DNA of 46,825 bases, from contig JARFRF010000029.1 of the NCBI GenBank assembly GCA_029287395.1, positions 1-46,825 on the forward strand. The letters are read 5' to 3'. Origin of the DNA: Methyloceanibacter sp. Its GTDB lineage: Bacteria > Pseudomonadota > Alphaproteobacteria > Rhizobiales > Methyloligellaceae. The notes under the pieces are model-generated. The model was not told where the DNA came from and searched no databases. It worked only from the letters and a program-made list of their open reading frames with translations. Positions 1 through 46,825 of the stretch are shown piece by piece (position 1 is the first letter of the stretch; every line of letters starts with the position of its first letter). A program made the translations under genes and the position numbers.

Positions 1-936
1 ACTGCCGCCAAAGCAAGTCCCTCTCTCGTTTTCGAGCCCTACAATGGCACCGTCTTCTACGCCGAGGACCCCGATACGCTGTGGTTCCCCGCCTCGCTCA
101 CAAAGATGATGACGGCCTATGTTGCCTTTCATGCGCTTAGAAACGGCGAGGTCAAGCCGGACACGCCCGCCGTCGTCACCAAGAACGCGCTCAGTGAACC
201 GCCGACCAAACTTGGCCTTCCCGTAGGAACCTCGATACCCCTTGAGACCGCCATCCGGGTCATCATCGTGAAGTCCGCAAACGACGTAGCCGTTATGGTT
301 GCGGAAACTGTCGGCGGGACAGAAGAAGCCTTCATCGAACGCATGAATGAGGCAGCGAAGCGGCTAGGGATGACAAGCACGCAGTTCGCCAATCCTCATG
401 GTCTGCCAAACGAACAGCAATACACGACCGCACGTGATCTAGCCCGCCTCGCCCGCGCACTTATCATCGAGTTTCCGGAGTATGCGGACATATTCGCGAC
501 GAAGTCGGTTTCGGTAGGGAAGCGTACTCTGCGCTCCCACAATGGCATGCTGCGGACATTCAACGGCGCGGACGGCATGAAGACCGGCTTCATCTGCCAC
601 TCCGGCTTCAACATCGTCACAAGCGCGACCCGCGATGGACGGAAGCTGGTTGCGGTTGTCCTCGGTGAAAAGTCTACCCGCGTCCGCAACGCCCGCGCGG
701 CCCAACTCCTCGAGAACGGCTTCAAACGTTATTTCTGGAAGTCATTGTTTGGCACCAGCCTGAACGGTCTGCCGCTGCCAGCTGAGCGGGACGACCGGCC
801 TGTGTATCTCGGGAAGATCATCTGTGGTCCGAACTACGGCGCCGTCAGGCCTGAGCTAACGCCAGACCTGTTCCGGTTGGAGACGCCGATCACGCGGCTT
901 GCCAGTTTGCCAACGCCCCCGAACCCATTCAATTAG
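1..936 (+). CDS. D-alanyl-D-alanine carboxypeptidase (serine-type, peptidase S11), 5' partial
   Basis: Frame 1 is open from base 1 and reads ...EDPDTLWFPASLTKMMTAYVAF (SxxK motif); later SANDVAV (SxN) and DGMKTGFICHSGFN (KTG). Runs off the left edge. Confidence 0.93.
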   Translation, partial: TAAKASPSLVFEPYNGTVFYAEDPDTLWFPASLTKMMTAYVAFHALRNGEVKPDTPAVVTKNALSEPPTKLGLPVGTSIPLETAIRVIIVKSANDVAVMVAETVGGTEEAFIERMNEAAKRLGMTSTQFANPHGLPNEQQYTTARDLARLARALIIEFPEYADIFATKSVSVGKRTLRSHNGMLRTFNGADGMKTGFICHSGFNIVTSATRDGRKLVAVVLGEKSTRVRNARAAQLLENGFKRYFWKSLFGTSLNGLPLPAERDDRPVYLGKIICGPNYGAVRPELTPDLFRLETPITRLASLPTPPNPFN

Positions 937-948
937 TACCTGCGCATC

Positions 949-1434
949 GTGTCCGTACGACTTGCCCTCACGCTAACACTTGCCCTGGCATGCGCGCAGA
1001 GTTTGCTCCTGCGGCAGTCAGCCTGGGCACTTCTGGCGGAGTTTCCGGATGAGATGGCCGAAACCGTTGCCGAAGCTGCAGAGCGGTGTCGCGCCGACGG
1101 TGGCACACCCGATGTAGCTAAAGTCCTGCAGAGCGATGACCTGAACGGTGACGGCCGGCCCGACTGGGTCGCTGACTACAGCAAACTAATCTGCAAAGAC
1201 GGCGGCAACCCTGCCTGTGGCGTGAACGGGTGCTTGATACAGCTCTACTACTGGGACGGCGACGATTGGGACAAGGTCTTCGAGGACTTCGTGCAGGACC
1301 ACAGGTTCTCAACGAGTGGGCAGTCACGTCTAATGCACGTGAAGACCTACGGCGTACCCTGCAACCGGCCGGCAGCGGAAACCTGCAGCTACACCTACAA
1401 GCTCGAAAAAGATGCGATTACGCCTGTTCGCTAG
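949..1434 (+). CDS. Secreted hypothetical protein, Cys-rich, with DxNxDGxxD-like motif
   Basis: GTG start, hydrophobic N-terminus, SDDLNGDGRPDWVADY, several Cys residues. Confidence 0.65.
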   Translation: MSVRLALTLTLALACAQSLLLRQSAWALLAEFPDEMAETVAEAAERCRADGGTPDVAKVLQSDDLNGDGRPDWVADYSKLICKDGGNPACGVNGCLIQLYYWDGDDWDKVFEDFVQDHRFSTSGQSRLMHVKTYGVPCNRPAAETCSYTYKLEKDAITPVR

Positions 1435-1455
1435 CGTACGATATTTAGTCAGCGC

Positions 1456-2136
1456 CTACCGGTTGGAATTGTCGTGAAACGCGATCGCGGCCTCGACCAG
1501 GGCTTTGGCTTCGGGGGAAGCCCAGTCGGCGGGACCGACCAGACGGCCCATCTCCCGACCTTCCGGATCGATCAGCAAGGTCGTTGGCATCCCCACAGCC
1601 CTTAGTTTTGCGAAGATCTTTCCTCCTGGGTCGTAGTAGTTGGTGAGATCGGTTGCGCCCGTTTCCTCGAGGAATTGCTCAGCTTTTTCTGGACCGCCCT
1701 TGTCGATATTAAGCGCAACCACTTCGAAGCCGTCACCTCCAAGTTCCGACTGCAACGCGTTCAGCTGAGGCATCTCTTCGCGGCAGGGCACACACCACGT
1801 CGCCCAGATGTTCAGGAGCAACACCTTGCCTTTCAAATCCGCGGAAGTCATTGATGAGCCGTCAGGTTTATCAAAGGTGAGATCAGGCACGACCGCAGGT
1901 TCGGGGCGAATGACAAAGGCCGTCATAGCGCCTGTGTTCAACCCGCTCAGAGGCCCTGCGCCGGAACCCGCGGCCTCACCGGTGGGACTGCCCGTCGACG
2001 AAGATGCATCCGAATGATTGTCATAGGGGGTGGAAAGCCAATATACCGTGCCAAAGCCGGCGAGCAGCGCGACCGCAATTGCGAAGGCAGATGCCGCCGG
2101 AGATGTCGTGTTCTTGCGTTTCTCGGAACCGTTCAC
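1456..2136 (-). CDS. tlpA: TlpA-family thiol:disulfide interchange protein
   Basis: N-terminal hydrophobic anchor, LNIWATWCVPCREEMPQL (CxxC), GMPTTLLIDPEGREMGRLVG. Confidence 0.88.
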   Translation of the reverse strand: MNGSEKRKNTTSPAASAFAIAVALLAGFGTVYWLSTPYDNHSDASSSTGSPTGEAAGSGAGPLSGLNTGAMTAFVIRPEPAVVPDLTFDKPDGSSMTSADLKGKVLLLNIWATWCVPCREEMPQLNALQSELGGDGFEVVALNIDKGGPEKAEQFLEETGATDLTNYYDPGGKIFAKLRAVGMPTTLLIDPEGREMGRLVGPADWASPEAKALVEAAIAFHDNSNR

Positions 2137-2210
2137 GTCGTTCTCTTTGACCTTGAGTTCTTGGTGACTGTGAGTTTTTGGGAACTCATTCAGCTTCAGA
2201 CCGGGCTACC

Positions 2211-3608
2211 ATGACTAACACTATGTGGGGCGGCCGTTTCGCCAATAGCCCCTCCGACATCATGGAGGACATAAATGCCTCTATCGATTTCGACAAGCGA
2301 CTCTGGCCGCACGACATCGAGGCTTCCAAGGCCCATGTCGCCATGCTGGAGGCGACCGGCATTCTTACGCCCGACGAGACGTCGCAAATCATCTCAGGTC
2401 TCGACAAAATCCTAGCCGAGATCGAGTCCGGTGACTTCAAATTCTCGCGAGCCCTCGAGGACATTCATCTCAACGTGGAGCATCGGCTGAAAGAAATCGT
2501 CGGCCCCGTTGCCGGCAAGCTACACACCGCACGGTCGCGCAACGACCAGGTGGCGACGGACTTCAAGCTCTATATCCGGGATGAGATCGGCCTAATCGAC
2601 GCGGGACTCGCACAGCTTCAGCTGGCGCTCGCGACGCGCGCACTTGATGAGGCGGCGACTGTCATGCCGGGCTTCACCCATTTGCAAACGGCCCAGCCCG
2701 TCACATTCGGCCATCATTGCCTCGCTTACGTCGAGATGTTCGCCCGCGACCGGGGCAGGTTCCTCGACGCCGCCACGCGGCTCAACGAATGCCCGCTAGG
2801 CTCGGCCGCGCTCGCGGGCACAAGCTTTCCCATCGACCGTCAACACACGGCGAAAGCGCTCGGATTCGATCGCCCAACAGCAAACTCGCTCGACACGGTC
2901 TCGGACCGGGACTTTGCTCTTGAGACATTGGCCGCGGCGTCGATCGCGGCCATGCATCTCTCACGGCTGGCCGAGGAAATCGTGCTCTGGACATCGCCTC
3001 AGTTCGGCTTCGCCCGGCTGTCGGACTCGTTTTCCACCGGCTCCTCGATCATGCCGCAGAAGCGCAACCCGGACGCGGCTGAACTCGTTCGGGCGAAGAC
3101 AGGCCGCATTGCGGGCGCATTCCAGGCTCTGCTGTTGGTCATGAAGGGCCTGCCTCTGGCCTATGCAAAGGACATGCAGGAGGATAAGGAGCCCGTGTTC
3201 GACGCACTCGATGCCCTGAAACTCGGGATTGCAGCCCTTGGCGGCATGGTTTCAGACCTCCTGGTCAATGCGAAGGCTATGAAGAAGGCCGCTGGGAGCG
3301 AGTATTCGACGGCGACGGACTTAGCCGACTGGCTGGTGCAAAACCTCGACACGCCGTTTCGAGAGGCGCACCATATCACGGGGACAATCGTTGCTTTGGC
3401 AGAGGAAAAGGGCATCGAACTCAGGCGTATGCAGTTGTCCGACCTCCAAGCCGTGGAACCGAGGATTACCGATGATATCTACAACGTCCTGGACCCGGCC
3501 CGCTCGGCCAAAAGCCGGACGAGTTATGGCGGAACTGCCCCCTCAAACGTTGAGCGTGAGGCCAGACGCTGGATAAAGCGTTTGGAGAAGGACAGCGTCT
3601 CGCGATAA
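2211..3608 (+). CDS. argH: Argininosuccinate lyase
   Basis: [10 protein letters not shown] start, [25 protein letters not shown] fumarase/aspartase signature. ORF track starts at 2178; ATG at 2211 fits the family N-terminus better. Confidence 0.97.
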
Positions 3609-3707
3609 AAGAGGGACAGCACGGGGTTAACAGACAACCGCCAGCCACGGGGCATTGTGTCGTTGGACAGGGTTTGGACGGGGTCGGATCCTCAAAGGAT
3701 GATATAG

Positions 3708-3896
3708 ATGGGAAGCGCTATGCGCATTCTCTTGTCATTGCTGCTTGTTCTTACCGTGGGCCTCTCGGCTTGCGGGCGTCGCGGTTCGCTTGAACGCCCA
3801 GAGGCCCGTTATCCCGAAGTTGCCGCCGATCCGTCCACCAAACAGTCTAAGGCTCCGGACCGACGCATTCCGATCCTTGATGACATTATTCATTAG
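3708..3896 (+). CDS. Small LptM-like lipoprotein
   Basis: MRILLSLLLVLTVGLSACGRRGSLERP: signal peptide plus lipobox LSAC; lies between argH and lysA as in many proteobacteria. Confidence 0.8.
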   Translation: MGSAMRILLSLLLVLTVGLSACGRRGSLERPEARYPEVAADPSTKQSKAPDRRIPILDDIIH

Positions 3897-3934
3897 CTAG
3901 GCCCGAATTATCCGGCCCCAGACAACCACGTCCT

Positions 3935-5218
3935 ATGCACCATTTCGCCTACCGGCGCGGCGCATCCGAAGCCAACGTGCTTCACGCTGAAGACGTCGAT
4001 CTGTGCGCATTAGCTGCGGAAGTCGGCACGCCATTCTATTGCTACTCCACGGCCACGTTCGAACGGCACATTGCGGTGTTCGCGGACGCGTTCGCCGCGC
4101 GGCCCGACACGCTCGTCTGCTACGCGATCAAGGCTAACTCCAATCTCGGCGTACTGGCCACGCTCGCCAAGCAAGGGGCCGGAATGGACGTGGTTTCCGA
4201 AGGCGAGCTGCGTCGCGCACTGGCTGTCGGCGTCCCCGGAGAACGCGTGGTCTTTTCTGGCGTGGGCAAGACAAGAAACGAAATGGCATTCGCCCTCAAC
4301 GCCGGCATTTACGCGTTCAACGTCGAGTCGGAACCCGAGTTAGAGGCTCTAAGCCAAGTCGCCGACGCGATGGGAAAGACCGCGCGGATCGCCTTTCGCG
4401 TCAACCCAGATGTCGACGCGGGGACGCACCACAAGATCTCGACGGGAAAGGCTGAGAATAAGTTCGGCGTACCCTTCGATGAGGCCCCCGCGCTTTACAA
4501 ACGGGCAAGCCAGCTCCCCGGTATCGAACCAGCGGGGATTCACATGCATATCGGCAGTCAGATCATTGATTTGGCGCCCTTCGCGAACGCCTTCGCGCTC
4601 CTCAAGGAGTTGGTCTCGGCGTTGCGCGCGAATGGTTTCGGTATCGAATTCGTCAATTTGGGAGGGGGGCTCGGAATCCCTTACCGGACGGACGAACCAG
4701 ACCCGCCGCTGCCGCTAGACTACGCGCGTCTCGTCAACGACACCATGGGAGACCTCGACGTACGGCTGCTCTTCGAGCCGGGGCGCATGATTGCCGGAAA
4801 CGCGGGAATTCTCGTGGCTCGAGTTCTCTATGTGAAAATCGCGCCGGAGAAAATTTTCACCATTACCGATGCGGGCATGAACGATCTGATCCGGCCAACG
4901 CTTTACGACGCGTATCATCGTATCCAGCCGGTAGTAGAACCAAAGCCAAGCGGCAACACGGTTGTGACCGACGTCGTGGGGCCCGTCTGTGAGACCGGCG
5001 ACTACTTGGCCCTCGCACGGCGCCTACCCGAACTGAACACAGGCGACCTGATCGCTGTAATGACCGCAGGCGCTTACGGTGCCGTACAGGCCTCTCAGTA
5101 CAACAGCCGCCTGTTAGTGCCTGAAGTTCTTGTTTCTGGTGCCAATTATTGCATTACCCGCCCACGGACCAGCTATGAGGAGATGCTCTCCGCAGAGCGT
5201 TTGCCAAGCTGGCTTTGA
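3935..5218 (+). CDS. lysA: Diaminopimelate decarboxylase
   Basis: PLP motif CYAIKANSN, IHMHIGSQI, FEPGRMIAGNAGIL, GPVCETGD, GAYGAVQASQYNSR. Confidence 0.97.
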   Translation: MHHFAYRRGASEANVLHAEDVDLCALAAEVGTPFYCYSTATFERHIAVFADAFAARPDTLVCYAIKANSNLGVLATLAKQGAGMDVVSEGELRRALAVGVPGERVVFSGVGKTRNEMAFALNAGIYAFNVESEPELEALSQVADAMGKTARIAFRVNPDVDAGTHHKISTGKAENKFGVPFDEAPALYKRASQLPGIEPAGIHMHIGSQIIDLAPFANAFALLKELVSALRANGFGIEFVNLGGGLGIPYRTDEPDPPLPLDYARLVNDTMGDLDVRLLFEPGRMIAGNAGILVARVLYVKIAPEKIFTITDAGMNDLIRPTLYDAYHRIQPVVEPKPSGNTVVTDVVGPVCETGDYLALARRLPELNTGDLIAVMTAGAYGAVQASQYNSRLLVPEVLVSGANYCITRPRTSYEEMLSAERLPSWL

Positions 5219-5321
5219 CGGGCCTTACCCTCGCGACGCCCCGATTCTGCCGGTTTCCGCGCGGAATGTTACCGGGTTGTAATTCTGGGCCACACGCCCC
5301 TCTGTGCTAACACTGCGAACC

Positions 5322-8030
5322 ATGACGCGATCCTCCCCCTCGAAAGATGCCGGAAAACCCAAGACCGCGCCGGACACGCTGACGCGCCGGTTTGAGCGCC
5401 GCGTACGTCTAAGTTGGGTCGCCTTGCTTGCCGAACGCGTATTCGAGTCGCTTCTTTGGCCTTTCGTCGTGGTCTGTGCGTTTCTCGTCTTCTCGCTTTT
5501 GGGCGGATGGGGCTGGCTGTCGCCAATCGCTCACCAGGCCCTCCTGGGTCTGTTTCTCATTGCTCTTGTGGTCGCGCTGGTGCCGGTATGGCGTATCGAT
5601 GTGCCAGACCGAGCCGAGGCCCTTCGCCGCCTCGAGCGCGACTCAGGAATCCAACACCGGCCGGCCTCGTCCTATGAGGACACCCTGGAGGCAGAGCCCG
5701 GCACGGCACCCGCCCAGCTTTGGACCCTCCATAGAAAGCGACTAGCAAGACTCGTGGCGCGACTTAAGCCTTCCTGGCCGAAGCCACGGTCGGATCGCGA
5801 CGACCCCTACGCGATCCGTGCGGCTCTCGTTCTTGCGCTTGTGGTCTCATTTTTTGCTGCCGGGGGAGACGCGGGCTCCCGCATTAAGGCGGCGTTCCTG
5901 CCAGCCGCCACCGCCTCGACACAGGTGGTGCGCCTCGATGCGTGGATTACGCCGCCGGTTTACACGGGCATGGCGCCTGTGGTTCTCGCGGACGGGACAG
6001 AAAAAGTCGGTCCGGGTGCGGAGACCTTCCGTGCCTTGTCGGTACCTGTCCGGAGTCAGCTTATAGTCCGCGCTCATGCGCCAGACGGAGACCGCGTAAC
6101 TCTCACGCTCTCTGACGAGAACGGAGAGACCCGATCAGTCGAACCAAAAGATGGGTCGGCAGCGGGCCTCATGGAATTTAATGCCGGACTCATCAACCCT
6201 GTAACTGCGGATCTGCGTATCGGCGGAGCCACGGTCGCCCAGTGGCATTTCGCGATGATTGAAGATGCCGCGCCGCAAATCAGCCTCCGCGAAGCGCCAG
6301 CGGCCCTGCCGCGCGGTGCGCTGCGGCTCGAGTACAGCGCGCTTGATGATTACGGTGTCGCCAGCGCCGAAGCTCGTTTCTCGCTGGCCGAAGACGATAC
6401 GACGGACCTTCCCGAAGATATCGCTATCGAAGAGGAAATGGACCTGGCTGAGGTCGAGCCGCTTTTCGCACCTCCCAAGATCGCGCTTCAGCTGCCGCGC
6501 ACAAACGCTAAGAAGCTCGATGGTCGGGCCAGCCAAGACCTGACATCGCATCCTTGGGCAGGGCTCAAGGTTATGATGACCCTCACTGCACGCGACCAGG
6601 CCGATCAGCTGGGAACGAGCGAGCCATATCCCCTGATCCTGCCGACGCGCAACTTTACGAAACCACTGGCAAGGGCGGTGATTGAGCAGCGCCGGACTCT
6701 TGTTCTCGATCCAGAAGAGACCCCGCTTGTTGCCCGTGCGTTGGACGCGCTGACGATGGGTGGGGAAAAAGCGACGGACGATACGTTTGTCTATTTGTCG
6801 CTGCGTAACGCCTATTGGCGCCTCCAAAACGATCGCTCGCGCGAGTCGGTAAAGACCGTGGTCGATCAACTTTGGGCAACGGCCTTGCGTATCGAGGAAG
6901 GTGATCTGCCGGCGGCCGAGCGAGATCTTCGAGCAGCCCAAAACGCACTCATGCAGGCGCTACGCGACAATGCACCCTCGGAGGAAATCAAAGAGCGCAT
7001 CGAAGAGTTGCGCAAGGCTCTGTCTAAGTACCTGCAGGCCATGGCCGCGCAGCAGAAAGATCAGACCGACATAGCTGGCCAGCCGCAACAGAATCAGGAT
7101 GACACTGTTTCCGACCAGGACCTGGACAAAATGCTCGAGAGCATCAAGGACCTCGCTGAGGCGGGGTCGAAGGAAATGGCCGAACAGATGCTGTCCGAGC
7201 TGAACGACATTCTCGATCGGCTACAGGCCGATAACGCTCCTCGGAGCGAACAACAACAAAAGGCTCAAGAGATGATGCGGGACCTCGACGAGGTAGCCGC
7301 AGATCAGCAGGAGCTTCTCGACGATACGTTCTCTGAAAAGCGCAAGCAGCGGCAGGGACAAGGTCAGGGGCGCAACCAAAACCAGCAGTTTGACGTCACG
7401 CCGCCCGGATCGCCGATGGGCTTCGGCAATGCCATGTCGCCCCTCACGGACCAGATGCCCCAGGGAGGCCAATCCGGCGCACGTGCGCAGGGGCAATCCG
7501 GCCGTCAGGGCGATGCGCCAGGTGGAGGCCAAGAGCAGTTCGGCCAACAGCAACAGCAAGGCTCGCAAGGCAGTCTCCAGGAGCGACAAAAGGCCCTGCG
7601 CGAAAAACTCCAGCAGTTGATCGAGCGGATGCGCCAAGCCGGCGGCGAAGCGCCCGAGCAATTCGAAGGCGCGCGCGAAGCGATGGAAGAGGCCGAGCAA
7701 GCTATCGGAGAAGAGAACTACGATCGCGCTGCGCAAAACCAAACGCTTGCCCTGGACCGGATGCGCGAAGGCACTGAGTCTATGGCACAGCAAATGACGG
7801 CTCAGGGCGAGATGGAGGGCGGACAAGGTCCAGGTTCCAACGGCCGCGATCCGCTGGGCCGTCCAGACCGTTCAAACCGTCCGGACCTCGGACTATCAGT
7901 ACAGGTCCCTGACGAAATCGATATTCAGAAGGCTCGCGAAGTTCTAGACGAGTTGCGCCGACGGATTGGCGACCCAAGCCGGCCAACCATTGAACTCGAC
8001 TACCTCGAACGGCTAATCAGGTCCTTCTAG
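5322..8030 (+). CDS. DUF4175 / TIGR02302-type large membrane protein
   Basis: N-terminal TM segments, Gln-rich C-terminal half (about 7050-7600), downstream of lysA as in many Hyphomicrobiales. ORF track starts at 5304; ATG at 5322 also possible. Confidence 0.82.
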   Translation: MTRSSPSKDAGKPKTAPDTLTRRFERRVRLSWVALLAERVFESLLWPFVVVCAFLVFSLLGGWGWLSPIAHQALLGLFLIALVVALVPVWRIDVPDRAEALRRLERDSGIQHRPASSYEDTLEAEPGTAPAQLWTLHRKRLARLVARLKPSWPKPRSDRDDPYAIRAALVLALVVSFFAAGGDAGSRIKAAFLPAATASTQVVRLDAWITPPVYTGMAPVVLADGTEKVGPGAETFRALSVPVRSQLIVRAHAPDGDRVTLTLSDENGETRSVEPKDGSAAGLMEFNAGLINPVTADLRIGGATVAQWHFAMIEDAAPQISLREAPAALPRGALRLEYSALDDYGVASAEARFSLAEDDTTDLPEDIAIEEEMDLAEVEPLFAPPKIALQLPRTNAKKLDGRASQDLTSHPWAGLKVMMTLTARDQADQLGTSEPYPLILPTRNFTKPLARAVIEQRRTLVLDPEETPLVARALDALTMGGEKATDDTFVYLSLRNAYWRLQNDRSRESVKTVVDQLWATALRIEEGDLPAAERDLRAAQNALMQALRDNAPSEEIKERIEELRKALSKYLQAMAAQQKDQTDIAGQPQQNQDDTVSDQDLDKMLESIKDLAEAGSKEMAEQMLSELNDILDRLQADNAPRSEQQQKAQEMMRDLDEVAADQQELLDDTFSEKRKQRQGQGQGRNQNQQFDVTPPGSPMGFGNAMSPLTDQMPQGGQSGARAQGQSGRQGDAPGGGQEQFGQQQQQGSQGSLQERQKALREKLQQLIERMRQAGGEAPEQFEGAREAMEEAEQAIGEENYDRAAQNQTLALDRMREGTESMAQQMTAQGEMEGGQGPGSNGRDPLGRPDRSNRPDLGLSVQVPDEIDIQKAREVLDELRRRIGDPSRPTIELDYLERLIRSF

Positions 8031-8128
8031 TCTCAAAGCATTTTTTTTGACGCCCCCGTCAGAAAAGTGCCATCCCTTACCTTTTATGACTGGTCAGCAT
8101 TTCTCTCGCTCCGGAAGACGGCCCGCCC

Positions 8129-9235
8129 ATGCTGCAATCAATACTCAGTGCGCTCGCAAAACCCTTTGTCTGGCTGGGCGGCGTCTTTAGCCGGCTCGGT
8201 CTTATCCTAAAGATAGTGATTGGCACGATACTGATCATTTTGGTGCCCCTCTACGGGTATTTTCTTTGGAGCACGCAAGTCTGGCACAACTTCAACCCCG
8301 ACTACGCGGACGCTTACGAGGTCGCTACGAAGACCTCAGGGGACGTCCCTGAGCCTAGCGGCGGCATTGTCAGCGACGATCCAGCCAAGACTGGTACGCA
8401 GGATAAAAGCGACGCCACGGAGGCTTGTAGGCGTTCGATGATTGTCGATGCCGCCAGCGGCTTGGTGAACTTCAATGTCAACGACAACGCCTGGATTTCT
8501 TCGATGTTGCTCTACAAGTTGGGGCTCTTCGGCATTCCCTGGGACGCAACGCCGTTCTTCGACAACAAGGCTGTGTTTCAGCGCGGAATACACCAGGCTG
8601 TGCAGCGAACGGCCGTGGAACTGGTCGACTCACTTGGCCGAGTGAGAGGCACTTCTGAGGCCGACAAGGACTTGCAGACCGCGCGCAGTGACCTTCAGTA
8701 CAACGAGTATTACTGGTACTGGTCCTTTAGCCCCTTCGGCCCCAAGACCCCATCGCCTGCAGTCTACCGCACAGCGCGAAAGAACCTTCAGAAGTTCAAC
8801 GACCGGCTCGAGAGCTGCGAAGCGCTGTTCGATGCGCGCGCCGACAACCTACTCGCTTTCTTGGACCGCATCGCGAAGGATATCGGCGGGACATCTGCCG
8901 TACTCAGGGAGCGCTCGGAGAATTACAGCAGCGGCTGGTTCGACACCCGTGCGGACGACCGGTTCTGGTTCGCCTACGGCCAGCTCTATGCTTATTACGG
9001 TATTCTCACCGCGGCTCGGGCCGATTTCGAGGACGTCATCAAGCAGCGTCGACTCGAAGCAATCTGGGACGAGTTGGAGGATCAGCTCCGCGCCTCGCTC
9101 AACATCACGCCGTTCGTTATTTCGAATGGTGCCGAGGCTGGTTGGTTCATGCCGTCGCATCTTGCAACGCTCGGCTTCTACATCCTGCGCGTCCGTTCCA
9201 ACCTCGTTGAGATCCGCACGATCCTCGACCGCTAG
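8129..9235 (+). CDS. DUF2333-family protein
   Basis: N-terminal TM followed by WSTQVWHNFNPDY, NDNAWISSMLLYKLGLFGIPWDATPFFDNKAVFQRGI; recognised by pattern. Confidence 0.78.
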   Translation: MLQSILSALAKPFVWLGGVFSRLGLILKIVIGTILIILVPLYGYFLWSTQVWHNFNPDYADAYEVATKTSGDVPEPSGGIVSDDPAKTGTQDKSDATEACRRSMIVDAASGLVNFNVNDNAWISSMLLYKLGLFGIPWDATPFFDNKAVFQRGIHQAVQRTAVELVDSLGRVRGTSEADKDLQTARSDLQYNEYYWYWSFSPFGPKTPSPAVYRTARKNLQKFNDRLESCEALFDARADNLLAFLDRIAKDIGGTSAVLRERSENYSSGWFDTRADDRFWFAYGQLYAYYGILTAARADFEDVIKQRRLEAIWDELEDQLRASLNITPFVISNGAEAGWFMPSHLATLGFYILRVRSNLVEIRTILDR

Positions 9236-9777
9236 CCGCCCGCGTCGATGATCCCAATGTACGGCAGTTCGCGATAGCGGTTTCCGAGATCCATGCCGTA
9301 GCCCACTACAAATTGGTCGGGGCACTCAAAGCCTGCAAAGTCAGCGGCAACGACTTCTGTGCGCCTGGCCTTTTTGTCGAGAAGGACGCAGCTCAGCACT
9401 GTACGTGCGCCCTTGCGACGCAATCGCTCTTTTGCAAACAGAAGCGTACGACCGGAATCGAGGATGTCGTCTACAATGACAACATCGCGGCCCTCGACAT
9501 CCGACTCCACGTCACGCAGAATTTCGACCGGACCGCCAGAGGTTTCGTTGCGATAGCTCGCCAGGAAAATGAAATCTATTTCAGGTTTCAGTCCTTGCGC
9601 GTGGAGGGCTCGCACCAGATCGGCAACGAAAATGAAGCTTCCTTTCAGGACCGCAACAATCAGCAGTGCGCGAAGATCGCATGCAGCAATGCTGCGTGCC
9701 AGCGCATCGACGCGCGCCGCGATTACCTCTGTACTGTAGAGCGTCGCGATCGAGTGTGACGCGGGCGGTTCCGCCAT
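9232..9777 (-). CDS. hpt: Hypoxanthine phosphoribosyltransferase
   Basis: VLKGSFIFVADL, VVIVDDILDSGRTLLFAKERL (PRPP motif), FVVGYGMDLGNRYRELPYIGII. Confidence 0.95.
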   Translation of the reverse strand: MAEPPASHSIATLYSTEVIAARVDALARSIAACDLRALLIVAVLKGSFIFVADLVRALHAQGLKPEIDFIFLASYRNETSGGPVEILRDVESDVEGRDVVIVDDILDSGRTLLFAKERLRRKGARTVLSCVLLDKKARRTEVVAADFAGFECPDQFVVGYGMDLGNRYRELPYIGIIDAGG

Positions 9778-9828
9778 GCCAAACCTGCCCTGTCTGGCCT
9801 GGCCGAGTTCAGCGTTGCCGAACGAACT

Positions 9829-10974
9829 CTAGCCTGCCTTTGCAAACCGCACTTTCAGGCTACGGACATTACTTGGCGGTGCCGGGATCTGTTTCAAGAA
9901 TGGTGCGTCCTCGTCGGGGCCGAGCTCGGCAGCGCCAACTTCGGTTGTCCATTCCGAGATCTCCTCACCGTTCTCATCGCGAAGCACGATGATTACGGTC
10001 GGCACGCTCATGGCCGCGGAGCCGGTATTGCGGACGCTCCCCTGAACCTCAAGAACATTCTGGCCGCTTGCATTCGTCCAGCCGTAGCGGACACCCTCGA
10101 ACTGTAGCCCTTGTGCACCGGCTTGCATCCCGAGCGCAGAGTAAAGATGAGAGGCGCCGGGGAGAATGGAGACGGTCGTCTGAGGTGCGAGGAAGAATAA
10201 GCCAAGCACGCCAAGGACGATCACGCCGAGGATACCCCAGCCGATTGCAACAACTGGTGGCTTCTTCTTTTGCGTCTCGGCGCTCGCCGTGGCCAGGGAC
10301 TCGCCGAAGGCTTCAGCCGCCAAATTCGCGTCTGCCGCTGCGGGACTGTCATCGATCCCTGGGAAAGCTGCGTCGAACGACGCATCCGCCTCGGCCGATG
10401 ACGAACCGGGAGCACCCTGGTCCTGCGGCGGCGCCATTCCGGGCGGTGGCGGCATCTCTGGGGCGGGCGCCTCACTTGCCGGCTTGCTCTTGCCCATCAG
10501 CTTGCCAAAGAGGCCACCCTTTGTTGCCGCTTCTGGTTCGGGCGGTGACGGCGGCGCGGCAGGTCCTGCCTCGCCGACCGGCGGAAATCCTGCAGGGGCC
10601 GCTGCGCCTGGCGGCACCTGTGGCGGCATCTCTGGCGGCGGCGCAGCCTGAGGCGGGGCTTGCGGGGGTACAGCAATGCCGGGCGGCGGAGCCGATGACG
10701 GCGGCGTTGGAGCGGCCGCCGGCGTTGGAGTTGGTGTGGCAGCCGGTTGCGGCGGAACGGGCGCCGCCAGCGTTGGAGGAGCGGCTGCCGGCTGAGGAGC
10801 GGCTGCCGGTTTAGGCGCGGGAGCCGGCTGCGGCGGCACCGCCTCAGCTTCGGCCGGTTGCGCCTGCCAGACGTGACCACATTTCGCGCAGCGGACTTTG
10901 CGGCCCTCAGGCGGGAAGGCCGCCTTGATTTGGTATCGCGTTCCGCACGCCGGACAAATTATCAGTGTCGCCAT
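9829..10974 (-). CDS. MJ0042-type zinc-finger protein with Pro/Ala-rich linker and DUF3426-like C-terminus
   Basis: MATLIICPACGTRYQIKAAFPPEGRKVRCAKCGHVWQA, long Pro/Ala tract, one TM, C-terminal VQGSVRNTGSAAMSVPTVIIVLRDENG. Confidence 0.85.
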   Translation of the reverse strand: MATLIICPACGTRYQIKAAFPPEGRKVRCAKCGHVWQAQPAEAEAVPPQPAPAPKPAAAPQPAAAPPTLAAPVPPQPAATPTPTPAAAPTPPSSAPPPGIAVPPQAPPQAAPPPEMPPQVPPGAAAPAGFPPVGEAGPAAPPSPPEPEAATKGGLFGKLMGKSKPASEAPAPEMPPPPGMAPPQDQGAPGSSSAEADASFDAAFPGIDDSPAAADANLAAEAFGESLATASAETQKKKPPVVAIGWGILGVIVLGVLGLFFLAPQTTVSILPGASHLYSALGMQAGAQGLQFEGVRYGWTNASGQNVLEVQGSVRNTGSAAMSVPTVIIVLRDENGEEISEWTTEVGAAELGPDEDAPFLKQIPAPPSNVRSLKVRFAKAG

Positions 10975-11111
10975 TTTGATTGCCGCAATCGCCCACTACA
11001 CCATGAATATGCGGGACGCCCCATTCGGTTACCCTATAACATTGATACAGGACGGAGAGTTCAGCATAAAGTGTCAGTATTCTGCAATGTTAAGAGACGC
11101 AAGGAAGTCGG

Positions 11112-11789
11112 TTGATCCGCTTTGACAATGTCGGACTGCGCTATGGCTCCGGACCGGAAATCTTGCGCGATGTCACCTTTCACGTTCACCCAGGCTCCTT
11201 TCACTTCCTGACGGGACCTTCTGGTGCCGGGAAAACCTCGCTTTTGCGGCTTCTGTTCATGTCGATTCGTCCTAGTAGAGGCTTAATCTTCGTTTTTGGT
11301 GAGAATCTCGCCGATCTGCCGCCTGCTGGTCGGGCTGCTCTCCGGCGCCGAATCGGGATTGTTTTTCAAGACTTTAGACTCTTGGATCATTTGACAACTT
11401 GGGAGAACGTCGCGTTGCCGCTGCGCGTCATGGGCAAGAACGAGAGCTATTATGCCGATGACGTAACCGATCTGCTGCGCTGGGTTGGGCTCGGGGATCG
11501 TATCCACGCCTATCCAGAAACGTTATCTGGCGGTGAGAAACAGCGTGCGGCGATCGCTCGGGCCGTGATCGGGCGTCCTGAACTACTTCTCGCGGATGAG
11601 CCGACGGGCAATGTGGATCCGGCCATCGGCAACCGATTGCTGCGTCTGTTCGTTGAACTAAATCGCTTGGGAACATCAGTGATCATTGCAACCCACGACT
11701 ACGGTCTTATGGACCAGCTCGACGCGCCAAGGCTTATGCTGCAAAAAGGCCGCCTTCAGGTCGCAGCACCTCAGCTCACTGCGCAGTAG
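11112..11789 (+). CDS. ftsE: Cell division ATP-binding protein
   Basis: Walker A GPSGAGKTS, LSGGEKQRAAIARA, LLADEPTGNVD; followed by ftsX. TTG start. Confidence 0.94.
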   Translation: MIRFDNVGLRYGSGPEILRDVTFHVHPGSFHFLTGPSGAGKTSLLRLLFMSIRPSRGLIFVFGENLADLPPAGRAALRRRIGIVFQDFRLLDHLTTWENVALPLRVMGKNESYYADDVTDLLRWVGLGDRIHAYPETLSGGEKQRAAIARAVIGRPELLLADEPTGNVDPAIGNRLLRLFVELNRLGTSVIIATHDYGLMDQLDAPRLMLQKGRLQVAAPQLTAQ

Positions 11790-11805
11790 AGTAGGTGAGA
11801 GAGAC

Positions 11806-12804
11806 GTGACCCTACTCAGCGACTTGAAGGGCTATCCCTGGACAAGCCTGCTCGCGGGTATTCTTCCGTCCCGCCTTGCGGCGCGGCTGCCGCAGCGCTT
11901 TCAGGCCCCTTCCTCTCAAATCGTTCCACCGGCTTCCGTAGCGGGCCGGGCACTTACAGTCGTGATCGCCATTATGACTTTCTTGGCCTGTTTGACAGCA
12001 GGCGGAGTCTATATGGTGCATCAATCCGCGAGCGCTTGGGTGGACGACATCGCAAGTGAGGTCACTATCGAGCTCAATCCGCTGGAGACGACGGATATCG
12101 AAAAAAAGATGACGTTGGTGTCACTCTTTCTGGCGAAACAGCCGGGCGTGGCCCGCGTGAAGCCGATGAGCGCAGACGAGTCGGCCAAGTTGCTCGAACC
12201 CTGGATCGGCTCAACCGCCGCGCTTTCCGCACTGCCCGTTCCGCGCCTCATCGCCGTCGAGATCGACCGTTCAGACCCGCCGGATATCCGCGCTATCCAA
12301 AAGGCGCTCGGCGAGAATTTTGAAGGTGTGACACTAGACGACCACAGACGCTGGCAGTCGGAGATCAGACTCATTACGCGATCTACTGCGCTGGGTGGCA
12401 TCGCGATCTTGGGGCTTGTGGCCGCCGCGACCATCGCAGTCATAGTGTCAGCAACGCGAAGCGCCATGGTAACAAATCGCGAGATAATCGAAGTGCTCCA
12501 CTTCGTTGGCGCCAGCGACCGCTTTATCTCCAGCGAGTTCGAACGGCATTTTTTGGGCCTCGGGGTCCGAGCCGGGTTGGTTGGCGCGATTGCGGCGGCG
12601 ATCGCGTTTCTGCTTTTACCGCTGCTCGTTAGTTTGCTCGGTGGCGGTGCCGTTACCGAAGCGGAAACCCGTCGTCTGCTAGGAAGCGGCGAGCTCGATG
12701 CCGGCGGCTACTTTCTGCTTGTGTTGATAGTCCTGGTCATCGCGGCGCTGTGCATGGTTACGTCGCGGCTTGGGGTCTTCCGCATCCTCAAGACCTATGC
12801 TTGA
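11806..12804 (+). CDS. ftsX: Cell division protein, FtsX-like permease
   Basis: Large periplasmic loop plus C-terminal TMs (LHFVGASDRFISSEFERHFLGLGVRAGLVG). GTG at 11806 preferred over track start 11686 to avoid deep overlap with ftsE. Confidence 0.9.
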   Translation: MTLLSDLKGYPWTSLLAGILPSRLAARLPQRFQAPSSQIVPPASVAGRALTVVIAIMTFLACLTAGGVYMVHQSASAWVDDIASEVTIELNPLETTDIEKKMTLVSLFLAKQPGVARVKPMSADESAKLLEPWIGSTAALSALPVPRLIAVEIDRSDPPDIRAIQKALGENFEGVTLDDHRRWQSEIRLITRSTALGGIAILGLVAAATIAVIVSATRSAMVTNREIIEVLHFVGASDRFISSEFERHFLGLGVRAGLVGAIAAAIAFLLLPLLVSLLGGGAVTEAETRRLLGSGELDAGGYFLLVLIVLVIAALCMVTSRLGVFRILKTYA

Positions 12805-12893
12805 ACGCTGGTGAGCGGGGCATGGCCGATCGGCGTTCACCGGTCTAGGCAGTCTCAATTCTGCGCGGCTCATCGCCGTGTTCGGGGTATTTT

Positions 12894-13610
12894 TTGAACG
12901 AGAGCATCAACATTGACGGAAACGACGGCAAGCCGCGTACGGAGCACTTCTATCGCTTCCGCGGCCCCATTGGCTTCGTCCGACTCATCTTTGATAGTTC
13001 CATTCTGCTTTTGGTCATGTTGATTATTGGCTTCATCGTCTTCGCCAACGGACTGGCTCGCGAGCTAAAGGAACCAGCCCATGCCTCGGACGGTATAACC
13101 GTCTTGACGGGTGGCGTCTCCCGAATCGACGACGCCATGAGGCTGATGGCTCGGAAACAGGCCCGGCGCACCCTCATTACGGGCGTCCATCATCAAACCA
13201 CTGTTGAACAGTTGAAAGACCTTACGCCGGACGGCGCGCAGTATTTCGACTGCTGCGTGGATATCGACAAGGAGGCGCTCAATACGATCGACAACGCCCG
13301 GGAAACCGCTCGCTGGGTCCGCGAGAATGGCTATGGCTCTTTGATCGTCGTCACGTCCAATTATCACATGCCGCGGGCGCTGGCTGAACTGGAGCGCGCG
13401 ATGCCAAGCATCACCCTTGTCCCCTACCCCGTTGTGGCCAACAACGTTGAGGTCGCGCGCTGGTGGGAGTTCCCCGGGACGACAAAGCTGCTCTTGTCGG
13501 AGTACTTGAAGTATTTGCCAGCTCTTGGCAGGCTTTGGGCGACCAACCTCGCGCGGTTTGCGCTGCCGGGAAAGTTTGGACCGCCAGCGGACGAACTCGA
13601 GCCCCAATAA
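12894..13610 (+). CDS. YdcF/DUF218-family membrane protein
   Basis: ITVLTGGVSRIDDAMRLM, DNARETARWVRENGYGSLIVVTSNYHMPRALAEL; TTG start. Confidence 0.88.
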   Translation: MNESINIDGNDGKPRTEHFYRFRGPIGFVRLIFDSSILLLVMLIIGFIVFANGLARELKEPAHASDGITVLTGGVSRIDDAMRLMARKQARRTLITGVHHQTTVEQLKDLTPDGAQYFDCCVDIDKEALNTIDNARETARWVRENGYGSLIVVTSNYHMPRALAELERAMPSITLVPYPVVANNVEVARWWEFPGTTKLLLSEYLKYLPALGRLWATNLARFALPGKFGPPADELEPQ

Positions 13611-13614
13611 ACCG

Positions 13615-14340
13615 ATGGTGCGCTCGATCGTTTTCGGGATTCTGTTCTATATCACGACGGCCTTGTTCGTCGTTTTTGGATTTCCGTTCTTCTTCACGCC
13701 TCGCAGCTGGTCCATGGCGGCCCTGAAGGTCCATGCCCGGACCGAGCTTTGGCTTTTGAAGCATATCGTCGGCCTGGACTTCGAGGTGCGGGGCTTGGAG
13801 AGGCTGCCGGAACCGCCGTTTCTTGTCGCATCGAAGCATCAATCCGCTTGGGAGACATTCGCGCTCATCCCCCTATTTCGCGACCCGGCGTTCTTGATGA
13901 AGCGGGAACTGTTTTGGATTCCCATACATGGCTGGTTTTCGCACAAATTCGGGATGATCCCGGTTGATCGGGATAAGGGGCCGGCTGCGTTGCGCAACAT
14001 GCTCCACCACGCCAAGGACCGCATCGCGAAGGGACGGGAAATCATAATCTTTCCCGAAGGTACCCGTCGTCCGCCAGGCGCCCCGCCCGCCTACAAAACC
14101 GGGATTGTGCTGCTCTACAATGCCTTGGACGTACCATGCGTCCCCGTCGCCTTGAACTCGGGGATGTTTTGGCCCCGCCGCACTTGGCGAAGAAAACCGG
14201 GAACAATCATTGTGGAGGTGCTGGATCCCATTCAGCCAGGGCTCCCAAAGGCCGAGTTCATGCGCCGTCTGCAGGTTGCCGTTGAGGGCGCTTCAGACCG
14301 GCTAATGGCCGAGGCGGCCGCGAACGAAGAAACCCATTAA
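13615..14340 (+). CDS. plsC: 1-acyl-sn-glycerol-3-phosphate acyltransferase
   Basis: ASKHQSAWET (HxxxxD-like block), FPEGTRRPPG, ATG at 13615 giving MVRSIVFGILFYITTALF. Confidence 0.92.
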   Translation: MVRSIVFGILFYITTALFVVFGFPFFFTPRSWSMAALKVHARTELWLLKHIVGLDFEVRGLERLPEPPFLVASKHQSAWETFALIPLFRDPAFLMKRELFWIPIHGWFSHKFGMIPVDRDKGPAALRNMLHHAKDRIAKGREIIIFPEGTRRPPGAPPAYKTGIVLLYNALDVPCVPVALNSGMFWPRRTWRRKPGTIIVEVLDPIQPGLPKAEFMRRLQVAVEGASDRLMAEAAANEETH

Positions 14341-14489
14341 CCCCTTGTTAACAATTGAAGACTTGACGCCAGGGCTAGCAAAGTTCATATTTTGTTCCAC
14401 GCCGTGAAATCGGGCGACAGAGAGCTTGAATTTGCCGTCGCTGAACCCATTTCAATGAGTAGCTTCAAGGTTAACGGGTCCAATTCTTT

Positions 14490-14921
14490 ATGTGGTTGAG
14501 TTCTTCAGGCGCTTCAGAGATTGCACCCTCCGACAATCAGACCACTGGTCCGTCGGAGGAGCCGGCGCTCGTATGCGCCGAGGCGGCCTTCGATCAGGCC
14601 TTTCATTATTGGCGCGGCGCGTCGGGACGGCGGTATCTTCACAGCGTCTATTCCCTAGTGGGTTGCCCTGCTTTGCCCCAAGCAAACTTCATCTTGGTCC
14701 GCCGCCACGAGGACGGGTCACGCGAAGCGCTCTGTTTTGGAAATACTCGCGACGATGCAATGTCGCTAAATTTGGCTCGCTTGCGCCATGAAGGGGCGAA
14801 GATCGGCGCAAATGAAGTGCATATTCACCTTCTCGCGGACACGGCCGAGGCGCGAAAATTTGTCGAGTCAGATCTGACGGCCGCGCACACACGCCAGCCG
14901 GAAGCCTCTGAGGCTGCGTGA
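14490..14921 (+). CDS. Conserved hypothetical protein
   Basis: 143 codons, coding-like composition, ASGRRYLHSVYSLVGCPALPQANFILVRRHEDGSREAL; no domain recognised with certainty. Confidence 0.6.
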   Translation: MWLSSSGASEIAPSDNQTTGPSEEPALVCAEAAFDQAFHYWRGASGRRYLHSVYSLVGCPALPQANFILVRRHEDGSREALCFGNTRDDAMSLNLARLRHEGAKIGANEVHIHLLADTAEARKFVESDLTAAHTRQPEASEAA

Positions 14922-14992
14922 TCCGCAGCGATCTACGCCGCTAAGAACGGGGCAACCGTCAGTACTGTCGTTACTGGTAGCGCGTGTCCAAG

Positions 14993-15598
14993 TTAAGTGC
15001 GCGACAACTTCTCAAGCCGTTCCTGCATTGCTTGAAGCTCAGCCTTGAGCGTATCGATATCGTCATCGCTGGCTTCAGCTGCCGGCTGCTCGATGCTCCT
15101 GGGCGAGTCTTCGCTCACCTGAGAAGCACCTGAATCTGCACCAAACGGCGTGAACATGCCGAGCGTCTTTTCAAATGTCTCGAAATTCTTGCGCACCTGC
15201 TCCTGCACCGCATCGAACGCCGCCGTTCCGAACGTATCGGCAAAACGACGCCGATACTGTTCCTGCTGTTTGGTCAGGGAGTCGAGGCTGAATTCGAGAT
15301 AGGAAGGAACGAGCATCTGCATGCCATCGCCGTAGAAGCGGATCAGCTGCCGCAAAAAGCCGATCGGCAAGAGATTGGTGCCACGGCTTTCCTGCTCAAC
15401 GATAATCTGGGTCAGCACGGCATGGGTTAAGTCTTCGCCGGTTTTTGCGTCGTAAACGACGAAATCGCGCTCCGCGCGCACCATCTCGGCGAGATCTTCC
15501 AACGTCACATAAGTGCTTGTGTCGGTGTTGTAGAGCCTCCGGTTGGCGTATTTTTTAATGATGACCGGACGGCTATCCTGGTTCGCATCCTTTGCCAC
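14993..15598 (-). CDS. phaR: Polyhydroxyalkanoate synthesis repressor
   Basis: IIKKYANRRLYNTDTSTYVTLEDLAEMVR signature; divergent from phaA. Confidence 0.95.
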   Translation of the reverse strand: MAKDANQDSRPVIIKKYANRRLYNTDTSTYVTLEDLAEMVRAERDFVVYDAKTGEDLTHAVLTQIIVEQESRGTNLLPIGFLRQLIRFYGDGMQMLVPSYLEFSLDSLTKQQEQYRRRFADTFGTAAFDAVQEQVRKNFETFEKTLGMFTPFGADSGASQVSEDSPRSIEQPAAEASDDDIDTLKAELQAMQERLEKLSRT

Positions 15599-15680
15599 GT
15601 GTGGTTTCTCCCATACCCCAAGAAACGCAGGGAATCCCCGCGCAAGCGGCTCTAAGCGCCTATCGGCAGCTGACGCTATG

Positions 15681-15692
15681 TCGCACGTGCGA
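15681..15692. promoter_or_regulatory. 12-bp perfect palindrome TCGCACGTGCGA, candidate operator in phaR-phaA intergenic region
   Basis: Exact inverted repeat between the two divergent start codons. Confidence 0.45.
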
Positions 15693-15824
15693 AAATAATT
15701 ACCACGTTAAGCGCATCGCACACCAGACACTTTGCAAGAAGCCTTGATTGGATGGGCTTGTTTGTCTTTCCAGCCGAGGTGCACTGCGGTATGACCGAGG
15801 ACGAGTTGCAGTCGGGAGGACAGA

Positions 15825-17006
15825 ATGAAAAACGCAGATATTGTGATTGTCAGCGCGGCGCGGACACCCGTTGGATCCTTTGGCGGGTCCCTTGCCGGCG
15901 TTCCGGCCCATACACTGGGCGAGACAGCCATTCGAGCCGCCCTTGAGCGCGCCGACGTGGATGCGAATGACGTCGACGAAGTGATTATGGGGCAGGTGCT
16001 CACGGCCGGCCAAGGTCAGAACCCGGCCCGCCAGGCGGCCATGGCGGCTGGCGTTCCAAAAGAGGCCACGGCCTGGGGTGTCAACCAAGTCTGCGGTTCG
16101 GGCCTCCGCTCGGTGGCACTGGGTGCACAGCAGATCGCGCTCGGCGATGCCGACATCGTGGTTGCGGGCGGTCAGGAGAACATGAGCATGTCTCCGCACG
16201 TCGCGAACCTGCGGAACGGGCATAAGATGGGCGACGTCAAGTTCATCGACTCCATGATCAAGGACGGCCTCTGGGAAGCCTTCAACGGGTACCACATGGG
16301 TAATACTGCGGAGAACGTCGCCAAGCAGTGGCAGCTGACCCGCGACGAACAGGACACCTTCGCGGTCGCCTCTCAGAACAAGGCGGAAGCAGCTAAGAAG
16401 GGCGGCAAGTTCAAGGACGAAATTGCACCCGTAACCATCAAGACCCGCAAGGGCGAGGTGGTCGTGGACGAGGACGAGTACATCCGCGAAGGGGCTACCG
16501 TCGAGGGCGTCGGCAAATTGCGCCCCGCCTTCGACAAGGAAGGTACCGTGACCGCGGGCAACGCGTCGGGCATCAATGACGGTGCGGCCGCCGTCGTTCT
16601 AATGACCGCGGACGAGGCCAAGAAGCGCGGTCTCACGCCGCTGGCCCGGGTGGCCTCCTGGGCCGTCGCCGGCGTAGATCCGACGATCATGGGCACGGGA
16701 CCCATTCCCGCCTCCCGCAAAGCTCTGGAAAAGGCCGGCTGGAAGGTCGCCGATCTCGACTTGGTGGAAGCCAACGAGGCCTTCGCAGCGCAAGCACTCG
16801 CCGTGAACAAAGACATGGGCTGGGACACCGAAAAGGTGAACGTGAACGGCGGCGCTATCGCCATCGGCCATCCGATCGGCGCGTCAGGCGCCAGGGTTCT
16901 CGTCACGCTGCTTCATGAGATGCAGAAGGCTGACGCAAAGAAAGGCCTGGCCACGCTATGCATCGGCGGTGGCATGGGCGTCGCTATGTGCCTTGAGCGC
17001 GACTAA
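15825..17006 (+). CDS. phaA: Acetyl-CoA C-acetyltransferase (beta-ketothiolase)
   Basis: [61 protein letters not shown]. Confidence 0.97.
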
Positions 17007-17038
17007 GTCGACGCACTTGAAGCGAGAGAAAAATTCGT

Positions 17039-17062
17039 GTGGGGTGGCCTAGGCTGCCCCAC
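17039..17062. repeat. Inverted repeat GTGGGGtgGCCtaGGCtgCCCCAC in phaA-phaB spacer
   Basis: Arms GTGGGG/CCCCAC plus inner GCC/GGC; no T-run follows. Confidence 0.6.
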
Positions 17063-17116
17063 ATTCGGATTGGCGGTTAAAGAGACAAGCGTGGAAGCGC
17101 ACTAAGGGAGGATGCT

Positions 17117-17839
17117 ATGGGAAGGGTGGCACTTGTCACTGGTGGTACACGCGGCATAGGCGCCGCGTGCAGTAAGGCACTCAAGGACGCCGGCTATAAC
17201 GTCGCCGCCAGTTACGCCGGCAACGACGACGCCGCGAACGCCTTTAAAGCTGAAACGGGAATTTCGGTTTTCAAGTGGGACGTTGGTGACTACGCGGCCT
17301 GCGAGAAGGGCGTTGCCGCCGTGGAAGCCGAAGTCGGTCCGGTTGAGGTGCTGGTCAACAATGCCGGTATCTCTCGTGATGCCATGCTGAACAAAATGAC
17401 CGCTGAGCAGTGGTCGGAAGTTATGCGCACTAATCTGGACTCCGTCTTCAACGTGACGCGCCAGGTCATTAACGGCATGCGCGACCGCAAATTCGGTCGC
17501 ATCATCTCGATCTCCTCGATTAACGGCCAGCAGGGCATGCTCGGGCTCTCCAACTACTGCGCTGCCAAGGCCGGCATGATCGGCTTCACCCGCGCTGTTG
17601 CCTTGGAAGGCGCACGCAAGGGCATTACCGCCAACGCCATTGCGCCAGGTTATGTAGCGACGGAGCTCCTGAAGGGCGTGTCAGAGAAAGTCATGGAAGC
17701 CATCGTGGGCCAGATCCCAGTGGGCCGTCTCGGCGAAGCTGAGGAAGTGGCCCGCTGTGTTGTCTTTTTGGCTGCCGACGAAGCGGGCTGGATCACCGGC
17801 TCGACGATCAGCGTCAATGGCGGTCAGCTGGCTGACTGA
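17117..17839 (+). CDS. phaB: Acetoacetyl-CoA reductase
   Basis: VTGGTRGIGAA, NNAGISRD, SNYCAAKAGMIGFTRAVALEGA; directly follows phaA. Confidence 0.95.
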   Translation: MGRVALVTGGTRGIGAACSKALKDAGYNVAASYAGNDDAANAFKAETGISVFKWDVGDYAACEKGVAAVEAEVGPVEVLVNNAGISRDAMLNKMTAEQWSEVMRTNLDSVFNVTRQVINGMRDRKFGRIISISSINGQQGMLGLSNYCAAKAGMIGFTRAVALEGARKGITANAIAPGYVATELLKGVSEKVMEAIVGQIPVGRLGEAEEVARCVVFLAADEAGWITGSTISVNGGQLAD

Positions 17840-17882
17840 GCTCGTTGTGCGACAAGCGATACCGCGACGAAACTTGCGCCTC

Positions 17883-18344
17883 TCAAGTGCTCGATGAGCC
17901 TTCGGGCTCCCAGCCTTGGGGGGCGAGTTCGAATCTGTCGAACAAGAATCCCGGTGCGACAGTGCAACCGACCAGCGTCCACGCGCCCAGTGTTTGCGCG
18001 CTTTGCCACGCGTTGGCCGGAACGAAAGCCTGAGGATGTTCCCCGGAGAATAAATCCGCGCCAAGTGTGAATGTCTTGATCGAGCTGTTCTCGTCGGCCA
18101 CCTTCAGCAGCAGTGGCGCCCCCCGGTACCAATGCCAAGTCTCAGCCGCGTCGACACGATGCCAATGAGACACCTCACCCTCCGTCAGTAGAAACAGGAT
18201 TGCCGTTGAATGAGAGCGGCCATCAACGCCGCGCTCGTCTCGGAACGTTTCCCTGTACCACCCGCCCTCCGGGTGACGCTCCAGACCGAGATGGGTGATG
18301 ACCTCCTCGGCGCTCGGCATCGGCCCGCTTGAAGTATCGGTCAC
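17883..18344 (-). CDS. Cupin domain protein (DUF985 family)
   Basis: LGLERHPEGGWYRETFRDE, HWHRVDAAETWHWYRGAPL, CTVAPGFLFDRFELA. Confidence 0.88.
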   Translation of the reverse strand: MTDTSSGPMPSAEEVITHLGLERHPEGGWYRETFRDERGVDGRSHSTAILFLLTEGEVSHWHRVDAAETWHWYRGAPLLLKVADENSSIKTFTLGADLFSGEHPQAFVPANAWQSAQTLGAWTLVGCTVAPGFLFDRFELAPQGWEPEGSSST

Positions 18345-19114
18345 TAGAAGCGGTCCTTCCGCCGTCGGACCTCTGCAAAGACGGCTTCAGGCGACTGTCC
18401 TTCCACACCAAGTCGGGCCTGGATTGCGGGGCTAGCTGCACGCAGGAACGGGTTCGTGGCTAGCTCCTGCCCGATCGTGGTGGGCAATGACGGGTGGCCC
18501 TTCGCATCGTTGGCCGCAACTTCTCTAGCCCGGGCCTGCAAGGCCTCATTCTCCGGCTCGACGGTCAGCGCGAACCGGCAATTGGCGCCCGTGTACTCGT
18601 GGCCGCAAAACACGTTGGTCTCGGGCGGCAACGCCGCCAACTTCGACAGGGAACGCCACATCGTCGTCGCGTCGCCTTCGAGGAGTTTGCCGCAGCCCAC
18701 GGAAAACAGCGTGTCGCCCACGAAGACGACGCCTTGTTCCGGAAAATAGTAGCTCACGTGACCGCGTGTATGACCCGCCGTATCGATGACCGTGGCCTTG
18801 GCGCGCCCAACGGAGACGGTGTCGCCCTCCCCCACTTCTTCGTCGAGCCCCTGAATGAGGCCAGCTTCCCGGGCGGGCCCAAAAACCGTGCAGCCATATT
18901 TGTTCTTCAGCGCCGCTATACCGGCCGTGTGGTCGGCATGATGATGGGTGACAAGGATTTCCGACAGCCGCCAGCCTTTCTCGGCGAGTGCCGCCGCAAT
19001 CGGACCAGCCTCTGGTGCATCGATAGCAGCGGTCGCGCCCGTATCAGGATCATGAATTAGAACTCCGTAATTGTCGGCGCGTGTGGGAAACTGAAATATC
19101 TCAAGTTCGGCCAT
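18344..19114 (-). CDS. gloB: Hydroxyacylglutathione hydrolase (glyoxalase II)
   Basis: VTHHHADHTAG metal motif, DTAGHTRGHVSYYF, FCGHEYTGANCRFALTVEP. Confidence 0.95.
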   Translation of the reverse strand: MAELEIFQFPTRADNYGVLIHDPDTGATAAIDAPEAGPIAAALAEKGWRLSEILVTHHHADHTAGIAALKNKYGCTVFGPAREAGLIQGLDEEVGEGDTVSVGRAKATVIDTAGHTRGHVSYYFPEQGVVFVGDTLFSVGCGKLLEGDATTMWRSLSKLAALPPETNVFCGHEYTGANCRFALTVEPENEALQARAREVAANDAKGHPSLPTTIGQELATNPFLRAASPAIQARLGVEGQSPEAVFAEVRRRKDRF

Positions 19115-19242
19115 TTGGTTCTCTGGATTACAGTATGGAGGGTGCGGTTTTGTCTTACTCTGGACCCTACTCCGCTCCTCTGACGATTGAAACCGGCCCT
19201 CGCGCGAACCAACTGTAGACGCGCCAAGGGTAGACTAACGCC

Positions 19243-20028
19243 ATGCATCTGGACGCGATTGACCTTCGAAACTTCTACGCTCGTCGGATCGGGCTAATGG
19301 TCCGCCGTCTCTTACGCCCGCGTTTTCGAGCTTTCTGGCCGGACGTGAACGGTATGCGCGTTTTCGGCCTCGGTTATGCTACGCCGTATCTCGCAGAGTT
19401 CCGCAAGCAAGCTCTTTGCATTGGCGCGCTCGCGCCTGAGCGCCTCGGCGTCTTGCCGTGGCCAGAACGAACGTCCTCGCAAACAGCCTTGGTGGATGAG
19501 ACCGAACTGCCGTTGGATGATGAAAGCGCCGACCGCATTCTACTCGTGCATATGCTCGAATGGTCGGAGCATCCCCACGCACTTCTTCGAGAGATTTGGC
19601 GCGTTCTCGCTCCCAACGGCCGCATCGTGGTGGCGGTCCCAAATCGAAGAGGGCTTTGGGCCCGCATGGATTCCACCCCGTTCGGCTATGGCAGCCCGTT
19701 CAGCCGCAGTCAGCTCACACAGCTGTTGAAGGATGCGATGTTCCAGCCTGAGAGCTGGCACTACGTGTTGAACTTGCCGCCATTCGACTGGCGCATACTT
19801 ACCCGATGGCCTGATTTCTGGGAGCGGCTTGGCGATATTCTCTGGCCGGCGTTCTCAGGCGTAATCCTCGTGGAGGCCACGAAGCAGGTTTATGCCGGAA
19901 CATTAGCCCGCGAACCCGCGCGCAGCATGCGGCGGCGCGTGATTCCCGTGCCCGCCGGTGCGGTGGCGCCGCGTCTAGCGGGACAGAAGGAAGACGGCCT
20001 GCTCGCCGAAGAGATTCTGCGCCGATAA
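19243..20028 (+). CDS. SAM-dependent methyltransferase (class I)
   Basis: VFGLGYATPYLAEF, LPLDDESADRILLVHMLEWSEHPHALLREIWRVLAPNGRIVVAVPNRRGLWA. Confidence 0.88.
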   Translation: MHLDAIDLRNFYARRIGLMVRRLLRPRFRAFWPDVNGMRVFGLGYATPYLAEFRKQALCIGALAPERLGVLPWPERTSSQTALVDETELPLDDESADRILLVHMLEWSEHPHALLREIWRVLAPNGRIVVAVPNRRGLWARMDSTPFGYGSPFSRSQLTQLLKDAMFQPESWHYVLNLPPFDWRILTRWPDFWERLGDILWPAFSGVILVEATKQVYAGTLAREPARSMRRRVIPVPAGAVAPRLAGQKEDGLLAEEILRR

Positions 20029-20619
20029 GGGCATCGATACGAGCTTGGTGCCGTATGCATTGAGCGCCACGACCCGCTCTACATTCGCGCCCATGTCTTC
20101 ACAAAGCGTCAGAAAGTCTTTGATCGTACACAGATGGATATTTGGGGTGTTGTACCAGGCTTCCGGTAGCGTATCGGTCTGCGGCATGCGTCCCCCGAGC
20201 ATCAACTGCATGCGCACGCGCCAATGGCCAAAATTGGGGAACGAAACGACGACGCGTTTGCCGATGCGCAAGAGCTGCTCAAGCACGTGCCGCGGGTTGC
20301 GCGTCGCCTGAATGGTCCGGGATAAGATCGCGTAGTCGAAGGCAGCGTTCGGATAGTGGCTGAGATCCGTGTCCGCATCGCCTTGTATGACCGAGAGTCC
20401 TTGGGCGACGCACCGGTTCACACCGGCCTGACTAAGCTCGATGCCTCGGCCGTCTACGCCCCGTTTGTCGGATAGTATCCGGAGCAATGTGCCGTCGCCG
20501 CACCCGATATCGAGAACGCGCGACCCGGGCGAAACCATCTCCGCAATAAGCAGCAGATCGACGCGGGACGTATCGGCCGGCCGCACGCCAGGCGCGTCAA
20601 CGGGCGCATCCATCGTCAT
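19975..20619 (-). CDS. metW: Methionine biosynthesis protein MetW
   Basis: [55 protein letters not shown]; downstream of metX. Confidence 0.95.
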
Positions 20620-21818
20620 GCCCCCTGGTCAGCGTCGTCCAAGCCGCGTTGACGCGCAGCCGCACCGAGGAAGCCACGCACCGTGTCGAACAATTCCGGC
20701 TCGTGCAGCAAGAAAGCATCGTGCCCCTTGTTCGAGTCGATCTCGACAAAGCTAACATTGGCTGCGACTGCATTGAGGGCGTGCACAACCTCTCGGCTTT
20801 CTTCCGTCGGGAACAGCCAGTCGGACGTAAACGAGATCAAGCAAAACCGGGTCTTGGTCCCTGCATACGCATTCGCAAGAACGCCGCCATGATCCGCGGC
20901 AATGTCGAAATAGTCCATCGCGCGCGTGATGTAGAGATAAGAGTTGGCGTCGAAACGATCGACGAAACTCATCCCCTGATGACGGAGATAGCTCTCCACC
21001 TGGAAGTCCGCATCGAAGCCAAAGGTGACTTCTTCGCGGTCCTGCAAGTTGCGGCCGAATTTGGTGTGCAAAGCTCGGTCGGACAAATAGGTGATGTGCG
21101 CCGCCATGCGCGCAACGGCCAGCCCTTTGCGCGGGCTCTTGCCCTCATCAAGATAGTGCCCACCGTGCCAATCGGGGTCGGCCATCACGGCCTGGCGCCC
21201 CACTTCGTGGAAGGCAATGTTCTGCGAGGAGTGTCGCGCGGCACACGCGATCGGGATCGCGGAAAAGACGCGTTCCTTGTAAGTCGCAGCCCACTCGAGG
21301 ACCTGCATGCCGCCCATGGAGCCACCAATGACGCTGAGCACCTGGTCAACGCCGAGGTGATCCAGGAGCCTTGCCTGCGCTCGAACCATGTCTCGCAGCG
21401 TAATAACAGGGAAGTCCGTACCGTACGGCCGGCCAGTCGCAGGATTGAGCGAACTAGGCCCCGTGGATCCCATACATCCGCCAATCACATTGGGGCAGAG
21501 GACGAAGTAGCGATTCGTATCGATAGGCTTCCCTGGGCCGACCATTGTCTCCCACCAGCCGGGCTTGCCGGTGACGGGGTGCGGATTTGCGACATGCTGG
21601 TCTCCGGTCAGCGCATGGCAAACGAGAACGACGTTCGACTTGTCTGCATTCAACGTGCCGTAAGTGTTGTAGGCGACAGAAAACGGCGCGAGCACGGCTC
21701 CGCCATCGAGCGGGAGGCCCTGGCTCGCTGGGAAGTGCACCACTTCACTGAAAGGATCGGTAACTTGCTGCCGCCGTTTGAGTTCAGCGAAGCTGTCCGT
21801 TCCCGGAGTCTCGTTCAT
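20616..21818 (-). CDS. metX: Homoserine O-acetyltransferase
   Basis: [27 protein letters not shown] (GxSxGG), [13 protein letters not shown]. Confidence 0.96.
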
Positions 21819-21976
21819 CGTCGTAATGACCTAAATCAAACGGTTCTGGCGCGTGCGGCTCGAAGACCAGGCACGCATCCTGATAATTTGACCGCTAAGT
21901 ATACAATGCCCGATTAGTAATGACCTCATCAGAGTCAATCTTTTCTTTGCCTTGGCTTAAGAAATCGCCGTATGAG

Positions 21977-21994
21977 AAGCCCTTCGCAGGGCTT
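21977..21994 (+). promoter_or_regulatory. Hairpin AAGCCCT-TCGC-AGGGCTT in hisC leader
   Basis: 7-bp perfect stem, 4-nt loop, ending about 25 nt before the preferred ATG at 22020. Confidence 0.4.
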
Positions 21995-22019
21995 TGAGGC
22001 CCCAATAAGGAGCAGATTG

Positions 22020-23168
22020 ATGGCTGCCCAACCGACGGCTGCCAAATTGAGAGCCGCAAGTCCAGCAGGCGCAGGTAGAGCCCCGGCTCCTCGGCCGGGG
22101 ATTCTCGATATAGCCGCCTACGTCCCCGGCAAGAGCGCGCTACCTGGCACGGGGCCGATTGTTAAGCTCTCGTCCAACGAGACGCCGCTCGGACCGAGCC
22201 CCAAGGCACTTGAGGCCTTCCACGGCGAAGCGCCCAAGCTCGCCCGCTATCCAGACGGGTCGGCGCGGCTCTTGCGCGAAGCCCTGGCGGCGCAGCATAA
22301 CCTCGACGCAGCGCGCATCGTTTGCGGGACGGGCTCCGATGAATTGCTGAATCTGTTGGCAGTCGCATATCTCGGCCCAGGTGACGAGGCGATCTACAGC
22401 GAGCATGGCTTCCTTGTCTACAAGATCGCGATCCTGGCACGGGGCGCGACGCCGGTTGTTGCGCCGGAGACGAACCACACCGCAGACGTGGACGCGATCC
22501 TCGCACGGGTGACGCCGGCGACACGCATGGTGTTTCTCGCCAACCCGAATAATCCGACAGGGACCTACCTTCCCATCTCCGAAGTACAGCGCCTGCACGC
22601 CGGACTCCCGAGCGACGTGATGCTGGTGCTGGACGCAGCCTATGCTGAGTACGTCCTTGCAGATGATTACGAGGCGGGGGCCGCATTCGCTAGCGCGCAT
22701 GAGAATGTGGTGATGACGCGGACATTCTCCAAGATTTATGGTCTCGCATCGTTGCGGCTCGGCTGGGCTTACTGCCCCAACGCTATCGCCGATACGCTGA
22801 ACCGTATCCGCGGGCCCTTCAACGTCACAGGCCCCTCAATCGCGGCCGGCGTCGCGGCGGTCCAAGATCGCGGGCACGTTGAAGCGGCTATTGCCCATAA
22901 CGAGGCATGGCTCGGCCGAACAGCCGAGGAGCTCGAACGTCTTGGACTAGCGACGACGCCTAGCGCGGCGAACTTTCTGCTCGTGCATTTCCCAGACACG
23001 AGCGGCCGAACCGCCCTGGAGGCTGATGAATTCCTCCTTCAGCGCCGCATCATCCTGCGGCGCGTGGAGGCCTATGGTTTTCCCAACGCCCTGCGAATGA
23101 CCATCGGTACCGAGGAAGAAAACGCAGCGGCACTCGATGCCTTGCGCGGTTTTATGAGCGCCTCATGA
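22020..23168 (+). CDS. hisC: Histidinol-phosphate aminotransferase
   Basis: [49 protein letters not shown] at 22020 with AAGGAG preferred over 21972. Confidence 0.94.
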
Positions 23169-24091
23169 CCGAGCCGCTGTTCGATAAGGTGGCCATCATT
23201 GGATTGGGGCTTATCGGCTCATCCATGGCGCGCGGCATTAAGAAGCGGGGCCTCGCGGCAACCGTCATCGGTTACGATGGTTCGCCCGACGTGCGCACGC
23301 GCTCCCGCGACCTTGGCTTCTGCGATGCCATCGCTGAGACCGCCGAAGAGGCGGTGACGGACGCAAGCCTTGTGGTTCTCGCTGTGCCTGTTGGCGCCAT
23401 GCGAGAGGCGGCGCAATCGATTGCGTCCCATCTGGCCGAGGGCGCGATCGTGACGGACGTCGGGTCGGTGAAGACCGCCGTCGTTCGCCAAGTTGGAGAG
23501 GTACTTCCCGACCAAGCGCTCTTTGTGCCGGGCCACCCAGTCGCAGGCACGGAGTACTCCGGTCCCGAGGCAGGCTTCGCCGAGTTATTCGAGGGCCGTT
23601 GGTTCGTCGTCACACCTTGCGAGCAGTCAACAGCCGAAGGCGTTGAGGCGGTCTCGTGCCTGTGGCGGGAGCTTGGCTCCACTGTTGAGCAGATGACGCC
23701 CGAGCACCACGACATCGTCCTCGCCATGACCAGCCATGTTCCTCATTTAATTGCCTACAACATCGTTGGCACGGCCGCGGAGTTGGAGACCGTCACGCAA
23801 TCGGAAGTCATCAAGTTTTCGGCCGGCGGCTTCCGCGACTTTACGCGCATAGCCTCCTCCGACCCGGTGATGTGGCGGGACGTCTTTCTGAATAACAAAG
23901 AGGCGGTCTTGGAAGTCCTTGGCCGCTTTTCGGAAGATCTCGCAGCGCTGCAGCGACTGGTTCGCTGGGACGACGGACAGGCTCTGCAAGACCACTTCAC
24001 CCGTGCTCGGGCGGTACGCCATAGGATTGTCGAAGCAGGTCAAGACACCGCCGATGCCGATTTCGGGCGATCACACGGGCATGACGACTGA
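23165..24091 (+). CDS. tyrC: Prephenate/cyclohexadienyl dehydrogenase
   Basis: [61 protein letters not shown] overlap with hisC. Confidence 0.94.
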
Positions 24092-24647
24092 GGCCGATAG
24101 AAACGCCTTATGGGTGTTCGCCTATGGGTCGCTGATGTGGTGTCCCGGTTTCCCTTTCAACTTGCAAAGCCCAGCGCACCTCACGGGAGCCCACAGGGCG
24201 CTTTGCGTCTATTCGATCCTGCACCGCGGGACACCGAGTAGCCCCGGCCTTGTTCTCGGACTCGATGAGGGCGGCGAATGCCATGGCGTTGCCTTCCGCG
24301 TAGAGCCCGGCGCGGAGAGCGACACGGTCGCGTATCTGCGCCAAAGGGAACAGGTCACCGAGGTGTATCTGGAGACCTACCGGGAGATTTCGCTGTCAAA
24401 TGGCTCCGGCCGCAAGGTGATGGCTCTTACCTTCTTGGCCGATCGCACCCACGCACAATATGCTGGTGCTCTCGACGTTGAGGCGCAACTGCGTATCGTG
24501 CGGGCATGCCGAGGCCAGGCGGGAGCCAATATCGACTACGTCTTGAATACCGTCGAGCACTTGGAGGCCCTGGGCACCCATGATCCGGCGCTGTTCGCTC
24601 TTGCCGATCATCTCCGAAGCGAGTCTGACGAAACAGAGGAAGCCTAG
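24081..24647 (+). CDS. chaC: ChaC-type gamma-glutamylcyclotransferase (glutathione-specific)
   Basis: WVFAYGSLMWCPGFPF, GTPSSPGLVLGLDEGGECHGVAFRV; ATG at 24081 overlaps tyrC stop. Confidence 0.92.
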   Translation: MTTEADRNALWVFAYGSLMWCPGFPFNLQSPAHLTGAHRALCVYSILHRGTPSSPGLVLGLDEGGECHGVAFRVEPGAESDTVAYLRQREQVTEVYLETYREISLSNGSGRKVMALTFLADRTHAQYAGALDVEAQLRIVRACRGQAGANIDYVLNTVEHLEALGTHDPALFALADHLRSESDETEEA

Positions 24648-25465
24648 CCGGCGGACCTTCTCGAAGCCGCAGGTTCGCTATCGTGCAGCACCGGGGGGCC
24701 AAAAAAATCACCCTGCATATGAGACACGCCCACTTTCTCCAGGAGATCGGCAGAGCGCTAGTTTCCCGCCCATTCTCCGACGGTCTCTGTGCCGAAACGA
24801 TGCGCTAGATCCAGCAGCGCTTGGACAAAGTCATCGTCTTTGTCGTGTCCGCTGAGGTTCTCGATGAACGATCCGTCAATCTTGACCATGTCGAGGTCAA
24901 GACGTCGCAGCGAGCGGAAGGAGGCATAGCCAGCGCCGAATTCGTCAAGGGCCACTCGGCAGCCCGCAATCTTGAGTGCCGTAACGAACCTTGCTGTCGA
25001 CCCCATGTCAGCGACTGCGATGGACTCTGTTACCTCAACGGTGAGCCGCGCCGTCAAGTCTCGATCCCTGCCCGTCAGCGCCTCTAGTGCGTCGGTCCAG
25101 TGCCGATCTTTGGTGGACTGAGCCGAGACCTTTAGCGCCAATTTGCGCGTGGGCTCTGCGCGCAGCAGCTCGATAGCCAGCTCTAGCGCTCGATGATCAA
25201 TCAGTTTTGAGAGCCTAAGTTCCTCGGCGGCCGGAACGAACCCGTCCGCGTCCAAGGTCGAGCCATCAGTCAGCCGCAATCGCAATTGGCACTCGAAGAA
25301 TTCTGGATCCTGCGTCCCCGACATCACGACAGGCTGTAGCGTAATCCCAATGCGCCGATCATTCAGCGCCCGTATGATCTCGTCGGCCAAGGCTGCTCGG
25401 GAAGAGAGCTCGGCGGGCTCGGCAATCTCGACTGTTGTTTCGGATTCTTCCATTGGCCTACCCAT
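24644..25465 (-). pseudogene. EAL-domain protein interrupted by one in-frame amber codon (24758-24760)
   Basis: ORF 24758..25465 ends ...TVGEWAGN*; the same frame continues RSADLLEKVGVSHMQGDFFGPPVLHDSEPAASRRSAG* to 24644, matching the expected EAL C-terminus (QG, P). Confidence 0.75.
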
Positions 25466-25702
25466 TCCGCGAATGCCTGCGCACCCTCAACGCGAACAAC
25501 CAAAGCGCCCTGCTTTGCGGGTTGGACGCTTTTCGCTTGGGCGCAGAAGCTAGTGGGTAAGACTTAAAAAGCCGAAAACCCGCATGGCCACCTAAGGCCC
25601 TTTGGGCAGGTTTCGGGAGCCGACAACGCCATTTCTCTCGATTTCTTGGGGTTTGGTTATCAGGACCCTACCGGCCTGCAGACAGCGGTTGGTCCAGGCA
25701 AG

Positions 25703-25735
25703 CAAAAATGCTCCGGCGCAGCGGCGCCGGAGCCT
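25703..25735 (-). terminator. Rho-independent terminator downstream of rpmF
   Basis: Minus strand: GCTCCGGCGC-CGCT-GCGCCGGAGC followed by ATTTTT. Confidence 0.85.
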
Positions 25736-25765
25736 GCAAAACAGAATGCCAAAGAGCTGCTAGAC

Positions 25766-25951
25766 CTAGGCTTCTTCCTTGATTGTGATCACCTGGCGGC
25801 CACGATAGCGGCCCGATTTCAGGTCGATGTGGTGCGGGCGGCGAAGCTCGCCCGAATCCTTGTCCTCGACATAAGCCGGGGCCGTGACAGCGTCGTGGCT
25901 CCGCCGGTTGCCCCGCTTCATACGGGACACTTTTCTCTTAGGAACTGCCAT
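25766..25951 (-). CDS. rpmF: 50S ribosomal protein L32
   Basis: [20 protein letters not shown]...; 61 aa, alphaproteobacterial form without the zinc CxxC pairs. Confidence 0.97.
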
Positions 25952-26049
25952 TTTTTGAACCTCTTAGCGCCAACGCCAGTCGCGCAGCGCATCGTTGGCC
26001 GATCTTATAGTCACAATTTCCGGCGCTGACCAGGGCCGATTTCTGCGGA

Positions 26050-26850
26050 TTATTTTGGGGTCGTGAGGCAATCCGCTCGCCTGGAGATATAGGGCAACCG
26101 CTTCTGAACCGCATTGGCGACTACACGGTGGGTTCGGTTGGGTCGAGCGGGATTCCGCAATTTGGGCTTCGGCAGTGTGGTGGCGAGCAATACCGCCTCG
26201 CGCTGGGTGAGCGCCAAAGCTGGTTTCCGAAAGTATTTCTGGCTGGCGGCCTCAACGCCGAAAAGCCCCGGACCGAACTGAGCGATATTGAGATAAACTT
26301 CCAGGACGCGCTTCTTCGGCCAAATCGTATCAATGCCATAGGCCAGCGGTACCTCAAGCGCCTTCCGCAGATAGGAGCGGAACTCCCAGAGATAGATGTT
26401 CTTGGCAACCTGCATCGGAATAGTGCTGGCGCCCCGCACAGCGCGCCAGTTCGTCGCCGCTTCAATGACCTGCCTTACGGCGGCCCAGTCGACCCCCTGA
26501 TGATTACAGAAATTGCCGTCTTCGCTCGCAATCACGGCGAGACGCATATGAGGCGAGATTCGCTCCAAAGGCACCCAGGTTTGCTTGATCGCCTCACCGC
26601 GGAGCCTCTCGATGAACATGACCGAGGTAATGGGCGGGTTGACGTATCGGAAGAGTACGAGGCTGGCGAGGACAGTTCCGATCACGATCAGGAGCGCCAG
26701 GCCAATCCGCGATAGCCATGGATGCCGTTGGGCCCACCTGCGCTTCGCACGACGAGCCCTTTGAGACGGTCCCTTGCGAGGCCGTCCCTTGGTGGAACGC
26801 GAAGCATTGCGGGCAGTGTCTGCTGGTTTCTTAACCGTTGAGTCCGCCAT
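26050..26850 (-). CDS. mtgA: Monofunctional biosynthetic peptidoglycan transglycosylase
   Basis: VIASEDGNFCNHQGVDWAAV, GASTIPMQVAKNIYLW, EVYLNIAQFGPGLFGVEAASQKYF. Confidence 0.95.
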   Translation of the reverse strand: MADSTVKKPADTARNASRSTKGRPRKGPSQRARRAKRRWAQRHPWLSRIGLALLIVIGTVLASLVLFRYVNPPITSVMFIERLRGEAIKQTWVPLERISPHMRLAVIASEDGNFCNHQGVDWAAVRQVIEAATNWRAVRGASTIPMQVAKNIYLWEFRSYLRKALEVPLAYGIDTIWPKKRVLEVYLNIAQFGPGLFGVEAASQKYFRKPALALTQREAVLLATTLPKPKLRNPARPNRTHRVVANAVQKRLPYISRRADCLTTPK

Positions 26851-26927
26851 TAAAGGGCGTTCTAACGCTCGCCGATGCCGCGATCAATTTGCGGCGACAG
26901 AAAGCCTCAGCTATCCCTTCGACCGTC

Positions 26928-27833
26928 ATGAGTTTCCGATCTGAGATATTACGCGTTGCCGAACGGGTCGAGGACAGACTTTCCTCGCTCCTCCGCAACG
27001 ATTCGGTCTTACATCAACCGCAGGGCGGAGCGATCGCACCGCTTGGCGAGGCCATGCGCTATGCGGCGCTTGGTGGCGGCAAGCGATTGCGTCCATTCCT
27101 CCTTATCCAAGCCGCAGGGCTCTTCGATGTCCCCGAAGACACCGCCCTCGATAGCGCCTGTGCCCTTGAGTGCATCCACTGTTACTCGCTAGTGCATGAT
27201 GACCTACCAGCCATGGACGACGACGCGATGCGCCGCAGCAGGCCCACGGTTCATATCGCGTTCGACGAGGCCACGGCCGTGCTGGCCGGCGACTCTCTGC
27301 AGACGATCGCCTTCGAGATCGTCAGCAGCCCGAACTGTCACGAGGATGCTGCCGTGAGGGCCGAACTTGCTTATCTCCTCGCCAAGGCGAGTGGGTGGCA
27401 GGGCATGGCCCTGGGCCAGGCCCTCGATCTTGCCGCGGAACAACGACCCTTCTCGCCGAAGGAAACGACGGCAATGCAGATGTTGAAGACGGGCGCGCTT
27501 TTCCGCTTCGCCTGCGAAGCGGGCGCGGTGCTGGGCCGGGCCGACGCGGAGCGCCGCGAGCCGTTGATCCGCTTCGCCAGTGCCTTCGGGCAAGCCTTTC
27601 AGCTTGCTGACGATCTTTTGGATGCGGAGGGTGACGCGGCAGCGATGGGCAAAGCGGCATCAAAGGATGCCGAACGCGGGAAGGCGACGCTTGTCGGGCT
27701 TCTCGGTATCGACGGAGCCAAAGAACACCTTTCGAAACTCGTCGAAGAGGCAGAGGTTGCTCTCGTTCCCTTCGGAGGCAAGGCAGCGATGTTGATCGAA
27801 GCAGCGCGCTTCGTGGCAGCGCGCCGTTCCTGA
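26928..27833 (+). CDS. ispA: Farnesyl/geranylgeranyl diphosphate synthase
   Basis: GGGKRLRPFLL, LVHDDLPAMDDD (first Asp-rich motif), FQLADDLLDAEGD (second). ATG 26928 preferred over 26838. Confidence 0.94.
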   Translation: MSFRSEILRVAERVEDRLSSLLRNDSVLHQPQGGAIAPLGEAMRYAALGGGKRLRPFLLIQAAGLFDVPEDTALDSACALECIHCYSLVHDDLPAMDDDAMRRSRPTVHIAFDEATAVLAGDSLQTIAFEIVSSPNCHEDAAVRAELAYLLAKASGWQGMALGQALDLAAEQRPFSPKETTAMQMLKTGALFRFACEAGAVLGRADAERREPLIRFASAFGQAFQLADDLLDAEGDAAAMGKAASKDAERGKATLVGLLGIDGAKEHLSKLVEEAEVALVPFGGKAAMLIEAARFVAARRS

Positions 27834-27863
27834 GGACGCGATCCTATCTCGATGAACCAAGGG

Positions 27864-29132
27864 CTACTCGGCTGCTGTCGGACGCGCGTCCTGCTCGGCG
27901 CTTTTACTTTGGCCAGGGCTGCCATAGCGCTGTTCGATATAGTCCAGAACCATCTGCTTGAAATCGGCAGCGGCGCCTGGACCGCGCAAGGTGGTGACCT
28001 TCTTGCCCTCGATGAAGACGGGCGCGGCAGGCGCCTCGCCTGTTCCTGGCAGCGAGATACCGATATCGGCATGCTTCGACTCGCCCGGTCCATTGACGAT
28101 GCATCCCATCACCGCAACGTTGAGATTCTCGACACCGGGATAGCGGCGCTTCCACTCGGGCATCTGATCGCGGATGAAGCCTTGGATGTCCTGCGCCAAC
28201 TCTTGGAACGTGGTTGAGGTGGTGCGCCCGCATCCTGGACACGCTGCGACCAACGGCACGAACGCGCGGAAGCCCATGCTCTGCAAGAGCTCCTGGGCGA
28301 CCTTAACCTCCAATGATCGATCGCCACCCGGCTCGGGCGTAAGCGAAATGCGGATCGTGTCGCCGATACCCTGCTGCAACAGAACGGACATGGCGGCCGA
28401 GGAGGCCACGATGCCTTTCGACCCCATTCCGGCTTCCGTCAGCCCAAGATGCAGAGCAAGGTCGGTTCTCTCCGACAGCATGCGGTAGACCTCAATAAGA
28501 TCTTGGACAGCGGAGACTTTGGCCGAGAGCACAATCTTTTCGGGGCCCATACCGAGTTCCTGCGCGCGGTCGGCCGACAGCAATGCGGACTGAACCATGG
28601 CTTCATGCATGACCTCGCGCGCATCCTTCGGCGATGCGCTCGCGGCATTCTCATCCATGAGCCGCGTGAGTAGATCCTGATCGAGACTTCCCCAATTCAC
28701 GCCGATGCGAACCGGCTTGTCGTGCTTCAGAGCAATGTCGATGATTTGAGAGAACTGCTTGTCGCGCTTGTCCTTGAAGCCGACATTGCCCGGATTGATG
28801 CGGTACTTCGCAAGGGACTCTGCGCATTCTGGGTAGGCTGCCAGCAGCGTGTGACCGTTGTAGTGGAAGTCACCGATGAGCGGCACATCGACACCAAGCT
28901 TATCGAGCTGAGCGCGAATGAGCGGGACGGCCGCCGCGGCTTCCTCACGATCCACGGTGATCCGGACGAGTTCCGACCCCGCCCGTGCAAGCGCGGCGAC
29001 TTGGGCGACGGTCTGGCCGACATCGGCGGTATCCGTGTTGGTCATCGACTGAACCACGATCGGGGCATCCCCGCCCATGATCACATTGCCGATCCTGACC
29101 GACACAGTTTTTTTGCGCTCAATGATCGTCAC
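27864..29132 (-). CDS. ispG: 4-hydroxy-3-methylbut-2-en-1-yl diphosphate synthase
   Basis: [63 protein letters not shown]. Confidence 0.97.
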
Positions 29133-29221
29133 CGGGGCATCCTCAAGCAGAAAAACAATCAGGATAAGGATACATCACATTTGCGGTTCCCGCGCTAGAC
29201 CAGGGCACTTTGCCGACTCGC

Positions 29222-29578
29222 TCAAGTTCTTTGGCGATGTCGCCGCCAGGTCAGAATACCGTCCACCAAGAGAGCTGCCGACGCCACACTGGCCGCAGAA
29301 ACCAGCGCGGTGGCGATGTCGGGCGTTCTATCTGGCGTCAGTGCCTGCGCCGCCTCAATACCCACAGCGAAGGGCAGCAAGACCGCGGCCACGCGCATCG
29401 GCTGAGGATAGGCGACGCAGGCGAGCACCGTTACGGCGAAAAACACCAAGAAATGCTCCAGCAGCCAATGCAATCCCAGCCTGATCTGCAAGTTTGCGGG
29501 GCCGAGCGCAGCATAAGCGATTGCTGCGCCGAACAGCGCGAGCCCCACCAAAATCCAACGCCGAAAACCATCAGCCAT
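29222..29578 (-). CDS. VanZ-like family membrane protein
   Basis: WLLEHFLVFFAVTVL, QALTPDRTPDIATALVSAASV; about 4 hydrophobic segments. Confidence 0.7.
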   Translation of the reverse strand: MADGFRRWILVGLALFGAAIAYAALGPANLQIRLGLHWLLEHFLVFFAVTVLACVAYPQPMRVAAVLLPFAVGIEAAQALTPDRTPDIATALVSAASVASAALLVDGILTWRRHRQRT

Positions 29579-29610
29579 GGGCCCTTATTACACGGGTCCC
29601 GAGCTTTGTT

Positions 29611-30861
29611 CTAAGCCCTCCACGCTGGGAACGGATCAGGGAGGGACTGCCATTCCTCGTCGTTGATGCCCACCTTTCGCGGATTCTTCATGAGGCAGTC
29701 GTTAAGCGCGCTGGTGATGGCCTCCCGGTCCATGGCGATCGTGCCGATGAAGACCAGCTCTTGGCGCCGATCGCCCCAAGTGTCGTCCCAGCGCCTCATG
29801 ACCTCCTTGACGGCATCGTTGTCATCGGGCCAGCGCGACCGCGGCACTGCGGCCCACCAGTAGCCGATGCCTTCGTGCCGGACGAGCGCACCGGCCTGAC
29901 TCAACTCGCCGACCCATTGCGGCCGCGAGGCCAGCCAGAAAAAGCCCTTCGCTCGGATCACGTTTGGCCAGCTCTGGTTGAAGAATGCGTGGAGCAGCTT
30001 TGGATCGAACGGCGCCCGTGCCCGGTATGTGAAGCTCGTGATCCCATACTCCTCGGTTTCGGGCGTATGGTCCTTGAACCCGTTCAACTCTTCGAACCAG
30101 GTTGGGTGAGTCTGTGCAGCTCCGAAGTCGAAGAGACCGGTATCGAGAATCTCATCGAGCGGGACCTTCCCCTCGCTGGTCTCGATTATCTTTGCGCCGC
30201 TATTCAAGGATCGGATGATCGCACGTGCGGCCGCGACCTGTTCCGGCGTCGCGATATCGAGCTTGTTAAGCACAATCACGTCGGCGAACTCGATCTGGTC
30301 AACGAGCAACGAAACGAGCGGGCGCACATCCGTCTCGTCTGCGCCTAGCCCGCGATCGGTCAAAAAATCTTGGGACTGATAGTCACCGACGATGCCAGCC
30401 GCATCGACCACGGTCACCATCGCATCGAGCCGCGTGACGTCCGACAGGCTAGTGCCTTCCTCGTCCCGGAAGTCGAACGTCGTGGCGACCGGCAGCGGTT
30501 CTGAAATGCCAGAGGATTCGATCAGCAGGTAGTCGAAGCGCCCCTCGTCGGCGAGCCGCCGAACCTCGAGCAAGAGGTCTTCCCGGAGCGTACAGCAGAT
30601 GCAGCCGTTCGACATTTCCACAAGGGCTTCGTCCGTGCGCGAGAGGTCGGCGCCGCCTTTTCTCACAAGCTCCGCGTCAACGTTGACTTCGCTCATGTCG
30701 TTTACGATGACCGCTACTTTGCGACCCTCGCGGTTGGAGAGCACACGATTAAGCAAGGTCGTTTTTCCGGCGCCGAGAAACCCGGAAAGGACAATGACGG
30801 GAAGGCGCTTGTCCTTACCCGGCGTGGCACTTTGAAGGTGGTCCATGAGTTGTTTGTCCAT
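29611..30861 (-). CDS. COG0523/CobW-type (ZigA-like) GTP-binding metallochaperone
   Basis: [32 protein letters not shown] (CxCC), IVLNKLDI; Zur-box-like site just upstream and znu genes adjacent. Confidence 0.92.
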
Positions 30862-30870
30862 ATCAAACCC

Positions 30871-30889
30871 AGTTTTATATTATAACATT
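30871..30889 (-). promoter_or_regulatory. Zur-box-like site
   Basis: Minus strand AATGTTATAATATAAAACT, close to the remembered Zur consensus AATGTTATANTATAACATT; 9 bp upstream of the ATG at 30861. Confidence 0.7.
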
Positions 30890-30980
30890 ATTGTCGAGGC
30901 GCAGGAGTGTTCAGAGAGCCCCCGGCGGAAGAGAATGCGGGGCGGCGCGATCAGCCATCCCGCAAAGCCCGTTTGCTACT

Positions 30981-32012
30981 TTAGGAGGAAAGCGCCGTGG
31001 TCAGCGTCTTCGCGTTGTACTTGAACATGTCGATATAGGTTGGTGCCGGCCCGTCTGCTTCGGAGAGCGCATCCGAGTAGAGCGTCCCGCCGATCTGAGC
31101 GCCCGATTCTTTCGCGATCTGCTCCAGCATTCTTGCGTTGGCGACGTTCTCTAGAAACACCGCCGGAATCTTGTCCTTCCGGATCTGACGAATAATTTTC
31201 GCAACGTCTTTAGCCGACGGCTCACTCGCCGTGCTTACACCCTTTGGCGCAAGAATTTCCAGCCCGTAAGCATCACCAAAATAGCCAAAGGCGTCATGGC
31301 TCATGATGATCTTACGGTGGGTCTCAGGCAGGGCTGCGAGCGCGGTCTTAACGGCGGCGTCTTCTTTCCTGAGCGCTGCTAAATATTCTTTCGCATTTGC
31401 CTTGTACACCGCTTCGCCCTCGGGGTCCGCGGCGATCAGCCCGTCGCGAATATTCGCCACGTAGATCGCGCCATTCGCAAGGCTCTGCCATGCGTGGGGA
31501 TCCGTAGCGCCGTGACGGTGATGGTGACCTCCGGCATGCTTGTCGCGATCGTGATTGTTATGACCGTGGTCGTCATTAGCGTGTTCTTCCGGAACGGTGT
31601 CATGAAGGTGCTCATCTTCCTCTTCAACCGTCAGAGCCCTCACACCTTTCGTCGCGACGACGGTGCTACCATCGAAGCCGGAAGATGTTTCCAGCCGCTC
31701 CATCCAGCCTTCAAAGCCGAGACCATTAACGAAAAAGATGTCTGCCCTCGCGAGCTTCTTGGCATCAGCTGGCGTTGGGTTGAACTCGTGCGCATCGCCG
31801 TTCGGGCCGACGAGTTCCGTGACCTCGACGCGCTCTCCGCCAACGTTCCGCACCATATCGGCAAGAATGCTGAATGAGGCGACCGCCTTCACCTTGTCAG
31901 CGGCCTCCGCATGAGTGGAAACGCCGAAAGCAAAAGCGGCGGCAGCGAGAACAGGCATCAATCTGATACGCATAGTCTGTTTACTCCGTATCGCAATGGA
32001 TGGAAGAGTCAC
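30981..32012 (-). CDS. znuA: Zinc ABC transporter substrate-binding protein
   Basis: Signal peptide, NPTPADAKKLARADIFFVNGLGFEGW, His/Asp-rich loop HANDDHGHNNHDRDKHAGGHHHRHGATDPHAW. Confidence 0.94.
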   Translation of the reverse strand: MTLPSIAIRSKQTMRIRLMPVLAAAAFAFGVSTHAEAADKVKAVASFSILADMVRNVGGERVEVTELVGPNGDAHEFNPTPADAKKLARADIFFVNGLGFEGWMERLETSSGFDGSTVVATKGVRALTVEEEDEHLHDTVPEEHANDDHGHNNHDRDKHAGGHHHRHGATDPHAWQSLANGAIYVANIRDGLIAADPEGEAVYKANAKEYLAALRKEDAAVKTALAALPETHRKIIMSHDAFGYFGDAYGLEILAPKGVSTASEPSAKDVAKIIRQIRKDKIPAVFLENVANARMLEQIAKESGAQIGGTLYSDALSEADGPAPTYIDMFKYNAKTLTTALSS

Positions 32013-32905
32013 GCTTCAAGGTGTCTGCGCGGTATCAGCCCCCAGAGTGCGCCGCCCCGCACACCCGCGAGCATCGAGAAAAGGTAGAACACACCGCAAG
32101 CCAGAATCACTGTCGGGCCTGTCGGAACGCTGTAGTGATAAGAGACAAGCAGCCCGGCCACGCTTGAGATGAACGCGACAGCGACGGCAAGCATGATCAT
32201 GCCCCCTGCACTGTTGACCCAGAAACGCGAGCTCACTGCGGGAAGCAACATAATGCCGACCGCCATCAACGTGCCAAGCGCTTGGAAGCCAGCCACAAGG
32301 TTGAGCACGACCAACACAAGGAAGATGAGATGCGTCGGCGAACTCCACCGGCTGACGGACCGCAGGAAATGAGGGTCGAAGCACTCCAGGACCAAGGGAC
32401 GATAGATCACAGCCAGTGTGATCAGCGAGACGGTCGCAATACTAGCCACGAGCAGCAATGCAGTATCGTCGACCGCCAAAACCGAACCGAACAGCACATG
32501 GAGTAGATCCACGTTGGTGCCGTGCACAGACACCATGAAAACACCGAGAGCCAACGCGAGAAGGTAAAACCCTGCAAGGCTGGCATCTTCTCGGATAATC
32601 TGAGAGCGCGCGACCAGACCCGCGGCCACAGCGACCGCAAGCCCAGCGGCGAAGCCGCCAAGACTCATGGCGAATAGAGAGAGCCCCGCAAGCAAATAGC
32701 CAATGGCGGCGCCGGGTAGGATCGCGTGGCCCATGGCATCGCCCATCAGACTCATTCGGCGCAGCACCAGAAAGACCCCGATCGGCGGCGCAGTCATAGA
32801 GATTGCAAGAGATCCCACGAGCGCGCGGCGCATGAAGGCAAACTCGGCAAACGGTTCGAGAAGCGTATCGATCATGCGGTCTCGCGCGCCTCGTCGTGCT
32901 CGCAA
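32009..32905 (-). CDS. znuB: Zinc ABC transporter permease
   Basis: LVLRRMSLMGDAMGHAILPGAAIGYLLAG, multiple TMs; overlaps znuA start (ATGA type) and znuC end. Confidence 0.93.
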   Translation of the reverse strand: MRARRGARDRMIDTLLEPFAEFAFMRRALVGSLAISMTAPPIGVFLVLRRMSLMGDAMGHAILPGAAIGYLLAGLSLFAMSLGGFAAGLAVAVAAGLVARSQIIREDASLAGFYLLALALGVFMVSVHGTNVDLLHVLFGSVLAVDDTALLLVASIATVSLITLAVIYRPLVLECFDPHFLRSVSRWSSPTHLIFLVLVVLNLVAGFQALGTLMAVGIMLLPAVSSRFWVNSAGGMIMLAVAVAFISSVAGLLVSYHYSVPTGPTVILACGVFYLFSMLAGVRGGALWGLIPRRHLEA

Positions 32906-33636
32906 ACCGCCGCTTGCTCGTCATAGCCTTCGTGGAACCGACGGGATAGCTCCAGATTGACGGGCGTCAGCACGTCGGGCGTCCGCCCCCACGCCAGCAC
33001 CTTACGCGCTAATAGCAATGTCTCGGGAAAGTATCGGCGCACGACGTCGATGTCGTGTAGGACGGCGACAATCGTGCGACCCTCCGCATGCCAACGCTCG
33101 ATCAGCCCGATGAGGTCGGTAATCGTCCTCGCATCGACGGCCCGGAACGGCTCGTCGAGGAGAATGATCTTGGCATCCTGTAAAAGCAGCCGCGCGAATA
33201 GGACGCGCTGGAACTGTCCGCCCGAAAGGGCCCCGACGGCGCGTCCCGCAAGCTCCGTCAAGTGGACGGCATCAAGCGCGGCGGCGACACGTTCAATGCA
33301 GCCAAGGTCAAGCCCTCCAGAAGCACCGATTTCGTGCCAAAGACCCATGGCGACACAGTCAAACACCGAAATGGGGAAGCTACGGTCGATGTCGACAACT
33401 TGGGGCAGATAGGCGATTTCGCGCTTACCATGCCCGTGGAAGTTAATGCGGCCACTGAGCGGTCTCAACTCCCCAACCATCGCTTTGAGCAGTGTCGACT
33501 TTCCGGCGCCATTCGATCCAACAATGGCGAGAAGCGCACCCTGATGCACGTCGCCCGAAATATGGTGAACCGCCGGATGCCGGTCGTAACCGAGCGTCAG
33601 ATTTTCAAAGCTGATTGCAGGAGACAACGTCTTCAA
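32872..33636 (-). CDS. znuC: Zinc ABC transporter ATP-binding protein
   Basis: GSNGAGKSTLLKAMVG, LSGGQFQRVLFARLLL, LLDEPFRAVD; TTG start preceded by GAGGAGAG. Confidence 0.92.
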   Translation of the reverse strand: MKTLSPAISFENLTLGYDRHPAVHHISGDVHQGALLAIVGSNGAGKSTLLKAMVGELRPLSGRINFHGHGKREIAYLPQVVDIDRSFPISVFDCVAMGLWHEIGASGGLDLGCIERVAAALDAVHLTELAGRAVGALSGGQFQRVLFARLLLQDAKIILLDEPFRAVDARTITDLIGLIERWHAEGRTIVAVLHDIDVVRRYFPETLLLARKVLAWGRTPDVLTPVNLELSRRFHEGYDEQAAVCEHDEARETA

Positions 33637-33646
33637 GAGACTCTCC

Positions 33647-33805
33647 TCACTGCACCGCCCACAAGACCGCTAACCAGAGCACAACTAGTGCCGCCGCAAC
33701 CAGCAAAAGGCGCTGGATCGTTGATGCGCGAAATAGCGAGAAACCTGAGGGGCGCACGTGGACGCGCACGCTCCGTTTCGGCTGCAGCGAACCATCAAGC
33801 AGCAC
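33647..33805 (-). CDS. Candidate small single-TM protein (52 aa) between zur and znuC
   Basis: Hand translation from GTG 33805: MLLDGSLQPKRSVRVHVRPSGFSLFRASTIQRLLLVAAALVVLWLAVLWAVQ*; GGAGAG 9 nt upstream; stop 10 nt before znuC start. Below the ORF-track size cutoff. Confidence 0.6.
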   Translation of the reverse strand: MLLDGSLQPKRSVRVHVRPSGFSLFRASTIQRLLLVAAALVVLWLAVLWAVQ

Positions 33806-33832
33806 GGCCTGATCCTCTCCCTAGCGCGTTCT

Positions 33833-34258
33833 CTAGGACACCGCGGGCCGGCAGGCCTCGCACAATCCAGAGATTTCCAGCGTGACTTGCTCGGGCGCGA
33901 TCTCGGCCGGCGCGAAACCCAAAAGCCGCGATTGTTCCTTACTGTCGAGGTGTATCTCTACGACCTTGTCGCACGCCCTGCAAATGGCGAAGGCGAAGCG
34001 CCCGTCGCATCCGCCGTGACCGCAAGCGATGAAGGCGGAACGCGACTCGAGCCGGTGCACCATGCCCTTTCTCATGAGATCGTTGAGGGCGCGGTAGACC
34101 GTGGGGGGATGCGAAATGCCGACGTTCCGCACATTGTCGAGAATAGCGTAAGCGCTCATCGGCTCGCCCGCCTCGCGCAGACACCCCAAAACCTTGCGCT
34201 GGTTTGGTGAAAGCTTAGTTGCCGAACTGCTGCCCGGGTGATGATGAGCCTTACTCAT
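33833..34258 (-). CDS. zur: Fur-family transcriptional regulator, Zur-type
   Basis: VLGCLREAGEPMSAYAILDNVRNVGISHPPTVYRALNDLMRKGMVHRLES; CGHGGCDG, CRACDKV, LCEAC. ATG 34258 preferred over 34282. Confidence 0.93.
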   Translation of the reverse strand: MSKAHHHPGSSSATKLSPNQRKVLGCLREAGEPMSAYAILDNVRNVGISHPPTVYRALNDLMRKGMVHRLESRSAFIACGHGGCDGRFAFAICRACDKVVEIHLDSKEQSRLLGFAPAEIAPEQVTLEISGLCEACRPAVS

Positions 34259-34263
34259 ACTTG

Positions 34264-34278
34264 TGATATAACATAACG
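34264..34278 (-). promoter_or_regulatory. Degenerate Zur-box-like palindrome between zur and the macro-domain gene
   Basis: Minus strand CGTTATGTTATATCA; 12 of 15 positions fit TGTTATANTATAACA (consensus from memory). Confidence 0.5.
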
Positions 34279-34321
34279 CCATCTACACGGGTCAAGTTGA
34301 AATGACGCGGGAGCTAGCGCG

Positions 34322-34882
34322 TTGAGGCTTGATCCCGCGACGCTCGCTGCCATCTATGAGCCGATGGAAGACCCTATCGATATAATCAACGCAGACATTA
34401 CCACGCTGGATGTTGACGTCGTCGTCAATGCAGCGAATGAGGCGCTATCCCCTGGCGGCGGGGTGTGCGGCGCGATCCACCGCGCGGCCGGACCAGAACT
34501 CGCCACAGCCTGCGCAGCATTGGGCGGCTGTCGGACAGGCGAATCGAAACTCACGCCAGGCTTCGACCTTCCGGCCAAATACGTGATCCACTCGGTCGGC
34601 CCCGTTTGGGGAGGCGGGGAGCGCGATGAGGGCAACCAGCTTGCGAACTGCTACCGAAGCGCCTTGCACCTTGCCGCGCAGAAAGGTCTCTCCTCGATTG
34701 CCTTCCCTGCCATTTCGACCGGCATCTACGGTTTCCCGCCCGACCGGGCCGCACTCATTGCTCTGAGGACCGTCCGCGAGACGTTGCCCGACGTCCCAGA
34801 CATGACGCGGGTCGTGTTCTGCTGCTTCGGAGACGACTCACGCGCGCTTCACGAGGCCGCCTTGGAGGCCACGAAGAACTGA
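34322..34882 (+). CDS. Macro domain protein, O-acetyl-ADP-ribose deacetylase-like
   Basis: IINADITTLDVDVVVNAANEALSPGGGVCGAIHRAAG, ISTGIYGFPPDRA. ATG at 34364 (MEDPIDII) is an alternative start. Confidence 0.93.
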   Translation: MRLDPATLAAIYEPMEDPIDIINADITTLDVDVVVNAANEALSPGGGVCGAIHRAAGPELATACAALGGCRTGESKLTPGFDLPAKYVIHSVGPVWGGGERDEGNQLANCYRSALHLAAQKGLSSIAFPAISTGIYGFPPDRAALIALRTVRETLPDVPDMTRVVFCCFGDDSRALHEAALEATKN

Positions 34883-36327
34883 TGGGCAAAGCAACGAAAA
34901 GGCCTGCGATCGTCTGGTTCCGGAAGGAACTGCGGCTTGCCGACCATGAGGCGCTAGCCACCGCGGCGCGATCCGGCGCTCCGGTGTTGCCGCTCTATAT
35001 TCACGACTGCGATACGCCAGGCACGGTGCCCGCTGGCGGCGCATCCCGTTGGTGGCTGCATCAGAGCCTCAAGGCGCTGGATGCTTCGCTAAAAGAGCTT
35101 GGCGGCGCGCTGATTCTGCGTGAGGGCCCGACACGTGACGTCTTTGAGAGAATCATTGGTGAGACGGGCGCCACTGCGGTTCATGCCACACAGAGCTTTG
35201 AACCCTTCGGCACACGTTCCGAGAATGACATCGCCGCACAATGTCAGGAGCACGGTGTCGCGTTTCACATTCATTCTGGTCGACTGCTTTACGCACCCAA
35301 AGACATTGTCACGAAGGACGGACGCCCCTACCGCGTGTTCACGCCCTTCTGGAAGGCCTGCCTTACACGACCCGCACCGCGGGCCTCGCTCGGTATCCCG
35401 AAGTTCAGCGCATTTGCAGATATAGATAGCGACCCGCTTGCGGCTCTGAGGCTGGAACCGTCGCAGCCCGATTGGGCCGGCGGTCTCAGGACGACGTGGA
35501 CGCCCGGCGAACGCGCGGCACACGACGCTCTAGCCGAGTTCATCGACGAAAGAATGGGCGCATACGGCACACTGCGCAATGCGCTGGCAGGAAAACCTAC
35601 GTCGCTGCTCTCTCCATACCTGCATTTTGGCGAGATCAGTCCGACACAAGTCTGGCACGCGGTAACCCATGCGATCGAAGCGTCAGGCGGCAGCATTGAG
35701 AAGGGTGCAAGCAGCTTTCTACGCGAAATCGGATGGCGGGAGTTTTCGTACCATCTCTTATTCAGCTTTCCGGACCTGCCCAACATCCCACTTCGTCCGG
35801 AGTTCGCGCGCTTTCCTTGGCGCGATGATCCCGGGGCCCTCGCTGCCTGGCAACGCGGACAAACCGGCTATCCTGTCGTCGATGCGGCGATGCGCCAGTT
35901 GTGGGAAACAGGTTGGATGCCAAATCGGGCGCGAATGGTCGTCGCGTCATTTCTGGTCAAGCATCTTGTCCTGCCATGGCAGGAGGGCGAGGAGTGGTTT
36001 TGGGACACGCTTGTAGATGCAGACCTCGCCAACAATTCCGCAAGCTGGCAATGGGTGGCCGGGTGCGGCGCGGATGCCGCGCCATATTTCCGCATCTTCA
36101 ATCCCATCATCCAGGGGCAAAAATTCGATCCCGAAGGCGACTATGTGCGAACTTGGGTGCCAGAGCTCGCGGGGCTACCTACCGAGGACATACACACGCC
36201 TTGGAAAGCACCTCCGGGCATTCTAGCTGCGGCCGATGTTGTGCTGGGGCAGACCTATCCCGAACCGATCGTCGACCACGCGGCCGCCCGGGCACGCGCG
36301 CTGCGCGCACTGGAGAGCACAAAGTAG
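34882..36327 (+). CDS. phrB: Deoxyribodipyrimidine photolyase
   Basis: IVWFRKELRLADHEAL, LSPYLHFGEISPTQVW, REIGWREFSYHLLF, ANNSASWQWVAGCGADAAPYFRIFNPI. Confidence 0.95.
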   Translation: MGKATKRPAIVWFRKELRLADHEALATAARSGAPVLPLYIHDCDTPGTVPAGGASRWWLHQSLKALDASLKELGGALILREGPTRDVFERIIGETGATAVHATQSFEPFGTRSENDIAAQCQEHGVAFHIHSGRLLYAPKDIVTKDGRPYRVFTPFWKACLTRPAPRASLGIPKFSAFADIDSDPLAALRLEPSQPDWAGGLRTTWTPGERAAHDALAEFIDERMGAYGTLRNALAGKPTSLLSPYLHFGEISPTQVWHAVTHAIEASGGSIEKGASSFLREIGWREFSYHLLFSFPDLPNIPLRPEFARFPWRDDPGALAAWQRGQTGYPVVDAAMRQLWETGWMPNRARMVVASFLVKHLVLPWQEGEEWFWDTLVDADLANNSASWQWVAGCGADAAPYFRIFNPIIQGQKFDPEGDYVRTWVPELAGLPTEDIHTPWKAPPGILAAADVVLGQTYPEPIVDHAAARARALRALESTK

Positions 36328-36330
36328 GTT

Positions 36331-37533
36331 TCACCATGCCTGCGGCAGTGCTCGTGTCCTGATCTGCTCTTTCAGTTTCACAATGCGGCGATAGGCCTCT
36401 TCAATACGCGCTTCGGCGATGCGGCCATCGCAGACCGCGTCGATAAGCGCCCGATGGATGCGCCTGCCGAACTCTGGATCGTCTCGCGTAATGTTGGAGA
36501 GCACCACGATATCGGTGCCGGCTTTGATCGCCCGCACCGCGGCCTCTTCCGGCGAAGAGCGCTCGCGGATTGCCCCCATCTCCATGTCGTCGCTGATGAT
36601 CACGCCGTCGAAGCCAAGCCCGTCAGGACTGCGAAGCGCCTGCACGGCCTTAGCCGACAGAGATGCCGGCAGTCCCACCTCGTCGCTGAAGCGAGGGTGA
36701 TAGAGATGCCCCATCATCACCGCATCCAACAAACCTTGAAGTGCGAGACGCCGGTAGGGATCGAGTTCCTCCTCGCGCCAACTCTGCGACACGTCCGCCA
36801 ACGTGCGGTGGCTGTCCTCGGCGCTTGAGCCGTGCCCTGGAAAGTGTTTCGCGACCGTCGCGATGTTCGCGGCGTGGTGCGCGTTGATAAACGCAGCCGC
36901 CATAGGCGATACCGCGTCCGCGCTATCGCCGAAACTGCGCCCGCGTGCGCCAATAATGGGATTTTGCGGATTCGTATCCACGTCCACCACCGGCCCGAGG
37001 TTCATGTTGAACCCAAGACCCGCAAGCTCGACGGCCATAAGTCCATAGATTTGCTCGGCAATGTCCTGCGCGTCGAGGCTCGGATTCTGTCCCACCAGCT
37101 TGGCAGGCGGAAACCACTCGAAGCCCTTCCTGGCGCGAAGGCGCTGAACGGCGCCCCCCTCCTGATCGACGGCGATGAAAGGCGGCAGATCGGATGGGGG
37201 TCCACGCAGCGTATCGATGAGTGCTTTAAGCTGATGCTCGTCGGCAATGTTTTTTGGGAACAGAACTACGCCGCCGACCGTTCCATCGCGCAGCTGTGTA
37301 AGAACAGCTTGAACACCTCGGTGCTCCTCGCGCCTCCCCGGAAAGCCGACCATGAGCGTTTGACCGACCATCGACGAAAGGCGTTTTGACGGGCATTCAT
37401 TTTTTGAATCTAGATGTGTGCTATTGGGCGCGCCGGCGGATAACGCGTGCGGCCACACAAGGAGTGCCATTGGAATCAGCACCGCCAGGAGAGCTTTTGC
37501 CAGGAGGTGGGCAAGACGAGATCGGAAACACAT
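36331..37533 (-). CDS. Glycoside hydrolase family 3 (NagZ-like beta-N-acetylhexosaminidase) with predicted signal peptide
   Basis: FIAVDQEGGAVQRL, TVAKHFPGHGSSAEDSH, IISDDMEMGAI; ATG 37533 starts MCFRSRLAHLLAKALLAVLIPMALLVWPHALSAG. Confidence 0.9.
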   Translation of the reverse strand: MCFRSRLAHLLAKALLAVLIPMALLVWPHALSAGAPNSTHLDSKNECPSKRLSSMVGQTLMVGFPGRREEHRGVQAVLTQLRDGTVGGVVLFPKNIADEHQLKALIDTLRGPPSDLPPFIAVDQEGGAVQRLRARKGFEWFPPAKLVGQNPSLDAQDIAEQIYGLMAVELAGLGFNMNLGPVVDVDTNPQNPIIGARGRSFGDSADAVSPMAAAFINAHHAANIATVAKHFPGHGSSAEDSHRTLADVSQSWREEELDPYRRLALQGLLDAVMMGHLYHPRFSDEVGLPASLSAKAVQALRSPDGLGFDGVIISDDMEMGAIRERSSPEEAAVRAIKAGTDIVVLSNITRDDPEFGRRIHRALIDAVCDGRIAEARIEEAYRRIVKLKEQIRTRALPQAW

Positions 37534-37637
37534 TGGGCCCGAATTTAGAGGCGAATCTTGCAAGGAATTTGAATAGGGTGCGACGCGGGTTGCAGCGTTG
37601 GTCGCGCTGCCTGACCGTCGAATGCGAAACAATCTGG

Positions 37638-38228
37638 ATGAGTGGAATGGACTATAAATCGATACGGTCGTTGGCGGCTACCTGTGTCTTTATCCTCTTT
37701 GCGGCCGGGAACGCATGGGCTCAGGCAGAGACCTCAGCGGAGGCCTCGGCTGAGGCTGGCGCGGAACAGGCCGAGGAGAACGGTGAGGAAGCCGCTCCCA
37801 TGAGCGATGAAGACTTTGCCAAAAGCCTGGTGGGCAAGACTTATTCTGGCAGTTTCGACCTCGATGGTTGGACCAATCTTGGCGGCGGACTCGTTCTGCC
37901 TCCGTTTTATGTTCAGCACTACAATCGTGAAGACGGCACGATCCTAGTGCTAACGGCCAAAGAAACGGAAGCAGCGGGGCGCGGCTCCTCAGCGGATTTT
38001 GAAGTCACCGATGCCCTAACAACCAGCAAACCGCGAAAGGGCTACACGTTCTTAACAGCCTGCATGAAGGGTGAGGACTACACCCTTAGGTTTTTGGGCG
38101 AGGCAAGCGGCAAGGACTCCGCAGAGTGGTGGACAAACCTCCGCAAAGCCTGGGAAATCAACATTGAAACTGGAGAGATTTCGTCTGTGAAGGCAAGGGG
38201 CGTGAAATGCACCAATCCGGATTGGTAG
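37638..38228 (+). CDS. Secreted hypothetical protein
   Basis: ATG 37638, signal peptide ...LFAAGNAWAQA, then Ala/Glu-rich linker and globular C-terminus; family not recognised. Confidence 0.65.
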   Translation: MSGMDYKSIRSLAATCVFILFAAGNAWAQAETSAEASAEAGAEQAEENGEEAAPMSDEDFAKSLVGKTYSGSFDLDGWTNLGGGLVLPPFYVQHYNREDGTILVLTAKETEAAGRGSSADFEVTDALTTSKPRKGYTFLTACMKGEDYTLRFLGEASGKDSAEWWTNLRKAWEINIETGEISSVKARGVKCTNPDW

Positions 38229-38278
38229 TAAAAGAAACTGTGCTTGTTCGCGGCGCTCCCCGCTAGCAGATTCGCGGA

Positions 38279-38773
38279 ATGGCCCAAGTAATCTTTGTGC
38301 TGACGATATGCGCTGCTTTGTGCACGGCGCTGCTTGCCGGACTTTTCTTCGCCTTCTCAATGTTCTTCATGCGGGCGCTGGGTGGCCTATCGGCAGAACG
38401 CGGAATCGTCGCCATGCAGGCGACGATACAAGCGATTAAGAGGCCCGGCTTCTTGGTGGTCTTTTTCGGAACGGCGTTGTTGAGCCTTGCTCTTGCGGCT
38501 AACGCGATCGTTACTTGGCACTCGGCCTATGCGCACTACGCCTTCGCCGGCGCGGTTCTTTTCCTAGTGGGGGGCTTCGGCGTCACGATGCTGCGCAGCG
38601 CACCCATGAATAAAGCGCTTCTTGCCGCGTCTCCCGACGCGGACGAAGCGCACGAGTACTGGCGTCGCTACCGCCTCGTCTGGGTCCGCTGGAACCATGT
38701 GCGCGCGGTTTCAACATTTTTGGCTTGCGCGAGTCTCATGTTGGCGCTGGCTAGCATGGGTCTGCCGCGATAG
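38279..38773 (+). CDS. DUF1772-like (anthrone oxygenase-type) membrane protein
   Basis: ALLAGLFFAFSMFFMRALG, four TMs, EYWRRYRLVWVRWNHVRAVSTFLA. Confidence 0.8.
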   Translation: MAQVIFVLTICAALCTALLAGLFFAFSMFFMRALGGLSAERGIVAMQATIQAIKRPGFLVVFFGTALLSLALAANAIVTWHSAYAHYAFAGAVLFLVGGFGVTMLRSAPMNKALLAASPDADEAHEYWRRYRLVWVRWNHVRAVSTFLACASLMLALASMGLPR

Positions 38774-38845
38774 CCCGGAGGTTGAGTCAGGCGCTTGGTC
38801 GAGACCACAGAACCAAACCCGATGTGCCGCGCATCTCGCAGAGGG

Positions 38846-40417
38846 CTACCGAAGCAGATCGATGCCCGCATAGATCAGCGCTGAGATAACCGCCACACAT
38901 GGAACTGTGATCGCCCAAGTTCCCACGATCCCGATAACATGCGATCTCCGCACGAGCTTTCGCCGCCGCACTTCGTCGCGCGTTGCAGGGAAGAACCGAG
39001 CCGAGTTGCGAGCTTTCTTTGCGAGGATGTAGTAGCGGCGTCGACGGCTGTAGCGTGCTGCATATTCGCGAAAGAACCCGACACCAAAAACTGCGCCAAC
39101 GACAGTCTGCGTCGTCGATACGGGCATCCCGAGCTCGGAGGCCACGAGGACCGTAAAGGCTGCGGCGAGTGCGACGCAGAAGGCCCGCATCGGGTTCATT
39201 CTGGTGATCTGCGCCCCGACTACGCGAACGATCCTCGGCCCGAATAGGAAGAGGCCAAGACTGATCCCAACAGCACCAATCAGCATGACCCAGAATGGAA
39301 CCCCTGCGGGACGCATGAACTCGGGCTGGCCAGCGTTCTCTAAGACAGCCGCCAATGGCGCTACTGCATTGGCTACGTCGTTGGACCCATGGGCGAAGGA
39401 CAGAAGGCACGCAGCAAAAATGAGCGGTGGCCGAAACATCTGCCTGACGTTCTGATTACGATTCTCCATTCCTTCGGACTGCGCATGTACCCACGGTCCT
39501 GCCAAAAGGTAGACGATCCCAAAAACCGGAAGGCTGGTGAGGACGACAATATGCGCGCTGAGATCCCAACCGTCGCCGAACACATTAAGCGCGATGAAGG
39601 CGAAGAAGACGGCAGCCATGAGGGCGATAAGCACGGGGACCCATCGGCGGACGGCTGCGATCTTGTTGGACTGATAGATCATGCTCGTCTCGATAAAGGC
39701 AACGAGGCATGCTGCAACGAAGGCGCCGATAACGGGAGACAACAGCCATGCCGCGAAAACCTCGGCGACAACGCCCCAGTCAATCGCGGAAGATCCGAGC
39801 CCCAATAGGCCAGCTCCGAGAACGCCTCCTACTATCGAATGTGTCGTCGAAATGGGTGCACCTATATACGTCGCCAGGTGAACCCATAGCGCGGCCGCCA
39901 GCATGGCCGACATCATGACCCAGACGAAGATGTCGGTGCCCGGCAGCAACGCGGGATCGATCAAACCTTCGGATATCGTCTCGACCACATCGTTGCCGGC
40001 GATCAGCGCCCCCGCGCACTCAAAAAAAGCCGCGAGCCCAAGGGCGCCTGTCATCGTGAGGGCGCGCGCGCCGACCGCAGGACCCATGTTGTTGGCCACG
40101 TCATTGGCGCCGATCGTAAGCGCGAGGTATCCGCCGATGACTGCGGCGAATACCAACAGCAGATCGCTTTGACCTCTCACGGCATGGCTCTCTGCGAAAA
40201 GGGCTGCCGACAACAGGAAGACAAAAGTCGCCCCAAGAGCCAGATAATTGCGCGAGGCAGCGCGCGTGGCTTCCTCAAGTCGCTCGATTTTGCGGAGGTC
40301 TTTGTCGAGCGGTGCGCCAGGCTCTACCGAACGTCGGCGGAACGGCGCGGCGCCGACTCGAGACCGGATAACCCGGTCTTTGCGTTTGCGCTTTGCGCCC
40401 TCTCCCCGATGCGCCAT
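38846..40417 (-). CDS. PiT-family inorganic phosphate transporter
   Basis: GANDVANNMGPAVGARALT, SHGSNDVANAVAPLAA, PVSTTQTVVGAVFGVG; two-fold repeat. ATG 40417 or 40468. Confidence 0.93.
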   Translation of the reverse strand: MAHRGEGAKRKRKDRVIRSRVGAAPFRRRSVEPGAPLDKDLRKIERLEEATRAASRNYLALGATFVFLLSAALFAESHAVRGQSDLLLVFAAVIGGYLALTIGANDVANNMGPAVGARALTMTGALGLAAFFECAGALIAGNDVVETISEGLIDPALLPGTDIFVWVMMSAMLAAALWVHLATYIGAPISTTHSIVGGVLGAGLLGLGSSAIDWGVVAEVFAAWLLSPVIGAFVAACLVAFIETSMIYQSNKIAAVRRWVPVLIALMAAVFFAFIALNVFGDGWDLSAHIVVLTSLPVFGIVYLLAGPWVHAQSEGMENRNQNVRQMFRPPLIFAACLLSFAHGSNDVANAVAPLAAVLENAGQPEFMRPAGVPFWVMLIGAVGISLGLFLFGPRIVRVVGAQITRMNPMRAFCVALAAAFTVLVASELGMPVSTTQTVVGAVFGVGFFREYAARYSRRRRYYILAKKARNSARFFPATRDEVRRRKLVRRSHVIGIVGTWAITVPCVAVISALIYAGIDLLR

Positions 40418-40525
40418 GCGTGCCAACTCCCCCACCTGGCTAATACACTGACCTGGGAACACGCGCACGCGGACTCAATGGCCTCCTCGGCGCGCTCTGA
40501 CCCGAAGAGGTTCCGGCTCAGCCGC

Positions 40526-40948
40526 CTATGCGGCTTCGAGATGAAATACGTTGCGCAAAAGCGATGCGAGCTCAGAGTCGGAAACTAGTTTGGCTGCTTC
40601 CTCAGGTGACGCCCAACGCGCCCGCCGGGCACTCTTCTCTTGCCAGTCCAGTTTGTGCGTTTTAACGCGGAGCAAGAATACGTCCACAACGCATTGGGCC
40701 CAGGAATAAAAATGCAGGCGTTTCGTGTAGGCGAAAGATCCAACAGGTGATTTTCCGATCTTGCCAGTAACCCCAGCCTCTTCGGCAGCTTCTTTCGCCG
40801 CCATAGCACGGTCGGACGTTCCGTTCTTGGGCCAGCCTTTCGGAATGGTCCAGCGCCCACGTCCGCGCGTCGTGATTAGGAGAACCATGGGGCCCTCCTC
40901 GGTCTCGACGACGGGCAACGCCGCAACCTGCTTCAATGGTTCGCTCAT
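40526..40948 (-). CDS. NUDIX hydrolase
   Basis: PKGWPKNGTSDRAMAAKEAAEEAGVTG. Confidence 0.9.
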   Translation of the reverse strand: MSEPLKQVAALPVVETEEGPMVLLITTRGRGRWTIPKGWPKNGTSDRAMAAKEAAEEAGVTGKIGKSPVGSFAYTKRLHFYSWAQCVVDVFLLRVKTHKLDWQEKSARRARWASPEEAAKLVSDSELASLLRNVFHLEAA

Positions 40949-41619
40949 CCGTCCTCTTTTGTCTGGGACGCGGCCAACAGGGTTTCGACGTGAGGCAGTA
41001 TGTTATCGACTATAACGCCAACGCCCCCAGCGTTTGGGTGAATTCCATCCCTTTGCATCAATTCCGCGTTGAGTGCCGCCCCCTCCAAGAAAAAGGGGTA
41101 CAGCAACACATCATACTGGGCAGCGAGCGCCGGATAAATCGCCCCAAAAGCGGTTACATACTCTTTCCCCAGGTTGCGCGGGGCTTCCATCCCCGCCAGC
41201 AGCACCGGCAGATTCCGTTTCTGGAGCCTCTCAAGGATTTCGGCCAGCGCCGCTTTTGTCGATTCGGGCGGCAAGCCCTGAAGGGCGTCGTTTCCGCCCA
41301 ATTCAACGATCACGGCATCTGTGTCACCGTCCAGCGCCCAATCCAGCCGGCGCAGTGCAGCGCTGGCCGTATCCCCGGATACACCGGCATTGACGATCCG
41401 AACCTTGTGGCCACGCTCCTTCAAGGCGGTCTCAAGTTGCGATGGAAACGCCTTGTCGTTCGGCAAACCGAAACCCGACGTCAAACTATCTCCAAGAGCA
41501 ACGATGACGGTTTCGTCCTGATCCGCGCGCGCCTGGGCGGAGAAGCAATGGATTCCGATCCAAATCACCGCGGTCAGCGTAAGAAATAGGTGGCGTCCAA
41601 CATTAGCGCATTTCATCAT
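40945..41619 (-). CDS. tesA: TesA-like arylesterase/lysophospholipase (SGNH hydrolase)
   Basis: IVALGDSLTSGFGL, NAGVSGDTASA, VELGGNDALQG, DGIHPN; signal peptide. Confidence 0.93.
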   Translation of the reverse strand: MMKCANVGRHLFLTLTAVIWIGIHCFSAQARADQDETVIVALGDSLTSGFGLPNDKAFPSQLETALKERGHKVRIVNAGVSGDTASAALRRLDWALDGDTDAVIVELGGNDALQGLPPESTKAALAEILERLQKRNLPVLLAGMEAPRNLGKEYVTAFGAIYPALAAQYDVLLYPFFLEGAALNAELMQRDGIHPNAGGVGVIVDNILPHVETLLAASQTKEDG

Positions 41620-41721
41620 TTCGACCTGTTTGCCCTTACTTTATGTGGCTAACGTAGCGGAGCGCTCCAGCCCAACCGGGCCGTCGTCAAAGCAACCACA
41701 CCTCAAGGCCCAGACCCGACC

Positions 41722-42438
41722 ATGGATCAAACTGTAAGACCGACGCGCGCGATTGAGCTCGAAGACGTGCATGTCACACTGTCTTCACGCGCAGGCGCAG
41801 TGGCAATCTTGCGGGGCATCCATCTAGACGTCTCGTTGGGCGAGGCTGTGGCAGTTATTGGTCCGAGCGGCTCGGGAAAGTCCACGCTCTTGATGGTAAC
41901 AGCTGGCCTGGAACGCGCGACATCGGGCCGTGTCATCGTCGCTGGCACTGACTTGGGCGCGCTCGACGAAGATGGGCTTGCACGCCTTCGCGCCGAGAAA
42001 ATAGGGATCGTATTTCAGTCCTTCCATCTGGTTCCCACTATGACAGCGTTAGAGAATGTTGCACTCCCGATGGAGTTCCTTGGGCGCGAGAACCCGGTCG
42101 ACGTTGCGCGCGATGCGCTCGAAGAGGTCGGGCTGTCCCATCGCGTTTCACATTTTCCAGGGCAGCTGTCCGGCGGCGAGCAACAGCGCGTGGCGATCGC
42201 GCGCGCACTTTCCACGAGGCCATCACTGATTCTTGCCGACGAGCCCACCGGAAACTTGGACCTTGCAACAGGCGCCGCTGTTATGGACCTGCTGTTTGAA
42301 CTGAAGGAACGCACCGGCGCTACACTCCTTCTCATCACCCACGATCATGAACTCGCAACGCGCTGCGACCGGACCGTTAGCGTTGCCGACGGGCGCATTG
42401 TCGACGAAGGCGCTTCTGTGAGCGCAAACGCCACGTGA
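41722..42438 (+). CDS. ABC transporter ATP-binding protein (YbbA/LolD-like)
   Basis: IGPSGSGKSTLLMVTAGLERATSG, LSGGEQQRVAIARAL, LADEPTGNLD; divergent from tesA. Confidence 0.92.
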   Translation: MDQTVRPTRAIELEDVHVTLSSRAGAVAILRGIHLDVSLGEAVAVIGPSGSGKSTLLMVTAGLERATSGRVIVAGTDLGALDEDGLARLRAEKIGIVFQSFHLVPTMTALENVALPMEFLGRENPVDVARDALEEVGLSHRVSHFPGQLSGGEQQRVAIARALSTRPSLILADEPTGNLDLATGAAVMDLLFELKERTGATLLLITHDHELATRCDRTVSVADGRIVDEGASVSANAT

Positions 42439-45011
42439 CCGTCGAAACCGTCATTGAAAGCCCAACAGCTACCGCGGCGCCGCGATCGCTGGCCCTGACG
42501 ATTGCTTTGCGAGAGTTGCGCGCCGGCGCCGGAGGTTTGACGGTTTTTGTCCTTTGCATCGCTCTCGGCGTTGCCGCCGTTGCCGCGATCGGATCGCTGG
42601 CGGCTGCCTTTGACAAAGCGCTCGCCAATCAGGGGCGTCTCTTGATTGGCGGCGACCTGTCGTTCGAGGTCATACATCGGCAGGCGACAGACGAGGAATT
42701 TTCGGCGCTCCAAGAACTCGGACAGGTATCCCAATCTGCAAGTTTTCGCGCCATGGCCCGAGGCGGCGACGAGAAGAGTGCGCTCGTCGAGGTAAAGGCC
42801 GTCGACGACGCGTATCCTCTCTACGGTGAGGTGAACGTTCTCGAACCCAACGGTCTTGGCAGTGCCTGGCAAAAGCCCGGCACCGTACTCGTGGATCCCG
42901 CTCTGCTAGATCGGCTCAAGATCAAGACCGGCGACACGCTAAAAATCGGTGACGCGACAATGGTGATTGCTGGCACGCTCGGCCAGCAACCGGATCGGCT
43001 GGCGGACCGCCTATCCTACGGCCCCAAAATTCTCATGTCTCGCGACACGCTCGAGGCCACGGGACTTGTGCAGCCCGGAAGCCTCATCCGTTGGACCTAC
43101 CGCGTTAAATTGCCGAACGATGCCGGCACCGACCGTGGCATCCTCACTGAAACGCGGAAGGGCATGGAAGCCGCGTTTCCACAAAGCGGGTTCGCTATCC
43201 GCGACTGGACGGACCCAGCCCCGTCTCTTAGGCGCAATGCCCAACGCTTCACGCAATTCATCAACTTTGTTGGACTGACAGCTCTGTTACTCGGAGGCAT
43301 TGGCGTCGGCAATGCGATCCAGAGCTATATGGCGAAGAAGCGCGACGTGATTGCCACGTTCAAATGTCTTGGCGCGACTAGCGGTCTCGTTTTGAGGGTC
43401 TATCTCCTTCAAGCCGTCATGTTGGCAGGCCTTGGCATTCTTATCGGACTGGCGCTGGGGGCACTCGCGCCGTTGGCGATCGCAACGCTCTACGAGGATG
43501 CGTTGCCGCTGCCGCTTGCCGTAGAGCCACACCCGATCCCGTTGATGGTCGCTGCACTCGCCGGTCTTTTGACGATGGTTCTGTTTGTGCTGTGGCCCCT
43601 TGGCCAGGCCAGCCGTATCTCGCCCGCGCGACTGATGCGTGCTGGCCTTACCGACGAGCGGGCGCGCTCAGCGACACTCTTCGCGATTGGATCTGCCGCC
43701 GCGGGACTCGCGCTCTTCGTCCTCGCAATCGCTGCAAGCGAGGAACGGCTCGTCACGGCTGCGATTTCTCTTGGCATCCTCTTGGCATTCGGGCTGCTGC
43801 TCGGATTCGGAATCTTGGTGCAACGTTACGCTGCCAGGCATCGGCGCACGAAGCCCCCTGCTTTTGCGCTTGCGTGGGCAAGCGTCGGCGCACCGGGGTC
43901 GCTTGCCCGCGCTATATCCGTCTCCCTTGGCCTTGGCTTGGGTCTGCTGATTGCGGTCGGCTTGATTCACGGCTCATTGCTGGCCGAGATTGAGAGAAAT
44001 GTGGAGGTCGACGCGCCGGCCTACTACTTCCTCGACGTTGAACCCGAAGATCTTGTGGCGTTCAAGGAAACCGCAAAAGCGATCGCGCCCTCGGCAAAAA
44101 TGGAGAGTGCCCCCATGTTGCGTGGGCGCATTGTCGAACTCAAAGGCGTAACGGTCGACGAGGCCGACGTCTCGCCTGATGCGCGGTGGGTGGTTTCCGG
44201 AGATCGGGGCCTCACCTACACCAACAGCTTGCCTGGCGCATCCGAAATCGAAGCAGGCGAATGGTGGGCCAAGGACTATGACGGTCCGCCACTTGTTTCC
44301 TTTGATGGCGAACTCGCGCGCGGGCTGGGGCTAGAGGTCGGCGACATGGTCACTGTCAACATTCTTGGCCGCAATGTCGAAGCCCGGATCGCGTCGATGC
44401 GCAAAATCGACTGGGAATCGCTCGCCATCAACTTCGTGATGGTGTTCTCGCCCAACACACTGCAAGACGCGCCGCACCGGCTCGTGACCACACTCGAGTT
44501 CGCAAAGGGGACGGCGCCGGAGACGGAAGCGAAGATCATTCAAGGGCTCGCCGAACGCTTCCCGCTCGTGACGGCAATTAAGATCGGCGACATCGTCGAC
44601 GCTGCCAAATCGATGCTGGCCAAGCTGATGGCCGCGATCAGCGCAACGGCGGGCTTCACACTGCTAATTGGCGCCGCGGTGCTCGCGGGCGCGGTCTCTG
44701 CCGGTCAGCAACGCCGAACATATCTTGCTGTTCTCTACAAGACGCTCGGCGCGACGCGACGGCAAATCCTGAGCGCCGAACTCATCGAATTCGGACTGCT
44801 TGGCGTTGCCACCGCCCTTCTCGCAGTGGTCATTGCCACGGTGACCGCTTGGGCGCTGTGCACATTTGCCTTCGATATTACCTTCGTCTTCGATCTGTGG
44901 GCGGCCCTCGGAACAATTGGGCTGGCATTGGCCTTGGTTCTTTCAGTCGGAGCCGTTACAACTTGGCGCGTGCTCTCGGCCAAGGCGGCCCCTTACTTGA
45001 GGGCGGAGTAG
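42435..45011 (+). CDS. ABC transporter permease (YbbP/FtsX-like)
   Basis: 858 aa, two FtsX-type TM blocks, LRELRAGAGGLTVFVLCIALGVAAVAAIGSL; overlaps the ATPase by 4 nt. Confidence 0.92.
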   Translation: MTVETVIESPTATAAPRSLALTIALRELRAGAGGLTVFVLCIALGVAAVAAIGSLAAAFDKALANQGRLLIGGDLSFEVIHRQATDEEFSALQELGQVSQSASFRAMARGGDEKSALVEVKAVDDAYPLYGEVNVLEPNGLGSAWQKPGTVLVDPALLDRLKIKTGDTLKIGDATMVIAGTLGQQPDRLADRLSYGPKILMSRDTLEATGLVQPGSLIRWTYRVKLPNDAGTDRGILTETRKGMEAAFPQSGFAIRDWTDPAPSLRRNAQRFTQFINFVGLTALLLGGIGVGNAIQSYMAKKRDVIATFKCLGATSGLVLRVYLLQAVMLAGLGILIGLALGALAPLAIATLYEDALPLPLAVEPHPIPLMVAALAGLLTMVLFVLWPLGQASRISPARLMRAGLTDERARSATLFAIGSAAAGLALFVLAIAASEERLVTAAISLGILLAFGLLLGFGILVQRYAARHRRTKPPAFALAWASVGAPGSLARAISVSLGLGLGLLIAVGLIHGSLLAEIERNVEVDAPAYYFLDVEPEDLVAFKETAKAIAPSAKMESAPMLRGRIVELKGVTVDEADVSPDARWVVSGDRGLTYTNSLPGASEIEAGEWWAKDYDGPPLVSFDGELARGLGLEVGDMVTVNILGRNVEARIASMRKIDWESLAINFVMVFSPNTLQDAPHRLVTTLEFAKGTAPETEAKIIQGLAERFPLVTAIKIGDIVDAAKSMLAKLMAAISATAGFTLLIGAAVLAGAVSAGQQRRTYLAVLYKTLGATRRQILSAELIEFGLLGVATALLAVVIATVTAWALCTFAFDITFVFDLWAALGTIGLALALVLSVGAVTTWRVLSAKAAPYLRAE

Positions 45012-45128
45012 AGAGGCGAAATAATCGGGGAAACAGTCGATTTCGATAGGCGCTTTCTATTACAGGGACACGATGCCTTCATCTTGCGGAAATAGCCTGA
45101 TACCACCATATCTCGGGTAAATGCGGCG

Positions 45129-45142
45129 TTTGCCGCGGCAAA
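45129..45142. promoter_or_regulatory. 14-bp perfect palindrome TTTGCCGCGGCAAA upstream of the Bax-inhibitor-1 gene
   Basis: Exact inverted repeat ending 30 bp before the ATG at 45173. Confidence 0.5.
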
Positions 45143-45172
45143 TCTGACCAACGGAACAAAGGATTCAAATTA

Positions 45173-45931
45173 ATGGCGGAACTCGACAGACGTTATGAGC
45201 AGACCGTCGGACGCGCCGATGAGGCCGTCATCGACCAGGGGCTGCGCTCCTACATGCTCCGCGTCTACAACTACATGGCGTCCGGTGTGGCCATCACTGG
45301 CGTGGTGGCATATGCGGTTTACGCAATGTCGGTCGTTACGGGTGCGGACGGTTCCATCACGGGACTCACGGCCTTCGGCAACCTCATGTATGCCAGCGGC
45401 TTCAAGTGGATTGTAATCTTTGCACCCCTGGCGATGGTCTTCTTCCTGTCGTTCAAAATACAAAGTTTGAACGTCGGCACGGCGCAAGCTCTGTTTTGGT
45501 TGTTCTCGGCACTAATGGGTGCGTCGATTTCGTCGATATTCCTCGTCTATGCCGGTGAGAGCATCGCGCGCGTCTTCTTCATCACGGCGGCGGCCTTCGG
45601 TGCGTTGTCTCTGTGGGGCTACACCACGAAGAAAGATATTTCCGGATGGGGCTCGTTCCTCTTCATGGGACTTATCGGCATCATCCTCGCATCGATCGTT
45701 AACCTCTTCATCGGGTCAACGGCACTCCAGTTTGCCGTTTCGGTGATCGGCGTGCTCGTCTTCGCTGGCTTGACGGCATACGACACGCAACAGATCAAGG
45801 AGATGTACGACGTTCAGGATGACGGCACGGTCGCCGGTAAGAAGGCCGTGATGGGTGCCTTGCGGCTCTACCTCGACTTCATCAACCTGTTCCTGATGCT
45901 GTTGCAGCTTTTCGGCCAGAATCGCAGCTAG
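45173..45931 (+). CDS. Bax inhibitor-1/YccA family membrane protein
   Basis: LRSYMLRVYNYMASGVAITG, multiple TMs, FAGLTAYDTQQIKEMY, ALRLYLDFINLFLMLLQLFG. Confidence 0.95.
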   Translation: MAELDRRYEQTVGRADEAVIDQGLRSYMLRVYNYMASGVAITGVVAYAVYAMSVVTGADGSITGLTAFGNLMYASGFKWIVIFAPLAMVFFLSFKIQSLNVGTAQALFWLFSALMGASISSIFLVYAGESIARVFFITAAAFGALSLWGYTTKKDISGWGSFLFMGLIGIILASIVNLFIGSTALQFAVSVIGVLVFAGLTAYDTQQIKEMYDVQDDGTVAGKKAVMGALRLYLDFINLFLMLLQLFGQNRS

Positions 45932-45958
45932 CCAGAGAGCGAACAGAGTAACGATCAT

Positions 45959-45987
45959 AAGGCCTCGGCGACACGCCGGGGCCTTTC
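45959..45987 (+). terminator. Rho-independent terminator after the Bax-inhibitor-1 gene
   Basis: AAGGCCTCGGCG-ACA-CGCCGGGGCCTTTCT. Confidence 0.8.
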
Positions 45988-46024
45988 TCGTTGTACAAGA
46001 AGCCCTTGTCCGGCCCTGCGGCCA

Positions 46025-46160
46025 CCGCGTCATCGCGGGCTTGAAAAACCGCCAATCATCGCCAGATCCCCAACTCGCGTTGGGTTTCCCTCCCCGGCGC
46101 GAGGTTCCCCCCGTACGGAACCGGAGAAGCCCCGAGTCCCCCCGTCTCTGGGGCTTCTCT
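46025..46160 (+). ncRNA. Candidate structured RNA: series of hairpins with C-rich unpaired stretches
   Basis: CCGCG-tcat-CGCGG; CCCAAC-tcgc-GTTGGG; GGTTCC-ccccgtac-GGAACC; GAGAAGCCCC-n16-GGGGCTTCTC. Linkers TTTCCCTCCCC and CCCCCC. Confidence 0.4.
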
Positions 46161-46197
46161 ATTGTCTGCTAGCAGTTGATCCGGCGGGGACCTTCTC

Positions 46198-46584
46198 TCA
46201 GGCCTTTACAACACGCAAACCCTTGTCCAACGCCCGCAAAACGCGTTTCAGGTCATGTCCACGCTTGAGGATCAGCCCCGTGGCCGCCACAACGCTGTAG
46301 GCGCCCTGCCGCCGCGCCAGCTTCGGGGTCTTCTCAATGCGATAAAGGGGCATCTCCGATGAACGCCGGAAGATGGAAAAAACAGCCTTGTCCCTCAGCG
46401 CATCGATGGCGTAGTCGCGCCACTCACCGCTCGAGACCTTCCGTCCATAGACATTGAGAATTTGGCTGAGTTCCGCGCGATCGAAAGAAATACCCTCTCG
46501 CCGCGCCAATCCCTCTAGGCCATGTGAATCGCCGCCGGCCCCCCGTGCCAGCGGCAAAACTATCGGCTCCGTTTCGCTCAACAC
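46198..46584 (-). CDS. DUF2794-family protein
   Basis: FDRAELSQILNVYGRKVSSGEWRDYAIDALRDKAVFSIFRRSSEMPLYRIEKTPKLARRQGAYSVV. Confidence 0.85.
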   Translation of the reverse strand: MLSETEPIVLPLARGAGGDSHGLEGLARREGISFDRAELSQILNVYGRKVSSGEWRDYAIDALRDKAVFSIFRRSSEMPLYRIEKTPKLARRQGAYSVVAATGLILKRGHDLKRVLRALDKGLRVVKA

Positions 46585-46825
46585 GCGCCTCCTGTGACGG
46601 AAACGTCATGATGGCCGTGCAGCGATCGATTTTCAAGCAGCTCCATTATCGCGGTGGGGACAACGCAGATGTAACAAAATGTAATATTAATCACAGTTAC
46701 GCCCCGTTTCAGTCAACGGCACGCCCTACAAATCTTTAGTGTTTGGATGGTTGCCTTAAGGCCCGGCGCCCGTTGAGAGGCTTCGGATACTCAGCCCCCC
46801 AGCCCCCCGAGGTCTTTGGTGGGAG

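Follow-up and report, generated by a model that had tools for sequence, protein, structure and literature searches.

The small open reading frame (ORF) considered here lies in a zinc-uptake operon on the minus strand of a 46,825-nucleotide stretch of Methyloceanibacter sp. DNA (GCA_029287395.1, contig JARFRF010000029.1, positions 1 to 46,825; hereafter the window). There, zur is followed by the small ORF, then by aztA, aztB and aztC, and then by a COG0523-type GTPase; the features, listed from 5' to 3' along that strand, are as follows.

34265..34277, minus strand: Zur-box-like site GTTATGTTATATC, 5' of zur
33833..34258, minus strand: zur (FUR family), the gene at the start of the series; Zur is the top NCBIfam match, below its cutoff
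33815..33820, minus strand: Shine-Dalgarno-like GGAGAG, 9 nt 5' of GTG 33805, read from the sequence
33647..33805, minus strand: small ORF with a GTG start, gene for a 52-aa small membrane protein, assigned from frame, homologues, kept position, conserved residues and purifying selection
33737..33805, minus strand: N-terminal tail of the small protein (residues 1-23), predicted to be unstructured and cytoplasmic from AlphaFold2 (coil, pLDDT 62-67) and charge bias
33653..33736, minus strand: single helix (residues 24-51), predicted transmembrane (AlphaFold2, pLDDT 93-97)
33712-33710, minus strand: codon of the invariant Arg32, within the helix
33676-33674, minus strand: codon of the invariant Trp44, within the helix
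32872..33636, minus strand: ATPase subunit, AztA/ZniC-like (AztA NF040873, E 1.1e-62, 211 bits vs a cutoff of 220; ZnuC model only 96 bits)
32009..32875, minus strand: permease subunit, AztB-like (AztB NF040871, E 1.4e-75, 254 bits vs a cutoff of 280)
30981..32012, minus strand: substrate-binding protein, AztC-like, with a His/Asp-rich loop (AztC NF040870, E 2e-91, 306 bits vs a cutoff of 350)
29611..30861, minus strand: COG0523-type GTPase, 3' of aztC, family assigned from sequence motifs

The frame opens at GTG 33805, 27 nt past the zur stop (which ends at 33833), closes with a stop ending at 33647 and is translated as MLLDGSLQPKRSVRVHVRPSGFSLFRASTIQRLLLVAAALVVLWLAVLWAVQ, exactly as an earlier sequence-only reading had given it for the space between zur and the ATPase gene. 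An in-frame TAG (33823-33821) sets its 5' limit, and both the GGAGAG and the 10-nt gap to the TTG start of the ATPase gene at 33636 were found where that reading had placed them. The C-terminal transmembrane helix that it proposed agrees with the AlphaFold2 prediction, in which helix 24-51 is of high confidence and tail 1-23 is low-confidence coil; the N-terminal half, described as basic, is so only mildly and contains one histidine. The core carries the motif SLLRxS...RL...LW..V.WAL with its invariant R and W and sits directly upstream of an AztA-type ATPase, and we provisionally describe the product as an AztA-linked small TM protein.

The top NCBIfam matches for the three transporter subunits are AztA, AztB and AztC respectively, and by these profile scores the neighboring transporter resembles AztABC/ZniCBA more than ZnuCBA, so that the znuC label first attached to the ATPase gene had to be given up in favor of AztA/ZniC-like. 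None of the window subunits reached the curated NCBIfam equivalog cutoffs for AztA, AztB and AztC, and we therefore regard them as Azt-like, members of a related group and not AztABC proper; the ATG of aztB overlaps the stop of aztA (ATGA). To the same transporter family belong AztABC(D) of Paracoccus denitrificans and ZniCBA of Klebsiella pneumoniae and Rhizobium leguminosarum, and in Paracoccus and Rhizobium zinc import by these systems is under Zur control (PMC7731109, PMC10797113, PMC12183173). In R. leguminosarum, 153 bp separate zniC from the Zur motif upstream, which leaves room for a small ORF.

The small ORF shares its Zur-box context with the importer genes. Across the window's genus the site at 34265..34277 is conserved, about 540 nt before the core of the small protein, and sequences of the GTTATNNNATAAC form have been published as predicted Zur-binding sites for Caulobacter, for example GTTATATCATAAC (PMC4176598). 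Counting as Zur-box-like any site with at most one mismatch to GTTATNNNATAAC within 700 nt upstream of the core, we found one in 93 of 148 distinct loci, whereas shuffled upstream sequences had one in 0.6% of cases; in Bradyrhizobium, where the site falls just 5' of the small ORF, the operon begins with the small ORF itself. Within the window, a longer zur ORF could start at ATG 34282, where its codons would overlap the Zur-box-like site, and the start at ATG 34258, a few nucleotides past the box, appears likelier from this arrangement. A further site with one mismatch, TTTATATTATAAC on the plus strand (30874-30886), lies just 5' of the COG0523-type GTPase and suggests that this gene is also zinc-regulated, separately and on its own.

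The small ORF is conserved and linked to aztA well beyond the genus, as was found when the search for positional homologues that the earlier reading had proposed was run: homologues precede the same ATPase gene across Pseudomonadota. The 52-aa query matched 15 of 16 other genomes of the window's genus and two outside it, and in seven genomes of the genus the 52-codon frame starts at the matching alignment position, with either GTG or TTG. When 398 genomes of the order were searched with a profile built on the 32-residue core (alignment A2), 151 had a match, and an AztA-type ATPase was found in 177 genomes of the same set. Among the 150 matches listed, 140 precede AztA in the same orientation, at a distance of -1 to 113 nt (median 17). 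Of the remaining ten, eight are in genomes with AztA but had no counterpart among the AztA matches listed, and in three of these (G023, G083 and G086) AztA follows directly downstream; the two in genomes without AztA are weak (E 0.002 and 0.005). By genome, the small ORF and AztA co-occur in 145 of 147 (Fisher p 1.4e-73, a guide only, as the genomes share phylogeny). AztA is likewise directly downstream in 27/27 loci with enough sequence from other orders of the class, where one locus (L089) stops at a contig edge, and in 9/9 loci from other classes of the phylum. When the search was based on AztB, the small ORF was present in 77 of 78 usable loci, which include Bradyrhizobium, Methylobacterium, Microvirga, Rhodopseudomonas and Rhodobacterales as well as the betaproteobacteria Aquitalea and Parazoarcus, and Candidatus Contendobacter. 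Plasmid homologues are sometimes annotated as hypothetical proteins of 43-46 aa (Skermanella WP_203101353.1, Thioclava WP_339115353.1, Paracoccaceae QEW23251.1), and the records of Bartonella sp. HY761 and Neorhizobium, with an incomplete plasmid gene table, carry no gene annotation over the small ORF. The Skermanella plasmid locus (L107) also holds a DUF1826 protein 5' of the small-ORF operon and GTP-binding and WD40-repeat proteins 3' of it, of which the latter may be AztD-like.

The frame is coding and evolves under purifying selection, in keeping with the selection check suggested at the outset. Because synonymous change (pS) is near saturation in the window's genus, where pN/pS is 0.46, we took Bradyrhizobium for a clearer estimate and obtained a pN/pS of 0.22 in frame (15 loci, last 45 codons), while the remaining frames of the same strand gave 1.9 and 2.6; variation in the tail accounts for the only moderate value in the window's genus. 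All 141 distinct ungapped cores have Arg32 and Trp44 (window numbering) without exception, and 127 of them keep Ser23 and 125 keep Ala50. Conservation along the helix has a weak periodicity at 100 degrees (p 0.04), a weak signal of the kind expected of one packing face. The mean net charge is +2.4 before the helix vs +0.2 after it, with the N-side more positive in 130/148 distinct loci, and since positive charge is concentrated before the helix, the positive-inside rule predicts that the N-terminus is in the cytoplasm.

Among the AztA sequences sampled, those without the small ORF fall in one part of the AztA tree. Of 12 AztA genomes inspected after the profile had missed a small ORF in them, six have a divergent one (assigned by eye) and six have none. 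In a quick, midpoint-rooted tree of 95 AztA sequences, the 12 sampled without a small ORF form one clade (SH-aLRT 99), so that presence and absence require a single change, compared to 11.4 on average with shuffled labels. The clade comprises plasmid-borne systems of Paracoccus versutus, Klebsiella, Sinorhizobium chiapasense, Mesorhizobium and Devosia, together with Phyllobacterium endophyticum (loci L108, L109, L111, L115, L118, L172, L199, L201, L202, L205, L208 and L210), and it holds a Paracoccus AztABCD and a Klebsiella Azt system. In Paracoccus versutus and on a Klebsiella plasmid, the region before aztA, unlike that of the window, showed no small ORF. Under the midpoint root, the absence may represent one loss, a direction that hangs on that root. 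AztB of the groups with and without the small ORF differs around positions 67-73 and 162-170, which divergence of the clade alone could explain. Since this clade has working importers of the type studied in Paracoccus (PMC7731109) and Klebsiella (PMC10797113), the small protein is dispensable for zinc transport in general, and it may have been overlooked because the systems studied so far fall where it is lacking.

Neither Pfam nor NCBIfam gave a match near cutoff for the window protein, and nine homologues were also without a match; by these searches the product is a conserved single-helix membrane protein family without a name, outside both collections. Named families of small membrane proteins (AcrZ, KdpF, CydX, MgtS and others) were ruled out, as no profile matched above cutoff, and the lack of any Pfam match for the window protein or the nine homologues also rules out CbtB (PF09489). 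CbtB is a small subunit found beside the cobalt transporter CbtA, with one TM helix and a His-rich stretch after it. The likeness lies in the single helix, the His-rich stretch and a gene beside a metal transporter; unlike in CbtB, the His stretch of the AztA-linked family precedes the helix, and the partner is an ABC importer instead of CbtA.

A literature search, whose scope took in little of the subscription journals and preprints, returned no description of the small protein. The available portions of the Azt/Zni papers describe the ATPase, the permease, the binding protein and sometimes AztD, and a small membrane protein is not among the components named there (PMC7731109, PMC10797113, PMC12183173). 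Small proteins that act on transporters, as covered in the available sections of a review, include AcrZ, MgtS, MgtU, MgtR, MntS and the ABC-associated LucB, and those sections give none for a zinc or other cluster A-I metal ABC importer (PMC10710835). The window protein is like AcrZ, MgtS, MgtU, MgtR and LucB in being a small TM protein paired with a transporter, and LucB, of a lipid-uptake ABC transporter of Mycobacterium tuberculosis, is the nearest ABC precedent in the same sections (PMC10710835). By analogy, such single-helix modulators may be a fair model of how the small protein works, although the conserved motif and the His-rich tail set the AztA-linked family apart from them.

Taken from these patterns of sequence, the probable identity of the ORF product is a dedicated accessory subunit of the AztABC/ZniCBA-type zinc importer that docks to the permease AztB. 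The pairing with AztA and AztB is persistent and near-exclusive over deep divergence, two helix residues never vary, and the tail is optional, all of which fits a helix-docked permease subunit. In the proposed mechanism, the small protein would be made with AztA, AztB and AztC under zinc scarcity and would cross the membrane once, as a helix whose N-terminus faces the cytoplasm. The conserved face of the helix (the Arg32, Ala36, Leu43, Val47 and Ala50 side, with Trp44) would then dock against AztB and either stabilize the AztA2B2 complex or tune its activity, and the His-rich cytoplasmic tail of many lineages could hold zinc at the importer exit or feed back on the importer. We infer that AztB, and not AztA or some separate protein, is the partner, that the small protein modulates the transporter and so affects transport, and that the tail binds zinc where it is His-rich; its role at the permease may be in stability, assembly, activity or zinc feedback via that tail. 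The first suggestion, of a small membrane protein made with ZnuCBA, thus survives insofar as the gene is conserved, is under purifying selection and adjoins an importer, and gives way as to the partner, which is of the AztABC/ZniCBA type.

The tail raises an alternative in which zinc handling comes first and the subunit role second: the His-rich cytoplasmic tail, tethered to the membrane, would act as a buffer or sensor of zinc that either captures the metal as it exits the importer or shuts down the ATPase (trans-inhibition), with the helix only positioning it. At least eight histidines occur within the 60 residues before the core in 54 of 152 distinct homologues, with HxH/HDHAHGH repeats (the counts use the open frame preceding the core, with approximate start sites), and the linkage to a zinc importer gene and the Zur-box-like sites would suit such a role. 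Much expanded HxH-rich tails of highly variable length occur in Nitrobacteraceae and other families (L036, L039, L045, L175 and L181). However, 76 of the 152, the window protein among them, have three or fewer histidines before the core, minimal homologues of 34-38 aa have little beyond the helix, and the invariant residues sit in the helix, and we judge this alternative unlikely. In Methyloceanibacter and several other groups, the tail is short and has few histidines, so the helix would be the core function.

Less probable again, and drawn by analogy, is a turnover or quality-control adaptor comparable to MgtS, MgtU and MgtR, which serve Mg2+ pumps; its helix would shield the permease from a membrane protease, FtsH for example, or deliver the permease to one. 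The small protein matches those proteins in size, in having a single helix and in its setting of metal starvation (PMC10710835), but nothing in our data points to a protease, and such an adaptor overlaps with the stabilizing form of the AztB-docking subunit. The short gaps to aztA and frequent 4-nt or 1-nt overlaps could instead reflect a cis-acting leader or translational coupler, the translation of which merely opens the aztA ribosome site. We regard this as very improbable, and as a sole role it is ruled out by residue conservation and pN/pS: residues are conserved across orders with R and W invariant, pN/pS is well below 1, and the gaps extend to 113 nt, while a pure coupler would not need residue conservation at all. 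Short, GTG-initiated and missed by standard annotation, the ORF might have passed for a chance hydrophobic frame in the zur-aztA spacer, a vanishingly small likelihood that is ruled out because frame, residues and position are all conserved.

The accepted view of high-affinity zinc ABC importers gives them three components, and if the small protein adds a fourth, that view of the Azt/Zni type has been drawn from the one branch without the subunit. A broader reading, which we hold only tentatively and with more doubt than belief, is that a large Pseudomonadota branch of zinc ABC importers is four-part, with an obligate single-helix subunit that in many lineages bears a cytoplasmic His-rich zinc-binding tail coupling zinc arrival to importer activity, and that the studied Azt/Zni systems are a derived branch that lost it. 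A fourth component, if the small protein is one, would offer a case, open to testing, in which a small protein acts on an ABC importer of metal, as well as a way to approach the exit of zinc from the permease on the cytoplasmic side, and it would correct the annotation of an operon of soil, plant-associated and methylotrophic bacteria.
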